A stretch of 64,000 nucleotides of DNA from assembly GCA_905234795.1 (NCBI GenBank), contig CAJOIQ010000001.1, positions 1-64,000 on the forward strand. Reading direction: 5' to 3'. The DNA comes from an uncultured Bacteroidales bacterium. GTDB lineage: Bacteria > Bacteroidota > Bacteroidia > Bacteroidales > UBA932. Every line of letters begins with the position of its first letter. Position 1 is the first letter of the stretch. A program made the position numbers and the translations under genes. The notes beneath the pieces were generated by a model, which saw nothing but the letters and a program-made list of their open reading frames with translations, had not been told where the DNA came from and did not search any database. Shown piece by piece: positions 1 to 64,000 of this stretch.

Positions 1-125
1 AACAATATTTACAAAAAAATTTACTATAAATCAACAAATTAGCAGAAGCAGCCTCGCGGCTTGACCGTTGTAGTGCTACTTTTGCCGTGAACTAAAGATT
101 ATTACTGTCCCTGACGGTCGGCCTG

Positions 126-3100
126 GTGCTGGTGCAATCGGCTTTTGCACAGACCACGCTGCGCGGCAAGGTGGTGGACGAAGCCGGGGCGCCCCTGGCC
201 GGAGTGATGGTGCTGGTAAAAGGCACCACCAACGGCACCATGACCGCAGCCGACGGAACGTATTCGCTACAGGCCTCCCGGGGGAACGTCATCGAGTTCT
301 CCTGCCTGGGACTGGCTACCGAGGAACGCACCTTTGACGGCCGATCCTCCATTAATGTCACCATGAAGGAAGATTCCCTTTTCCTGGAAGACGTCGTTGT
401 GGTAGGTTACGGTACCGCCAAGAAGGAAACGCTGACGGCGGCCGTATCGGCCATTAAGGGAGACGAACTCCTGAAGGCACCGTCCACCAACGTAAGTCAG
501 GTGCTGGCCGGTAAGCTGTCCGGTATCTCCTCCGTGCAGGAATCCGGAGAACCCGGCCTGGACCAGGCCTCGCTGCGCATCCGCGGCAGCGTGTATGGCG
601 TGGCCTATGTGGTGGACGGTTTCCCCGTGGACAACATCAATGACATCGACCCCGCCGATATTGAGAGCATCTCTGTCCTGAAGGATGGTGCTTCGGCCGC
701 TGTCTACGGCCTCAAGGCCGCCGGCGGTGTCATCATCATCACCACCCGCAAGGGCGAGAAAGGAGACACCCGCATCACCTACAACGGTTCTATGGGCGCC
801 TCCATGAACGCCAACTTCCCCAAGTTCATGAACGGGCCGCAGTTTGCGTATTATTATAACCTGGCTCAGGAAATGGACCAGTTAGCCAGTGGTGCCATCA
901 CATCGGAAGACGAGTATGTGCCGTATTTCACGCGCCAGAATGTGGAGGCCATGCTCAACGGAGACCCTACAGACGGATGGGACAACGTGGATTATATCAA
1001 GAAAGTGTTCGGCACCGGCCTCACCAACAAGCACAATATCACGGTGCAAGGCGGTAATGACAAGACCCGCTATTTCGTTTCCGGCGGTTTTCTGGGTCAG
1101 AAAGGTAATATCGACGGTTACAATTACCGCCGGTACAATGTGCGTGCAAACATCGAATCCCGCATTGCCAGGCATCTGGTCTTCAATGCCGGACTCAGCG
1201 GCGTAGTTGGCCGCAGACAGACTCCCCGTTTCCTGTCGGGTGGATCTGACAGCGATGCCGGTTATGAAGTGGGCTGGTTCTCCATTGCCCATCAGGTGAT
1301 CGGCATGTATCCCTTCCTGCCCGAGAAGTATGGAGATTATTATACCGGCGCCATTGCTTCCAACCAGGTATTTGCCAACAGCCCGCTGGCCGCCTTATAC
1401 CTCTCCGGCAACAAGCAGACGCGCAGTTTCAACGGAACGCTTACCGGTTCCCTTACCTGGGAGATTCCGTGGGTGAAGGGCCTGGCTTTGAAAGTGAGCG
1501 GTTCCTATGACTATCTGGACTCCTACAACAAGAACCTGGACACCCCGTATTACGTGGTGGTCCGTCAGCGGGCCGAAGACGGAACCTGGGGTTGGAGCGC
1601 ACCCATGATTGACGTGAATGGCGCATCGGACGGCAATAAGGTGGGAGAAGGCTCCTACTACCAGCAGACCATGACCGGACAGGCCAGCATCTCCTATGCC
1701 AACACGTTCGACAAGCACAGTGTGGACGTGCTCCTGCTGGCCGAACTGAGAGATTTCCAGACCAATAACCTGAGCGCCTATGTAAAGAATGTACCCTTTG
1801 CCCTGCTGCCCGAGCTGGGGAACGGAACCCCCACCGCTTCGCCGGTGATGGGCTCCAGCAACGCCTCCCGCAGTGCTGGTTATGTGGGACGTATCCGCTA
1901 TAATTACGCCGAAAAATACCTGGCCGAATTCACCGGCCGCTACGACGGTTCCTATAAGTTTGCGGGAATGACCAGCACCCGCTGGGGATTCTTCCCTTCC
2001 GCTTCCGTTGGCTGGGTGCTTTCCAAGGAGCAGTTCATGGAATCCTTATCTTTCCTGGACAACCTGAAAATCCGCGCCAGCGTAGGTCTTCTTGGTAACG
2101 ACGGCGTGAGTCCCTACATGTTCCTGAGCAAGTATGCCTTGGGTACCAAGGTCGTATATCCTGGCAGTACCGCAGTACCTTCCTATTATACTTCGGGCAT
2201 CCCCAACAAGGACCTGAGCTGGGAAAAGACCCTGTCCTATAATGTGGGCATGGACTTCTCCCTGTGGAACGGCCTGCTGGGCGGCGAAATCGACGCCTTC
2301 TACAATTACACCTACGACATCCTTTCCTGGAACGGCGGAGGCCACCCGGACTCCATGGGCGGTTACTATCCCACCTATGTCAATGGAAACGCCATTGATG
2401 CCAAGGGTGTGGATATCCTGCTCACGCACCGTAACCGTTTCGACCTGGGCGGAAAACCTTTCTTCTATGAGCTGGGTGCAACAATGACCTACTCCAAGAC
2501 CCGCTGGCTCAAGTACAACGACGAGCCCAACGTCCCCGAATGGCAAAAGGTCACCGGCACTACTTACGGCTCCCACTGGGGCTGGCTGGCCGAAGGCTTG
2601 TACCGCAGCGAGGAGGAAATTGACAACAGCGCCTGGTACGGAACACGTCCCAACGTAGGAGACATCAAGTACGTGGACCTGAACGGAGACGGCGAGATTA
2701 ACTGGCAGGACCGTGGTATCTTTGGCAAGAGCAACCGTCCGGAGCTCACCTTCGGCCTCAACATCAATTTGGGATGGAACGGCTTTGACATGAACCTCCA
2801 GTTTACCGGCGGAGCCCTCTTCCAGGTCTCCATGACCGGTACGTATTTCAATGAGAATGACGACGACACCATCTGGACCAAGACCTTCAAGGAAGGAGAG
2901 AACTCCCCGCTGTTCCTGATAGAAAATGCCTATAGCCTGGACAATCCTAACGGTACTTTCCCGCGTCTTACCCTGGGCACTACCGGTCATGGCGGAGACA
3001 ACGGTCTCAGTTCCAGTTTCTGGTGGCGTGACGGAAAGTATATCCGCCTCAAGACCGCCCAGCTGGGCTATACCCTGCCGCAAAAATTTACCCGCCGTTT

Positions 3101-3254
3101 CGGCGTGGAAAGCCTGCGCATCTTCATTGAGGGCAACAACCTCTTTACCCTAGACGGCCTTCCGGATGGCATTGACCCCGAATCCCCCGGCGTCAACAAC
3201 GGCTACTATCCGCAGCAGCGCAACATCATGGGCGGTATTACGTTAACCCTTTAA
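126..3254 (+). CDS. SusC/RagA-type TonB-dependent outer membrane transporter (start uncertain)
   Basis: CarboxypepD_reg-like N-terminus (LRGKVVDEAGAPLAGVMVLVKGTTNG), plug motif (VVVGYGTAKKETLTAAVSAIKGDEL), beta-barrel C-terminus, SusD directly downstream. Confidence 0.93.
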   Translation: MLVQSAFAQTTLRGKVVDEAGAPLAGVMVLVKGTTNGTMTAADGTYSLQASRGNVIEFSCLGLATEERTFDGRSSINVTMKEDSLFLEDVVVVGYGTAKKETLTAAVSAIKGDELLKAPSTNVSQVLAGKLSGISSVQESGEPGLDQASLRIRGSVYGVAYVVDGFPVDNINDIDPADIESISVLKDGASAAVYGLKAAGGVIIITTRKGEKGDTRITYNGSMGASMNANFPKFMNGPQFAYYYNLAQEMDQLASGAITSEDEYVPYFTRQNVEAMLNGDPTDGWDNVDYIKKVFGTGLTNKHNITVQGGNDKTRYFVSGGFLGQKGNIDGYNYRRYNVRANIESRIARHLVFNAGLSGVVGRRQTPRFLSGGSDSDAGYEVGWFSIAHQVIGMYPFLPEKYGDYYTGAIASNQVFANSPLAALYLSGNKQTRSFNGTLTGSLTWEIPWVKGLALKVSGSYDYLDSYNKNLDTPYYVVVRQRAEDGTWGWSAPMIDVNGASDGNKVGEGSYYQQTMTGQASISYANTFDKHSVDVLLLAELRDFQTNNLSAYVKNVPFALLPELGNGTPTASPVMGSSNASRSAGYVGRIRYNYAEKYLAEFTGRYDGSYKFAGMTSTRWGFFPSASVGWVLSKEQFMESLSFLDNLKIRASVGLLGNDGVSPYMFLSKYALGTKVVYPGSTAVPSYYTSGIPNKDLSWEKTLSYNVGMDFSLWNGLLGGEIDAFYNYTYDILSWNGGGHPDSMGGYYPTYVNGNAIDAKGVDILLTHRNRFDLGGKPFFYELGATMTYSKTRWLKYNDEPNVPEWQKVTGTTYGSHWGWLAEGLYRSEEEIDNSAWYGTRPNVGDIKYVDLNGDGEINWQDRGIFGKSNRPELTFGLNINLGWNGFDMNLQFTGGALFQVSMTGTYFNENDDDTIWTKTFKEGENSPLFLIENAYSLDNPNGTFPRLTLGTTGHGGDNGLSSSFWWRDGKYIRLKTAQLGYTLPQKFTRRFGVESLRIFIEGNNLFTLDGLPDGIDPESPGVNNGYYPQQRNIMGGITLTL

Positions 3255-3267
3255 TTTAGGATGCCTT

Positions 3268-4923
3268 ATGAAAAAGTTATTCTTAGCACTTTCCCTCATC
3301 GGCGTCCTTGGCGCCTGCAATAAATATCTGGACATGACGCCCACCGACAGCATCTCCGACAAAGTGATGTGGGCCAATACCCAGAGCGCCGAATATGCCG
3401 TCAACTCCATTTATTCCTACGCCTATGACATTTTTGCCGTATGGCCGTCTTCAGTGGGAATGACAGAGGCTTTTACCGACGAGTTCAAGTACGGTTCCTA
3501 TGTGAATTTCGCCTACTGTCTTATTCCCAGTCAGGTAGCCTATGGCGGAACCAATCTGACCAACAGCTTCGTAAGCGTTTACCTGGGCTGCTGGAGCTCT
3601 TTGTACAATGCCGTCCGCCGCACCAACGAGGCTATCTCTAACCTGAGCACGCTGGGCACCGGTATTCCGGAAGCAGACCGCACCCGCCTGGAAGGAGAGC
3701 TTCGCCTGATGCGGGGCTGGCTCTATTTCGAACTGATGAAACGGTATAGGGAAATTATCATCTACGATGAAGATCTCTCAAAGATTGCCGTAGATAAAGC
3801 CCTCTCCTCAGAGGCCGAAGGCTGGGATTTTGTGTGGAAAGATTTGGACTTCGCTTCCAGGAACTTGCCGGAGAAAGCGGCTGCCAAGGGACGTTTGGAC
3901 AAGGGTGTAGCACTCGCCCTCATTACCCGTTCCATGCTTTATGCAGGCGAATACGACAAAGTGATTGCCGCAGCCGACGAATTGGCCCAGCTGGGATATG
4001 CCCTGATGGACAATTATGGCCAGGCCTTCACCCGGTCCGTCACAGAGGGCAACACGGAGACTATTCTCCAATATACCTTCTCTTATGCCGACGGCGTAAC
4101 GCACGACTTTGACTTCTATTACACCCCCGGCGGTGACTACAAACTGGTAGGACAGCAGGGCGGCGGCTATGGTACCCCTACTCAGGAAATGGTAGAAAGC
4201 TACGAACTGGCCACCGGCGGTTTCCCCAACTGGAGCCCCTGGCATGGAGAAACCACGGCCGAACCCCCTTATACCCTATTGGAACCCCGTTTCCAGGCTT
4301 CCATCCTATATAATGGCGCTGCCTGGAAGGGCCGCACCATAGAACCCTTTGTGGGCGGTACCGACGGCTGGTGTCAGTGGAACAAGGAACCCAAACCCGA
4401 AGGGCGTACCACCACGGGGTATTACCTGCGTAAGTTTGTGGATGAAACCCATGACCTGGCCGACAGGGGCCAAAGCGTCCAGCACTTTGTCCTCATCCGC
4501 TATGCCGAAGCTCTGCTGAACAAAGCCGAGGCCTGCTACCGGAATGGTGATAACCAAGGCGCCAACGATGCCGTCAAGGCCATCCGCACTCGCGTGGGCC
4601 TGCCCTACACAAGCAAGAGCGGAGACGCCCTCTGGCAGGCCATCCGCCAGGAAAGAAAGGTGGAACTGGCTTTTGAAGACGACTGGTACTGGAGTCTCCG
4701 CCGCTGGAAGGAAGCGGCCGAAGATTATCCTGTGGGCCTGAACAATTACCAGGTTCACGGACTTAAGATTGAAAGTACGGCTGTCGCCGGACAGTATAAG
4801 TACACTTATGTGTCCGTCGACGATAAAGACCGCAATTTCCCGGCTAAAATGTACCGTTTCCCCATTCCCGACGGGGAACTGAACTCCAATTCGCTTGTAG
4901 ACCAATACCCTGAATGGAACTAG
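3268..4923 (+). CDS. SusD/RagB family nutrient-binding lipoprotein
   Basis: Lipoprotein signal (LGACNKYLDMTP), RagB/SusD C-terminal pattern (RYAEALLNKAEACYRNGD, RQERKVELAFEDDWYWSLRRW), follows SusC. Confidence 0.93.
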   Translation: MKKLFLALSLIGVLGACNKYLDMTPTDSISDKVMWANTQSAEYAVNSIYSYAYDIFAVWPSSVGMTEAFTDEFKYGSYVNFAYCLIPSQVAYGGTNLTNSFVSVYLGCWSSLYNAVRRTNEAISNLSTLGTGIPEADRTRLEGELRLMRGWLYFELMKRYREIIIYDEDLSKIAVDKALSSEAEGWDFVWKDLDFASRNLPEKAAAKGRLDKGVALALITRSMLYAGEYDKVIAAADELAQLGYALMDNYGQAFTRSVTEGNTETILQYTFSYADGVTHDFDFYYTPGGDYKLVGQQGGGYGTPTQEMVESYELATGGFPNWSPWHGETTAEPPYTLLEPRFQASILYNGAAWKGRTIEPFVGGTDGWCQWNKEPKPEGRTTTGYYLRKFVDETHDLADRGQSVQHFVLIRYAEALLNKAEACYRNGDNQGANDAVKAIRTRVGLPYTSKSGDALWQAIRQERKVELAFEDDWYWSLRRWKEAAEDYPVGLNNYQVHGLKIESTAVAGQYKYTYVSVDDKDRNFPAKMYRFPIPDGELNSNSLVDQYPEWN

Positions 4924-4925
4924 TG

Positions 4926-6662
4926 ATGAAAAAAACCGTTATCCTTTTGCTGGCCGCCACTTTGCTGGCCGCCTGCCATAAGCCCGAGTACGTAGAACCT
5001 ACGGCCGAGCGTCAGGGAATCACTTCGCTGGCTGCCTATTTTGCCTTCGGCCCTTTTGAAGGCCAGGAAATGGGCCGTCTGGAAATTGACGACCCCATGA
5101 CGGACCGCTATGTCATTCCCATTCCGTGGTATTTCCCGGAATCCTCCGATGATATCACCACTCCTTATATGACCAAAGTGCGCGTGCGCGCCGCCCTTCA
5201 GCCCAACTGCAAGATTTCCCCGGCACTTACGGTTCTGGACCTCACGGAGGAGAATCATTTTACGTACACGGACGCCACCGGTACCAGCCGGGAGATTGTC
5301 ATAACCGGCGAACGGGTGAAATCCAACAAATGTGAGATTATCACCTTTGCCCTCAAACAGCCTGTCATGAGCGGCATGGTGGACAAGACAGCCCGCAAAG
5401 TATCTCTGATTACAGCCAAGGACCTTTCTGTGGCCGAAGCCAGCGTCACGCTGTCGGCCCACGCCACCATTTCGCCCGATCCGGCTCTTCCGCACAATTA
5501 CAATGACGGGTTCACCTTCACCGTAACTGCCGATGACGGCGTTACTAAGGCCGATTATCTGGTCATCAAAAACATACCCGAAAAGATCGATTACGGTGTA
5601 AACACCACCAGTGCCGAAGCCCTCTTCAACCTGGATCCTTCTTCCGGGATGGGACTTCCGGGATACCAGGCCGTAGCGAACGTCTCCATGGGTGTGTTGG
5701 ATTCGGACCTCATTGTCAATATGGGAGACGGTTCCACGCCACGCTACTACAACAAGATTGTCGGCACCTATGGTGGAGAAATCAAGCTGGGAAATGCCGT
5801 CCCTACCGGAGCCATTGCTTCCGATGAACAGGACCACTTGCTCATCTGCAACCTGGCCGAGGCCGGGGAAACCTTCACCATCTGGAAAACTTCTTCCGTG
5901 AAGGAAGCTCCTGTAGAGTTGCTCTCTTTCCAGAACGACCAGGACATCCAGCTGGGTCTGGAAATGAAGGTCATCGGCAACATAGAGACGGAAGCCTCCA
6001 TTTCCGTCACTTATCCCGGCCTGGTGGGTGTTACCAAGAGCAGCCGCTTCCGTTCCATCCACATCGTGGGCGGGGCAGTGGTTTCCAACGAACTCAAGGA
6101 CCTGACGGCCACCGGTTTCTCCTGGGGTTCCGGAGCATCCGGCAGCACCTGCGTGCCCGCGGCATCGGCCCAGAACGACGCCGGCTGGTACAGCTGCGTG
6201 TATTCCGACAACCTGCTCACCTGGTTCAAGCCGGATCTCACCGTCGGCAAACAGCTCAATGGCTACGGTGACGGCTCCGACGACGTACAGGGCGGCGGAA
6301 CCTATGTAGACAGCAACACATCGCCCAACAACCTGGACACCAAGGGCTTCAACAACGCCCGTTACCTGGCGCTCTTTGTCTCCAACCACTTCCCCAAGTG
6401 GTGGCCGGGCCCGCAACTGTATGTCTATGACATCACCAGCGGTTCCCTCCAGGGAGACAATATCTGGAACAGCCCCGGACTGGTGTTCTCCCAGCCGTTC
6501 ATGTACAACCTGCAATACAATACGGGCGGGCATGACGGAAACGGCGCCTGCGGTGACGTCATCCTGGCCCCTTCGGCCGACGGCTATATGCTGTACATCT
6601 ACTATTACGATCATTATTCCCAGATGCTGGGTGGCTTCAGTCTGGATTGCATTAAACGATGA
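4926..6662 (+). CDS. SusE/F-position surface lipoprotein of unknown domain (DUF5018-like)
   Basis: Lipoprotein signal MKKTVILLLAATLLAACHKP; position directly after SusCD; start at ATG 4926. Confidence 0.65.
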   Translation: MKKTVILLLAATLLAACHKPEYVEPTAERQGITSLAAYFAFGPFEGQEMGRLEIDDPMTDRYVIPIPWYFPESSDDITTPYMTKVRVRAALQPNCKISPALTVLDLTEENHFTYTDATGTSREIVITGERVKSNKCEIITFALKQPVMSGMVDKTARKVSLITAKDLSVAEASVTLSAHATISPDPALPHNYNDGFTFTVTADDGVTKADYLVIKNIPEKIDYGVNTTSAEALFNLDPSSGMGLPGYQAVANVSMGVLDSDLIVNMGDGSTPRYYNKIVGTYGGEIKLGNAVPTGAIASDEQDHLLICNLAEAGETFTIWKTSSVKEAPVELLSFQNDQDIQLGLEMKVIGNIETEASISVTYPGLVGVTKSSRFRSIHIVGGAVVSNELKDLTATGFSWGSGASGSTCVPAASAQNDAGWYSCVYSDNLLTWFKPDLTVGKQLNGYGDGSDDVQGGGTYVDSNTSPNNLDTKGFNNARYLALFVSNHFPKWWPGPQLYVYDITSGSLQGDNIWNSPGLVFSQPFMYNLQYNTGGHDGNGACGDVILAPSADGYMLYIYYYDHYSQMLGGFSLDCIKR

Positions 6663-7714
6663 AAGTGAAAGTTTTCATTCTTACGGCCCTGCTGCTGGCC
6701 TCCTGCTCGGGGGCCGGCAAGGCCGATATGCCGCAGTGGCGCTGGCAGGATCCCGAAATCCCGGAAACACCGGAAGTGACCGAGCCGCATCCCGCCATCA
6801 CAGCCCTGGGCTGGACCAATGTGACGGCCAATTATGCCGCCATACCCGATGGTATCGCCATCTACAAAAGCCCTTCTGAGATTCAGGGGGTGAAAGTGAT
6901 TGCCTACATTGCCGTGGCCGATCCTTCAAAGGTCAGCTGGGATGTACGCAGCATTGACGACCCCACCATCCAGGGCACCACCGATCCTTTGAAAACACCG
7001 TCCCAGTTCTACACCGAGACTGCTGCACCCGTCCTCATCAACGGCGGTTATTTCTTTGCCGAGGGCGGTAAGCGCTACAATGCATCGGTGGCGGTGAGCA
7101 GTGGCCGTACCTACGGGGTAAACATCAATTACGCCTCCCTGGACTGGGTGACCATGTATTATCCTACCCGCGGCGTCTTTTACCAGAACGCCTCCGGCAG
7201 CCCTGCTGTGGGTTGGACCTACTGGACCGGCGGTGCGGCGCACTACCTCTACAGCCAGCCGGCCGACAATTCCTGGGAAGCCAAACCTTTGCCGGTTCCC
7301 GATGCTTCTTTCCCGGCAAAAGCCGAGAGTTTTGCACCTCAGACCGCCATCGGCGGCGGCCCGGTACTCCTGAAGGACGGCGAGGCGGTGAATTCCTGGA
7401 AGGCCGAGCTCCTCTATGGAGACGGGGCCGATGACAAAATGCCGGAGGCCCGCCATCCGCGTTCTTCCATCGGCTTTACTTCTGACGGATTCCTGCTGCT
7501 CTTTGTGTGCGAGGGCCGGCAGATGACCGACGGCGTGGCGGGCATGACCTTTGCCGAGGAAGCCCTCGTACTGAAGGCTCTGGGATGCACTCAGGCCCTG
7601 AACCTGGACGGCGGCGGCTCTTCCTGCATGCTTGTTGGCGGACAGGAAACCATCAAAGTGTCCGACGGACAGCAGCGCGCTGTCAGTTCCGTCGTTATCC
7701 TGCAGAAACGATGA
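6659..7714 (+). CDS. Phosphodiester glycosidase family protein (NAGPA/DUF2233-like)
   Basis: Motifs INGGYFF and ALNLDGGGSSCM; lipoprotein signal; 4-bp ATGA overlap with upstream gene. Confidence 0.82.
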   Translation: MKVKVFILTALLLASCSGAGKADMPQWRWQDPEIPETPEVTEPHPAITALGWTNVTANYAAIPDGIAIYKSPSEIQGVKVIAYIAVADPSKVSWDVRSIDDPTIQGTTDPLKTPSQFYTETAAPVLINGGYFFAEGGKRYNASVAVSSGRTYGVNINYASLDWVTMYYPTRGVFYQNASGSPAVGWTYWTGGAAHYLYSQPADNSWEAKPLPVPDASFPAKAESFAPQTAIGGGPVLLKDGEAVNSWKAELLYGDGADDKMPEARHPRSSIGFTSDGFLLLFVCEGRQMTDGVAGMTFAEEALVLKALGCTQALNLDGGGSSCMLVGGQETIKVSDGQQRAVSSVVILQKR

Positions 7715-9099
7715 AAAGAGTATTCCTGATCATAAGTTTAGCCTTGTTGCTGGTCCCCTCTTGTAAAAAACAGGAGGAAGGTTTCAAATGGAAAGAGGCC
7801 TGGGACAGCCAGACCCCCGTTGACCCCGATCCCGAGGAGCCTTCCCTTCCCGAGATTAAGGGGAAGTCCCGTTATATCTGGGTAGACGCCGCGGCCAATT
7901 TCCCGTATTACGCCAACGACCTGGCCTATATTGCCGAAGATTGTGAGCGTATTGCCCAGATGGGCTTTACCGATCTCATTGTGGACGTCCGTCCCACCAG
8001 CGGAGACGTACTGTTCACCTCATCCGTAGCCCCCGCCTGCCAAAAAGTGGCAGCTTGGGTCAATGGCAAATACCGCTGGGTGGAGCGTACGGCGACGTTT
8101 GACTACCTGGCACGCTTCATTGAAGCCGGCCATGCGGCAGGGCTTCGGGTGAACGCGGCCATCAACACCATGGTGGGAGGCTATCATTCTTCCATCGGCG
8201 ACGTGGGCATGCTCTATAACCAGCCGGGCCGCAAGAGCTGGTGCTCCGTAGACAATCTTCCGGGCGGTCTCACCAACGCCATGGACGATTCCGAGACGGG
8301 GCCGCGTTTCCTGGATCCAGCCAATCCCGATGTACAGGAATTCCTCCTCACCCTACTGGGAGAATTGGCTGCTTATGAAGGACTGGACGGTATTGTGCTG
8401 GACCGCTGCCGCTACGACGACAACAACCTGGATGCCGGATATACCGATGCTGCGAAAGATGCCTTCACCACATATCTGGGAAGTGCCCCGTCGGCATGGC
8501 CGGTGATGCCGCAGGGCCAGACTTACGTCAGCTCCAATCCCTCTACCCTCCAGCGCAGCTGGCTCACCTTCCGTTGCAAGGTCATCCATGACTTTGTGGA
8601 AAAGGCCGCCGCCAAGGTGCATTCGGTGAATGCCGATGTACGCTTCGGAGTATATGTAGGAGCCTGGTTCAGCGAATATTACCGCTCCGGTGTCAACTGG
8701 ACCAGTTCCCAGTACAATGTCAAGAAGGAAGAATCCACCTACAAGTGGGTCCCCAACAATTACCAGAAAACCGGCTTTGCCGACCTGCTGGACTTTATTT
8801 TCCTGGGAGCCTATGCCGGGACAAACGGCGTCCACGGTTCATCGGAATGGACCATGGAGGGTTTTGCCAAACTGGGTGCCAAGCGACTGGCCGGAGCGGT
8901 TCCTTTTGCCGCAGGTCCCGATATCGGCAATGGCACCGGGTTCGAAGGCGGTCACCAGGAGGCCCTGATTCCAGATATTGTCGATACCATGTTGAAAAAC
9001 TCCGACGGATTGTTTATCTTTGACCTATGCCACATCCGTATGTTCGAATACTGGAAAGCTTTCGAAGACGGAATCAATGCTTATTTGAAAACTCTATAA
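7711..9099 (+). CDS. GHL10-type (PF02638-like) glycoside hydrolase-like lipoprotein, paralog 1
   Basis: YIWVDAAANFP...MGFTDLIVDVRPTSGDVLF...YEGLDGIVLDRCRYDDNNLDAGYTDAAK; start ATG 7711 overlaps upstream stop; lipoprotein signal LVPSCKK. Confidence 0.8.
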   Translation: MKRVFLIISLALLLVPSCKKQEEGFKWKEAWDSQTPVDPDPEEPSLPEIKGKSRYIWVDAAANFPYYANDLAYIAEDCERIAQMGFTDLIVDVRPTSGDVLFTSSVAPACQKVAAWVNGKYRWVERTATFDYLARFIEAGHAAGLRVNAAINTMVGGYHSSIGDVGMLYNQPGRKSWCSVDNLPGGLTNAMDDSETGPRFLDPANPDVQEFLLTLLGELAAYEGLDGIVLDRCRYDDNNLDAGYTDAAKDAFTTYLGSAPSAWPVMPQGQTYVSSNPSTLQRSWLTFRCKVIHDFVEKAAAKVHSVNADVRFGVYVGAWFSEYYRSGVNWTSSQYNVKKEESTYKWVPNNYQKTGFADLLDFIFLGAYAGTNGVHGSSEWTMEGFAKLGAKRLAGAVPFAAGPDIGNGTGFEGGHQEALIPDIVDTMLKNSDGLFIFDLCHIRMFEYWKAFEDGINAYLKTL

Positions 9100-9117
9100 C
9101 CCTAATTAATCAACATT

Positions 9118-11106
9118 ATGAAAAAAATCTTCTTGTTTGTAACGCTGGCGGTGGCCGCCCTGGCCATCTCCTGTCAGCAGAAGGAAGTTGTTCCGGATGC
9201 CATTGCCATTACTTCCCAGGCTACGGAAGAAGTAACCGTAGAAGGTGGCGTGGTAACCATCAACTTCACCTCCAACGTTGCTTGGGAAGCCAAGAGCTCC
9301 CAGCAGTGGGTTACCATTTCTCCCGTCAAGGGCGATGCCGGTGACAAACTCACCATCAAGGCATCTGTGCTGAAGAATGAAACCACCGACGGCCGTTCGG
9401 CCGAAGTGACCATCACCGGTGGCACTGCATCGGCCAAAGTGACCATTAACCAAGGTCAGAAAGATGCCGTAGTGGTTCCTACCACAGAATTCGCCGTCGA
9501 GGCCGAAGGTGGTGTGGTTGAGGTTCCCTTCTCGGCCAACGTGAATGTCGAGGTAGTTATTCCCGACGCTGTTGACTGGATCAGGCAGACTGAGCCCAAC
9601 ACCAAGGGCATGGAAGACGGTAAGGTATACCTGCAGGTGGATCCTTCCTATGATGTAGAAGCCCGTGAGGCCGTCATCAGCATTTCTGCCGGTGCGCTGT
9701 CCGGCAGCGTGAAGATTATCCAGGCCGCTTTCGAGCCCTACTACGACATGGAACTCCCCGAAGGTGTAGGCATGTTCAGCGGCTTCGGTGACGGCAATCC
9801 GCTTGTCCTGGCTGCCGATGCTACCAGTTTTACTATCCCGGTAAGCACAAATATGGAGCATTACTGCTATTTTGCTCCTTGGGATTCTGAAGTTGGCGCT
9901 GCCGTCGAGACCAATGATGTGGGTTGGATCAAATTTGAGTATGATAACGAAAAGATTGTCTTTACCATTGAGCCTAACACCGGATATGTTCCTCGTGAGG
10001 AGTATTTCTATTCCGGTTGCTTCGTGGGTGACACTGACTTTGGCGCTTATGGAAGCTGCATCCTGATCCGTCAGGATGGCCTTGTCCCTGAGGCCGGTGC
10101 CAATCTCCTCTGGACCAAACTGGTCTCTGATATCAGCGCCGATATTAAATTAGGATACAATCGCCTTGCTTATAAGACAGATGGTGGCGACGCCCTTCTT
10201 ATGTCCGATGGTGAAAAAGTGCATGTGCTGAATCCTGCCGATGGTTCTTACTGGAAAGCTATTACGTATACTACTGTAAAACCCGTTTCCATTTGCAGTG
10301 ATGACGCGGGTTACCTGGTTGTTGCCGACGATATTCCTTTCACCAGCGGTTCCGAGTATGATATTTATTATACCGCCAATGTGAACGAGGAGCCGGTCTC
10401 CCTCATTCATCATACCGCCGATTTTGATGGAACGCTGGGCAGCATCCGTGTCCGTGGTAAGATTGCAGAGCGTGCCGTTGTTACAGGTATCATTTCCGGC
10501 AACCGTTATTGGGCGGGCTGGGAAATTGACCAGAAGGCCATTTCCATGGATAACTACTATGCACAGGGTACCGGTGGTCAGGCTCGCGGTCCTATCGCAC
10601 ATGATGCCGATATGTGGAATCCGGAAAGCGGCGCCGTCATGTCTATCGGACCTCGCCTGAACGAAGGTATTGTCTATCGTGCCTATGATACCAACTGGTG
10701 CCTGAATTACCTGGCCGACGCCTATACTCCCAACTGGCTTACTCCTTATCAGTGGGTTGAAATCAGCGATGCCGGTGCAGGTGCAGGCAATGAGAACCAG
10801 AACAACATGGATATTATCGATTATCAGGGTCGTAAGATTATGGCTTATACCCAGGGTGCCTGGTTCACCTGGGGTGGCAATCATGATATCTACTTCCTGG
10901 ATGTGACCAATCCTGCCAGCGCGCAGGTTATTGCCATTGCTTCCGGCGACCAGATTGCCGCTGTGGCTGAAATTGCCGGTACAGATGGCATGGCTGCTGC
11001 CCCTTATGCAGACGTGAAACTGCATGTGGAAGAGGATCTGGGCCTTGTCTGCTATGTGGTTAACAGCACCTACGGCAGCCTCTCCAAGTTCCTGATTGCA
11101 TTCTAA
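9118..11106 (+). CDS. BACON-domain surface lipoprotein
   Basis: Signal peptide ALAISCQQ; two BACON-like repeats (VEGGVVTINFTSNVAWEAKSSQQWVTISP; VEAEGGVVEVPFSANVNVEVVIPDAVDWI). Confidence 0.75.
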   Translation: MKKIFLFVTLAVAALAISCQQKEVVPDAIAITSQATEEVTVEGGVVTINFTSNVAWEAKSSQQWVTISPVKGDAGDKLTIKASVLKNETTDGRSAEVTITGGTASAKVTINQGQKDAVVVPTTEFAVEAEGGVVEVPFSANVNVEVVIPDAVDWIRQTEPNTKGMEDGKVYLQVDPSYDVEAREAVISISAGALSGSVKIIQAAFEPYYDMELPEGVGMFSGFGDGNPLVLAADATSFTIPVSTNMEHYCYFAPWDSEVGAAVETNDVGWIKFEYDNEKIVFTIEPNTGYVPREEYFYSGCFVGDTDFGAYGSCILIRQDGLVPEAGANLLWTKLVSDISADIKLGYNRLAYKTDGGDALLMSDGEKVHVLNPADGSYWKAITYTTVKPVSICSDDAGYLVVADDIPFTSGSEYDIYYTANVNEEPVSLIHHTADFDGTLGSIRVRGKIAERAVVTGIISGNRYWAGWEIDQKAISMDNYYAQGTGGQARGPIAHDADMWNPESGAVMSIGPRLNEGIVYRAYDTNWCLNYLADAYTPNWLTPYQWVEISDAGAGAGNENQNNMDIIDYQGRKIMAYTQGAWFTWGGNHDIYFLDVTNPASAQVIAIASGDQIAAVAEIAGTDGMAAAPYADVKLHVEEDLGLVCYVVNSTYGSLSKFLIAF

Positions 11107-11114
11107 ACGGTTTT

Positions 11115-11146
11115 AAGCGCCGGTCAAAAAAGGCCGGCGCTTTTTA
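11115..11146 (+). terminator. Rho-independent terminator
   Basis: AGCGCCGG...CCGGCGCT stem followed by TTTTT, directly after the stop of the BACON gene. Confidence 0.85.
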
Positions 11147-11176
11147 TCTTTATTGATATTATCTTGTCTTTTTTTA

Positions 11177-11259
11177 AATTCACAACAAATTGTGATTTCT
11201 GTATTGTTTGGCCGGAAAAATCATTATATTTGCACAGAAATCACAACATATAGTGAATT
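11177..11259 (+). promoter_or_regulatory. hipB promoter/operator: 25-bp near-perfect inverted repeat flanking a TATATTTG -7 box
   Basis: Arm 1 AATTCACAACAAATTGTGATTTCTG (11177-11201), arm 2 CAGAAATCACAACATATAGTGAATT (11235-11259); -7 TATATTTG at 11225-11232; ATG at 11260. Confidence 0.8.
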
Positions 11260-11466
11260 ATGAAAGAAATAGGACAAGTCATCAGAAACAGAAGGAAGCT
11301 GCTGGGCGTATCCCAAAACCAGCTGGCTACCATTGCAGGAGTGGGGATCAATACCCTTACCAAAATAGAACGTGGAGAAGGCAACCCTTCCCTGTCTGTC
11401 CTGATGCGCGTCCTGAACAGTTTGGGGCTGGTTTTGTCTGTCAAGGTTAAAGGGACTGAAGTATGA
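11260..11466 (+). CDS. hipB: HipB-like XRE-family antitoxin
   Basis: Compact HTH_3 domain (IGQVIRNRRKLLGVSQNQLATIAGVGINTLTKIERGEGNPSLSVLMRVLNSLGL) followed by hipS/hipT-like genes. Confidence 0.85.
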   Translation: MKEIGQVIRNRRKLLGVSQNQLATIAGVGINTLTKIERGEGNPSLSVLMRVLNSLGLVLSVKVKGTEV

Positions 11467-11789
11467 GAGCACTCCATGTTTATTGTCATGGCATCCTGGC
11501 GGGAGTTTTGGAGGAGATTCCCGGGGAAGGATACGTGTTCCGGTATTTCAACGATTATCTGTCGAATCCGCAACTTCCATCCATCAGTCTCACTTTGCCC
11601 AAAACCCGGCAAGAATACAAAAGCAAATCCCTGTTCCCTTTTTTCTCCAATATGCTATCCGAAGGCCACAACCGTCGTGTGCAGGCGCGACTTCTGCACG
11701 TGGACGAAGATGACGAATTTGGCATACTGGCCCAAACCGCCCTATACGATACGCCGGGAGCTGTTACTGTTAAACCCATAGACCTATGA
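11463..11789 (+). CDS. HipS-like protein (stand-alone HipA N-terminal subdomain 1)
   Basis: 108 aa matching the HipA N-subdomain pattern (GILAGVLEEIPGEGYVFRYFNDYL...SLTLPKTRQEYKSKSLFPFFSNMLSEG); ATGA overlaps on both sides. Confidence 0.82.
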   Translation: MRALHVYCHGILAGVLEEIPGEGYVFRYFNDYLSNPQLPSISLTLPKTRQEYKSKSLFPFFSNMLSEGHNRRVQARLLHVDEDDEFGILAQTALYDTPGAVTVKPIDL

Positions 11790-12772
11790 TGGAAATAAAG
11801 GTTTGCCCCAGTACGCTCTCGGAAGGATTCAGTACCTATTCCCCCATAGCCGTCAAGCACTTCCTGGGAGGGAAAAAGGTGTCTGCTATCCTCCCATATG
11901 CGTCATTCCCTTCAGAGAGCAATCAGGCCGAATTTGACAGCAACCGTCGCCGTTTTTCGCTTTCCGGAGCCCAGAGCAAGTACTCCGTATTGATTGACGG
12001 GGACCACTTCCGGCTCACCGAAGAAGGCGAACAGGGAACCTATATTCTTAAACCCCGCCTTTCCGATTTCGAGAACCGGGATGCCGGTCCGGCCAACGAA
12101 CACCTGACCATGCAGATTGCGTCACAGGTGTACGGGATTTCCATAGCACCATGTGGTCTTTGTTTTTCCGAACAGGGCGAAACAGCCTACCTGGTGAAAC
12201 GGTATGACGTCCTGCCGGACGGAAGCAAAATCCAGCAGGAAGATTTCGCATCGCTGGGAGGCATTTCGGCCGAGACTTTTGGCCGAAACTACAAGTATGA
12301 TGCGTTCAGCTATGAAGATATGGGGCTCCTTATCAGGCAGTACCTTCCAGCCTGGCCGGTAGAGATGGTCAAATTCCTGGATTTGGTCATCTTCAACTTC
12401 CTCTTTGCCAACGGAGACGCTCACGCCAAGAACTTTTCCGTTCTGATGACTCCGGACGGCGACTACCGCCTGGCACCGGCCTATGACCTCATCAACACGC
12501 TCATCCATCTTCCGGACGACACCATTTTTGCCCTTCGCAAAGGTTTATATAACGGATGGTATGACCATTACGTCACCGGTTCCGACTTTTTGGTTCTTGC
12601 TTCCCGATTAGGGATTCCCGACCGCGTGGCAAAACAGGAACTGGAGCGTTTCAGGGCCGACTATCCGCTGATAGACAGTCTCATTTCCAGATCCTTCCTG
12701 TCCGAACCGCTGAAAGAACGTTACAGGGATATCTATATGGCAAGATTGAAGTATTTTTTAAGGGCTAGCTGA
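11786..12772 (+). CDS. HipT-like serine/threonine kinase toxin (HipA C-terminal kinase)
   Basis: Gly-rich loop FSLSGAQSKYS, catalytic NGDAHAKNFS, LAPAYDLINT. Confidence 0.85.
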   Translation: MMEIKVCPSTLSEGFSTYSPIAVKHFLGGKKVSAILPYASFPSESNQAEFDSNRRRFSLSGAQSKYSVLIDGDHFRLTEEGEQGTYILKPRLSDFENRDAGPANEHLTMQIASQVYGISIAPCGLCFSEQGETAYLVKRYDVLPDGSKIQQEDFASLGGISAETFGRNYKYDAFSYEDMGLLIRQYLPAWPVEMVKFLDLVIFNFLFANGDAHAKNFSVLMTPDGDYRLAPAYDLINTLIHLPDDTIFALRKGLYNGWYDHYVTGSDFLVLASRLGIPDRVAKQELERFRADYPLIDSLISRSFLSEPLKERYRDIYMARLKYFLRAS

Positions 12773-12775
12773 GTT

Positions 12776-13798
12776 ATGAAACGCAGATCCTTCCTCAAAG
12801 GCGCAGCATGGGCAGCGGTGGGAGCGGCCGTGGCGCCGGAACTGCTGTCCTGCAGCAATCGCTGTGATGCCCAGCCGCACCTCAGGGTGGCCCGGGATTT
12901 CCATTATGGACCGGATGGCCGCTTTAAAGTCCTGCAGCTCACCGACACCCATTATATCATCGGAGACCCCAGAAGCGAACGCGCCCTGCGTTGCGTAAGG
13001 GAAATGTTGGAAACCGAAAAGCCGGACCTTGTCATCCACACCGGAGACATCGTCTTCGGCAAGCCCGATATTCCCAGCGCCCTGGAAATTCTGCAACCGC
13101 TGGCCGACAGCGGTATCCCCTGGGCTGTTGCCCTGGGTAATCACGATTCCCAGTTCGGCAGCACCCGTGAAGAGATGTTTTCCGCCATCCGTTCCCTTCC
13201 CGGCTGCATCAACCTGCCGCCCAAGGAGGATGTCTACGGATGCTCCAACGACGTCATCACCCTTTCCGGTCCCCGGGGCGTGGACCGCGCGTTTTATCTC
13301 TTCGATTCCATGGATGCCGTGATTCTCAAGGGGGAGGAGGAGATCCATTGCTACGACTACATCCGCCATAGCCAGATAGGCTGGTACCGGGCCCACAGCG
13401 CCCGTCTAGCAGCTGAAGCCGGCCATCCGGTTCCGTCCCTGGCGTTCTTCCACATCCCGCTGCGGGAGATAGAGGAGGGTCTGCAGTCTGGCAAAATCCT
13501 GGGTGGAACCAACGGCGAACCGCCGTGCCCGTCCCGCTTGAACAGCGGTCTGCTGGCCCAGTTCCGGGAGATGGGCGACGTACAGGCCATCGTTACCGGC
13601 CACGACCACGACTGTGACTACGTGCTGAAGTATGGCCAGATGTACTACATTTACGGCCGTTTCAGCGGCTGCGACACAACATACAATCACCTGGGCCCCA
13701 GCGGCGCCCGCGTCTTCCGTTTCACGGCCGGCACATCCGCCTTCGACACCTGGGTACATCTGGCGGGAGGAACCATAGAGCAACAACTTACACTATGA
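12776..13798 (+). CDS. Metallophosphoesterase (calcineurin-like) with Tat-like signal
   Basis: MKRRSFLKGAAWAAVGAAVAPELLSC; motifs LTDTHY, HTGDIV, ALGNHD, VTGHDHDCD. Confidence 0.88.
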   Translation: MKRRSFLKGAAWAAVGAAVAPELLSCSNRCDAQPHLRVARDFHYGPDGRFKVLQLTDTHYIIGDPRSERALRCVREMLETEKPDLVIHTGDIVFGKPDIPSALEILQPLADSGIPWAVALGNHDSQFGSTREEMFSAIRSLPGCINLPPKEDVYGCSNDVITLSGPRGVDRAFYLFDSMDAVILKGEEEIHCYDYIRHSQIGWYRAHSARLAAEAGHPVPSLAFFHIPLREIEEGLQSGKILGGTNGEPPCPSRLNSGLLAQFREMGDVQAIVTGHDHDCDYVLKYGQMYYIYGRFSGCDTTYNHLGPSGARVFRFTAGTSAFDTWVHLAGGTIEQQLTL

Positions 13799-15240
13799 TT
13801 CAAAGATTCCTCTCCACGGTCTGCGCCTTGTTGTGCTTGGCCGCCTGCGCCAGAACCTACGACGTAGTGGTTGTGGGCGGCGGCACCGGAGGCACTGCGG
13901 CAGCCATTGAAGCGGCCCGGGGCGGCGCCCGGGTGCTGGTGGTGGAGGAGAGTCCCTGGCTGGGCGGCATGCTTACCAGCGCCGGCGTAAGCGCCATCGA
14001 CGGCAATTACCGCCTGCGGGGCGGCATATTCGGAGAATTCACCGATTCTCTGGCGGCACGCTACGGCGGCTATGAGGCCCTGAAAAGCGGCTGGGTCTCC
14101 AACATCCTTTTCAATCCCGCCACCGGGGCCGAAATCATGGCTCACATGGCCGATGAGGCCGGCGTGGAGGTGCGCTTCGGCATCCGCCTGGCCAAACTGG
14201 ACGGCCACTGGCGTCTCACCCTCTCTGACGGTTCCTGCGTAAAAGCCCGCATCCTCATGGACGGAACAGAGTTGGGGGACGTGGCGCTGGCTGCCGGCGC
14301 GCAGCAGCTTGAAGACAGCCCCACTCTGCAGGACATGACTTACGTGGCCGTTGTCAAGGAATACGACCATCCCGTTCCCATACCCGAACCGGAGGATTAT
14401 TCCCCTGCAAATTACCGCCACTGCTGCGATACCTGGAGTCCGGAGATGATGCTCTCCTACGGACGGCTTCCCGACGGGCACATCATGCTCAACTGGCCCC
14501 AGGGCGGCAACGACATCTACCTGGATTACCTCTCCATGCCCGGGGAGGAGGTATACCGCCAGGCCAAAAACCGCACCCTGGGCTACATCTATTACCTCCA
14601 ACAGGAGTTGGGGTATACCCATCTGGGGGTGGCCGATGACGTATTTCCATCGGCCGACGGACTCTCCTTCTATCCCTATTACCGGGAATCCCGGCGCTTT
14701 GCCGGGCGGGACACCATGACGGTAGAAGCCGCCAGGAGTCCCTATGACTTTGACCTTTACACCCGCGCGGTTGCCGTGGGTGATTATCCGGTGGACCACC
14801 ACCACAATCAGAATCCCCGCCACCAGGAACTTTCCCACCTGTGGTTTGGAAAGATTCCCTCCTTCAGCGTGCCGCTGGGGGTTGTCATCCCCGTAGAAAC
14901 GGAGGATTTGCTGCTTGCCGACAAAAACATCTCCGTGAACTGGGAAATGAACGGGGCCGTGCGCCTGCAGCCGGTGATTACCGGTCTGGGACAAGCCGCG
15001 GGAGCCCTGGCCGCCCTGGCGGTTAAAAGCGGCCGTCATCCCTCCCAGGTCCCGGTTGCAGAAGTCCAGTCCGTCCTGCTGGACCACGGCTGCTACCTGC
15101 TGCCCTTCCTGGACTTGAAACCGTCGGATCCGGGATTCCGGGAACTGCAGGAAAAAGGCATCCGCGGAGAGGTGAGGGGTATCGGCCGCAGCGTGGGCTG
15201 GGCCAATGAAACTTGGGTAAATTTGCCAGACAATGAATAA
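13795..15240 (+). CDS. FAD-dependent oxidoreductase (PF12831-like)
   Basis: YDVVVVGGGTGGTAAAIEAARGGARVLVVEE dinucleotide-binding motif; signal peptide; ATGA overlap with upstream gene. Confidence 0.85.
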   Translation: MIQRFLSTVCALLCLAACARTYDVVVVGGGTGGTAAAIEAARGGARVLVVEESPWLGGMLTSAGVSAIDGNYRLRGGIFGEFTDSLAARYGGYEALKSGWVSNILFNPATGAEIMAHMADEAGVEVRFGIRLAKLDGHWRLTLSDGSCVKARILMDGTELGDVALAAGAQQLEDSPTLQDMTYVAVVKEYDHPVPIPEPEDYSPANYRHCCDTWSPEMMLSYGRLPDGHIMLNWPQGGNDIYLDYLSMPGEEVYRQAKNRTLGYIYYLQQELGYTHLGVADDVFPSADGLSFYPYYRESRRFAGRDTMTVEAARSPYDFDLYTRAVAVGDYPVDHHHNQNPRHQELSHLWFGKIPSFSVPLGVVIPVETEDLLLADKNISVNWEMNGAVRLQPVITGLGQAAGALAALAVKSGRHPSQVPVAEVQSVLLDHGCYLLPFLDLKPSDPGFRELQEKGIRGEVRGIGRSVGWANETWVNLPDNE

Positions 15241-16387
15241 AAGGAACCTTGCCATTGACATGTTGCGGGGCCTCACCATGGTCCTGATGGTATTTGTAAA
15301 TGATTTCTGGACAGTCCTGGACGTGCCGCATTTTTTGGAGCATTTCGCCACCTGGGAAGACGGATTAGGCGTCTCGGATGTCGTGTATCCGCTATTCCTC
15401 TTTGCCGTGGGCATGTCCATCCCTTATGCCATAGACCGGCGTTATGAAAAAGGTTACAGCACCGAGAGCACGCTGGGGCATATCTTCAGCCGCACCCTGG
15501 CCCTGCTGCTGATGGGTACGTTTATCTGCAACCAGGAAGCCCGGGAAATGGAGGGTTGCCGATGGCTTTGGTCCCTGCTCATGCTGGTGGGCTTTTTCCT
15601 GGTTTGGAACCAGTATAAGGCCGATTTCAAGCCGGCCAAGTGGCTGCGCGCCGTGGGTATGGTCCTGCTGGCAGGGCTGGCCATCACCTTCCGCACCACC
15701 GACGGGGATTATTTCGAAGCCCTCTGGTGGGGCATCCTGGGCCAGATTGGCTGGGCCTATCTCTTCTGCGCCGTGGCCTATCTGCTGTGCCGCCAGCGCC
15801 AATGGCCCCTGATCCTGTTCTGGGTCCTGCTGTGCCTGGTGAACCTTTCCGTCGCTCCCATGCGGGACGGGGAACACCTGTTAGGGCATAATTTCCTGGC
15901 CGACCTGTCACAGGCGCTCCATCTGGGGAATGGCCATATCGGCATCATGGCCCTGGGCGGCGTACTCACCACCCTGGCCGAGCGAAAACTCAAAACGGGA
16001 AAAGCGGGAATCGGCCTGGCTGCGGCCGCCGTACTGTTTGTACTGGGCCTGGCTTCCCATCAGGGATGGATTATTTCCAAAAACCTGGGCACGCTTCCCT
16101 GGTGCCTGTATGTGAGCGCCCTTGGCGTGGCTCTCTATACCCTCCTGCGCGTGCTTGAGAGAAAGGGCTGGACCGGCTGGTTCAAGCCCCTGCAGCCTGC
16201 GGGCACCGCCACGCTCACCATGTACATGGTTCCCTATCTCTTTATTGTGGGATGGGAATTGCTGGAACCGGGTATTCCCGAGTGGTTGTCCGGCTGGGCA
16301 GGCGTTGGAAAATGCGCCGTCTATACTGCCGCGGTCCTGGGTGTAACCTGGATTCTCACCCGGCTGGGTATCAAGTTAAAGGTGTGA
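15233..16387 (+). CDS. DUF5009/HGSNAT-like multi-pass membrane acyltransferase
   Basis: MNKRNLAIDMLRGLTMVLMVFVND...VYPLFLFAVGMSIPYAI and multiple hydrophobic helices. Confidence 0.78.
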   Translation: MNKRNLAIDMLRGLTMVLMVFVNDFWTVLDVPHFLEHFATWEDGLGVSDVVYPLFLFAVGMSIPYAIDRRYEKGYSTESTLGHIFSRTLALLLMGTFICNQEAREMEGCRWLWSLLMLVGFFLVWNQYKADFKPAKWLRAVGMVLLAGLAITFRTTDGDYFEALWWGILGQIGWAYLFCAVAYLLCRQRQWPLILFWVLLCLVNLSVAPMRDGEHLLGHNFLADLSQALHLGNGHIGIMALGGVLTTLAERKLKTGKAGIGLAAAAVLFVLGLASHQGWIISKNLGTLPWCLYVSALGVALYTLLRVLERKGWTGWFKPLQPAGTATLTMYMVPYLFIVGWELLEPGIPEWLSGWAGVGKCAVYTAAVLGVTWILTRLGIKLKV

Positions 16388-16388
16388 T

Positions 16389-17678
16389 ATGCGTAAATTC
16401 GTTCTGCTGACCGCCCTGTTGCTGGTAGCCTGCCAGGCCCGGCAACCCCAGAAGCCCCGCATCGTTTGGATAGAGGTGGGGGCCAACTTTGAGCAGTATG
16501 CCCAGTCAAAGGAAAATATCGCCATCGACTGCCGCCGGCTGGCCGATGCCGGATTCACCCACCTGGCGGTGGAAGTGCGTCCTACCAGCGGAAATGTACT
16601 GTTTCGCTCGTCGGTTGCCCCGGCGCTCACCGAGGTCGCCCGCTGGAAAGACGGTACCCTGCGCTATGTGCCCCGCACGGCCGATTTCGACTATCTGCAG
16701 GCTTTCATCGACGCCGGGCATGCCGCCGGTCTTAAGATTCTGGCTGGAGTGAACATGATGGTAGGCGGTTTCCGTTGCCAGGCGGGAGAAAGAGGGATGC
16801 TGTATGACCGTCCGGAATTACGGGACTGGGCGGCCGTGGACCTGCACAAAGACGGAAAACTGGTGAACCATCTGGATGACGGGAGCACCACAGGCGGACG
16901 TTTCCTGGACCCGGCCCATCCCGATGTACAGGAGTTCCTGCTCACTATGTTGGGAGAGCTGGCTGCCTATGACGGCCTGGACGGCATTATCATGGACCGG
17001 TGCCGATACGACGATTATGCCCTGGATGCCGGCTACACCGAGGCTGCGCGTCTCCAGTTCGGCCATTTCCTGGGTCGGGAACCGGAACGCTGGCCCGTTT
17101 TCACGGAACCGGGTCAAATCTTCCTGGATAAGGATCCCGATGGACTGGAGGTCCAATGGCTCACGTTCCGTTGCCGGACCATCCATGACTTTGTGGCGCG
17201 CTGCGCCCAAAAAGTGCACAGTGTGCGTGAAGACCTTCCCCTGGGCGTGTATGTGGGCGCCTGGTTTAGCGAATATTACCGTAGCGGAGTGAACTGGACC
17301 AGTCCGTCTTATCCCCTGGCTCAAGAAGAGGAAACCTATCGCTGGGCCACGCCCGAATACCAGGCAACCGGTTTTGCCAACCTGGTAGACTTTATGCTGC
17401 TGGGCACTTACTGCAGCGCCGACCATATCCATGGAGAGACAGAGAAAACCATCGAGGGCTTTGCCCGGCTGGGACGCAGGCGCCTGTGCGGAGACGTCCC
17501 CTTCTATGCCGGTCCGGACCTGGGCAACGAGCCCGGTTTCCGGGATGGCGACAAGGGCAACCTGATACCGGAAATCCTCCGGGTCCTGGACACCGAGTCC
17601 GACGGAGCTTTCTTCTTTGACCTTTGCTATGTCCGCGCCTTCAACTACTGGGACGCCTTTCGACAATCCGTAAAATAA
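16389..17678 (+). CDS. GHL10-type glycoside hydrolase-like lipoprotein, paralog 2
   Basis: Shares VEVRPTSGNVLFRSSVAPA, LDGIIMDRCRYDDYALDAGYTEAAR and YVGAWFSEYYRSGVNWTS with 7711..9099. Confidence 0.8.
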   Translation: MRKFVLLTALLLVACQARQPQKPRIVWIEVGANFEQYAQSKENIAIDCRRLADAGFTHLAVEVRPTSGNVLFRSSVAPALTEVARWKDGTLRYVPRTADFDYLQAFIDAGHAAGLKILAGVNMMVGGFRCQAGERGMLYDRPELRDWAAVDLHKDGKLVNHLDDGSTTGGRFLDPAHPDVQEFLLTMLGELAAYDGLDGIIMDRCRYDDYALDAGYTEAARLQFGHFLGREPERWPVFTEPGQIFLDKDPDGLEVQWLTFRCRTIHDFVARCAQKVHSVREDLPLGVYVGAWFSEYYRSGVNWTSPSYPLAQEEETYRWATPEYQATGFANLVDFMLLGTYCSADHIHGETEKTIEGFARLGRRRLCGDVPFYAGPDLGNEPGFRDGDKGNLIPEILRVLDTESDGAFFFDLCYVRAFNYWDAFRQSVK

Positions 17679-17688
17679 AACACACGAT

Positions 17689-18951
17689 ATGAAACAGAAA
17701 ATCACCGCAAAAGTTTTGTTCCTGTCCATGGTGGCAGCCCTGGGCGGCATCCTCTTCGGATACGACACCGCCGTCATTTCCGGAACCACGGAAGTAGTGA
17801 AAACCCAGTTCGGCCTCTCTACCGGCCTGGAGGGCTGGTACGTGGGCTGCGCGCTCATCGGCTCCATCGTGGGTGTGTTGGTGGCCGGCATGCTGTCCGA
17901 CTTCCTGGGCCGCAAGAAGACCATGCTCATCGCGGCTTTCCTCTTCTCGGTATCGGCCATCGGCTGCGCGCTCAGCCAGGATTTCACCCAACTGGTCATC
18001 TACCGTATCGTGGGCGGATTCGGCATCGGCCTGGTATCCATCGTCTCTCCCGTCTATATTTCGGAAGTGTCTCCGGCCGAAGTCCGCGGCACCCTGGTAA
18101 GCCTGTACCAGCTGTTCATCACCATCGGCTTCCTGCTGGCCTACCTGGCCAATTTCCTCATCCTCAAGGGAACCTCCATGCCGGATTACTGGCGGCCGAT
18201 GCTGGGAGCCGAGGCTGTCCCCGACATCCTGTTCCTGGTGCTGGTCTTCTTCATTCCGGAGAGCCCGCGCTGGCTGGCCGTCCGCGGTGAGCGCAAGGAC
18301 AACAGCGAGGAATGGAAGGCCTTGCGCGAACCTGGTATCCTGAAGGCCGTCCTCATCGGCAGCGCCATCGCCATCCTGGGCCAGTTCATGGGCGTGAACG
18401 CCGTCCTTTACTACGGGCCCAAGATCTTTGCCGATGCAGGATTCGAAGATCCGCTCTTCTCCACCGTGCTGGTGGGCGTGGTGAATATGCTCACCACGGT
18501 CATCGCCCTCCTGATCATCGACAAGGTGGGCCGCAAGCAGCTGGTCTGGTGGGGCGTAGGCGGCATGATCTTCTGCCTGCTGATGATCGGCCTGTATTTC
18601 CTGCCCTTCACCAGCCTGCCCACCTGGTTCATGCTCACCTTCTTCCTGCTCTATGTGTTCTGCACGGCCATTTCCATCAGCGCAGTAGTGTTTGTGCTAC
18701 TCAGCGAGATGTATCCCAACCGGGTGCGCGGCCTGGCCATGTCCATCGCCGGATTCGCCCTGTGGGTGGGTACTTACCTCATCGGCCAGCTCACGCCCTG
18801 GATGCTGGAAAATCTCACGCCCGCCGGCACGTTCTTCCTGTTTGCCTTCATGTGCCTGCCTTACCTTTGGATTATGTACCGGCACGTCCCCAACACCACC
18901 GGCAAGTCACTGGAAGAGATTGAAGCCTACTGGAAAAATCCCCATAAATAA
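17689..18951 (+). CDS. MFS sugar porter (XylE-like)
   Basis: GGILFGYDTAVISG, DFLGRKK, PESPRWL, QFMGVNAVLYYGPKIF, DKVGRK, LSEMYPNRVRG. Confidence 0.88.
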   Translation: MKQKITAKVLFLSMVAALGGILFGYDTAVISGTTEVVKTQFGLSTGLEGWYVGCALIGSIVGVLVAGMLSDFLGRKKTMLIAAFLFSVSAIGCALSQDFTQLVIYRIVGGFGIGLVSIVSPVYISEVSPAEVRGTLVSLYQLFITIGFLLAYLANFLILKGTSMPDYWRPMLGAEAVPDILFLVLVFFIPESPRWLAVRGERKDNSEEWKALREPGILKAVLIGSAIAILGQFMGVNAVLYYGPKIFADAGFEDPLFSTVLVGVVNMLTTVIALLIIDKVGRKQLVWWGVGGMIFCLLMIGLYFLPFTSLPTWFMLTFFLLYVFCTAISISAVVFVLLSEMYPNRVRGLAMSIAGFALWVGTYLIGQLTPWMLENLTPAGTFFLFAFMCLPYLWIMYRHVPNTTGKSLEEIEAYWKNPHK

Positions 18952-18954
18952 GGA

Positions 18955-18985
18955 TTGCCCACGGCCAAAAACCGCCGTACCTTTG
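18955..18985 (+). promoter_or_regulatory. Bacteroidota-type promoter of feoAB
   Basis: TTG (18955-18957) - 20 nt - TACCTTTG (18978-18985); ATG at 19007. Confidence 0.65.
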
Positions 18986-19006
18986 CAGCGGTGAATTGAC
19001 TGAACT

Positions 19007-21400
19007 ATGATATTGGCAGATTTGGCCACCGGTGAGAAAGCGGTCATCGTGCGCGTGCACGGACACGGCAGTTTTCGCAAGCGGCTCATCGAGATGGGAT
19101 TTATCCAGGGAAAGGAAGTGAAAGTGGTGCTGAACGCCCCGCTCAAGGATCCCATTGAATACGAAATCATCGGCTACAAAGTTTCCCTGCGGCGGGAAGA
19201 AGCCCGGCAGATCGAGGTGGTTTCCGAAGAAGAAGCCCGCCAGGCCCTGCTGAGCGACGAACACCTGCAGGCCCTGCCCGGTGACATGGAAGAGGCCGAA
19301 AGGCTGAACCGGGCTTTGGCCCATGTGGCCGAAGAACGCCACCACAACATCCGCGTGGCCCTGGTGGGCAATCCCAACTGCGGAAAGACGTCCCTGTTCA
19401 ACATCGCTGCCGGCGCCCACGAGCACGTGGGCAACTACTCCGGCGTCACGGTGGACGCCAAGGAAGGCCACTTCCAGTTCAAGGGCTACGACATCACGCT
19501 GGTGGACCTCCCCGGCACCTATTCTTTATCGGCCTACTCCCCCGAGGAACTGTATGTGCGCAAGAATCTGCTGGAGACCATGCCGGACGTGGTGATCAAC
19601 GTGGTGGACGCCTCCAACATCGAGCGCAACCTGTACCTCACCACCCAGCTCATCGACATGAACCTGCGTGTGGTGATGGCCCTGAACATGTATGACGAAC
19701 TGCGCCACAAGGGGGACAAGCTGGACATCCGGCTGCTGGGCTGGCTGCTGGGCATGCCCGTGTGCCCCACGGTGAGCCGCAGCGGAGAGGGCATCCCCGA
19801 GCTGCTGGACACCGTGATAGCCATCTACGAGCAGGCCGATCCCCGGCTGGCCCGCCACATCCACATCAACCACGGGGCCGAGATTGAAGCCAGCATTAAA
19901 CACGTACAGCCGTATATCGCTTATAACGAAGAACTCAAGGCCCGGTATTCCACCCGTTACCTCACCATCAAGTACCTGGAGGGGGACAAGGATGTGGAGA
20001 GTCTCCTTGCCGGCATGCCCAACATCCAGGACATTGCCAATGCCCGTTCCGACGAACTCTCCCGCATCCGGGGGCTGATGGACTGCTCCCTGGAAAGCGC
20101 CATCGTGGATGCCAAATACGCTTTCATCCAGGGCGCCCTCACCGAGACTTATCAGCGGTATCAGGCCGAAAAGCCCCGCCGCACCCTCACCGATAAAATA
20201 GACGGCCTTGTCACCAACCAGTGGCTCGCGTTCCCCATCTTTATCTTGTTGTTATGGTTTATCTTCTGGGCAACCTTTACCATCGGCCAGTATCCGATGG
20301 ACTGGATTGAAGCGGGAGTACGGTGGTTTGGTGACAAAGTGGCCGCCTGGATGCCCGGCGGCTGGTTCAAGGACCTGGTGGTGGACGGCATTATCGCCGG
20401 CTGCGGTAGCGTGCTGGTGTTCCTTCCCAACATCCTCATCCTGTACTTCTTTATCTCCATCATGGAGGACAGCGGGTACATGGCCCGCGCCGCCTTCATC
20501 GTGGACAAGCTGATGCACAAGATAGGCCTGCACGGAAAGAGCTTCATCCCCATGGTGATGGGCTTTGGCTGCAACGTGCCCGCCATCATGGCCACGCGCT
20601 CAATCGAGAGCCGCAAGAGCCGGCTCATCACCATCGCCATCATTCCCTTCATGTCCTGCGCGGGACGCCTGCCCATCTTTGTGCTCTTTGCCGGGGCTTT
20701 CTTCCCGTCCAACCCCGCCACGGCCCTGCTGGGCATCTACATGCTGGGCATTGTACTGGCCATCCTGTCGGCACTGCTCATGGGCCGGTTTGTCAAGGAC
20801 GACGACCTGCCGTTTGTGATGGAGCTCCCGCCCTACCGCGTTCCTACGGCCAAGGCCATCGGCCGGCATACCTGGGAAAAAGGTAAGCAGTATCTGGAGA
20901 AAATGGCCACCACCATCCTCCTCTTCTCCGTGGCCATCTGGTTCCTGGGGTACTTCCCCCGTCACGATGGCGCCACCGCCGCATACCAGCAGGAGCATTC
21001 CTACATCGGCATGGTGGGAAAGGCCGTGGAGCCGGCCATGGAACCCCTGGGCTTCAACTGGAAGATGGATGTGGGCCTTCTCACCGGCATCGGCGCCAAG
21101 GAACTGGTCATCAGTTCCCTGGGGGTGATGTATGCGCAAGGCGAGGAAGCCGGTGCTTCGGCCGACGAAGGGGACACCGTCCTTCAGGCAGCCCTCAAGG
21201 CCTCCATTCCCACCGCCGCCGCCCTGGCCTATATGGTCTTTGTGCTGCTGTACTTCCCCTGCATCGCCACCTTCGTTGCCATCAAAAACGAAACAGGAGC
21301 ATGGCGATGGGCCATACTCCTGTGTCTGTACACCATTTTGGTGGCTTGGATCTGCGCCTTCGCCGCTTTCCGGCTGGGGCTGTTGATCTGGCCGGTTTAG
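19007..21400 (+). CDS. feoB: Ferrous iron transporter, FeoA-FeoB fusion
   Basis: N-terminal FeoA/SH3-like domain, then G1 motif GNPNCGKTSLFN, LVDLPGTYSL, and FeoB transporter core (MGFGCNVPAIMATRSIESRKSRLIT). Confidence 0.95.
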   Translation: MILADLATGEKAVIVRVHGHGSFRKRLIEMGFIQGKEVKVVLNAPLKDPIEYEIIGYKVSLRREEARQIEVVSEEEARQALLSDEHLQALPGDMEEAERLNRALAHVAEERHHNIRVALVGNPNCGKTSLFNIAAGAHEHVGNYSGVTVDAKEGHFQFKGYDITLVDLPGTYSLSAYSPEELYVRKNLLETMPDVVINVVDASNIERNLYLTTQLIDMNLRVVMALNMYDELRHKGDKLDIRLLGWLLGMPVCPTVSRSGEGIPELLDTVIAIYEQADPRLARHIHINHGAEIEASIKHVQPYIAYNEELKARYSTRYLTIKYLEGDKDVESLLAGMPNIQDIANARSDELSRIRGLMDCSLESAIVDAKYAFIQGALTETYQRYQAEKPRRTLTDKIDGLVTNQWLAFPIFILLLWFIFWATFTIGQYPMDWIEAGVRWFGDKVAAWMPGGWFKDLVVDGIIAGCGSVLVFLPNILILYFFISIMEDSGYMARAAFIVDKLMHKIGLHGKSFIPMVMGFGCNVPAIMATRSIESRKSRLITIAIIPFMSCAGRLPIFVLFAGAFFPSNPATALLGIYMLGIVLAILSALLMGRFVKDDDLPFVMELPPYRVPTAKAIGRHTWEKGKQYLEKMATTILLFSVAIWFLGYFPRHDGATAAYQQEHSYIGMVGKAVEPAMEPLGFNWKMDVGLLTGIGAKELVISSLGVMYAQGEEAGASADEGDTVLQAALKASIPTAAALAYMVFVLLYFPCIATFVAIKNETGAWRWAILLCLYTILVAWICAFAAFRLGLLIWPV

Positions 21401-22035
21401 TCTCCTACCACCCACACCAGTACGTGGCGGTCGAAGGTCATGTATTCCAGGTCGAATTCTTCTTCGTCCTCGTTCTTGTCGATGAACGTGGCCTCAAGCT
21501 CTCCTTCCCCGCGGGGACGGAAACGCTCGATTTCGATTTGCTCGGCAAAGTCAACGTTGTAGCGGCTCAGAAGCTTGAAGATGGCTTCCTTGGCGCACCA
21601 GTAGATGGCCAGTTGCTCGTTTCTCTTCTCCTCCTCAAGGTCGTCGATCTCGTCCTCGGAGAGCGCTTTCTTCTCCACGGCGCTGAAGTCACGGTCCAGG
21701 GATTCGATATCGATGCCGCAATCTTCTTCGTCGTGCAGGATGACGGCTACGTATTTCTCGGTATGGGTAATGGAAATGTTTACCGGGTTGTTCTCCAGGT
21801 AGGGTTTGCCATTGTCGTGATGGCTCAGGTACACCTTTTCTTCAAAAAGTGCGTTCAGCAGGGCACGTACGGCCAGCCGCTGCTTGCGCAGGGATACGCT
21901 TTTGATGAACGAGATTTCCTCCATCTCGTCAGTGGGGGTGGAGGCAAGGGCGATGAGTTCTTCCTCGGTCTCCGTGATTTGCCACACGCCGATGGTGGCC
22001 TCGTTGTCTAATTTCTTCTTTAAATAAAGTCCCAT
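21397..22035 (-). CDS. 4'-phosphopantetheinyl transferase superfamily protein
   Basis: ISITHTEKYVAVILHDEEDCGIDIESLDRDF...IYWCAKEAIFKLL; likely start MGLYLKKK at 22035. Confidence 0.85.
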   Translation of the reverse strand: MGLYLKKKLDNEATIGVWQITETEEELIALASTPTDEMEEISFIKSVSLRKQRLAVRALLNALFEEKVYLSHHDNGKPYLENNPVNISITHTEKYVAVILHDEEDCGIDIESLDRDFSAVEKKALSEDEIDDLEEEKRNEQLAIYWCAKEAIFKLLSRYNVDFAEQIEIERFRPRGEGELEATFIDKNEDEEEFDLEYMTFDRHVLVWVVGD

Positions 22036-22049
22036 TATATAGGTTTTTG

Positions 22050-22202
22050 AACGGCAACAGTGAAGCGCCCGCATGCCTTGAAGGCACCGGGTTCTCAGTT
22101 ATTAATAGGGTATAATCGCGACAGAGGGTCGTCTGAACCGACGCCCGTTAACTGATTGGATTTGACCTGACTGGGAGGCTCCATTTTGCTCGTTACAATT
22201 TT
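22050..22202 (-). ncRNA. Structured RNA candidate with 6S-RNA-like architecture (or structured 5' leader of the PPTase gene)
   Basis: Minus-strand closing stem AACGaGCAA/TTGCCGTT plus GGAGC-CTCCC/GGGCGCTTC, central bubble with 3'-side hairpin TGCCTTCAAGGCA, inner stem CAGTTA/TAACTG, terminal hairpin GGGCGTC-GGTTCA-GACGACCC; TATCTTTG promoter at 22216-22209. Hand-folded only. Confidence 0.45.
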
Positions 22203-22208
22203 ACGGCA

Positions 22209-22267
22209 CAAAGATAATTCATTTTTTCCAATTGCAACAAATCTTTGCGGGAAAATTCGTATCTTTG
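22209..22267. promoter_or_regulatory. Divergent promoter pair (minus for the structured RNA, plus for mdh)
   Basis: Minus TATCTTTG at 22216-22209 and plus TATCTTTG at 22260-22267. Confidence 0.6.
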
Positions 22268-22310
22268 TAGTCCTGTTTGAAAAGACGCAACAATTTAATA
22301 CACACACAAC

Positions 22311-23297
22311 ATGAAATTCCTTACTGATGAAAAGCTCCTGATTGTGGGCGCTGCCGGTATGATTGGTTCCAACATGGTCCAGACCGCTGCCATGCTGGGT
22401 CTCACCCCTAACATTTGCCTGTATGATATCTTCGAGCCCGGCCTCAAGGGCGTGCTCGCCGAGATGGACCACTGCGCTTTCGAGGGTGTGAACCTCACCG
22501 CTACCATCGACCCCGCCGTCGCTTTCAAGGATGCCAAGTACATCATCTCCTCTGGCGGTGCACCCCGCAAGGAAGGCATGACCCGCGAGGATCTGCTCAA
22601 AGGCAACTGCCAGATTGCCGCCGAATTCGGTGACAACATCAAGAAGTACTGCCCCGACGCCAAGTTCGTGGTGGTCATCTTCAACCCGGCCGATGTGACG
22701 GCTCTCACCGCCCTCATCCATTCCGGTCTCAAGCCCAGCCAGCTCACTTCCCTGGCCGCTCTGGACAGCACCCGCCTGCAGGAAGCCCTGGCCCAGGAGT
22801 TCAACGTTCCCCAGTACAAGGTTACCGGTGCCCGCACCTATGGCGGTCACGGTGAGGCCATGGCCGTGTTCGCTTCCCATGTGAAAGTGGACGGCAAGCC
22901 CCTGTCCCAGCTGGGTCTGAGCGAAGAACGCTTCGCCGAGATCAAGCACAACACCATCCAGGGTGGTTCCAACATCATCAAACTGCGTGGCCGCAGCTCC
23001 TTCCAGAGCCCCGCTTACCAGGCCGTGAAGATGATCGAGGCCGCTATGGGCGGCGCCAAGTTTGAATGGCCTGCCGGCACCTATGTGAACAACGCCCAGT
23101 ACAAGAACGTGATGATGGCCATGCCCACCGTCATTGACGCTACCGGCTGCCACTTCACCAACCCGGAAGGCACCGCCGAAGAAATGGCTGCCCTCAATGC
23201 TTCCTATGAGCATCTGGTAAAGATGAGAGACGAGATTGTCTCCCTGGGTATCGTCCCCGCCGTTGCCGACTGGACCAAGGAGAACGCCAACCTTTAA
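22311..23297 (+). CDS. mdh: Malate dehydrogenase
   Basis: LLIVGAAGMIGSNMVQTAAMLGL, ISSGGAPRKEGMTREDLLKGN, VIFNPADVTAL, ARTYGGHGEAM. Confidence 0.92.
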   Translation: MKFLTDEKLLIVGAAGMIGSNMVQTAAMLGLTPNICLYDIFEPGLKGVLAEMDHCAFEGVNLTATIDPAVAFKDAKYIISSGGAPRKEGMTREDLLKGNCQIAAEFGDNIKKYCPDAKFVVVIFNPADVTALTALIHSGLKPSQLTSLAALDSTRLQEALAQEFNVPQYKVTGARTYGGHGEAMAVFASHVKVDGKPLSQLGLSEERFAEIKHNTIQGGSNIIKLRGRSSFQSPAYQAVKMIEAAMGGAKFEWPAGTYVNNAQYKNVMMAMPTVIDATGCHFTNPEGTAEEMAALNASYEHLVKMRDEIVSLGIVPAVADWTKENANL

Positions 23298-23317
23298 ACG
23301 GTACTTCAAGGCACCCA

Positions 23318-23354
23318 AATCCCGGAGGCTGCAATAGCTTCCGGGATTTTTGTT
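23318..23354 (+). terminator. Rho-independent terminator after mdh
   Basis: AATCCCGGAgGC...GCtTCCGGGATT followed by a T-rich tract. Confidence 0.8.
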
Positions 23355-23379
23355 TATCTTTGTGAAAAACTGACCACAT

Positions 23380-23946
23380 ATGGAAGATTTTGAACTCCAT
23401 CAGCAAATCCATCAGCAAATCAACCAGGAGTACATCTGGCGTGAGATGCAGGACAGCAAGCCTGTCAAGCGCGGCGGGAAGGGATGGATTGTCGTGCTGG
23501 CTTTCGCACTCATCTGCCTTGGACTGTTCTTCGGTCTCAGCGCCAATGCGCAGGATTTGCATTTTGCCGATCCCAATGTGGGCCGGAAAGCCCTCCAGGC
23601 CGGAGACCGCAACCAGGACGGTCGCCTCTCCCGGGAGGAAGCCGATTCCCTGGAAGTCCTCAACCTGGGATCGTACCGGATAGACCCCTTCGACGTGGTC
23701 TCCTACCAGGACCTATCCCAATTCCCTAACTTGAAAAAGGTGTTTTTGGGAGAGAGCGACGTGGAGGAGATTGACCTGTCCAAAAACACCAAACTGGAGG
23801 TAATCAGCATCCAGAGCCTCAAACTCAAACGCCTCACCATTGCCGTGGGCTGCACGCCCCGGATCTTTTTCCCTCCCCGCAGCGGAGAAGTGACCATCCG
23901 CCGCGTAGTGAACCCCGACGACCCCAACAGTATCTGGTTCCAATAA
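23380..23946 (+). CDS. Single-TM protein with one EF-hand-like loop, unknown function
   Basis: TM segment WIVVLAFALICLGLFFGLSA; DRNQDGRLSREE loop matches the EF-hand pattern. Confidence 0.55.
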   Translation: MEDFELHQQIHQQINQEYIWREMQDSKPVKRGGKGWIVVLAFALICLGLFFGLSANAQDLHFADPNVGRKALQAGDRNQDGRLSREEADSLEVLNLGSYRIDPFDVVSYQDLSQFPNLKKVFLGESDVEEIDLSKNTKLEVISIQSLKLKRLTIAVGCTPRIFFPPRSGEVTIRRVVNPDDPNSIWFQ

Positions 23947-23950
23947 GCCT

Positions 23951-24430
23951 ATGAAACGCCTGCTATTACTTCTGGCCCTGGTCCTGTGCCTGCCGGCCGC
24001 CGCACAAATCTCCAAGGAGGAGGAAGACCTCATGCGTGCCTATGGCGCCACCGATGAATACATGGAGATGCAGCGAAAAATGGACGAAATCATCAAACAG
24101 GGAGAAAAATCCAGGCAGGACGACAAAAACGCCCGCACCATCATGCTGGTCCTTTCCCTGGCTGTAGCCGTGGTTCCGCTTTGGGCCATCGGCAAACGCA
24201 TTATCCAGCACCCGGAAGAACGCACGCCCCAGGGTGTTACCCTGGCCCTCCTGGTGTGCATCGCCGGCGGCGCCGTCCTGTTTGCCATCAACTTCGGGTG
24301 GATGTACCTGAGATATAAGGCAGGGGATGCGCTCAACTTCCCCCTGGCCCTTATTATCACCATCGGCATTGCCGTGGGAGCGTTTGTACTCCTCAACAAA
24401 AAAGACAAGAAAGATGAAAAGGATTCTTAG
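23951..24430 (+). CDS. Small membrane protein of unknown function
   Basis: Signal peptide MKRLLLLLALVLCLPAAAQ, three further hydrophobic segments. Confidence 0.55.
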   Translation: MKRLLLLLALVLCLPAAAQISKEEEDLMRAYGATDEYMEMQRKMDEIIKQGEKSRQDDKNARTIMLVLSLAVAVVPLWAIGKRIIQHPEERTPQGVTLALLVCIAGGAVLFAINFGWMYLRYKAGDALNFPLALIITIGIAVGAFVLLNKKDKKDEKDS

Positions 24431-24944
24431 CTTCCTGCTGCTCACCTTTGCCCTTTCCTGGGCCGCCGGCGCACAGCAGGTCAACGCCGAGCTGGGCTTA
24501 TACTTTCAGAACGGCAAATATGTCTGCGACCAAAACACGGTCAAGGACAACTTCATCGGCGCGTCCCTCCTGGTACAGTTCGAACCCTTTTACCCTGCTT
24601 CCATCTACCTGAGCACAGGACTGGAAGCGTCGCTGGGGCTTAGCAAGAACAACAACGTGCCGGACTACCGCATTGAGCTTCCGCTCAAACTTTCCTGGAT
24701 GTATGAGCCCTCGCCCAAATTTTCCGTGGGCCCGTATGCCGGGGTGTACGGCGTAGCCAATCTGATGGTAACGCCCGACGACAAAAGCATGTACAACACG
24801 CTCCAGGGCGGGTTCAGCGCGGGTCTCAGCATTCAGTTCGGCTCCCTGGACCTGTACGGCGGCTACTGGCGGGACTTCCTGCCCTTCCGCAAGAGCGGAA
24901 CCCCCTTCAGCGGCTTCCGTTTCACGCTGGGCAAATTCTTCTAG
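24414..24944 (+). CDS. Small outer-membrane beta-barrel-like protein
   Basis: Signal peptide MKRILSFLLLTFALSWAAGAQQ, alternating barrel-like strands ending FRFTLGKFF; start ATG 24414 overlaps the upstream gene. Confidence 0.55.
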   Translation: MKRILSFLLLTFALSWAAGAQQVNAELGLYFQNGKYVCDQNTVKDNFIGASLLVQFEPFYPASIYLSTGLEASLGLSKNNNVPDYRIELPLKLSWMYEPSPKFSVGPYAGVYGVANLMVTPDDKSMYNTLQGGFSAGLSIQFGSLDLYGGYWRDFLPFRKSGTPFSGFRFTLGKFF

Positions 24945-24950
24945 ACTGCC

Positions 24951-26258
24951 ATGAAACGCATTTATTTACTACCCCTGTTCCTTTTGCTGGCCCTTCCGCT
25001 GAAGGCCCAGGACATTCCTCCCGTGACCGGAGTCAAAATAGTGGCCACCTATTGCCGCCATTGCGGCCTCATCGAATTTGAAAAGGGAGAAACGCACCGC
25101 AGCGACTGCCCCTATGTGAACGGCAGTTCGTCGGCCGACGAGCGTTCCTATGGCAGCGGACGAGATTCCTACGAGGACCGTCACGAGTCGGCCTGGGAGG
25201 CCCGCCAGGCGGCCAAAGAGGCCAAAAAGGCCGAGAGGGAAGCCAAGAAGACCGCCAAGGCTGTTGAAAAATACACCCGCACCAGCACTCATAAACTCAA
25301 GGACTATGTCCCCAATGCGGGAAAAACCATGGTGGCCTTAAATGGCGCCACTGCATCGGCCAGTGTATACGCAAAATACGACAAAAACGGTGTACCTACC
25401 TACGGCCTCAAGAACAATTCGGGCAAATGGATACGCAAGCCCCAGTACCAGGCCATCACCATTGTGGGGCCCGCCGTGGCCGCCTACAAGAAGAAAGGAA
25501 ACGTCGGATTGCTGAACCCCAACACCGGAGAGCCTCTTCTGGAGGGGGATTACGACCATTACAAAGCCTTCTACTACCCCGACAACGCACGCAATACCGT
25601 GGTAGCCCTGGGCAGGACAGGCAGTAACGGGAAGGACGAGTGGCATCTGATGAGGGCCGATGAAAACGGCAACTACGTGGAAGGAATGGTGTGCTCGATG
25701 GCCGAATTCTACGAAGACGGCACCGGCCGTAAAATTGCCTACCGGCGGGCCGACACGCAGAAGGTCGGCCTGGCCGACGAATTCGGAAAGGAAATCCTCC
25801 CGCCCGTCTTTGACGGGCTCAAATACCTGGAATACAGTGTGGATGGATCCTCTTACTACCAGGCCCAGATGCTGCAGGCCGACGGGAAAACGTCCCTGGT
25901 GGGCGTGATTGACGACAAAGGCCGCGTGGTGGTGCCCTGCACCTATGACAAAGTGGACGCCAAATCCTGGGGCAAGTACGGCATCTGCGTAGAGAAACAG
26001 GGCAAAGTGGGAGCCTATGACATGAATGGTCAGCAGGTCCTGCCCGACACCTTCGACTCACTGGAACTGGACCATTTTTGGAAAGACGACCGTCACTGGG
26101 CCTACTTCCGGGGCTGGGTGACCGACGAAAACGGCAAGCGTTACTGCGCCATTTTCAATACCAGCGGAGAACAAATCACCGACTTTAAGGACGAACGCTG
26201 GTATTCCTTCGAAATTGAAGACCAGACCAGCCGTCTGGAAGAATACAGAATCTATTAG
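24951..26258 (+). CDS. Secreted WG-repeat protein with N-terminal Cys/His cluster and charged helix
   Basis: Repeats such as GLKNNSGKWIRKPQYQAITIVGP and GVIDDKGRVVVPCTYDKVDAKSWGKYGICVEKQGKVGAYD; CRHCGLIEFEKGETHRSDC. Confidence 0.72.
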   Translation: MKRIYLLPLFLLLALPLKAQDIPPVTGVKIVATYCRHCGLIEFEKGETHRSDCPYVNGSSSADERSYGSGRDSYEDRHESAWEARQAAKEAKKAEREAKKTAKAVEKYTRTSTHKLKDYVPNAGKTMVALNGATASASVYAKYDKNGVPTYGLKNNSGKWIRKPQYQAITIVGPAVAAYKKKGNVGLLNPNTGEPLLEGDYDHYKAFYYPDNARNTVVALGRTGSNGKDEWHLMRADENGNYVEGMVCSMAEFYEDGTGRKIAYRRADTQKVGLADEFGKEILPPVFDGLKYLEYSVDGSSYYQAQMLQADGKTSLVGVIDDKGRVVVPCTYDKVDAKSWGKYGICVEKQGKVGAYDMNGQQVLPDTFDSLELDHFWKDDRHWAYFRGWVTDENGKRYCAIFNTSGEQITDFKDERWYSFEIEDQTSRLEEYRIY

Positions 26259-26261
26259 CCT

Positions 26262-27728
26262 ATGAAACTCCTTGCATTATTCCTGGCCTTTGCCATCCTG
26301 CCTCTCCAGAAGAGCTTCACGGGCAGCCCCGATGCCAGTACCAACGCACCCCAATACCAGCAGGGTACCACCCGCTACTTCAACATGACCCCCGGCGGCC
26401 AGGTGGGCAATCTGGTGGTGGTGAAAGAAAACGGGTTCCCGGGCATCTGGAACAATTCCGCTTCCAAGTGGCTGGTGACGCCTGGCGGCTTCCGGGAAGT
26501 CTTCTTTGCCACATCCAACCAATTGTATTATACCGATGTGGAGGGCCGCGCCGGATTCGGACAAATCCAGCCGGGCTTTGAAGAAAGCGGGCCCTATGAT
26601 TCCAAGGATTTTTCCTGCCCCTTCGCCGAGGCAGCTTACTATCCCTCCCGCAACAAAGTGCAGTACATCTGCCTGCGGATGGAAGGAGCCTGGGCTGTGG
26701 TTGGGGCCGAAGGATTTCTATCATCGGCCTTCGGCTCTTCACCCAAGGACGCCGTCGCCTATATGCAAGAGGCAAACAGAAAACCCGAGAATGAATCCAA
26801 CGCAGTCTACGTGATGCGTCAGTTCCGGGAACTGGTTTCCCCTTACTTGCACAGCCGCGCCGTGGCACAAGACCCCGACGCCCCGGGCATGTTCATCTCT
26901 ATTCTGGAAACCCCTTATGCCGGTCCCTATTTCCTCTCCGATGTTCCCGCGGATTGTTCCGCCACGCCCGAATATGGCATCTTGGGCGTCAAAAACGGGG
27001 TTCTCACCCTGGTCTGCGGAGAGTTCTACTGTCCCGACAACGACAAGTCTTACTGGTACGAAGACTATTCGGTTGAACCTCCCTATATTCCTCTCAACGC
27101 CGTCACGTACGATGCCGCACGCTTTGACGCCATCCCGGGCACCGACGGCGGCGTGTATTTCGGCTCTAAGGAGGACAGCGGCTACGGCATTCACCTGCGT
27201 CCCGACGGATCCTACAAGTTTGGAAAAGTATACCTGCATTTCAGGGACAACACGTACACCCCCTTCGACCATCCCGACTGGTGGGAGGATGACTGGCGAA
27301 TCCCTCAGGACATGGGTTTTCGGGAGTTCTTTTTTGCCTATGAGTTCCAGGCCTACAATTCAGACCCGGACTATGACGAGGACGCCATCTGGGAAAAGGC
27401 CAAGAAGATTTACCTGAAAGCCAATCCCGGCTATCTTTTCAGCGAGCGTTACCCCATGATTCCCGAAGGCTATGACAGCGAATGGCAGGCCATGAAGATG
27501 GTCATTGCCAAAAACGCCTGCCCTTCCTTCTACATCCCCATGAGTGCCCAGGATGCCGAAAAACTGCTGCGGGATTATAAGAAATACGGCCCCGATGAGC
27601 TGATCTGGTGGTATTCGCGCGGCATAGACAACGAGGGCTACGATTATGTGACAGAGGCGCGCATCGGCTGGCCCCTCAACTGGCCGGGCCTGAAGAAGGA
27701 AAAATACTTCGAATACAAGGCAGAGTAA
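26262..27728 (+). CDS. Secreted protein of unknown function
   Basis: Intact 488-aa ORF, signal peptide, co-directional with 24951..26258. Confidence 0.55.
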   Translation: MKLLALFLAFAILPLQKSFTGSPDASTNAPQYQQGTTRYFNMTPGGQVGNLVVVKENGFPGIWNNSASKWLVTPGGFREVFFATSNQLYYTDVEGRAGFGQIQPGFEESGPYDSKDFSCPFAEAAYYPSRNKVQYICLRMEGAWAVVGAEGFLSSAFGSSPKDAVAYMQEANRKPENESNAVYVMRQFRELVSPYLHSRAVAQDPDAPGMFISILETPYAGPYFLSDVPADCSATPEYGILGVKNGVLTLVCGEFYCPDNDKSYWYEDYSVEPPYIPLNAVTYDAARFDAIPGTDGGVYFGSKEDSGYGIHLRPDGSYKFGKVYLHFRDNTYTPFDHPDWWEDDWRIPQDMGFREFFFAYEFQAYNSDPDYDEDAIWEKAKKIYLKANPGYLFSERYPMIPEGYDSEWQAMKMVIAKNACPSFYIPMSAQDAEKLLRDYKKYGPDELIWWYSRGIDNEGYDYVTEARIGWPLNWPGLKKEKYFEYKAE

Positions 27729-27731
27729 CCG

Positions 27732-28244
27732 CTACCTCAGCGGCTCCAGCGCAACCGTCCCGGGAATGTCGTCCTGGGGCGGTTGTCCGTGCAGATAGAT
27801 GATGCGCTGGTTGGGGCTTCCGCGGAAAAGCAGTTCCGTGTCCCGCTGTTCCAGGATGAAGGGGCCGTCCACCAGCACGTCCAGCCAGGGCAGGAGTTGG
27901 GACAGCTGGGCCGATGCCTGGATTTCCTCCAGCGTGAAGCCGGTCCAGCACCAGATGGTCTTGGTGGTCTCCTCCTTGATGCGGCGCGCCAGCTCCGTGA
28001 AGGCCTCAACCTGGTAGAAGGGGTCTCCGCCGGAGAACGTGACGTCGGACAGGTCGTCGGCCTTGATGATCTCCAGGAGTTCGTCGGTGGTCATCCATCG
28101 GCCTGCGTTGAAATCCCAGCTCTGGGGATTGTGGCAGCCCTTGCAGGCGTGCTTGCACCCGGCACAGTAAATGGCCGTCCGGAACCCGGGTCCGTCGGCC
28201 ATTGTCTGATGCAGTATGTCCAGTACTCGAATCTTCATTGACAA
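27732..28244 (-). CDS. nrdG: Anaerobic ribonucleoside-triphosphate reductase activating protein
   Basis: CAGCKHACKGCHNPQSW (radical SAM), DVTFSGGDPF; adjacent to nrdD. Confidence 0.93.
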   Translation of the reverse strand: MSMKIRVLDILHQTMADGPGFRTAIYCAGCKHACKGCHNPQSWDFNAGRWMTTDELLEIIKADDLSDVTFSGGDPFYQVEAFTELARRIKEETTKTIWCWTGFTLEEIQASAQLSQLLPWLDVLVDGPFILEQRDTELLFRGSPNQRIIYLHGQPPQDDIPGTVALEPLR

Positions 28245-28257
28245 GTCCCTCCCCCGA

Positions 28258-28279
28258 GGGGAGGGGTTTCGGGAGGGGG
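28258..28279 (+). other. Putative G-quadruplex motif between nrdG and nrdD
   Basis: GGGGAGGGGTTTCGGGAGGGGG (four G-runs, loops of 1, 4 and 1 nt). Confidence 0.5.
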
Positions 28280-28316
28280 TAACGTAAAGGACCCTCTGGG
28301 CACGAATGGCCGCAGG

Positions 28317-30527
28317 CTATTCGTGCACGACGCGGTCGTGGAGCTCGGCCAGTTTGCCGGAATTCCAGCGGTCGGTGGTACCCACCAGGTAACCGGTGAT
28401 GCGCTGCAGGGTGTCAATGTGATGACCGTGGCAGTGCGGGCACTCGTGCAGGTCTTTCTCGGCATTCTCGAAGCCGCAGTCCATGCAGCGGTTGCGGTTG
28501 TGGTTCACGCTGCCGTAGCCGATGTCGTACTTGTCCATCAGGTCCACGATGCGCATGATGGCCTCGGGATTGTGCGTGGCGTCTCCGTCCACCTCCACAT
28601 AGAAGATGTGGCCGGCGTTCTCGTACTTGTGGTACGGGCCTTCGATCTTGGCCTTATGCTCCGGGGTGCACTTGTAGTACACGGGAACGTGGCTGGAGTT
28701 GGTGTAGTAGTCTTTATCAGTGATGCCGGGGATGACGCCAAAGGTCTTCTTGTCCCGCTTGGTGAACTTGCCGGAGAGGCCCTCGGCAGGCGTTGCCAGG
28801 AAGGTGAAGTTGTGCTGATAGGTCTCGGCATAGCCGTTGATGCGCTCGGCCATGTGGGAGATGATGCGCAGACCCAGCTCCTGGGCTTCCTCGCTTTCAC
28901 CGTGGTGCTTGCCCACCAGGGCGATGAGGCATTCGGCCAGGCCGATGAAGCCGATGGAGAGCGTACCCTGGTTCAGGACGGGCTCGATGGGGTCGTTGTC
29001 GTCCAGCTTCTCGCTGCCCAGCCACAGACCGGCCATCAGCAGAGGGAACTGCTTCTTGAGGGCGGTCTTCTGGAACTCGAAGCGCTCGTTCAGCTGACGG
29101 GCGGCAATGTCCAGGGCCCAGTCCAGCTTCTGGAAGAACACCTGCAGACGTTTATCCTTTTCGGGAGCCTCGTTCATGGCCTCGATGGCCAGTTTCACGA
29201 TATTGATGGTGGTGAAGCTCAGGTTGCCGCGGCCGATGGAAGTCTTGGGGCCGAACTTGTTGCCGTACACGCGGGTGCGGCAGCCCATGGTGGCCACCTC
29301 GTGCTCATAGCGCTTGGGATCGTCGGCCTTCCAGGCATCGTCCTGGTTGTAGGTGGCATCCAGGTTGAGGAAGTTGGGGAAGAAACGGCGGGCGCTCACC
29401 TTACAGGCAAACTTGTAAAGGTCGTAGTTGGGATCCTCCGGCAGGTAGCTCACACCCCTCTTCTTCTTCCAGATCTGGATGGGGAAGATGGCGGTGGAGC
29501 CGTTGCCCACGCCTTCGTAGGTGGTGTTGAGGATTTCGCGGATGATGCAGCGACCTTCGGCCGATGTGTCGGTACCATAGTTGATGGAGGAGAACACCAC
29601 CTGGTTGCCGCCACGGCTGTGGATGGTGTTCATATTGTGCACGAAGGCTTCCATGGCCTGGTGCACACGGCCCACGGTCTGGTTGATGGCGTGCTGTTTG
29701 GCGCGCTCTTTACCCTGGAGGCCGGTGAGGTCACGCTTGAGGTAGTCGTCAATCTTGGCGCCCTTCAGTTCGCTGTAATCCTCATTGGCCAGTTCGCTCA
29801 GCTTGTCAATCTCTTCCTCGTAGGTCTTGCGCACGAAGGGAGCCAGATAAAAATCGAAGGCGGGGATGGCCTGGCCGCCGTGCATCTCGTTCTGCACGGT
29901 TTCCATGGAGATGCAGGCCAGCACGCTGGCGGTCTCGATGCGCTTGGCGGGACGGGACTCACCGTGACCGGCCTTCAGGCCATACTGCAGAATCTTGTCC
30001 AGGGGGTGCTGGATGCAGGTAAGGCTCTTGGTGGGATAGTAATCCTTGTCGTGGATATGGATATAGTTGCCGGCCACGGCCTCGCGTACGGGGTCGCTCA
30101 GCAGGCACTCGTCCACATAGCTCTTGGTGGCCTCGGAGGCAAACTTCATCATCATGCCGGCGGGGGTGTCGGCATTCATGTTGGCATTCTCACGCGTGAT
30201 GTCGTTGGCCTGGGCATCGATGATGGTCTCGAAGATCTCGTTGGTCTTTGCCTTGCGGGCAATGTTGCGCTTGTTGCGGTAACGGATGTACTCCTTGGCC
30301 ACTTCCTGGCGGGGGCTGTTCATGAGGTGGTTCTCCACCACGTCCTGAATTTCCTCCACCGTCATCTCCTCCTTGGGAAGTTTGGAGATTTCATGGGCAA
30401 TCTGGGCGGCGAGTACGATATCCTCACCGTCGGGTGTCACGTCCATCGCTTTAAGGATGGCGGCTACAATCTTCTGATTGTTAAAGTCCACGCGGCGTCC
30501 GTCGCGTTTGAGTACACGTTTTACCAT
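28317..30527 (-). CDS. nrdD: Anaerobic ribonucleoside-triphosphate reductase
   Basis: N-terminal ATP-cone, C-terminal Zn site CMDCGF...CPHCHG, glycyl-radical motif RITGYLVGTTDRWNSGK. Confidence 0.95.
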   Translation of the reverse strand: MVKRVLKRDGRRVDFNNQKIVAAILKAMDVTPDGEDIVLAAQIAHEISKLPKEEMTVEEIQDVVENHLMNSPRQEVAKEYIRYRNKRNIARKAKTNEIFETIIDAQANDITRENANMNADTPAGMMMKFASEATKSYVDECLLSDPVREAVAGNYIHIHDKDYYPTKSLTCIQHPLDKILQYGLKAGHGESRPAKRIETASVLACISMETVQNEMHGGQAIPAFDFYLAPFVRKTYEEEIDKLSELANEDYSELKGAKIDDYLKRDLTGLQGKERAKQHAINQTVGRVHQAMEAFVHNMNTIHSRGGNQVVFSSINYGTDTSAEGRCIIREILNTTYEGVGNGSTAIFPIQIWKKKRGVSYLPEDPNYDLYKFACKVSARRFFPNFLNLDATYNQDDAWKADDPKRYEHEVATMGCRTRVYGNKFGPKTSIGRGNLSFTTINIVKLAIEAMNEAPEKDKRLQVFFQKLDWALDIAARQLNERFEFQKTALKKQFPLLMAGLWLGSEKLDDNDPIEPVLNQGTLSIGFIGLAECLIALVGKHHGESEEAQELGLRIISHMAERINGYAETYQHNFTFLATPAEGLSGKFTKRDKKTFGVIPGITDKDYYTNSSHVPVYYKCTPEHKAKIEGPYHKYENAGHIFYVEVDGDATHNPEAIMRIVDLMDKYDIGYGSVNHNRNRCMDCGFENAEKDLHECPHCHGHHIDTLQRITGYLVGTTDRWNSGKLAELHDRVVHE

Positions 30528-30763
30528 AAGGCAATCTGTTTCAGTGTTGATTTAGGCAAGGGGGGCGATTTCCCCAAAACAAAGATATGTCTACAGAATC
30601 AACTTTCCTACTGTTTTGCCAAAAAAAGTTATCAACAAAAATGCCCTGGAGCCTGTTAATTCGATGATTTACAAGCTCCTGTTAAAGTTTTTTAATAACA
30701 ATGCACACCCCCGGGAAACACAAAAGTTTCCTGTGGCGGAAGTTATTAACAATGACGGGAGAT

Positions 30764-31963
30764 TTAATTCCTTAACCAACCCTCGGGGTTTTGGGGGACG
30801 GCTCCGTTCCACAGCTCGAAGTGGAAGAGGTCTTCACCGTCGATGCTGTCTACGGTGCCTACTACCTGGCCGGTGGTGACGCTGTCTCCCACTTTCACGG
30901 CTACGCTCTTGAGTTTGCTGTACAGGGTAAAGTAGGCGCCGTGGCTCACCAGCACACACTGGTTGTAGCCGGGCAACACCACAATCTGGGATACTTTACC
31001 GTTGAAGACAGCCTTGGCCTGGGCGCCGGGGCGCACGGCCAGGGTGACGCCGTTGTTCTGCGGCAGTTCCACATTGGTATAAACGGGGTGATGATGTTTG
31101 CCGAAACGCTCCACAATGGCACCTTCCACGGGCCAGGGCAGACGGCCGCGGTTGGCGGCGAACTCGTTGGAAAGCTTGGTGTCGATGGCCGTGGAAGTGG
31201 TTTTGCCGGAGGTTTTCCCGGCATTCTTGGCGGCCTTCTGGCTCTCCCGCCGGATCAAATCGGCAATCTTCTTGTTCAGAGCCTCCTTCTGACGGTTTTT
31301 CTCTGCCAGCTGCTTCTGGAACTTTTTGCGGTCCTTGCCCAGCTGGTTCACCAGCTTGTTGGCATCGGCCTCCTCATTCTTGAGTTTACTGCGTTCTCCC
31401 ACCACTTTCCGACGCATGTCGCCGGCATCTTTCCGAAGTCCGTTCAGGCGCTCTTTCTCCACCTCCAGCTGGGCCGATGTCTCCCGGATGCGCAGGGCCT
31501 GCGCGCTCATCTCGGCCGACATGCCCCGCAGGTAACCGGCCCGCTTGAGTCCCTGGCCGATGGACTCCGAGGAAAGGATGTACATGTACCACAGGCGGCT
31601 GTCGCGGTTTTTATAGGCCCCGCGAACCAGGCGGCCGTAGTAGAGGGAAAGGGTGTCGTGGCGTGCCTGGAGTTTTTTGATCTCCTTCTGGCACACGGCT
31701 ATGGAATCGTCCAGCATGCGGATGGTCTGGTCGCAGCCGGTGATGAGTTTTTCCCGGGATTGGATTTTGCTTTTGAGCAGGGACAGACTGGACAGCGCAG
31801 CATCCTTGTTCTTGGCGTTCTGTTCCAACTTGCGGTTTAACATGGCAATATCCTTTTCCAGCTGTGCCCGCTGGCTTTCCAGCTTTTTCATGCTGGTTTG
31901 CTGGCCCGCCGCCGGAAGGCTGCAGACCAGCACCATGGCCAGTATGCACAGGAACTTTCTCAT
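30764..31963 (-). CDS. EnvC/M23-like murein hydrolase activator (degenerate LytM)
   Basis: Signal peptide, long coiled-coil, C-terminal LytM-like domain lacking intact HLHFE/HxGxD motifs. Confidence 0.82.
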   Translation of the reverse strand: MRKFLCILAMVLVCSLPAAGQQTSMKKLESQRAQLEKDIAMLNRKLEQNAKNKDAALSSLSLLKSKIQSREKLITGCDQTIRMLDDSIAVCQKEIKKLQARHDTLSLYYGRLVRGAYKNRDSRLWYMYILSSESIGQGLKRAGYLRGMSAEMSAQALRIRETSAQLEVEKERLNGLRKDAGDMRRKVVGERSKLKNEEADANKLVNQLGKDRKKFQKQLAEKNRQKEALNKKIADLIRRESQKAAKNAGKTSGKTTSTAIDTKLSNEFAANRGRLPWPVEGAIVERFGKHHHPVYTNVELPQNNGVTLAVRPGAQAKAVFNGKVSQIVVLPGYNQCVLVSHGAYFTLYSKLKSVAVKVGDSVTTGQVVGTVDSIDGEDLFHFELWNGAVPQNPEGWLRN

Positions 31964-33585
31964 GGATTCAGGCGTTTGGCCATGTTACGGTATACCTTGG
32001 CGGCATCGGCCTCTCCCAGGGACTCCAGCACCACGGCATAGTGTTCCAGGATGACGGCGCTGTCCTTGCCGCCGTACAGCATGGCATGCTTGAAGAAGGG
32101 TTTGGCTTCCAGGTCCTTGCCCTGCAGGTGCAGGATCCAGGCAAAAGTGTCCAGATAGGTGGCGTTGTCGGGTTCGGCCTCAACGGTTTTCTTGGACATC
32201 TTGTAGGCTTTGTTCAGCTTTTTCCCCTCCAGGCTCAGATAATAGGCGTAATTGTTGAGCACCGGGGCGTAGTCCGGATTGAGTTTGAGGGCTTTTTCGT
32301 AGGCTTTGTAGGCGCTCCTGCTGTCTCCCTTGGAATGGTAGGCGTCCCCCATCATGGACCATGCACCCACGCACAGGGCCTTTTCCTTGGGGTAGTTGGA
32401 AAGGATGAACTTGCTGTTGCCGATGATGGCGTCGTAGTCCTCCAGCTGATAATTGGCGCTGTTGGCAAAGTCCAGGAAGCCCAGGTCATGGAACCGGTCG
32501 AAGGCGCTCATGGAACGGTCCCGCAGGTCCTCCCACTTGTTCAGGATGCTCAGATACTGGAGGTAGGTCACCGTCTGGCCGATGCTTTCCGGGTGGGAAT
32601 CGGCGGCCTGACGGAACCATCGGCCCGCTTCTTCCTGCCGGCCGGTGTGGTAGAAGTAGTTTCCCGCGGCCGACAGCACGCTGGTGTCGGCGGGATGCGT
32701 TTCCGTGGCCAGGCTCACCAGGGAGTCGAAACCCTCCCGGTGCAGCTGCAGGATCTTGGGATCCAGGCCACGCGTAATGTTGGTCAAGTACATTCCCTTG
32801 CTCACGGCCGGAGCCTCCTGAGAGGCGAAGAAGGGGCGCAGGGAGTTGAAGTACTCCGGATAATTGCGCTGGTGGCGGTAGACTTCGGCCATGCCCATCA
32901 TGGCGGGGATGTAGCCGCTGTCCAGCGACAAGGCTTCCTGGTAGCGCGCCTGCGCCAGGGAATCGGAATACTCGGACAGATAATAGTCTCCCGTGATGGA
33001 AAGGACCGTGGCCGATGAGAATTCCTTGTTGTAATTCTCCAGCACCTGGACGCCTTCGTCGGGCCGGCCCATGGCGCACAGTACGTCGTACTTGGTGCGC
33101 ACCACTTCCTCCGACGTTCCCCGCTGCCGCGTGATGTCGTCCAAAGCCGTGAGGGCCTTTTCAAACTGACTCTGCTTGAGATAGACGTCCAGCAGCTCGT
33201 AAACGGAATTGTCTTTGTCCGGGAAAGCCTTTACCAGGGCTTCGTACATGGCCATGCCTTCCTGCGGTTTGTTATGCATCAGATACATGCGGGCCAGCAT
33301 GCGGCGGTACCAGTAGTTGCCGCTGTCCAGGGCAACGGCCTTGGCCAGGGAGGCTTCGGCGCCGTCCAGGTCGTTGGACACGGTCTGGGTGAGGGCCAGG
33401 TAATACCACACGGCGTCGTCCTGCGGTGCGGCTACGGATAAGGTATGCAGCAACTCCTTTGCCTGTTTGATTTTGCCGTCGCTGTACAGCTGGACGGCAT
33501 CCACCAGGTTGGCCTCCACCTCCTGGGCGGTGGCCGAAAACAGGGCGGAACAAGTGAGGAGAAGAGTTAGAAGCTGTTTTTTCAC
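31960..33585 (-). CDS. Secreted tetratricopeptide-repeat protein (probable GTG start)
   Basis: Multiple TPRs (AYKAYEKALKLNPDYAPVLNNYAYYLSLEGKKLNKAYKMSKKTVEAEPDNATYLDTFAWILHLQGK); signal peptide starts at VKKQLLTLLLTCSALFSATAQ. Confidence 0.85.
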   Translation of the reverse strand: MKKQLLTLLLTCSALFSATAQEVEANLVDAVQLYSDGKIKQAKELLHTLSVAAPQDDAVWYYLALTQTVSNDLDGAEASLAKAVALDSGNYWYRRMLARMYLMHNKPQEGMAMYEALVKAFPDKDNSVYELLDVYLKQSQFEKALTALDDITRQRGTSEEVVRTKYDVLCAMGRPDEGVQVLENYNKEFSSATVLSITGDYYLSEYSDSLAQARYQEALSLDSGYIPAMMGMAEVYRHQRNYPEYFNSLRPFFASQEAPAVSKGMYLTNITRGLDPKILQLHREGFDSLVSLATETHPADTSVLSAAGNYFYHTGRQEEAGRWFRQAADSHPESIGQTVTYLQYLSILNKWEDLRDRSMSAFDRFHDLGFLDFANSANYQLEDYDAIIGNSKFILSNYPKEKALCVGAWSMMGDAYHSKGDSRSAYKAYEKALKLNPDYAPVLNNYAYYLSLEGKKLNKAYKMSKKTVEAEPDNATYLDTFAWILHLQGKDLEAKPFFKHAMLYGGKDSAVILEHYAVVLESLGEADAAKVYRNMAKRLNP

Positions 33586-33646
33586 AGTTGCAAAAATACG
33601 GGAATTTTTCGAAATTTGTATTTGCGAAAACAAAATCCGGACCTTT

Positions 33647-34201
33647 TTGAAACGTTTTTGGCCAAATCTGCATCTTATTAATCGGACAAGGGATAAGGAA
33701 TCCCCTGATGCAGCATCGTCCCCGGAGCAAATCTATAAAGCTCTTGCTCCCAAGATGATGGCGGTATGCCTGCGATACATGGGCAACCGTGAGGATGCCG
33801 AGGACGTTCTCCAGGAAGGATTCATCACCCTGTTCAATAAACTGGACAGCTACCAGGGGACCGGTTCCTTTGAAGGCTGGGCGCGTAAGATCTTTGTCAA
33901 TACTGCCCTGATGCATCTCAGACGCACGGACGCCCTGGGATTGAGCGACGACATCTCCGAAGCCCGCACCCTCTTTACAGAGGAGGCCACCCCGGTACAG
34001 AAAATGGGATACAAGGAACTGATGCGGCTCATAGAGTCGCTTCCCCCCGATTCCAGAACGGTGTTCAACATGTATGTGATAGAGGGTTATTCCCACAAGG
34101 AAATAGCGGAAGAACTGGGATGCACGGAAGCCACATCGCGCTCCAAACTGCAGCGCGCACGGCTCAGGTTGCAGGAACTGATAAACGAAAGCAGTAAATG
34201 A
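33647..34201 (+). CDS. ECF-type RNA polymerase sigma factor (start uncertain)
   Basis: MAVCLRYMGNREDAEDVLQEGFITLFNKLDSYQGTGSFEGWARKIFVNTAL and region 4 VIEGYSHKEIAEELGCTEATSRSKLQRARLRLQ; no clear ATG before 33755, so the start is a guess. Confidence 0.85.
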   Translation: MKRFWPNLHLINRTRDKESPDAASSPEQIYKALAPKMMAVCLRYMGNREDAEDVLQEGFITLFNKLDSYQGTGSFEGWARKIFVNTALMHLRRTDALGLSDDISEARTLFTEEATPVQKMGYKELMRLIESLPPDSRTVFNMYVIEGYSHKEIAEELGCTEATSRSKLQRARLRLQELINESSK

Positions 34202-35391
34202 ACGAAGAGTTTGACAAGTATGTAAGGAACCTTCTGCAGGACGCAGAAGAGGAAGTCTCCCCACGGGTTTGGGAAGGCGTGGCGGCGGAGCTTGGTAAAA
34301 AGCACCGTGTGGTTCCTGTGTGGAGTTGGGCGGCGGTCTCCGTGGCCGCAGCAGCTGCCGTAGTGGCCGCATTCGTTGTATTCCATTCTAACCCTACTAT
34401 ATCTTCTTTTGAAACGCCGGCGGCAACCGCGCTGGCCCAGCCGGAAACCCCGGTGGTGGCTCAGGATGAGGAAGTTATTATTCCCGTACAGGAAGTACTG
34501 CAGCTTCCCGCCCCCAGGAAAGCGGTTGCCGCAAAGCGTTCGCGCAAAGGGGCCGTATCTCCGGCCGCCATTGCCGCCGTCCCGGCCGACGTACGAATTG
34601 TAACGGTTCCCAAACAGGAGCCCGTACGTCTGCTGCAAAAAGCCATCGCCCCCGATACCGGGCGCCTGGCACTGGTAGACGACAACACCCTTCTTAACCA
34701 GCTGGCCCACTCGGAGCGTAAAACCGCATCCGACAAAGGACTGTCCCTGCTTGCCGCAGGTCATGTTCAGGGCAACCAGCGTGGGGAAGTGGGCCGCGCC
34801 TTCGTCCCCAAGCCCTTCACCGCACCGCCGCTTGGCGCAGCCGAGGGCCTTTATAATGCAACCCCGGAAACCAATTTCCGCCTTCCGTTCTCCATCGGCC
34901 TGGGTGTGCGGTATAATTTCACCGACCGCTGGGCCATCGGTACTGGAGTGCGCTACACCAATCTGGGCCGTACCTTCCTGGCCGATTTCGTGTCGGCCGA
35001 CGGTATCACCGTTCCCCAGACCGATGTCGATAACCAGCAGCACTGGCTTGGCATTCCCCTTTCCGTATACTTCGACATCGTGAACCGAGGCCGCTGGCGT
35101 GTGCACAGCTTCGTGGGTGGCACCGCCGAATTCCTGCTGAGCGACAGTTACCTGGTACACTATTCCCCCCAGGATATCCCTTACCGCCAGGACACCAAAG
35201 CAGGCCCGCAGTGGTCTGTCTCCGTCGGTCTGGGTGTGGAGTTCCGCATCACTCCCCGCGTGGGCATCTACCTGGATCCTAACTTCCGCTATTACTTCAA
35301 CGCCCAGAAACAGCCGCGCTCCCTTCGCACCATCCAGCCCCTCCGCTTCGAGATGGAGGCCGGTGTGCGCTTCAGCTTCGGCCAGCAATAA
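34198..35391 (+). CDS. Anti-sigma-like N-terminus and TM segment fused to an outer-membrane beta-barrel domain
   Basis: MNEEFDKYVRNLLQDAEEEVSPRVWEGVAAEL, then SWAAVSVAAAAAVVAAFVVF, then barrel-like C-terminus ending RFSFGQQ; ATGA overlap with the sigma factor gene. Confidence 0.7.
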   Translation: MNEEFDKYVRNLLQDAEEEVSPRVWEGVAAELGKKHRVVPVWSWAAVSVAAAAAVVAAFVVFHSNPTISSFETPAATALAQPETPVVAQDEEVIIPVQEVLQLPAPRKAVAAKRSRKGAVSPAAIAAVPADVRIVTVPKQEPVRLLQKAIAPDTGRLALVDDNTLLNQLAHSERKTASDKGLSLLAAGHVQGNQRGEVGRAFVPKPFTAPPLGAAEGLYNATPETNFRLPFSIGLGVRYNFTDRWAIGTGVRYTNLGRTFLADFVSADGITVPQTDVDNQQHWLGIPLSVYFDIVNRGRWRVHSFVGGTAEFLLSDSYLVHYSPQDIPYRQDTKAGPQWSVSVGLGVEFRITPRVGIYLDPNFRYYFNAQKQPRSLRTIQPLRFEMEAGVRFSFGQQ

Positions 35392-35429
35392 ACACTATAT
35401 TTATAGTAGTTATTCTTACCTTTTTTCAT

Positions 35430-35454
35430 GCCCGGCTCCCCGCCGGGCTTTTTT
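35430..35454 (+). terminator. Rho-independent terminator
   Basis: GCCCGGC-TCCCC-GCCGGGC followed by TTTTTT. Confidence 0.9.
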
Positions 35455-35463
35455 GTGCTTGTT

Positions 35464-35546
35464 GGTGTGCACGGAGAGGCCGATTTGCACACGGAGAGGG
35501 CTAAAGTGAGCCTCCGTGTGCAAAAAACGGCTCTGGTGCACACGGA
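35464..35546. repeat. REP/BIME-like palindromic repeat, copy A
   Basis: 83 bp; inner stem TTTGCACACGGAG/CTCCGTGTGCAAA (35484-35496/35512-35524); outer arms GTGTGCAC/GTGCACAC; 80/83 identical to copy B. Confidence 0.85.
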
Positions 35547-35668
35547 ATTCGCACTTTTTGGGCAACAAAAACAACCTCTCATGCGCTTCTGTTGCTGTTT
35601 TTGCAGATTATCCGTTTCATTTTTGCTGAAACGGATAAGTATTCATTACTTTGTAAAAAGATAATGCC

Positions 35669-36571
35669 ATGAGTTTTTGGGACAAAGAAAGCATTTGTGA
35701 ACAACGGTTTCGACAAGGAGGACCCTTTTACATTGTGACCACAGAAAACCTTCCCTGGTTGCTGTTTACCAGTGAGCAGGAGTTCATTGACGGCACCAAC
35801 ATGGTAGCGGTGGCGTTGGCAGGTCTTAGATTACGGCTTCTGAACGAAGTCATGATGAACAATCACCTGCATTTCCTTCTAGAGGGGTCATATGAGGGGG
35901 TTCTTGTTTTTACAGATCGGCTAAGAAAAGCCATGAGCCGATATCAAATTGCGCGGGGTAATCCTTCCCTGGCCAATTGGGAGATCCAGGTTAAGGTAAT
36001 TGAGAATCTACGTAATCTCCGTAACGCCATTCTCTACATCTCCCGTAATCCATCGGTAGCCGGACGCAATGTTACTCCCGTCGGCTACAAATGGAGTAGC
36101 GCCCAGCTGATGTTTAACCAGAATCTCCAATACTATCTGGCCGGTGTGCCTTTTGACACCCTGACGTACAGGGAAAAGAGAGAGATTGTGCACTCGAGAG
36201 ATTTAACGTTGCCCAATTCCTACCGTATACTGGACGGAATGATTCTCCGACAAAGTTTTGTGGATTACAAACGAGCCGAGGAATTCTTTGAATCGGCCCA
36301 CCAGTACTTCCGCCTCCTGGCCCGGCGCGTCGAGTCCGACGCCGAGACTGCCCGTTGGTTAGGCGAAACCATCCTTCTCCCCAACGAGGATGTCTTCCGC
36401 ATTGTGGCCGATTGGTATAACGTGAAGATGGTAAGTCTTTTAAACCCTAACCAACGCCTGGAGGCAGCCCGCCGCATGAAAGCGGAACTCATGAGCAACA
36501 ACAAACAGATTGCTCAAGTTCTTCGCCTGCCCCTTGAGCAAATTGACCGGTTCTTCCCGGTTGCCAAATAA
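35669..36571 (+). CDS. IS200/RAYT-like Y1 (HUH) transposase
   Basis: HUH motif in NNHLHFLLEG, preceding FYIVTTENLPWLLFTS core, C-terminal HTH-like AARRMKAELMSNNKQIAQVLRLPLEQIDRFFP; flanked by palindromic repeats. Confidence 0.8.
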   Translation: MSFWDKESICEQRFRQGGPFYIVTTENLPWLLFTSEQEFIDGTNMVAVALAGLRLRLLNEVMMNNHLHFLLEGSYEGVLVFTDRLRKAMSRYQIARGNPSLANWEIQVKVIENLRNLRNAILYISRNPSVAGRNVTPVGYKWSSAQLMFNQNLQYYLAGVPFDTLTYREKREIVHSRDLTLPNSYRILDGMILRQSFVDYKRAEEFFESAHQYFRLLARRVESDAETARWLGETILLPNEDVFRIVADWYNVKMVSLLNPNQRLEAARRMKAELMSNNKQIAQVLRLPLEQIDRFFPVAK

Positions 36572-36581
36572 TAAATGAAAA

Positions 36582-38429
36582 CTATTTCTTGAGAGCGCGG
36601 ATAATCCGGTCTTCCTGAATAAGAACATCCTTCATAAGCATCTGGATTGTAACCTTTTTACTGGGATGCTCTTTGTATGCGTTGTATATGGCAAGGAGAG
36701 AAGACGCTTTCAGTAAAGAAATGTTGAGCTCGAAATCATCCCCACAATCGGAAACGAAATCTTCAGAGAAGTCGGGAGCTACAACAAGAATCTTCACAAC
36801 GTTAAAACCGTTTTTCTCCAATAGCGTTTTATAAGAACGCACCTGACGCGAAATAGCGCTGAATTTATTATAACCGCTATCCTTAACGGTCTTACACTCA
36901 ATAAGAACGACATCTGTATCATCTATCTTGACGAGGATATCCATCTTATCCTTGTCGGTGTTCAATTTCCCTCTCAGTTTCTCGTCCACATCAAATCCCA
37001 ATCCCGAGAAAATGAACTTAGTGACACTTTCAAACTTTACTCCTATCTCGGCTTCCTTGATAAAGATTCCATTGCTCTTCAGAGCATTTAGATCCCTATT
37101 GCCCAGGCTTTCATAGTTCTCGACAAACAAACTCTCGGAGTCTTTGTAAGACGCCAGGATATTGTCTATGACATTGCCACGAGTCTTAATGTTTCTTGCC
37201 TCACATAAAACAACAAGTTCCTCTGTTGGCAACAACTCAAGAACATCCCGGGGCATAATGTTATACTCTGTCAGATACTCTGAATGAAGAACATCCTCAT
37301 CTTGCAATTGAAAATTGCTCTTGATTATCTTGTTGGCAGAAGGAATATACTCGCCGATGTCAACCATTAATCGTTCATATCCGCTTGCAGAAATACCCAG
37401 ACGCTCGTTCTGATATAAATCATCAAAGTATGCTATCAGATTTGTGACCTTATCATCAAGACTACCTCCCTTGATGGGTGGGACAATGGATAGTTTGTCA
37501 TCGCATAATTCCACGATAACTTTCTTTCTGTCAACCAATTTGGTTTCCGGCTTGTGGATATCTTCTTTTAACAAAGACGAGAAGGAAATACCAGAGTCAA
37601 TAATCGTTTCTATCTTCTCCTGCAATGGAAGCTTGCTATCAATACCATGCTTACGGCATACCATATTAATCACGGGTTCACGAAGTTGGAGAAGAACTCT
37701 TCTATAAAACTTATCTGCTACTTCTCGACCGCGCAATTTGCGGAGAATGGCAACTACCTCATCGGCAACATAAATGGTGGATGTCTTTCTGGAAAGGAAG
37801 ACAAGTCCCCTGTCTTTCAATTCCGAAACGACATCGTCGATACTATCTTTTGTAATTCCTAATACAGAGTATTTTATCATCGTCACCTCATCCTGAGAGA
37901 GCTCAAGATTAGACGAGAGAGTATCAAGAATCGTTTGCTCATCGGCAGTTATCTTCGGGTCATAGTTTGACTTTTCATCGTTATGATAAGCAGTTCTCAA
38001 GCACTCGGCAAAGATTCTGTAATCTCGGATACGTAAAGGATCAATCGTAGGTTTCTCCGCATGAACATTCTTTTTAAAATCCTCGATAGCTTTTTTCTGG
38101 CGACGGATTTGGTCATCATACAACTTGGCGAACCAATCCAGGCGCATAATACAGTTACCATCCTTGGTAATGATGTCCAGTAAAATATCAAGTTGGGACG
38201 TTGTTTTTGTGTACTCTTCAAGTATGTATTCACCAAAGGCTGATGACACCTTGTTAAAGACCTCTGCCACCTGAAGCGAATCAGCATTCTTTAGATTTGT
38301 ATCGGCTCCTATAACGATTGAATCCAATTCCGAAGAATGTTTTTGATGGGAAACCAGAGTATTGATTACCTTAATGAATGCCCCTTTTTCCAAAGAGTTC
38401 AATTGGTCAAGAATCTTTTCGAGTTTCAT
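36582..38429 (-). CDS. 615-aa protein of unknown family with SAP-like segment and C-terminal PD-(D/E)XK-like nuclease motif
   Basis: C-terminal MDILVKIDDTDVVLIECKTVKD...QVRSYKTLLEKNGFNVVKILVVAPDF; LPTEELVVLCEARNIKTRGNVIDNIL SAP-like; AT-rich relative to neighbours. Confidence 0.6.
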   Translation of the reverse strand: MKLEKILDQLNSLEKGAFIKVINTLVSHQKHSSELDSIVIGADTNLKNADSLQVAEVFNKVSSAFGEYILEEYTKTTSQLDILLDIITKDGNCIMRLDWFAKLYDDQIRRQKKAIEDFKKNVHAEKPTIDPLRIRDYRIFAECLRTAYHNDEKSNYDPKITADEQTILDTLSSNLELSQDEVTMIKYSVLGITKDSIDDVVSELKDRGLVFLSRKTSTIYVADEVVAILRKLRGREVADKFYRRVLLQLREPVINMVCRKHGIDSKLPLQEKIETIIDSGISFSSLLKEDIHKPETKLVDRKKVIVELCDDKLSIVPPIKGGSLDDKVTNLIAYFDDLYQNERLGISASGYERLMVDIGEYIPSANKIIKSNFQLQDEDVLHSEYLTEYNIMPRDVLELLPTEELVVLCEARNIKTRGNVIDNILASYKDSESLFVENYESLGNRDLNALKSNGIFIKEAEIGVKFESVTKFIFSGLGFDVDEKLRGKLNTDKDKMDILVKIDDTDVVLIECKTVKDSGYNKFSAISRQVRSYKTLLEKNGFNVVKILVVAPDFSEDFVSDCGDDFELNISLLKASSLLAIYNAYKEHPSKKVTIQMLMKDVLIQEDRIIRALKK

Positions 38430-38459
38430 AATGGCGATTAATTACATATGTGGCAATAA

Positions 38460-38490
38460 CAAAGGTAAAAAACTCTCGGAAAAAAAGCAA
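38460..38490 (-). promoter_or_regulatory. Promoter of the 615-aa nuclease-like gene
   Basis: Minus TTG (38490-38488) - 20 nt - TACCTTTG (38467-38460); ATG at 38429. Confidence 0.65.
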
Positions 38491-38503
38491 GCCATCACTT
38501 ATC

Positions 38504-38586
38504 GGTGTGCACGGAGGGGCCGATTTGCACACGGACAGGGCTAAAGTGAGCCTCCGTGTGCAAAAAAGGGCTCTGGTGCACACGGA
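38504..38586. repeat. REP/BIME-like palindromic repeat, copy B
   Basis: 83 bp, direct repeat of 35464-35546 with three substitutions. Confidence 0.85.
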
Positions 38587-38604
38587 GAGGCCTGCAGAAA
38601 AAAA

Positions 38605-39438
38605 CTACGCGCGGAAAATCCCAAAGAAGGCGCTGCCGCTGCCACTCATGGCGGCGTAGACGGCGCCGCGGGCATAGAGCTCCTCCTTGACATGGGCCAG
38701 GGAGGGGTATTTTGTGAAGACCGTGGCCTCGAAGTCGTTGTGAAGGTCCTGGCGCCAGGTGGAGATATCCTGGGCCAGCACTTCCCTCAGTGGTTTGGGC
38801 GGCAGGGCGGGGACAATGCCGCGGTAGGCGTCGGCGGTGGAGACGGCCACGCCTTCCGGGATAAAGACTTCCAGCCGATAACCGCTCAAATCCAGATCAT
38901 AGGGCTCCAGGACTTCCCCGCGGCCGCTGCCGAACATGGGCCGGTTGTAGATGAAGAAGGCGCAGTCGCTGCCCAGGCGGGCGGCATAGGCGGCCAGGAC
39001 GTCATCGGCCAGGGAAAGGCCGGCCAGTTCGGAGATCATGCGGAGCGCGAAGGCGGCATCGGCACTGCCGCCACCCAGGCCGGCGCCCACGGGGGAGCGC
39101 TTTTCCAGGAATATCTTCATGGGCGGGAGGTCATAGTCGGCCGCCAGCAGCGCATACGCCTTGGCCGTGAGGTCCTTGAGCGGGTCCCAGTCCACGCCCT
39201 GTTCCCGGGCGATGGTGATCATGAGCTTGCCGTCCGGAGACACCGCCTGGGTAAGTTCTCCGTACTTTTCCTTGAGCCCTGCCAAGGTGCGGGACCAGTC
39301 TTCTCCGGTAACGATTTCCAGGACGTCGGAGATGCCGCAATAGGGGACAAAAAGGGTTTCCAGGTTGTGAAAACCGTCCGTTCTTTTGCTCAGGACGTTG
39401 AGCCCAAGATTGATTTTTACGTTAGGACAACTGATCAT
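38605..39438 (-). CDS. ispE: 4-diphosphocytidyl-2-C-methyl-D-erythritol kinase
   Basis: NVKINLGLNVLSKRTDGFHNLETLF, SPVGAGLGGGSADAAFALR, YAAMSGSGSAFFGIF; start MISCPN at 39438. Confidence 0.93.
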   Translation of the reverse strand: MISCPNVKINLGLNVLSKRTDGFHNLETLFVPYCGISDVLEIVTGEDWSRTLAGLKEKYGELTQAVSPDGKLMITIAREQGVDWDPLKDLTAKAYALLAADYDLPPMKIFLEKRSPVGAGLGGGSADAAFALRMISELAGLSLADDVLAAYAARLGSDCAFFIYNRPMFGSGRGEVLEPYDLDLSGYRLEVFIPEGVAVSTADAYRGIVPALPPKPLREVLAQDISTWRQDLHNDFEATVFTKYPSLAHVKEELYARGAVYAAMSGSGSAFFGIFRA

Positions 39439-39567
39439 AAACACAAAGATAATGCACAAATCGGTCAAAACATACAAATAAACAGCTAAAACACAACAAT
39501 GTTTTAGCCGAATATAGGAAATCCGAAACCGATTTTCCACCTTTCCGGGGTCAAAAATGAATGAGCT

Positions 39568-40773
39568 ATGAGAAAAATGACCCTACTTCTTCTGCTGCTG
39601 ATCGCAGCGTCCGCTTGCAAACAGCCCCTCTTCGACAACCTGGAACGGGATGCGCCGGTGGCCGACCGGACCCCCCAGCCGCCATTGACCCGGGATACTA
39701 CCCAAGCCGGAATAAAGGTGCATGCCACCGCCATCGTATTCCCGGATTCCGTGGACTGGCGCGCCGGGGATACGCACGGGGCCAAACTGATCCTTTTCCA
39801 AAACGGGAAAGCGTCGGGGTCTCTTTCCATCGAAGGACGTCCAGATCCCGACAAGCATCGTTTCCAGGACGGGCACATTTGGACCTTCTCCGGAGACGGT
39901 TCCCGTACCACCATCTCCTGTGACGGCTCCCCGCTCTTCACTTATGCGGGCGAGGAAACCCTGGTGGGATTTCTGGTGGCCGACGGTAAGGTGCACACCC
40001 TGGGCCAGCGTGCCGGCGGCGGTTTCAGCTATCGCGTAGACGGGCAGGAAGTGTTTTCGTCGGCAGTGGGCACGGTGCTGGGGACATCGGCCCGTCCCGA
40101 AAGGGAAGGCGGCTCCGTCACCCTGGACGGAAGCGACATCTGCTATGCCTATGCCCTCCCCGTTCAAGGCATCGACGACGAATCCCTGTGGGAATATCGG
40201 GTGATGCAGGGTGGAAAACTCTTGAAAAGCATCCCTGCGGTATCGGACGTAAAGCTCTACGACATCCTGGTGCATCAGGGGGAAGTGTACCGGCTGGAAT
40301 ATCGCTACGGGCAGGTGTGTCTGCTCAAAGGAGAGAACTTGACTCCACTGGACCTGCCGGAAGAAAGCCGGTCTCTGCGGCTGGTTTCCGCGGACGGGGA
40401 AATCCTGGTCAAGGGCTGTCACGATGAAGGCCGGGACAGCTATTACTGGATGCGGGACACCGACTCCCTTCGCTACCAGTATTCCGCGCGCTGGCGTCAC
40501 CTGTACGACATTTATGCCGACAAGGGAGAATTGGCCGCCGTAGAAATGGACCTGGACGACTGCGTGGTGAAAGTGGTGAGGGGCCAGATGGAGGTAAAGC
40601 TGGGTTTTGAGACGTATCGGCTGCACACGCCCCGATGCGTAGCCTACAGAAACGGCATCATCGCCCTGGCCTTTACCGGAGACGTGAAGGACATTGAAAA
40701 CGCCCTGCTCATTAACGAGGAGCTAATTCCAGTTCCTTTTAACGGGTATTTTACAAGTATTCATATCGACTGA
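39568..40773 (+). CDS. Lipoprotein of unknown function
   Basis: Lipoprotein signal LLLLLIAASACKQ; 401-aa intact ORF. Confidence 0.6.
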   Translation: MRKMTLLLLLLIAASACKQPLFDNLERDAPVADRTPQPPLTRDTTQAGIKVHATAIVFPDSVDWRAGDTHGAKLILFQNGKASGSLSIEGRPDPDKHRFQDGHIWTFSGDGSRTTISCDGSPLFTYAGEETLVGFLVADGKVHTLGQRAGGGFSYRVDGQEVFSSAVGTVLGTSARPEREGGSVTLDGSDICYAYALPVQGIDDESLWEYRVMQGGKLLKSIPAVSDVKLYDILVHQGEVYRLEYRYGQVCLLKGENLTPLDLPEESRSLRLVSADGEILVKGCHDEGRDSYYWMRDTDSLRYQYSARWRHLYDIYADKGELAAVEMDLDDCVVKVVRGQMEVKLGFETYRLHTPRCVAYRNGIIALAFTGDVKDIENALLINEELIPVPFNGYFTSIHID

Positions 40774-40776
40774 ACC

Positions 40777-42336
40777 ATGATAGTATATATTCACGCCGCC
40801 AAATGCATGGGCATTGAGGCCGTCCCCGTGACGGTAGAGGTCAACATTACGCTGGGAGTGGGCATCCATCTGGTAGGGCTGGCCGATGCCGCCGTCAAGG
40901 AAAGCCTGCTGCGCACGGTCACGGCCTTGCAGGCCAAGGGCTTTCACGTTCCCGGAATGAAAATCGTCATCAATCTGGCACCCGCCGACGTGCACAAACA
41001 AGGCAGCGGTTACGACCTTCCCATCGCCCTGGGCGTTATCGCAGCCTCCGGCCAGCGCCACCTTCCCGCCCTGGACAAATATCTGATTATGGGAGAACTG
41101 GGCCTGGACGGCAGCATCCGTCCGGTGAGCGGAACGCTCCCCGTGGTGGAACTGGCGCAGCGCTCGGGCTTCCGGGGTTGCATCCTTCCGGAAGAATCGG
41201 CCCTGGAGGCTGTGGATTACGCCGGAGTGGACATTTTCGGGGTGCGGACGCTGGAAGACGTGCTGCGCATCCTGGCCGGGGAGGAAGACCCCTCGGACCT
41301 TCTCATCTGGAACTCCGACCTGTATAAGCGGGCGCTGGAGGCGTCGGCAAAACCCCGGCGGGACTACATGGATTTTGCCGATATCATCGGCCAGGAAGGT
41401 GCCCGACGCGGGGTGGAGATTGCCTGTGCGGGGCAGCACAACATACTTCTTATCGGCGCTCCGGGAAGCGGAAAAAGCTCTATTGCCAAGGCCCTGGCGG
41501 GCATTTTGCCGCCCATGAGCCTGGAGGAGAGCGCCATCACTTCCAAGGTGTATTCCGTGGCCGGCCGATCCTCCGGAGGCCTGGGTTTCATCCGCACCCG
41601 GCCCTTCCGTTCTCCGCATATCTCGGCCTCCAAAGCGGCCATGCTGGGTGGCGGCAGCGGGGACAATATCCTGCCCGGAGAAGTGTCCCTGGCCACCAAC
41701 GGCGTGCTGTTCCTGGACGAATTCTGCGAGGCGCCGAAAAGTACGCTGGAAGCCCTCCGAGGGCCGCTGGAAGACCGCAAGGTGACGGTTTCCAGGCTCA
41801 AAGCCAAAGTGGAGTATCCCGCCTCCTTCATGCTGGTGGCGGCTTCCAATCCCTGCCCCTGCGGCTACTACGGAGAAGGCAACCGTTGCACCTGCACGCC
41901 CAGTCAGCGCATGACGTATCTCTCCAAGCTTTCCGGGCCCATTATGGACAGAATAGACCTGCAACTGTGGATGCATCCCGTGGAGACATCGGCCCTGGTG
42001 CGGGGCGGAAAGGCCGAGCCGTCCGAAGCCATTGCCGCGCGGGTGCTGAAAGCCCGGAAAATCCAGCGGGAGCGCTTTGCCGGCAGCGGGATCTTCTGCA
42101 ATTCCGAGATGAATTCCAAGCAGCTGGAAAAGTATTGTCCCCTGGACGACGAGTGCAAGGACCTGCTGGAGTGTATCATCGACCGGATGGGCCTGAGCGC
42201 CCGCGCCTTCACCCGCATCGTCAAGATTGCCCGCACCATCGCCGACCTGGCCGGAAGCGCACAAATCCAACCTTCCCACTTGTCCGAAGCCGCCCTCTAC
42301 CGCTTCCTGGACCGCCGGAATATCCTGGATTTGTAA
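40777..42336 (+). CDS. yifB: YifB/ComM family Mg-chelatase-like AAA ATPase
   Basis: GAPGSGKSSIAKALAGILPPM, FRSPHISASKAAMLGGG, LFLDEFCEA, ASNPCPCGYYG. Confidence 0.93.
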   Translation: MIVYIHAAKCMGIEAVPVTVEVNITLGVGIHLVGLADAAVKESLLRTVTALQAKGFHVPGMKIVINLAPADVHKQGSGYDLPIALGVIAASGQRHLPALDKYLIMGELGLDGSIRPVSGTLPVVELAQRSGFRGCILPEESALEAVDYAGVDIFGVRTLEDVLRILAGEEDPSDLLIWNSDLYKRALEASAKPRRDYMDFADIIGQEGARRGVEIACAGQHNILLIGAPGSGKSSIAKALAGILPPMSLEESAITSKVYSVAGRSSGGLGFIRTRPFRSPHISASKAAMLGGGSGDNILPGEVSLATNGVLFLDEFCEAPKSTLEALRGPLEDRKVTVSRLKAKVEYPASFMLVAASNPCPCGYYGEGNRCTCTPSQRMTYLSKLSGPIMDRIDLQLWMHPVETSALVRGGKAEPSEAIAARVLKARKIQRERFAGSGIFCNSEMNSKQLEKYCPLDDECKDLLECIIDRMGLSARAFTRIVKIARTIADLAGSAQIQPSHLSEAALYRFLDRRNILDL

Positions 42337-42361
42337 AATAGTATCATTTTTAGTATCTTTG
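42331..42361 (+). promoter_or_regulatory. hicA promoter overlapping the yifB stop
   Basis: TTG (42331-42333) - 20 nt - TATCTTTG (42354-42361); ATG at 42364. Confidence 0.65.
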
Positions 42362-42363
42362 TC

Positions 42364-42615
42364 ATGTCAACGAAAGAGAAATTGATAGAACGGTTTAAAA
42401 CCATTCCAAGTGATTTTACGTTTGATGAATTGATAAGGTTGTTTAATGCGTTTGGTTTTATAGTAAACAACAAAGGAGCCACGTCAGGATCCCGGGTCCG
42501 ATTAGAAAAAGGGACTGACTATTTTAACCTTCATAGACCGCATCCTGGTAATGTGGTAAAACAATCAGCCTTGAAAAGTGTTTATCGTTATTTGAATAGT
42601 CTAGAATTAATATAA
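42364..42615 (+). CDS. hicA: HicA-like mRNA interferase toxin
   Basis: 83 aa; GFIVNNKGATSGSRVRLEKGTDYFNLHRPHPGNVVKQSALKSVYRYL; followed by hicB. Confidence 0.85.
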   Translation: MSTKEKLIERFKTIPSDFTFDELIRLFNAFGFIVNNKGATSGSRVRLEKGTDYFNLHRPHPGNVVKQSALKSVYRYLNSLELI

Positions 42616-42947
42616 TGGGTTACTTACATTACAAAGGTTACACTGGAAGTGTAGAGTATGATGAGGAAGATAATTACTTCTTCGGTCACGTTCTTGGGCT
42701 TCATCGGGATGGTATTATCTACGAAGGAGACTCTGCAGAGAGTTTAAAAAAGGATTTTGAAGACGGGATTGAGGATTACTTGACGCATTGTCTAGAGAGT
42801 GGAAAACAACCGGAAAAACCTTATAGTGGAAAAACGATCATTCGGATAGGAGCCCAATTACATGAAGCGGCAGCTTTGAAGGCACGTGCTCAAGGTATCA
42901 GTCTTAATGAATTCATCAACCGAGCCATTCAATTAGCTGTATTATGA
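42615..42947 (+). CDS. hicB: HicB-like antitoxin
   Basis: MGYLHYKGYTGSVEYDEEDNYFFGHVLGL..., C-terminal RHH-like IRIGAQLHEAAALKARAQGISLNEFINRAI; TAATG overlap with hicA. Confidence 0.87.
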   Translation: MGYLHYKGYTGSVEYDEEDNYFFGHVLGLHRDGIIYEGDSAESLKKDFEDGIEDYLTHCLESGKQPEKPYSGKTIIRIGAQLHEAAALKARAQGISLNEFINRAIQLAVL

Positions 42948-43369
42948 ATTATCAGATTGTCATAGCCGGTCTGGAGGATTTGGACCGGGCGGCCAGGGAG
43001 TTCCTGAAGGCTATAGGGAAAACCACGCTGGTGGCGTTCTATGCGCCGATGGGAGCGGGGAAAACCACGTTCACCACGGCCGTGTGCAAGGCGCTGGGAG
43101 TGAATGAGGACGCCATCAGTTCCCCCACCTTCGCTATTGTTAATGAATACCGCAGCGGGGCGGGAGAGCCCATCTATCACTTTGACTTTTATCGGATTGA
43201 ACGGCCCGAAGAAGCCCTGGACATCGGCCTGTACGACTATCTGGATTCCGGCGCCCTGTGCCTGATGGAATGGCCGGAAAACATTGAAGGCCTCTTGCCG
43301 GAAGAGACCTTGCGTGTACACATTGCCGTGAATCCCGACGGCAGCAGGACGCTGGGCTGGGAGGATTAA
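42944..43369 (+). CDS. tsaE: tRNA threonylcarbamoyladenosine biosynthesis ATPase
   Basis: Walker A APMGAGKTTFTTAVCKALG, SPTFAIVNEYRSG, HFDFYRI. Confidence 0.92.
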   Translation: MNYQIVIAGLEDLDRAAREFLKAIGKTTLVAFYAPMGAGKTTFTTAVCKALGVNEDAISSPTFAIVNEYRSGAGEPIYHFDFYRIERPEEALDIGLYDYLDSGALCLMEWPENIEGLLPEETLRVHIAVNPDGSRTLGWED

Positions 43370-44988
43370 AGCTTTGACCCAACCACCTTCAGGTGGGTTT
43401 TGTAGTTGTCTTTCAGGCGGTCGATGGCCGAGTCGAAGGACAGGTTTTCGTCGCCGTTGATGATTTGCCAGCCGTTCATGTTGCGGTCGTCGGCCGGGTT
43501 CCACATGGCAAAATTCAGTTTGGCCGATTCCTTTAGCAGCACGCGGCATTCCTCCATGTAGTCCGGAATGGTTTCCAGCTGGGGCAGAAGCTCCTGGAAA
43601 CGCGCTTTCACCCGGGCCTTGAAGGCCGGATCCCTGAACAGGCGGCTGTACCAGATGGCATCACCGCAAACCAGACCGGTCTTACCCTGGGGAGAGGTGT
43701 TGAAGGACAGCACGCCCCAGTCGAAGTCCCACACGGGGCCGGCGGTGAGCAGGCCGTCCTTATCCTTGTGGAAGAATACGCTGCCGGGGTTGTTGAGCTC
43801 GTGGTTGGTCATTACCTCGAACACAATCCAGTAGTCGATGAACGAATCCACGTCCAGGTACTTGGCGTAGCCGTTCTCGGGATCGGCAAAACCGTCCCCG
43901 TAAACCACGGATGCAACCTCGGAAATATAACTCTTGGCATAGGATTTCTGCTGAGCGGTAATTTCGTCGGAATCCGGGTATTTGATGCCGAAGGGAATAC
44001 CGTTACCCATGCCCCAGCAGGTGCCGTGCGGGTCTATCCACTGCACGGGATTATCGTAGTGGAAGTCCAGTTCGAAGAGATAACCATCCTCCTTGGAAAT
44101 GTTCACGCGGTCTTTGTCCACTCTCACCTGCTCGATGAGAAGATACGTTCCCCGGTGTTTCCCGTTGAGCACCAGTTCTACGGGAACGCTGTGCGGCGTC
44201 CAGGCCAGATGAGTCATGAATGATGCCACTTTCATGGACACCATGTTGCGCATGAGCGTACGGTCCATGAAGTTGGCCAGCAGCACCCAGCGCTTGTGTT
44301 TGTGCATACCGAAGACGCCCTGTTGCTCGTCAAACGCAATGAGATAGGGTTTCTTGGGCCATTCCCAGGTGGTGTTTCCGCGGCCGCGGATGCGGCATTT
44401 GGCCGTTGGCAGGCCCGGGAGTTCGTCCGTGCCCTCAATGGTCACATTGCCGTTGACAAAAGTGGTCTTGGAGGTGATGTCGTAACCGGATTCCGTGTTC
44501 ATATATACCACCGGAAGACCGGTCTTCGTGACCTTGGAAAGAGGGTCGTACGTCACGCTGATATTGATTCCGGCCGATTGGACGATGGACTCCACGCCGG
44601 TATCGGCATTGCGGGAGACGATGGCGATGCTGGCCCGGGTGTCGTACCGGCTGTCCGTTTCGGCATCGGCGATAACGGCCAGATAAGTTCCCTGCGTCTC
44701 GGTAGGGGTAACTCCCTTCAGATAAAAATCCACGGGCTCACGGCCGCCGGGAAGCAGGAGTTTCACCTGGCATCCGGAAGAACCCACGTTATAATTGAAC
44801 GGGTAGGCGGCGTCCTTGACGGTAAACTCCACCTGGGCCGACTCCCCTTCCGGGAGCACCAGTGTATAGGCCGATACCGTGATAGTCCTGAGCACGGGAG
44901 TCTCTGCCTTGGGCAGGATTTCCTTGCGCTGGGAACAGCCGCCGGAGAGTGCCAGCAGCAATACCGGTATCAACCATTTTGTTTTCAC
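43366..44988 (-). CDS. CotH kinase family lipoprotein
   Basis: CRIRGRGNTTWEWPKKPYLIAF, LLANFMDRTLMRNMVSMKVA, GTYLLIEQVRVDKDRVNI, GPVWDFDWGV. Confidence 0.85.
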   Translation of the reverse strand: MKTKWLIPVLLLALSGGCSQRKEILPKAETPVLRTITVSAYTLVLPEGESAQVEFTVKDAAYPFNYNVGSSGCQVKLLLPGGREPVDFYLKGVTPTETQGTYLAVIADAETDSRYDTRASIAIVSRNADTGVESIVQSAGINISVTYDPLSKVTKTGLPVVYMNTESGYDITSKTTFVNGNVTIEGTDELPGLPTAKCRIRGRGNTTWEWPKKPYLIAFDEQQGVFGMHKHKRWVLLANFMDRTLMRNMVSMKVASFMTHLAWTPHSVPVELVLNGKHRGTYLLIEQVRVDKDRVNISKEDGYLFELDFHYDNPVQWIDPHGTCWGMGNGIPFGIKYPDSDEITAQQKSYAKSYISEVASVVYGDGFADPENGYAKYLDVDSFIDYWIVFEVMTNHELNNPGSVFFHKDKDGLLTAGPVWDFDWGVLSFNTSPQGKTGLVCGDAIWYSRLFRDPAFKARVKARFQELLPQLETIPDYMEECRVLLKESAKLNFAMWNPADDRNMNGWQIINGDENLSFDSAIDRLKDNYKTHLKVVGSKL

Positions 44989-45006
44989 GGATGCAAAGAT
45001 ACCATT

Positions 45007-46476
45007 TTATTCCGTCCAAAGAACAGACTGGATGGATTTTGCGGGGATTTTACAGGGAACGGACACTTTCCCGCTCACCAGGTTCACCATGAGCTGCTCA
45101 CTGCTCTCGTTGAGGAAGAGCACGGCCTGGGAGCCGTCGGGGTTGCGGAACCACAGGTAAGTGAGGCCGGTGGAGGAATAACCGGAGGTGCCCAGACGCA
45201 CGGCTCCGGGCTGGAGCACTTTGGAGCACTGGGCCACATTGTAGTAGTGCGAGTTGCGCACCAGGGAATGGTCCTTGGAATTCAGGGTGACAGCGCCCCA
45301 GCAGGTGCCGCATCCGCCGGGCCGATACGGCTTGTGCTCGCTGTCCAGCATCAGGTTCCACAGGGTGACGCCCTTGCCGAAGCGCGACAGCGTTCCCATG
45401 AAAATATCCCGGAAGTCGTTGATGAGGCAGCCGTCGAAACTGTAGTTCCAGGTGCCGATGGAGGCTTCCGTGAAATAGATTTCTTTGTCGGGGGCGCTGT
45501 TGTGGATCTTGTCCAGTACGCTCACATTGCCTCCGTAGTTGTGCCAGGCGCTGCCCGCCACATAGGCCGATGCATCGGCGTCGGCGTAGATGCGCAGCGG
45601 ATAATCGGCCTGGTCGCTCATGCCGTCGTAATTGTAATTGTGGTCGAAGAGCAGGATCTTGGCCTTGATGCCGGCCTTGGCAAACGCAGGGCCCACGGCC
45701 TCCTTGATGAAGGACAGCTGGTCGGCCCAGGGCATGTACAGCGACATGGAATTGCCGCGGTTCAGGGGCTCGTTCTGGAGGGTTACCGCCTGGATATGAT
45801 ATCCCCGGCTTTCCATCTCCCGGATCCATTTCACAAAATACTGGGCGTAATCCTGATAGTGGAGCGGATTCAGCCGGCCCCCTGTCCACTTGCTGTACGG
45901 CAGCGATCCGTTCTCCCCCATCTTCATCCACACCGGGCAGCTCCAGGGAGAGCCGATGATCTTCACGTCCGGGTTAATCCGGTAAATCTGGTCCAGGATG
46001 GGGAATACCCACTGCTCGTCCGAGGGATGAACGGAAAAGTTCTCCATGCCGGGCGTGTCGCACCAGGTGAACTCGTCCATGGAAAAGTCGGATCCGCCGA
46101 TGCACACGCGGATAAGGGAGGAGCCGATGCCCTTTTCCCGGCTGAAAATTTCTTCCAGAAAAGCGGTGCGGTCCGCTGCGTCCATCAGCATAAGGTTGTA
46201 GCAGCTGGCCTGGGTGATGGCCAGGCCGAAGCCGTCTACCGTCTGATAACTGGTTCCGTCCAGGGACACTTTGTAGAAGTTCACGTCCTCCGGTTTTCCC
46301 AGCACAAGCTGGCTGGGTTCCATCCGTGCGCCGGCCACCGAGGTAGTGTACACCCGGGCGTAAGACTTCGCGGAAGGATCCGGTGCGGGATCGGGATCCG
46401 GCGTCACCGCCGAGGAAGGCCCGCAGGAAGAGAACAGGTACAGAGCAAGAAGGAGCAGGGACCGCATACTTTTCAT
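45007..46476 (-). CDS. Glycoside hydrolase family 30 (endo-beta-1,6-glucanase/glucosylceramidase-like)
   Basis: YQTVDGFGLAITQASCYNLM, IGSPWSCPVWMK, QAVTLQNEPLN, EIYFTEASIGTW. Confidence 0.88.
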   Translation of the reverse strand: MKSMRSLLLLALYLFSSCGPSSAVTPDPDPAPDPSAKSYARVYTTSVAGARMEPSQLVLGKPEDVNFYKVSLDGTSYQTVDGFGLAITQASCYNLMLMDAADRTAFLEEIFSREKGIGSSLIRVCIGGSDFSMDEFTWCDTPGMENFSVHPSDEQWVFPILDQIYRINPDVKIIGSPWSCPVWMKMGENGSLPYSKWTGGRLNPLHYQDYAQYFVKWIREMESRGYHIQAVTLQNEPLNRGNSMSLYMPWADQLSFIKEAVGPAFAKAGIKAKILLFDHNYNYDGMSDQADYPLRIYADADASAYVAGSAWHNYGGNVSVLDKIHNSAPDKEIYFTEASIGTWNYSFDGCLINDFRDIFMGTLSRFGKGVTLWNLMLDSEHKPYRPGGCGTCWGAVTLNSKDHSLVRNSHYYNVAQCSKVLQPGAVRLGTSGYSSTGLTYLWFRNPDGSQAVLFLNESSEQLMVNLVSGKVSVPCKIPAKSIQSVLWTE

Positions 46477-46481
46477 AACAA

Positions 46482-48719
46482 CTATAATACTTTAAAGGAT
46501 AGAGCCTCGCCGGAATCGCTGTCTCCGGCCACCCACAGCTGGAAGTCTCCGGCTTCCACTTTCTTCACGCCGTCCAGGCCCACGAAGGCGAGTTCCCGTA
46601 CGGGAATCTTCACCGTGAGGGTGCGGCTTTCTCCGGCTTTAAGGCTCACGCGCTGGAAGGCCTTGAGTTCCTTCACCGGGCGGGTGATGGAGCCCACCAG
46701 GTCACGCACGTACACCTGGGCCACCTCGGTGCCGTCATAGGCGCCGGTATTGGCCAGGGTGAAGGTTACGCTGATGGTGTCGTCGGCTTTGTAGGCCTCC
46801 TTATCCAGGCCGATGCCGGAATAGGCAAAGCTGGTGTAGCTGAGGCCGTAGCCGAAGGGGAACAGCGGATAGGCGCCGTAATCCAGATAGTAGGAGGTGT
46901 TGCCCAGGGACGTCTGGCCGGCTTCGGCCGGGATGTCGTCCAGCAGGGTTTCTCCCCTGTACGGACGGCCGGTCATGTTGTGGCTGTAGTACAGCGGGGC
47001 CTGACCCACCGTGCGCAGGAAGGTAATGGGCGTTTTTCCGGAAGGATTGGCATCTCCGAAGATGAGGTTGGCAAGTGCCGGACCGCCCATGGTACCGGGA
47101 TGGAAGCTGTACAGCATGGCATCCACGTTGGGAAGGTCGCGCTCGATGGTGAGCGGACGGCCTGCCATCACGGTGGCTACCACCGGCTTACCGGCGGTCT
47201 TCAGGGCCGCAAGCAGTTCGCTCTGGGAGCCCTTCAGGTTCAGGTCGGCCAGGGAGTGGGCCTCACCGGAGAGGATGGCTTCCTCTCCCAAGAACACCAG
47301 CACTACGTCGGCGCGGTGTGCCGCGGCCACTACGTCGGCAAAGCTGTTACGTTTTTCGCGACTGTAAGTGAGGCCGGGGACATAGTCCACCTTGCCGGGA
47401 AAACGCTCCTGTAAAGCCTTGAGAGGCGTCACGGAATGCGCTTTTTCACCGTCGAAGGCCCAGGTGCCCAACTGGTCGTGCGGGGCGTTGGCCATGGGAC
47501 CGGTGACCAGGATGCGGGCGCCGGCTTTGAGCGGAAGGACGCCGTCGTTCTTGAGCAGGATGACAGATTCCTCAACGGTCTTCTGGGCCGATGCCAGATG
47601 CTCGGGAGCATACTGCACCGCCTTGGCGGCTTCCACGTCCACATAGGGATTCTCGAACAGGCCCAGCAGCACTTTCACGCGCAGGATGTTGCGCACGGCG
47701 TTGTCGATGGTCTTCATGCTCACGGCTCCGCTCCTGACCAGTTCTTCCAGATGAGAGAGGAAGCCGAAGGTCATCATGTCCATGTCCACACCGGCGTTCA
47801 CGGCCTTTTCGGCCACGTCCTTGCGGTCTGTGCCAAAACCATGGTTGATCATTTCGCCCATGGAATTCCAGTCGGTGACCACCAGGCCGTCGAAGCCCCA
47901 TTCGCCGCGGAGGACGTCCTTCACTACGAAGGTATTGCCCGTGGAAGGCACGCCGTCGTTGTCGTTGAAGGAAGTCATCAGCGTCATGGCTCCAGCCTTG
48001 ATGGCGGCCTCGAACGGAGGCAGATACACATTGCGCAGCTGGCGTTCGGTGAGGTAAGTGCTGTTGTAGTCACGGCCGCCTTCGGCAGCGCCGTAACCCA
48101 CGAAATGCTTTACGCAGGCGGCCATGGAGGTGCTGTCCAGGCTGGAACCCTGGTAACCGCGCACCATGGCTTCTCCCATCCGGGCGTCCAGGTAAGTGTC
48201 CTCACCGCTGCCCTCGGCAATGCGGCCCCAGCGGGGATCGCGGGCAATGTCCAGCATGGGCGAGAACGTCCAGCGCACACCCTGGGCGGTAGCCTCAACG
48301 GCTGCCACACGGGCACCCTCTTCCACCATAGCGGGGTCAAAAGTAGCCGCCAGGCCCAGGGGAATGGGATAGATGGTGTGGAATCCGTGAATGACGTCGC
48401 GGCCCACCAGCAGCGGGATGTGCAGGCGGGATTCCTCTACGGCAATGCGCTGGAATTCATTCAGCTTCACCGGGTCCACCTCGTTCAGGATGGAGCCGAT
48501 CTGGCCTTTGCGCAGGGCGTCGGCATAATTGGACACCTCTCCCCCGGCGGAAACCTGGTTCATCTGGCCGATTTTCTCGGCCAGGGTCATCTGCGAGAGC
48601 AGTTTCTCCACGCGTTTTTCCACCTCGGGGGTGCTGCCCACGGTGGTGCCTTGCTGTCCCGTGCAGGAGAACAAAAGCAGCACCAGGGCCGACAGGTATA
48701 GGTTTCGGATACTTTTCAT
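46482..48719 (-). CDS. Glycoside hydrolase family 3 beta-glucosidase
   Basis: MSQ..KIGQM, KHFVGYGAAEGGRDYN, GFDGLVVTDWNSMGE, C-terminal Fn3-like domain. Confidence 0.93.
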   Translation of the reverse strand: MKSIRNLYLSALVLLLFSCTGQQGTTVGSTPEVEKRVEKLLSQMTLAEKIGQMNQVSAGGEVSNYADALRKGQIGSILNEVDPVKLNEFQRIAVEESRLHIPLLVGRDVIHGFHTIYPIPLGLAATFDPAMVEEGARVAAVEATAQGVRWTFSPMLDIARDPRWGRIAEGSGEDTYLDARMGEAMVRGYQGSSLDSTSMAACVKHFVGYGAAEGGRDYNSTYLTERQLRNVYLPPFEAAIKAGAMTLMTSFNDNDGVPSTGNTFVVKDVLRGEWGFDGLVVTDWNSMGEMINHGFGTDRKDVAEKAVNAGVDMDMMTFGFLSHLEELVRSGAVSMKTIDNAVRNILRVKVLLGLFENPYVDVEAAKAVQYAPEHLASAQKTVEESVILLKNDGVLPLKAGARILVTGPMANAPHDQLGTWAFDGEKAHSVTPLKALQERFPGKVDYVPGLTYSREKRNSFADVVAAAHRADVVLVFLGEEAILSGEAHSLADLNLKGSQSELLAALKTAGKPVVATVMAGRPLTIERDLPNVDAMLYSFHPGTMGGPALANLIFGDANPSGKTPITFLRTVGQAPLYYSHNMTGRPYRGETLLDDIPAEAGQTSLGNTSYYLDYGAYPLFPFGYGLSYTSFAYSGIGLDKEAYKADDTISVTFTLANTGAYDGTEVAQVYVRDLVGSITRPVKELKAFQRVSLKAGESRTLTVKIPVRELAFVGLDGVKKVEAGDFQLWVAGDSDSGEALSFKVL

Positions 48720-48722
48720 CGT

Positions 48723-49859
48723 TTATTTTTTCTTGAATACGCGGACGTATGCTACTTTCATCGTGCAAGGGAGCGCCGACTCATCTACACCCTGGTTTCC
48801 TCCCCAGTCTCCTCCCCAGGCGAGGTTGAGAATAAGGTAAAAGTTCTTATTGAACGGCCAGGTATCGTCATTCCCCTTCTTGTCGTTCAAAAACGTAAAG
48901 TGCAGTTTTCTGTCTACATAGAAATTGAGGGCCTCCGGCGTCCATTCCAGCGCATAGATGTGATAACCATCTTCGGCCCCAGCCGTGAGTTGCTCATGGG
49001 TTTTCTGGGTATTATTTTTGTGGTTATAACTTGCGCAATGAATAGACGAAGAAGTATAATTGGCATGATAGCCCACTTCTTCCATAATGTCAATTTCGCC
49101 GCAACCGGGCCAGCCGCGGCTGAAGTCGTCGGGCATCATCCAATAGGCAGGCCATGTTCCTTTCCCCTTGGGAAGCCAGATAGCTGCCTCCATGTAACCA
49201 TAGGTCCAGGACTTCTTGGAATACATACGGGCCGAGATGATATCTTTGCCCTCTTTGATGGCTCGAATGTTCAAGACGCCATCTTCAACGAACGCCGTAC
49301 GTACCCCATTGCGGCCTCCGGCCACATAGGTTTGCAACTCATTGTTCACCCACCCCGCCGGTTTGCTTTCGAAACGCCATTTGTTGGCATCGGGAAGGGA
49401 TCCGTCCTCCAGATCAAACTCATCATTCCAGTCCAGCTGATAACCCTCCGGGGTTACCATATCTTCCGGAGCGACGGGTGGCGCGGGCTTTTCCTTTCCG
49501 GTTTGGGATACTTCTACCGTCTTGGAATCACTTCCATAGCGAAAAGTGATGACATTGCTGCGCGTGTCGTAGGTTTTGTTCTCCGCTATTTTCACGGTAA
49601 CAGGAGTAGTTCCCGCTACTCCCCCAGAGGGAGACACGGTGCACCACTCCTTGTCGGAAGCCGCAACGCCCCAGTCGCAATCGGCCGTGACAGTGAGAGT
49701 TTCGGTGGTGGCGGCATCGGCCACAGAAAGGCTTGAGGGATTCACGCTCAGGGTCCCAGCCGACGCGGGTTGCGCCGGCTTGGAACCGCAAGCTGTGATT
49801 AAAAGGGTTGCCGCGGCAAGCGGCAGCAGCAACCCTTTTATGGTGTTGAGCAAATTCAT
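48723..49859 (-). CDS. Glycoside hydrolase family 16 endo-beta-glucanase with N-terminal BACON domain
   Basis: Catalytic GEIDIMEEVG, AYWMMPDD; BACON-like VADAATTETLTVTADCDWGVAASDKEWCTVSPSGG. Confidence 0.93.
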   Translation of the reverse strand: MNLLNTIKGLLLPLAAATLLITACGSKPAQPASAGTLSVNPSSLSVADAATTETLTVTADCDWGVAASDKEWCTVSPSGGVAGTTPVTVKIAENKTYDTRSNVITFRYGSDSKTVEVSQTGKEKPAPPVAPEDMVTPEGYQLDWNDEFDLEDGSLPDANKWRFESKPAGWVNNELQTYVAGGRNGVRTAFVEDGVLNIRAIKEGKDIISARMYSKKSWTYGYMEAAIWLPKGKGTWPAYWMMPDDFSRGWPGCGEIDIMEEVGYHANYTSSSIHCASYNHKNNTQKTHEQLTAGAEDGYHIYALEWTPEALNFYVDRKLHFTFLNDKKGNDDTWPFNKNFYLILNLAWGGDWGGNQGVDESALPCTMKVAYVRVFKKK

Positions 49860-52333
49860 TACTGGACTCTCTTCAGGATGTACTGCCAGGCGATGGCGCC
49901 ACCGTTGTTACCCGTAGCCGTGTAGCTCATCAGGACAAGCTGATTCTTGCTGTAGGACTTCACATAGAGCCAGGGTTCGTCGGCGAAATCGTTGTTGGGA
50001 GTATAGGAGAACATACCTCCGTCGGCCAGTTTGATGACCTCGTAGTCACCCACCTCGTCAAGGGTGTAGTTCACCTCAACCTTCTCGATGCCAATCACGA
50101 AGTCGTCACCGTAAGGGCACTCGCCGGTCTTGAGGTCATTGTAAACGGTTACATCCTTGTTGATATAGGACTTGCCGTCCACCGGATCCAGCGTGTACTT
50201 TCCGTCGGCGGTAAAGGTGATCACATCGTTGTACATGAAGGCGTCGTCCTTGCAGTGGGCGTCACCGCTCCACCAGCCGGCAGGATTGCCCAGTTCGGGA
50301 CCGCAGCCAAAGTGACCGTTCACGTCGGCATCCCAGGTCCAGGAACCCACAAGGGCTTCCTCCAGGGAGGCGGGCTCTTCGTCGCCACCGCCCTGACCTT
50401 CCTTGGGCTTGTAAATGAACTGCCAGGAAATGCCCTCATATACACCTACAAGCGTCATGCTTTCGGCCGTGAGTTCCTTGATATACAGGCGGTTAGGCTC
50501 ATCATTAAAGACGGCTGCATTGGGAGCATAACCAAAGAGGGTTCCGGCGGGGAATTCAATATACTCACCGTTGACATCCTCATTGATCACATAGGTGGTT
50601 TCCTGCTTCTCGGCGGGAGCGTCATAGTCCTCGTCACCTGTCTTCAGCTCGGGATGATAACCGGTGTCTTTGTTAACATAGATAACACCGTCGGCACCCG
50701 GATCGAAGATGTACTTGCCGTCGGCAAAGAAGGTGAGTTCGTCATCCTTCACACCATAGGCGTCTTTGTCGTGCGGGGTGGCACTCCACCAACCGCCAGG
50801 GTTACCCAGGTCGGGACCGCAACCCATATAACCGGCCTTGTCATTGGCCAGGATCCAGGTCTTGCTGGTCACATTGAACAGCGGGTCTCCGGCAGGCTGT
50901 GCTCCGTTCTTGGGACGGAAGATAAGCTGCCAGGAAATACCCTCGAAGTTGGCCACCAGGACCATCTTGGTCTCGGAGAGTTCTGCAATGGTGAGGCGGT
51001 TAGGCTGGTCGTTGATGACAGCGGCATTGGGCACGTAGCTGTACAGGATGCCGGCAGGGAATTCAATGTAGTCGCCATTGGCGTCGGAGCCCAGCGTGTA
51101 GGTAGATTCCTGTTTCTCGGCGGGAGCATCGTAGTCGTTTCCGTCACCTAAATAGATTTCGGCATGATAACCGGAATCCTTGTTCACGTACACAACTCCG
51201 TCGGCACCCGGATCAAAGATGTACTTGCCATCCTTGAAGAAGGTGAGTTCGTCGTCCTTTACGCCATAAGCATCTTTGTCGTGCGGAGTGGCACTCCACC
51301 ATCCGGCGGGGTTGGTCACATCCGGGCCGCAACCCATATAACCCTGAGTATCGTTATCCAGGACCCAGGTCTTGCTCTCCTTGCCAAAGAGCGGATCCTC
51401 GGCACCGGCGATGGAACCTTCCGGAACAAACTCAAAGTAGAACGAGATACCATCGGCATTAGCCGGAGTGCTGGCAGTAGCCATGAGCTGGATCTTCTTC
51501 TTGAGGGAAGAGGTCTTGGTCTCCATCAGCTGATAACGGGGCTCGTCCACCAGGGATTTGTGCACCACATAGGAAGGATAGCTGCCTGCGCCCAGGACCA
51601 GGAAGATTTCCTCGATACCTGCATCGTTCCAATTGTTCTCGAAGGTGTAGGTAGATTCAATCTTCTGGGCAGGGAAGAGGTAGTCGTCGTCCAGAACCTC
51701 GTGACCGGCAGGATACTCAGCGTCTTTCTTGGCATAGCTCTGACCGTCAACGGGATTAAGAGTGAACTTGCCTTCGGAATCGAAGGTGAGGATATCGTCA
51801 TACAGGAAACCGGCCTTTCCGTTGGGGTCGCACTGCCACCATCCCTTGGGATCACCCACGGGACCGCAGGCGATATGGCCAGTCTCGGCACTGTTCCATA
51901 CCCAGTTCTGGGATGCGCCGCCGGAAACGGCCTTGATGTAAGGAGAAGGATCGAACGGATCACGGTAGGTGTTCTCCAGGGTGAAGGTCTTCACCACGGA
52001 ACCCTGGGTGAGACCGCCGGCGTTGTAGGCTTTCACCTCAACGGTGTAGTCGCCAGCTTCGCGGAAGCGGAGCTTCAGGTTGTTCTCGGTATAGGAATAG
52101 CGCTTGTTGGCCTTCCCGTCAATCTTCTGGTCGCCGAAGATCCAAACCGGAACCAGACCCTTGTTATTCATGGTGAAGGTAACAAAGTTGGTGGTCTGGT
52201 CAACGGTGATGGTCACGTCCAGGGCCGATGCCTGGGGGACAAGCGCAGAAGAGACTTCCGGATATTGGGGAGCACAGGCGGCGGCAAGTGCCAGGCCGGC
52301 TGCAACAGCTATATATTTCCAGAAATTTTTCAT
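49859..52333 (-). CDS. Surface glycan-binding-type lipoprotein with PKD-like N-terminus and four internal repeats
   Basis: Four GCGP...P.GWW...D.LTF...GK.....D.DG..Y.NKD modules; lipoprotein signal; next to SusD. Confidence 0.78.
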   Translation of the reverse strand: MKNFWKYIAVAAGLALAAACAPQYPEVSSALVPQASALDVTITVDQTTNFVTFTMNNKGLVPVWIFGDQKIDGKANKRYSYTENNLKLRFREAGDYTVEVKAYNAGGLTQGSVVKTFTLENTYRDPFDPSPYIKAVSGGASQNWVWNSAETGHIACGPVGDPKGWWQCDPNGKAGFLYDDILTFDSEGKFTLNPVDGQSYAKKDAEYPAGHEVLDDDYLFPAQKIESTYTFENNWNDAGIEEIFLVLGAGSYPSYVVHKSLVDEPRYQLMETKTSSLKKKIQLMATASTPANADGISFYFEFVPEGSIAGAEDPLFGKESKTWVLDNDTQGYMGCGPDVTNPAGWWSATPHDKDAYGVKDDELTFFKDGKYIFDPGADGVVYVNKDSGYHAEIYLGDGNDYDAPAEKQESTYTLGSDANGDYIEFPAGILYSYVPNAAVINDQPNRLTIAELSETKMVLVANFEGISWQLIFRPKNGAQPAGDPLFNVTSKTWILANDKAGYMGCGPDLGNPGGWWSATPHDKDAYGVKDDELTFFADGKYIFDPGADGVIYVNKDTGYHPELKTGDEDYDAPAEKQETTYVINEDVNGEYIEFPAGTLFGYAPNAAVFNDEPNRLYIKELTAESMTLVGVYEGISWQFIYKPKEGQGGGDEEPASLEEALVGSWTWDADVNGHFGCGPELGNPAGWWSGDAHCKDDAFMYNDVITFTADGKYTLDPVDGKSYINKDVTVYNDLKTGECPYGDDFVIGIEKVEVNYTLDEVGDYEVIKLADGGMFSYTPNNDFADEPWLYVKSYSKNQLVLMSYTATGNNGGAIAWQYILKRVQ

Positions 52334-52344
52334 GATAACTACTA

Positions 52345-53856
52345 CTATTTATTGTAATCGGTCTGATGCAGTGCAGGATCCTTGTCAATCTCGGACTGGG
52401 GGATGGGCCAGTACTTCTTGTTGGGAGTCCAGTCGTTCTGACGATACTCGTGGTTGGCGGCCTTCAGTACTTCGGCGGCTTTGCCGCTGCGCACCAGGTC
52501 CCAATAGCGCTTACCTTCACCCACGAACTCCTTGTGGCGCTCCTGGATAATGGCATCACGGTCCACACCGGTGTCCTTGCAGCCAGCGCGGTCGCGCACC
52601 AGCTTGAGGTAGCTGCTGCCATCCTGGTTCAGCAGGACGGAAAGCTCGGCGGCGTTCAGCAGGGTCTCGGCATAACGGTAGATGCGCTCGTTGTTGCAAT
52701 AGTTTACGTTGTCGGAAGCTTTGTAACCGTGGTTACCGCCTTCGCGGGCGATGTATTTGAGGTTCCAATAGCCGGTGTCCTGCCAACGGGGAGTATACTC
52801 GGCACCCGGGTGGGTTTCGGCATACTTGGCAAAGTTGAGGATACCGCCATCCTTGCGGATGTCACCGTCGTCGTACATGTCATAGGCGCTCTTGGCGATG
52901 GTGCCGAAGCCCCAGCCCTCATGATAGTCGGGAACGTTCTTGGTAGCGGGAATGCCGGTGAGGATGGAGTTCACCTGACCGCCGGCGGCGATGGAGTTAC
53001 CCCAGTCGCGGATACCGCCTTCGGACATGTAGTTGATCTCCCAGATGGATTCCGGACCCCATTCGCCGCTTTCTTCCCAGATGCCGGCGAAATCGGCTAC
53101 CAGGGAATACTGGCCGCTGGAGATGATCTCCTTCATGTAATTGAGGGCGGTCTGGTAACGGGTGGCGTCGTTCTGGTACAGGACGGCTTCCGTGTAAAGC
53201 ATGTAGGCCATGGCCTTGGTCACGCGGCCTTCGCTGCCCACAGCGGCCTTCATGGGAAGGACATTGAGGTCAATGGCGTCCTCGATGAGCTTGATGAAGT
53301 TGGCGTAAACCTCGTCGGGAGTGAGCTGGGGAGCGATGTAAGGGGACTCCAGGAGGGTCTCCCAATAAGGGATATGGCCCCAGAGTTTCCACAGCATGTT
53401 GTAGTAGTAGGCCATGAGGACCTTGGCCTCGGCCACATAGAGCTTCTTGGTATTGTCGTCCACGCCTTCGGCTCCGTCAACATACTTGATGAGCGTGGCG
53501 GCGCGGTTGATACCGGAATAGTTCACCGTCCACATCTGGTTGCACACATCGGTGGAAGTAGCGGTGTAATAGTGCGTCTTCACAATGATGGGCTGGTCGC
53601 CTTCGTTGGAGCCGCCGGCATACACGTCGTCGCCCATCACGTCAAAGATGAGGTGGAGGTTGTCGTACTGGCCAAAGGCATAGTCATACCATTCCAGCGG
53701 GTCGTAGGCGGCCACAAGGCACTGGAAGAGACGCTCCGGAGTATTGAAGTATTCGTCAAGCGGTTCGGAACTGTTGTGCTTGGGATTGATGAAATCCTTG
53801 GAGCAGGCAGTAAGCAGAACGGCGATGGCACTGAGTGCAAAAATTATCTTTTTCAT
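52345..53856 (-). CDS. SusD/RagB family nutrient-binding lipoprotein
   Basis: Lipoprotein signal LLTACSKDF; RYAETLLNAAELSVLLNQDG, ERHKEFVGEGKRYWDLVR; next to SusC. Confidence 0.93.
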   Translation of the reverse strand: MKKIIFALSAIAVLLTACSKDFINPKHNSSEPLDEYFNTPERLFQCLVAAYDPLEWYDYAFGQYDNLHLIFDVMGDDVYAGGSNEGDQPIIVKTHYYTATSTDVCNQMWTVNYSGINRAATLIKYVDGAEGVDDNTKKLYVAEAKVLMAYYYNMLWKLWGHIPYWETLLESPYIAPQLTPDEVYANFIKLIEDAIDLNVLPMKAAVGSEGRVTKAMAYMLYTEAVLYQNDATRYQTALNYMKEIISSGQYSLVADFAGIWEESGEWGPESIWEINYMSEGGIRDWGNSIAAGGQVNSILTGIPATKNVPDYHEGWGFGTIAKSAYDMYDDGDIRKDGGILNFAKYAETHPGAEYTPRWQDTGYWNLKYIAREGGNHGYKASDNVNYCNNERIYRYAETLLNAAELSVLLNQDGSSYLKLVRDRAGCKDTGVDRDAIIQERHKEFVGEGKRYWDLVRSGKAAEVLKAANHEYRQNDWTPNKKYWPIPQSEIDKDPALHQTDYNK

Positions 53857-53868
53857 ATCCGTGGTCTG

Positions 53869-56800
53869 TTAGAAGGTTACATTGACACCAAAGGTGACGG
53901 TTCTGTTCTGAGGATAGACACCGCGGTCCACACCCACTTCGCGGAAACCGCCGGAAACTTCGGGATCGCAACCGGTGTATTTGGTGAGGGTGAAGGCGTT
54001 CTCTACTTGTCCGTAAACTCTCAGGCGAGAGACAAAGAACTTCTTGGTGAGTTTGGAAGGAAGCGTGTAACCCAGCTGGATGTTGCGGGCGCGCAGGAAC
54101 GAGGCGTCTTCCATCCAGTAGTCGGAAACGCGGTAGTTCTCATTGGCCGAATCAAAGGCAAAGCGGGGATAGCTGTTGGTGGAACCTTCGCCGGTCCAGC
54201 GGTTCAGGATGGACTTGGGCAGGTTGATGTAGTAAAGGTCGGTACGGCGGGTGACGTTGAGCGTCTGGGCACCCAGCTGGCCCTGGAGGAGCATGGAGAA
54301 GTCGAAGCCCTTCCAGTCCAGGGTGAGGGTGAGGCCGAAGGTCCAGTCAGGAATACCCTTACCCAGTTTGGTGCGGTCGTCGTCATTGATGACACCGTCG
54401 CCATTGATGTCCTTCCAGCGGAAGTCACCGGGCTGGGCCTTAGGCTGGATGAGTTCTCCCTTGTCGTTCACATAGGAGTTCACCTCGTCCCAGTTCTGGA
54501 ACACACCGTCGGTCTTCCAACCCCAGAAGTACGGGAACACTTCACCCACTTCGCCGCGGGTAAGGGAGCCGATCTTATGGCTAGAAGTGATGATGTAGGA
54601 GGATTCGGCAGCCAGCTTGGTGAGTTTGTTCACATTGTAGGAGGCGTTGGCCTTGATTCCATAGTTGAAGTCACCCACGGAGCCGCGGTAACCCAGGTCG
54701 ATTTCGATACCGGAGTTGCGCATGGTACCCACGTTGCCGGTAGGAGCGGAGTCACCTGCATAGGTGGGAACCTGCATCTCCATCAGCATGCCGGAGGCAT
54801 CCTTGATATAGTAGTCCAAAGTGGCAGTGAACTGGTTGCCCCACAGACCCAGATCCACACCGAAGTCGGTCTGGATGGACTGTTCCCACTTGGCGTTGGG
54901 GTTGGCCAGGCCGGAGGCCTTCACGCCGATGTTCACGGCTTCCGTTGCATTGGCGCCGGAACCGAAGATGTAGTTGTTGCCGGACTGTGCGTACACGGCA
55001 TACAGGAAGTCGCTCAGATTATCCTTACCGTTGATACCCCAGGAAGCGCGGACCTTGGCCATGGAGATGACCGGGTTGTCCTTCAGGAATTTTTCGTTCT
55101 TCACATTCCAGCCCAGGGAGAAGGACGGGAAGGTACCCCACTTGTTGTTGGGGCCGAAGTGGGAGGATGCATCCCGGCGGATGGTAGCCTGGGCCAGGAA
55201 GCGCTCGTCAAAGTTATAGGACACACGGCCGAAGTAGGACAGGATGCTGTAAGGAATGGAATTCCAGCTTCCCCAGCCGTTGCGGTCACCGTCGCTCTGC
55301 TGGCCCAGCGTGTTGTTCACGCTGATCTTCCAGGGATCGTCGGGATAGATGAGACCCAGGGCGGTTGCGCCCACATTGGAAGAAGAGGACATGTAGGCAG
55401 ACTGACCCAGCACCACGTTCAGGGTGTGCTTGCCGAACACCTTGTCATAGGTAAGGGTGTTCTCAATCTGATAGCTGTAGTAGCGGTTCATGCTCTGGGT
55501 AGCGGAGGAACCGTAGTTGGTCTTTTCAACGGTAGAGGCGTTGCCGTCCTTGTCATACACCGTAGTAGCAGTAACGGAATCCAGGCTGTAGGCCTTGGAG
55601 GTGAGGAAATACTGCTTGGTATAGCTGTGCTGATACACATAGGAGAGATCCAGCGTGATGGCATTGCGGAATTTGAGACCGTCGATGAGCTGGAGTTCGG
55701 TGGTGAGACCGGCTACAATCTTGTCCGTGCTGGTATAACCGTGAGGACGGTCCAGCATGGCGATAGGGTTGGCCTGCTCGTTATAGGTACCGCCGTCGGC
55801 AATGAAGTAAGGCTTGCCCTCGCTGTCGCGGATAATATAAGGATAGCCGGCCGGATAGAGCGTCTTGTAACGGGCTTCTTCGGCCTCGTCGGCATAGATG
55901 GGATCCAGCGGGGACATGCCCAGGGCGGAACCCAGCGGGGAAGCGTACTCGGAGTTGGCCGAGATGCTGGCGCTCTTGATGTGAGCGTAGGAAATCTGGT
56001 TGCTGAAGGTGAGCTTGTTCAGCCAGTTGCGGGAAGCGGACTCGTCGAAGAGGGTGATACCCACATTCTCGCGCAGCGTCACTCTGTCATAATAGGACTG
56101 GCCGAAGCGGCCGCCGATGGTACCCTTGGAGGTGAGGTAACCGCCGGAGATGCTGTAGTTGACACGGCCGTTTCCGCCGGAAACATTGAGGTCGTGCTTC
56201 ATGATGGGGGCGTTCTTGTCGAAGATGGCAGCTACCCAGTCGGTACCGGTACCCAGGGAATAAGGATCGTCGTAGATGGGAGCGTTACCGGAATTGAGCA
56301 TACCCTCGTTCATCATCACGGCATATTCGGTGGCGTTGAGCACGGAGGGTTTGCGCCAGGGATTCTGGAAACCGTAGGAGAAGTCGTAGTTCACCACAGT
56401 CTTTCCTTCTTTACCGGACTTGGTGGTCACCAGGATTACACCGTCGGCGGCACGTGCACCGTAAACGGCTGCGGAGGCAGCGTCCTTGAGCACGTCGATA
56501 CGCTCGATGTCGTTGGGGTTGATGTAATCGATACTGCCGGCGGGCATACCATCAACAATGTACAGCGGGGAAGCGTGGTTGATGGAACCTACACCACGGA
56601 CAATCACCGTGGAGCTGGCGCCCGGAGCACCGGAATTCTGGGTAACCTGAACACCGGAGGTCATACCCTGCAGCATGTTGTCCACGCGGTTCTGGGACTG
56701 GACCTTCAGGTCTTCGGAGGTTACGGAAGAAATGGAGGCGGTCACCACCGATTTCTTCTGGACACCGTAGCCGATGACCACGGTCTCCTCCAGCATCTGG

Positions 56801-57087
56801 CTGTCGTCCTTGAGGACAACGTCCAGCGTCTGGTCATTGTTGATCGTGAACTGCATGCTTTCATAACCCAGGCAGGACACCTCTACAACCGCGCCGCGCG
56901 CTACGCGAAGGGAGAATGCTCCGTCCACGTCCGACATGGCACCATTGCTGGTTCCCTGCTCAACGATGAAAGCGCCCACGATGGGCTGGTTGCCGGAATC
57001 CAGGACACGGCCCTTGAAGGTCACGCCCTGCGCCATTGCAACCAGGCTCAATCCTAAGAAAAGGACTAAGGAAGCTAGTTTTTTCAT
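53869..57087 (-). CDS. SusC/RagA-type TonB-dependent transporter
   Basis: Signal MKKLASLVLFLGLSLVAMAQ, CarboxypepD_reg GVTFKGRVLDSGNQPIVGAF, plug VVIGYGVQKKSVVTASISSV; start ATG 57087. Confidence 0.95.
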   Translation of the reverse strand: MKKLASLVLFLGLSLVAMAQGVTFKGRVLDSGNQPIVGAFIVEQGTSNGAMSDVDGAFSLRVARGAVVEVSCLGYESMQFTINNDQTLDVVLKDDSQMLEETVVIGYGVQKKSVVTASISSVTSEDLKVQSQNRVDNMLQGMTSGVQVTQNSGAPGASSTVIVRGVGSINHASPLYIVDGMPAGSIDYINPNDIERIDVLKDAASAAVYGARAADGVILVTTKSGKEGKTVVNYDFSYGFQNPWRKPSVLNATEYAVMMNEGMLNSGNAPIYDDPYSLGTGTDWVAAIFDKNAPIMKHDLNVSGGNGRVNYSISGGYLTSKGTIGGRFGQSYYDRVTLRENVGITLFDESASRNWLNKLTFSNQISYAHIKSASISANSEYASPLGSALGMSPLDPIYADEAEEARYKTLYPAGYPYIIRDSEGKPYFIADGGTYNEQANPIAMLDRPHGYTSTDKIVAGLTTELQLIDGLKFRNAITLDLSYVYQHSYTKQYFLTSKAYSLDSVTATTVYDKDGNASTVEKTNYGSSATQSMNRYYSYQIENTLTYDKVFGKHTLNVVLGQSAYMSSSSNVGATALGLIYPDDPWKISVNNTLGQQSDGDRNGWGSWNSIPYSILSYFGRVSYNFDERFLAQATIRRDASSHFGPNNKWGTFPSFSLGWNVKNEKFLKDNPVISMAKVRASWGINGKDNLSDFLYAVYAQSGNNYIFGSGANATEAVNIGVKASGLANPNAKWEQSIQTDFGVDLGLWGNQFTATLDYYIKDASGMLMEMQVPTYAGDSAPTGNVGTMRNSGIEIDLGYRGSVGDFNYGIKANASYNVNKLTKLAAESSYIITSSHKIGSLTRGEVGEVFPYFWGWKTDGVFQNWDEVNSYVNDKGELIQPKAQPGDFRWKDINGDGVINDDDRTKLGKGIPDWTFGLTLTLDWKGFDFSMLLQGQLGAQTLNVTRRTDLYYINLPKSILNRWTGEGSTNSYPRFAFDSANENYRVSDYWMEDASFLRARNIQLGYTLPSKLTKKFFVSRLRVYGQVENAFTLTKYTGCDPEVSGGFREVGVDRGVYPQNRTVTFGVNVTF

Positions 57088-57153
57088 ACGCTTTGGATTT
57101 GGTTTGCGTTGGTTATTGTTAATAAAGTGAGTGTTTCCACACTTGGTCGGGTG

Positions 57154-57208
57154 CAAAATTATGGACAAAAGACAAAGCCGCTTCCTTTAGGAATATTAAA
57201 GTAGCGGC
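57154..57208 (-). promoter_or_regulatory. SusC promoter with nested dyad
   Basis: -7 TAATTTTG (57161-57154, minus); dyad GCCGCT-tc-CTTTA-ggaatat-TAAAG-t-AGCGGC at 57177-57208. Confidence 0.55.
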
Positions 57209-57218
57209 AATGTAAAAC

Positions 57219-57243
57219 TAATTAGCTGAATTTTAGCTAATTA
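57219..57243 (-). terminator. AT-rich 9-bp inverted repeat, possible terminator of the regulator gene
   Basis: TAATTAGCT-N7-AGCTAATTA; minus strand continues GTTTTAC. Confidence 0.4.
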
Positions 57244-57292
57244 AATAATTTTAAAATAGTTAAAAAGTAGTTGTAGAATAGTAGGGCTCCTT

Positions 57293-58924
57293 CTACTTTC
57301 CAATAGCTTTTACCTGGGATTCAAAGGCCTCACGGTCCCCCAGGGCGGCGTTTTTGATGGCCACTTTATAATTATAGATGGTACTGAGGGAGTAGTCCAG
57401 CATGGTGGCGATTGCCTTGCTGTCGTCCACGCCCAGACGGATGAGCGCAAAGACACGCTGGGCCGTTGTCAGGTGCCCTGCAGGCGGGAATTCCCGGGCT
57501 TCTTCCCTTAGCAGGGAATTGAACTTGTCCACAAAGTCGGGATACAGGCCCAGGAAAGTGGTGTCGAAGGTTTCGTAGAATTCCTCTCGCGCTTTTTCGC
57601 TTCGGCCGCTGATGGAGAGCTCCTTGAGCAGTTGGTCGGCCTTTCCCTGCTTGAGCAGGTTGCGGAAGCGGTTGTCCTCCGTGCGGATGACGGAAACCTG
57701 GGCCGACAGGCCCTGCAGGAAACTCAGGATATACTTTTCCTTCACGCGGTCGGCCTTGGAGATTTGCTGGTTAAGGTCGTTCAGGGTAACGTTGGCCAGC
57801 GCCAGGGAATTGTTGCTTTTCTCCAGCTCCTTCCGCAGTTTGGCGAGCTTGCGGGAACGGACGATGAGGAAATGGGTGACCAGGGACAGGATCACGGTGA
57901 GGACGGCCAGCAGGATGGACCACACCTTGCTGCTGCGGGACGCACGTGCCTGACGGTCCTGGTAGGCATCTTCCACCTGCATCAGGAAGCGGGAGATTTG
58001 CCAGGGACGCAGCTTGGCATTATACACAAGGGCGTCTTCCTGGGCAATGCGCAGGTAGCGGAAGCTGCGGTCCACGTCGGTGGGAAGGATGAGCTGGGCC
58101 ACCATGGTGAGGGAGGCATAATCCCGCACGGCGTTCACAATATCGCATTCGGCCGATTTTACCAGCCAGTGCATGCGCTCGTAGGCATTCCCCCTTCGTT
58201 CTTCAATCTCGGACTGGAAGAAAGCGTGGATGGCGAAATCCCGGTCTTCGGGACGCACATCGGAGAGCAGCAAACGGCTCACGCTGTCGGCGGCACTCAG
58301 CCGGCCTTCATCCATGAGCTGGTCCCGCAGGATCCAGCGGTATCGGGGAGTATCGGGCGTCAGTAATCTGTACAAGGCAGGGCGGTAGGCGGCCGCCGGA
58401 GGAATGGACATGCGTTCCACCATGCCGGAATTGCCGGCCATGTCCTTGCTGAAGTCGTACAGCACCCAGAAGTATTCGGCCTTCAAAGGGGCCGACAATT
58501 GGTTGGTGTCTATCTGGTCGTACAGGATTTGACTGGCCTCGAAGTAGTTGCCGGCCTTCCCGTACAGATGCCCCAGGGCGATGGTAGCCTGGTTATACCG
58601 CTCTTTGTCGGAGAGTTTCTGCGCCAGGGCCTGGGCGCTCTTCAAGTACACCTGCGTGGAATCGAAGCTGAAAGGGAAATAATCCGACGCCGCAATCATC
58701 TCCAGTTCGTATCGGCCCGCTGGATCCTGCGTGGCGGCGATGAGCTGGCGATAAGCGTCCAGCTGGTCCATTTTCTTGGCCATATAGAGTTCCCGGGTGG
58801 TCAGATAACCATCCAGTTCGTCCATCAGCATTTGGGTTTTGCGGTCTGTTCTGGGAGCTGTCATGCACCCGGCCGCCAGAAGGGCAGCCAGAGCCATAAG
58901 CACTACGTTCTTATTCAAGCACAT
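57293..58924 (-). CDS. TPR/TM regulator with C-terminal HTH (DUF6377-like)
   Basis: Lipoprotein-like N-terminus, central TM WSILLAVLTVILSLVTHFLIV, coiled coil, C-terminal HTH LTTAQRVFALIRLGVDDSKAIATMLDYSLSTIYNYKVAIKNAAL. Confidence 0.75.
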   Translation of the reverse strand: MCLNKNVVLMALAALLAAGCMTAPRTDRKTQMLMDELDGYLTTRELYMAKKMDQLDAYRQLIAATQDPAGRYELEMIAASDYFPFSFDSTQVYLKSAQALAQKLSDKERYNQATIALGHLYGKAGNYFEASQILYDQIDTNQLSAPLKAEYFWVLYDFSKDMAGNSGMVERMSIPPAAAYRPALYRLLTPDTPRYRWILRDQLMDEGRLSAADSVSRLLLSDVRPEDRDFAIHAFFQSEIEERRGNAYERMHWLVKSAECDIVNAVRDYASLTMVAQLILPTDVDRSFRYLRIAQEDALVYNAKLRPWQISRFLMQVEDAYQDRQARASRSSKVWSILLAVLTVILSLVTHFLIVRSRKLAKLRKELEKSNNSLALANVTLNDLNQQISKADRVKEKYILSFLQGLSAQVSVIRTEDNRFRNLLKQGKADQLLKELSISGRSEKAREEFYETFDTTFLGLYPDFVDKFNSLLREEAREFPPAGHLTTAQRVFALIRLGVDDSKAIATMLDYSLSTIYNYKVAIKNAALGDREAFESQVKAIGK

Positions 58925-59501
58925 AGTGCAAAGATAGCAAAATTTCTTCTTCCCGTCCTTGAGGAATCACCGGAGACAGGAAAGAAAGCATCTGCAGGGT
59001 TTTGGCCTCTTTCTCGGGGATACCGCGGGAGCGCATGTAGAAGAGTTCGTCCTCATTGAGCTGGCCGACGGTGGCCCCGTGGGAGCATTTCACGTCGTCG
59101 GCATAAATCTCCAGCCGGGGCTTGGTTTCCACCCTGGCTTCCGGCGTAAGGACAATGTTGTGGTTTTCCTGATAGGCCTCGGTCTGCTGGGCGTCCGGAG
59201 CCACCACGATGGTGCCGCCAAAGTTTACCTGGGAACTCCCGCCGGCAATGCCGTTGAACAGCTGCGTGCTTTTGCAGCCCGGGGCCCGGTGATGCATCAC
59301 AATACGGAAGTTCACCTTTTCATCGGCCTTGCACAGATACAGGCCTTTCAAATGGGCTTCGGCGCCGGGGCCGACGAGGTCGATGCTCACATCGATGTCC
59401 TTCGACTCCCCGGGAAGCACCACGAACTCCAGGTTCAGCACCTCCCCGGCCTGTACCTGATACTGCCCCACAGGGGGTGCTATGTACTTGCCGTGGCCCA
59501 T
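58911..59501 (-). CDS. sufD: Short SufD-like Fe-S cluster assembly protein
   Basis: RLEIYADDVKCSHGATVGQLNEDELFYMRSRGIPEKEAKTL; adjacent to sufC; about 196 aa from MGHGKY. Confidence 0.85.
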   Translation of the reverse strand: MGHGKYIAPPVGQYQVQAGEVLNLEFVVLPGESKDIDVSIDLVGPGAEAHLKGLYLCKADEKVNFRIVMHHRAPGCKSTQLFNGIAGGSSQVNFGGTIVVAPDAQQTEAYQENHNIVLTPEARVETKPRLEIYADDVKCSHGATVGQLNEDELFYMRSRGIPEKEAKTLQMLSFLSPVIPQGREEEILLSLHYVLE

Positions 59502-59502
59502 G

Positions 59503-60240
59503 CTAGAACTGGTCAAAACCTTTATCCTCGATGGCCTGGATGAGCTCCCGGCCGCCGGTTTTCACTATCCGGCCGGCCTTGAGCACGTGCACGTAATCCG
59601 GCTGCACATACTCCAGGAGTTTGTGGTAGTGCGTGACGATGATGGCGCTTTTTTCCGGATTGCGAAGGGCGTTAACGCCATCGGCCACAATCTTGAGGGC
59701 ATCCACGTCCAGGCCGCTGTCGGTCTCGTCCAGGATGGAGAGTAAGGGGTCCAGCAGGGCCATCTGGAATATCTCGTTGCGCTTTTTTTCACCGCCGCTG
59801 AAGCCCACGTTCACCTCACGCTTGGCAAATTCCGGCTTCATCTGCACAAAGGCCATCTTCTCCTTCATCAGCTTGAGGAAGTCCCCGGTCTTCATTTCCG
59901 GCAGGCCGTGCGCCTTGCGCTTGGCGTTCACCGCTGCCTTCATGAAAGCCGTGATGGTGACGCCGGGAATCTCGATGGGATACTGGAAACTGAGGAAAAG
60001 GCCTGCCCAGGCACGCTCCTCGGGCGTCATGGCCAGCAGGTCCTTCCCGCCAAACAGGATGCTGCCATCAGTCACCTCGTAGCCGGGTTTCCCGGTGAGG
60101 ACAGCAGCCAGCGTGCTTTTACCCGCACCGTTGGGTCCCATGATGGCATGCACTTCTCCCGGGCCGATGGTCAGGTCAATTCCTTTGAGGATTTCCTTGT
60201 CCTCAACTTTGGCGTGAAGGTTTCGTATCTCTAATAGCAT
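59503..60240 (-). CDS. sufC: Fe-S cluster assembly ATPase
   Basis: GPNGAGKSTLAAVLTG, FSGGEKKRNEIFQMALLDPLLSILDETDSGLDVDAL. Confidence 0.95.
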   Translation of the reverse strand: MLLEIRNLHAKVEDKEILKGIDLTIGPGEVHAIMGPNGAGKSTLAAVLTGKPGYEVTDGSILFGGKDLLAMTPEERAWAGLFLSFQYPIEIPGVTITAFMKAAVNAKRKAHGLPEMKTGDFLKLMKEKMAFVQMKPEFAKREVNVGFSGGEKKRNEIFQMALLDPLLSILDETDSGLDVDALKIVADGVNALRNPEKSAIIVTHYHKLLEYVQPDYVHVLKAGRIVKTGGRELIQAIEDKGFDQF

Positions 60241-60288
60241 TCCGTTCCGTTTTAGCTTTCAAAGATACGAATAATTGCCGAAATACCT

Positions 60289-60983
60289 TTAAAACACCGG
60301 CGCTTTATCGTAGACCGACTGTAGCGTATAGGCGGGATCATCGTTGGTCCAGGCCTGGATGACTGTCTTGAGCGGAACCTCTCCGGAACTCAGGAAGGCA
60401 CCCGTCCCGTGGTCGGTATAGCAATGCTTTTCCCGGCCGCAATGCGTTCGTCCAGCTCTTCCAGCCAGTCCAGGTACCAGCATTCGTCGTGGTGGGTGTC
60501 CATCACCACACGCAGGCCGGCGTTATGGGCATAGCCGATGACCTCCTCTACCCGGTTCAGGCGGGTGGCGTCCAGCTTGTAATCCGGAGCTGGGCCGATG
60601 AACTTGGCCCAGGTCACGGGAATACGCACATAGGTAAAACCGTAGGATTTTATGGTATTGAAGGTCTGTTGGGTGGCTTTTTTGTTACTCCAGCAGGTTT
60701 CGTCGGGCCAGCCGTATTTGTCGTCTTTGTCCGAGAATCCGTCCGGGAGTGCATCCAGGTTATTGCCCAGGTTCCAGCCCACGCCCAGCTCTTTCATACG
60801 CGCCACTGCGCCGTTATTGGGCAGTTCGGGGTCTTTCACTACGTTGGTGGCGGGTGTGGTGCCGCCGTTATCATTGTTGCCGCCGGAGGGCTTTGTGTTG
60901 GGTTTTTCGATCAAATATGCCGTCTTTCCGCTGCAGCAAAGGCACACGGGCAGGATGGCCAGAAGGAGGAATAGTCTTTTCAT
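60289..60983 (-). pseudogene. Remnant of a GH5-like cellulase lipoprotein (internal deletion plus frameshift)
   Basis: Frame 1 (60390-60983): signal plus GH5 N-terminus (LGVGWNLGNNLDALPDG..., YGFTYVRIPVTW, VVMDTHHDE) then stops; frame 2 (60289 to about 60430) gives a C-terminal-like tail HGTGAFLSSGEVPLKTVIQAW...YDKAPVF. Confidence 0.75.
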
Positions 60984-61099
60984 AACAGTTTGGTTTTGTG
61001 CAAAAAAAGACAATAATCGTCTTTTGTGGGAACCAAATTGCGTATACTTGCACACAATTTGCGTTTTTGAACCCTTGCCTCCGTTTTAATAAAAAACAC

Positions 61100-61107
61100 T
61101 ATCTTTG
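61100..61107 (+). promoter_or_regulatory. -7 box of sufB promoter
   Basis: TATCTTTG 7 nt upstream of the ATG. Confidence 0.5.
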
Positions 61108-61114
61108 TATTCTT

Positions 61115-62557
61115 ATGTCCCAAGACCAGAAAATCATACAGGAATTCACCAGCGCCGAGTACAAGGAAGGCTTTGTGACCGACGTTGAACAGGAGTTCGT
61201 CCCCAAGGGCCTCAATGAGGAGATTATCCGCATGATATCGGCCCGAAAGGAGGAGCCGCAGTGGCTGCTGGAATTCCGCCTGGACGCCTTCCGCAAGTGG
61301 CAGGATATGCCCATGCCGGAGTGGGCGCACCTGGACATGCCATCCATTGATTTTCAGGATATTATCTACTTCGCGGCTCCCAAGAAGGACAAGGACCGGC
61401 CCAAGGAAATTGACCCCAAGCTGGCCGAGACTTTCGACAAGCTGGGCATTCCCCTCAAGGAGCGCGACGTGCTGGCCGGCGTGGTTGCCGTGGACGCCGT
61501 CTTCGACTCCGTGTCCGTCACCACCACCTTCCGCAAAACCCTGGCCGAGAAAGGCATCATCTTCTGCAGCTTCTCCGAGGCCGTGAAAGAACATCCGGAC
61601 CTGGTGCGCAAGTACCTGGCCAGCGTGGTGCCCGCCAGCGACAACTATTTCGCCGCCCTCAATTCGGCCGTTTTCAGCGACGGCTCCTTCTGCTACATTC
61701 CCAAGGGTGTGCGCTGCCCCATGGAGCTGTCCAGCTACTTCCGCATCAACGCCAGGGGCACGGGCCAGTTCGAGCGCACGCTCATTGTGGCCGATGAAGG
61801 CTCTTACGTTTCCTATATGGAAGGCTGCACGGCGCCGATGCGTGACGAGCAGCAGCTGCACGCCGCAGTGGTAGAGATTGTAGTGGAGAAGGATGCCGAT
61901 GTCAAGTATTCCACCGTGCAGAACTGGTATCCCGGAGACGCCGACGGCAAGGGCGGCATCCTGAACCTGGTGACCAAGCGCGGTATCTGCAAAGGTTCCG
62001 GAAGCCATCTGAGCTGGACGCAGGTGGAGACCGGCAGCGCCATCACCTGGAAATACCCCTCTACTATATTAAAGGGAGATTACTCTTCTTCGGAATTCTA
62101 CTCCGTGGCTGTCACCAACAACCATCAGCAGGCCGATACCGGCACCAAGATGATTCATCTGGGGCGGGGCACCAAGAGCCGGATTGTGTCCAAAGGAATA
62201 TCGGCCGGCGTGAGCCAGAACAGCTACCGTGGCCTGGTGCGCATGGGCAGGAATGCCCGGAACGCCCGCAATTATTCCCAGTGCGACAGCCTGCTCATCG
62301 GCAGCCGCTGCGGCGCCCACACCTTCCCGGTCATCCAGTCCCAGAATCCAACCGCTACCGTGGAGCACGAGGCCACCACTTCCAAGATTTCCGAGGACCA
62401 GCTGTTCTACTGTAACCAGCGCGGCATCGGCCCCGAGGACGCCGTGGGCCTCATTGTGAACGGTTATGCCCGTGAGGTACTGTCCCGCCTGCCCATGGAG
62501 TTTGCCGTGGAAGCGCAGAAGTTACTGCAAGTATCACTTGAAGGATCGGTAGGATGA
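61115..62557 (+). CDS. sufB: Fe-S cluster assembly protein SufB
   Basis: [67 protein letters not shown]; start ATG 61115. Confidence 0.95.
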
Positions 62558-63138
62558 ATTGGATAGACCTCATATGTTCCGTTTTGGGCATCACCTGCGT
62601 GTTCCTGGCCGGCCGAAATTCCAAATACAATTTCTGGGTTGGATATCTATATACAACCGCATTGTTTGTACTGTTTTGGAAGCAGAACCTGTTGGCCATG
62701 CTGCTGCTGCAACCTGTTTCTCTGGCCATCAACATCCTGGGTCACTACCGCTGGACGCATCCCCGGGAGGAAGAGCGCAGTTCGGAGAAAAACAATGAGC
62801 TCAAAGTAAGTATGCTCACCTGGCCCCAGCGTGGGCTGGCTGCGGGATTTGTCCTGCTGGTTGCTTTGGTGTGGGGTGTTCTTCTGGACCGGCTTTATCC
62901 GGCCGACCCCCATCCTTACCTGGATTGCTGCGTGACTGTACTCATTCTTATGGCCCAATTGCTGTCTGCCATGAAAAAGTGGGACTGCTGGGTGGCCTGG
63001 CTTCTGGTGAACTGCACGCAGATAGCGTTACATCTGTCAGTAGGCAATTACTTTATGTCTGTTGTTAGCGGCCTGTATCTGATTAATGGCCTGTGGTCCC
63101 TGTGGACCTGGGTACAATTGTACAGGAAAAACGCCTGA
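62554..63138 (+). CDS. PnuC-like nicotinamide riboside/vitamin transporter
   Basis: Multi-pass membrane protein; [46 protein letters not shown]. Confidence 0.78.
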
Positions 63139-63168
63139 TTCCCTTTTCCCGGCGCGCAAGGCGTCAAA

Positions 63169-64000
63169 TTATCTACCGTAAACAGGGGGGTCGACAGGTA
63201 TATCCATGATAAACCGGCAGCCCTTCCTGTAGTCACGGTCCATATCCAGGCTGCCTCCCAAAAGAATGACGTGACGTTTTGTAAGCGAAAGCCCCAGGCC
63301 CAACCCTTCGGAGAAACTGTCCCTCTTGTAAAAAGGAGTGAAGACGCTTTCCTGGATTTCCGGAAGGATGCCTTTGCCGGTATCTTCAAAGACAAAACGG
63401 ACCCTGGTTTCATTTGCACTCACATGCAGGGAAATGTTTTTTCCGTCCGAGTATTTGGCCGAATTGTACAGGATTTCCCGGATGCTGCGCATGAGGTAAA
63501 GATGATCCGATACGATGGTGAACGAATCATCAAGCATTGTCTCCAGCTTTACGGTCACCTCCCGGAAATAACGGGTGGTATAGTCAATACATTCCCTTGC
63601 CACGGCATTGGGTGACACCTTGTCATATTGAAGGCTCACCACCTCGTCATGGTATCCACGGTCCGAGCTGTCATACAGCATCAGGGACATGCGGTTAAGA
63701 ATCATGGCGTTGTAGTTCATGACATGAAGGATCCTCATGAACTCTTCCTGGGGCATTGCACTCCCGTCGGAATCCCGGAGAAGCTGGCCAAAACCCATGA
63801 TAAGGTTAAGGGGAGTGCGGATCTGGTGGGTCATGTTGGAGACAAAAACACTTTGGCGGCCCAGAGCTTCCTCCAGGGCTGCGTTGGCCTTTTCCACTTC
63901 ATCGTTACGCTTTGCCAGCTCTTCTGTTTTTTTATTCACTTCAAGAATGTGGCTCCTGAGCACCTCCTGCATGTGGGAAAAGCTGTTTTGAAGGGTGCCG
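63169..64000 (-). CDS. Sensor histidine kinase, C-terminal part (truncated by window end)
   Basis: H-box NMTHQIRTPLNLIMGFGQLL, N-box LYNSAKYSDG, G-boxes FEDTGKGIL and GLGLGLSLTK. Confidence 0.9.
   Translation of the reverse strand, partial: GTLQNSFSHMQEVLRSHILEVNKKTEELAKRNDEVEKANAALEEALGRQSVFVSNMTHQIRTPLNLIMGFGQLLRDSDGSAMPQEEFMRILHVMNYNAMILNRMSLMLYDSSDRGYHDEVVSLQYDKVSPNAVARECIDYTTRYFREVTVKLETMLDDSFTIVSDHLYLMRSIREILYNSAKYSDGKNISLHVSANETRVRFVFEDTGKGILPEIQESVFTPFYKRDSFSEGLGLGLSLTKRHVILLGGSLDMDRDYRKGCRFIMDIPVDPPVYGR

Follow-up and report, generated by a model that had tools for sequence, protein, structure and literature searches.

In the window, by which we mean the whole stretch of 64,000 nucleotides analysed, two genes are enclosed by a pair of repeats, with two host genes as flanks: an outer-membrane beta-barrel protein gene (34198..35391, + strand) on the left and ispE (38605..39540, - strand) on the right. 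The left repeat (35458..35546, + strand) is located downstream of the terminator of the outer-membrane protein gene, and the right repeat (38498..38586, + strand), a direct copy of the left one, is 18 bp from the ispE stop. Both are 89 bp in length and have the same orientation with 94% identity, and their palindromic core differs at three positions. The sole genes between them are a RAYT-like Y1/HUH transposase of 300 aa (35669..36571, + strand) and a putative FokI-like PD-(D/E)XK nuclease of 615 aa (36582..38429, - strand), which converge tail to tail with stop codons 10 bp apart. This layout agrees with the first-pass annotation, which had reported two same-orientation palindromic repeats with three differences, one after the upstream terminator and the other after the ispE stop, and only two converging genes between them.

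The palindrome, previously given as 83 bp, resolves into a REP-like doublet of two 28-nt hairpins, which are exactly 51 bp apart, mutually inverted and built on GTGTGC/GCACAC stems. Since these two hairpins have opposite polarity, each repeat of the window can also pair as one long hairpin. When folded as single-stranded DNA, each repeat gave approximately -30 kcal/mol, compared with -12 for shuffled sequences (z of about -8). No third full copy turned up anywhere in the 2.29-Mb assembly (90% complete), and no Rfam family was matched at the island. A promoter-like site, TTGC-N19-TACCTTTG (38460..38490, - strand), is present between the start codon of the nuclease gene and the right repeat; this pattern, which follows the general promoter consensus of Bacteroidota, occurs five times in the window against 0.35 expected.

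The HUH motif of the transposase (H66 and H68) and its catalytic tyrosine (Y123) are invariant in an alignment of 19 homologs, and the top matches of the profile against PDB are all TnpA proteins of IS200/IS605 (E = 0.002), which upholds the previous assignment of this protein as RAYT-like. Seven of the 19 alignment members matched Y1_Tnp (best E-value 8.7e-5), while the window sequence by itself gave no Pfam match and did not pass the NCBIfam REP_Tyr_transpos model (E = 0.012, 15.5 bits for a cut-off of 80). About 170 aa follow the catalytic tyrosine on the C-terminal side, and matches outside the family in a phylum-wide sample align to the core only, leaving this tail unmatched. A structure predicted from the one sequence had a pLDDT of 36 and was useless, and it was not used. 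Homologs were found in 88 of 101 genomes of the genus, often several per genome, and six were detected by profile in the window genome; a search of viral contigs with the single transposase protein gave no relatives.

To characterize the repeats across the genus, 105 homologous transposase genes with enough flanking sequence were surveyed. Close repeats were present on both sides of 57 genes, in direct orientation for 52 and inverted for five; 21 more had a repeat pair farther off and 27 had no flanking pair. Among 211 neighbouring control genes from the same loci, only one shared a repeat, and the control regions had just one hairpin pair in total. A transposase gene accompanied by repeats is therefore standard in this genus, and the view that the repeats are REP-like partners of the transposase has been strengthened. 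Upstream of the transposase gene the median gap to the repeat is 111 bp, and downstream of it 12 bp; the bracketed units mostly enclose the transposase alone. Stem sequences are unrelated between loci, while the spacing of hairpin centres peaks at 51 bp (31 cases), followed by 50 and 52 bp. Doublets of the window family without a transposase were found at several places in two related genomes (G496 and G615), and another transposase of the window genome (C26 unit) has four solo copies of its own repeat. With repeats dispersed without a transposase in these three cases, the arrangement probably represents a REP/RAYT system. The window family itself has only its two copies in its own genome and is not dispersed there.

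In the nuclease, a D and an E-x-K motif are present in an alpha-beta core, and E467, D497, E511 and K513 are invariant among 30 homologs. The predicted structure (pLDDT 88.6) has FokI as its top Foldseek match (E = 1.1e-3, probability 0.99), with an identity of only 11-12% in the structural alignment. The invariant motif and this best fold match bear out the former description as PD-(D/E)XK-like, and the modelled fold points to a FokI-like member. As in FokI and other PD-(D/E)XK nucleases such as EndoMS/NucS and Cap4, the core is C-terminal, carries D and E-x-K and is preceded by a helical and winged-helix-like region; the 615-aa nuclease differs in having no methyltransferase partner. The GC content of the gene is 40%, compared with 56% for the window. 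Its family is patchy, being found in four of 300 genomes of the bacterial family including the window genome, and its relatives reach other phyla, occurring in Bacteroidota, Pseudoalteromonas, Marinomonas, Arcobacter and others. A PHROG family was matched over the full length, and searches of phage records and viral contigs for this nuclease found none. In Pseudoalteromonas the neighbourhoods include HNH, SIR2 and helicase genes. An Ion_trans channel gene adjoins the nuclease gene, in either order, in 9 of 33 loci (L163-L184; for example, L167:7225-9851 and L163:8001-10628), and judged from gene neighbourhoods the two are a candidate two-gene system; the window has no such channel gene.

The transposase and nuclease are independent of each other: no such transposase was found at 36 other nuclease loci, and this nuclease was found at none of the other transposase loci surveyed. 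The first-pass annotation had asked whether the two co-occur, and they are not a recurring pair. The two genes occupy unrelated positions in relatives, which the first-pass annotation had named as a refutation; this applies to the pairing and leaves the association of transposase with repeats intact. The pairing is a one-off, and the nuclease is probably cargo captured by chance; it occupies the interval from the transposase stop to the right repeat, which is 12 bp in the median of other direct units. Accessory cargo was found in two, perhaps three, of about 60 direct units. In genome G160 (L111:5548-9313), direct repeats enclose a RAYT-like gene along with a Type II restriction-modification pair, whose methyltransferase is of the EcoRI type, and another direct unit (L297) encloses a small ORF of unknown kind. 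Long transposase-repeat gaps elsewhere were also considered as cargo and rejected, as they hold mostly ordinary host genes, often within inverted repeats. Because clear accessory cargo is present in one other unit and the other long gaps are mostly host genes, cargo capture looks real but rare. Both clear accessory cargos are nuclease systems; that units of this genus with direct paired-hairpin ends capture and carry restriction or defence genes in the manner of a single-strand transposon nevertheless seems quite unlikely to us. Apart from these units, a gene for a TIR-domain protein was observed near a RAYT-like gene inside inverted repeats in genome G177 (L150:2753-3724).

The closest relative found, G496 (ispE and nrdD 88% and 96% identical, respectively), carries a single doublet of the window family in its murH-ispE interval and lacks both the transposase and the nuclease gene there. 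A single-repeat site of this kind, with the same ispE flank and without the two island genes, had been envisaged for a relative. A block of four genes to the left of the island (murH-tpr-sigma-omp, 30764-35391 in the window) is inverted compared with the nearest relatives, G496 and G637, and the island thus sits at a rearrangement breakpoint. Because of this neighbouring inversion, the G496 site corresponds to that of the window only on its ispE flank. No repeat was found at the other breakpoint of the inversion, between nrdD and murH. In five more distant genomes omp and ispE are convergent with nothing between them, and gene order around the island is variable in the genus.

We consider it fairly likely that the island is a REP/RAYT (REPtron-like) unit, whose transposase belongs to a clade of long-tailed Y1 enzymes in this Bacteroidales genus, and that a nuclease gene of the restriction type, unrelated to the unit, has been inserted into it. 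The transposase would recognise paired hairpins spaced by 51 bp in single-stranded DNA and copy them about the genome; such copying would give each transposase its own repeat family, which brackets the gene and is sometimes scattered. Recombination between direct repeats could gain or lose the interval and leave one repeat, a state that matches the ispE flank of G496 and might reflect either gain in the window or loss in G496. The nuclease gene, horizontally transferred with its own promoter, would have entered the interval that separates the transposase stop from the right repeat, and its product is probably a stand-alone DNA-cleaving enzyme of a defence type, acting independently of the transposase. 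That the two proteins instead function together, for instance in a defence system of which the transposase is a part, is suggested by their tail-to-tail placement within one repeat pair; we rejected this on the lack of co-occurrence and regard it as highly improbable, the recurring partner of the nuclease being the ion-channel gene.

Another explanation is a composite mobile element, in which the transposase excises and inserts the whole 3.1 kb, with the repeats as IS605-like ends and the nuclease as cargo. The hairpin ends in the same orientation are closer to those of IS200/IS605 than to inverted-repeat ends, and the near-identity of the left and right repeats, the restriction-modification pair in the G160 unit and the single-repeat site in G496 are all in accord with such an element. 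We think it unlikely, since the window genome has no second copy of the element, the nuclease lacks such a transposase at all its other loci, accessory cargo is restricted to so few units, and REPtrons have been reported not to move as units (Quentin 2018, PMC6006769). The island might otherwise be a by-product of rearrangement, the repeat on the ispE flank having served as a breakpoint where inversion or recombination between repeats brought in the transposase and a neighbouring foreign gene. The island does lie at a breakpoint of the omp-sigma-tpr-murH inversion, at which G496 has a solo repeat; with the nrdD-murH breakpoint free of repeats, gene order variable in the genus and omp and ispE convergent without an island in the five distant genomes, we attach little probability to this origin.

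As in RAYT/REPtron systems (PMC2817692, PMC6006769), an HUH and single-tyrosine transposase gene is bracketed by its own palindromes, transposase-less copies occur elsewhere in some of the genomes, and each transposase examined in this respect has a repeat family of its own. The proteins of this genus differ in being about 300 aa long, which includes an extended C-terminal tail, in the presence of several divergent transposases per genome and in hairpins 51 bp apart; their repeats are mostly direct, whereas flanking REPs of published systems are mutually inverted (Nunvar 2010, PMC2817692). Subclass 2.6 of TnpA-Y1, which comprises Bacteroidetes RAYTs with atypical structures (PMC6006769), shares the occurrence in Bacteroidota, the NHLH motif and atypical hairpins at the gene and elsewhere, but has a median length of 179 aa compared with 300 aa here, YIH[QN]NP instead of YISRNP, and an HUH-Y distance of 82 instead of about 55. 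As with REPINs, which are hairpin-forming REP doublets (PMC3116915), dispersed copies are mostly doublets, and each inverted doublet of the window forms one long hairpin; in contrast to REPINs, many doublets of the genus have the same polarity, and the spacing of about 51 bp is kept across unrelated sequences. Neither doublets with a 51-bp spacing nor cargo in RAYT units were found described in the literature searched, which covered few subscription papers.

How REPs spread, and whether a RAYT recognises sequence or geometry, are still open questions. Since dozens of divergent transposases have their own repeat families and share the geometry of about 51 bp and the direct orientation, recognition and co-evolution are directly testable in this genus, and the single-repeat ispE flank of G496 provides a matched partner locus. 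Foreign nuclease genes can settle inside RAYT units, and the evidence for their transport is thin; the repeat system of the genus, fixed in geometry and variable in sequence, merits attention over the transposase-nuclease pairing. In a genome of another genus (G068), where no homologous transposase was found nearby, arrays of 51-bp repeats related to those of the window are located around host genes (L049:4701-5051 and 7960-8460).
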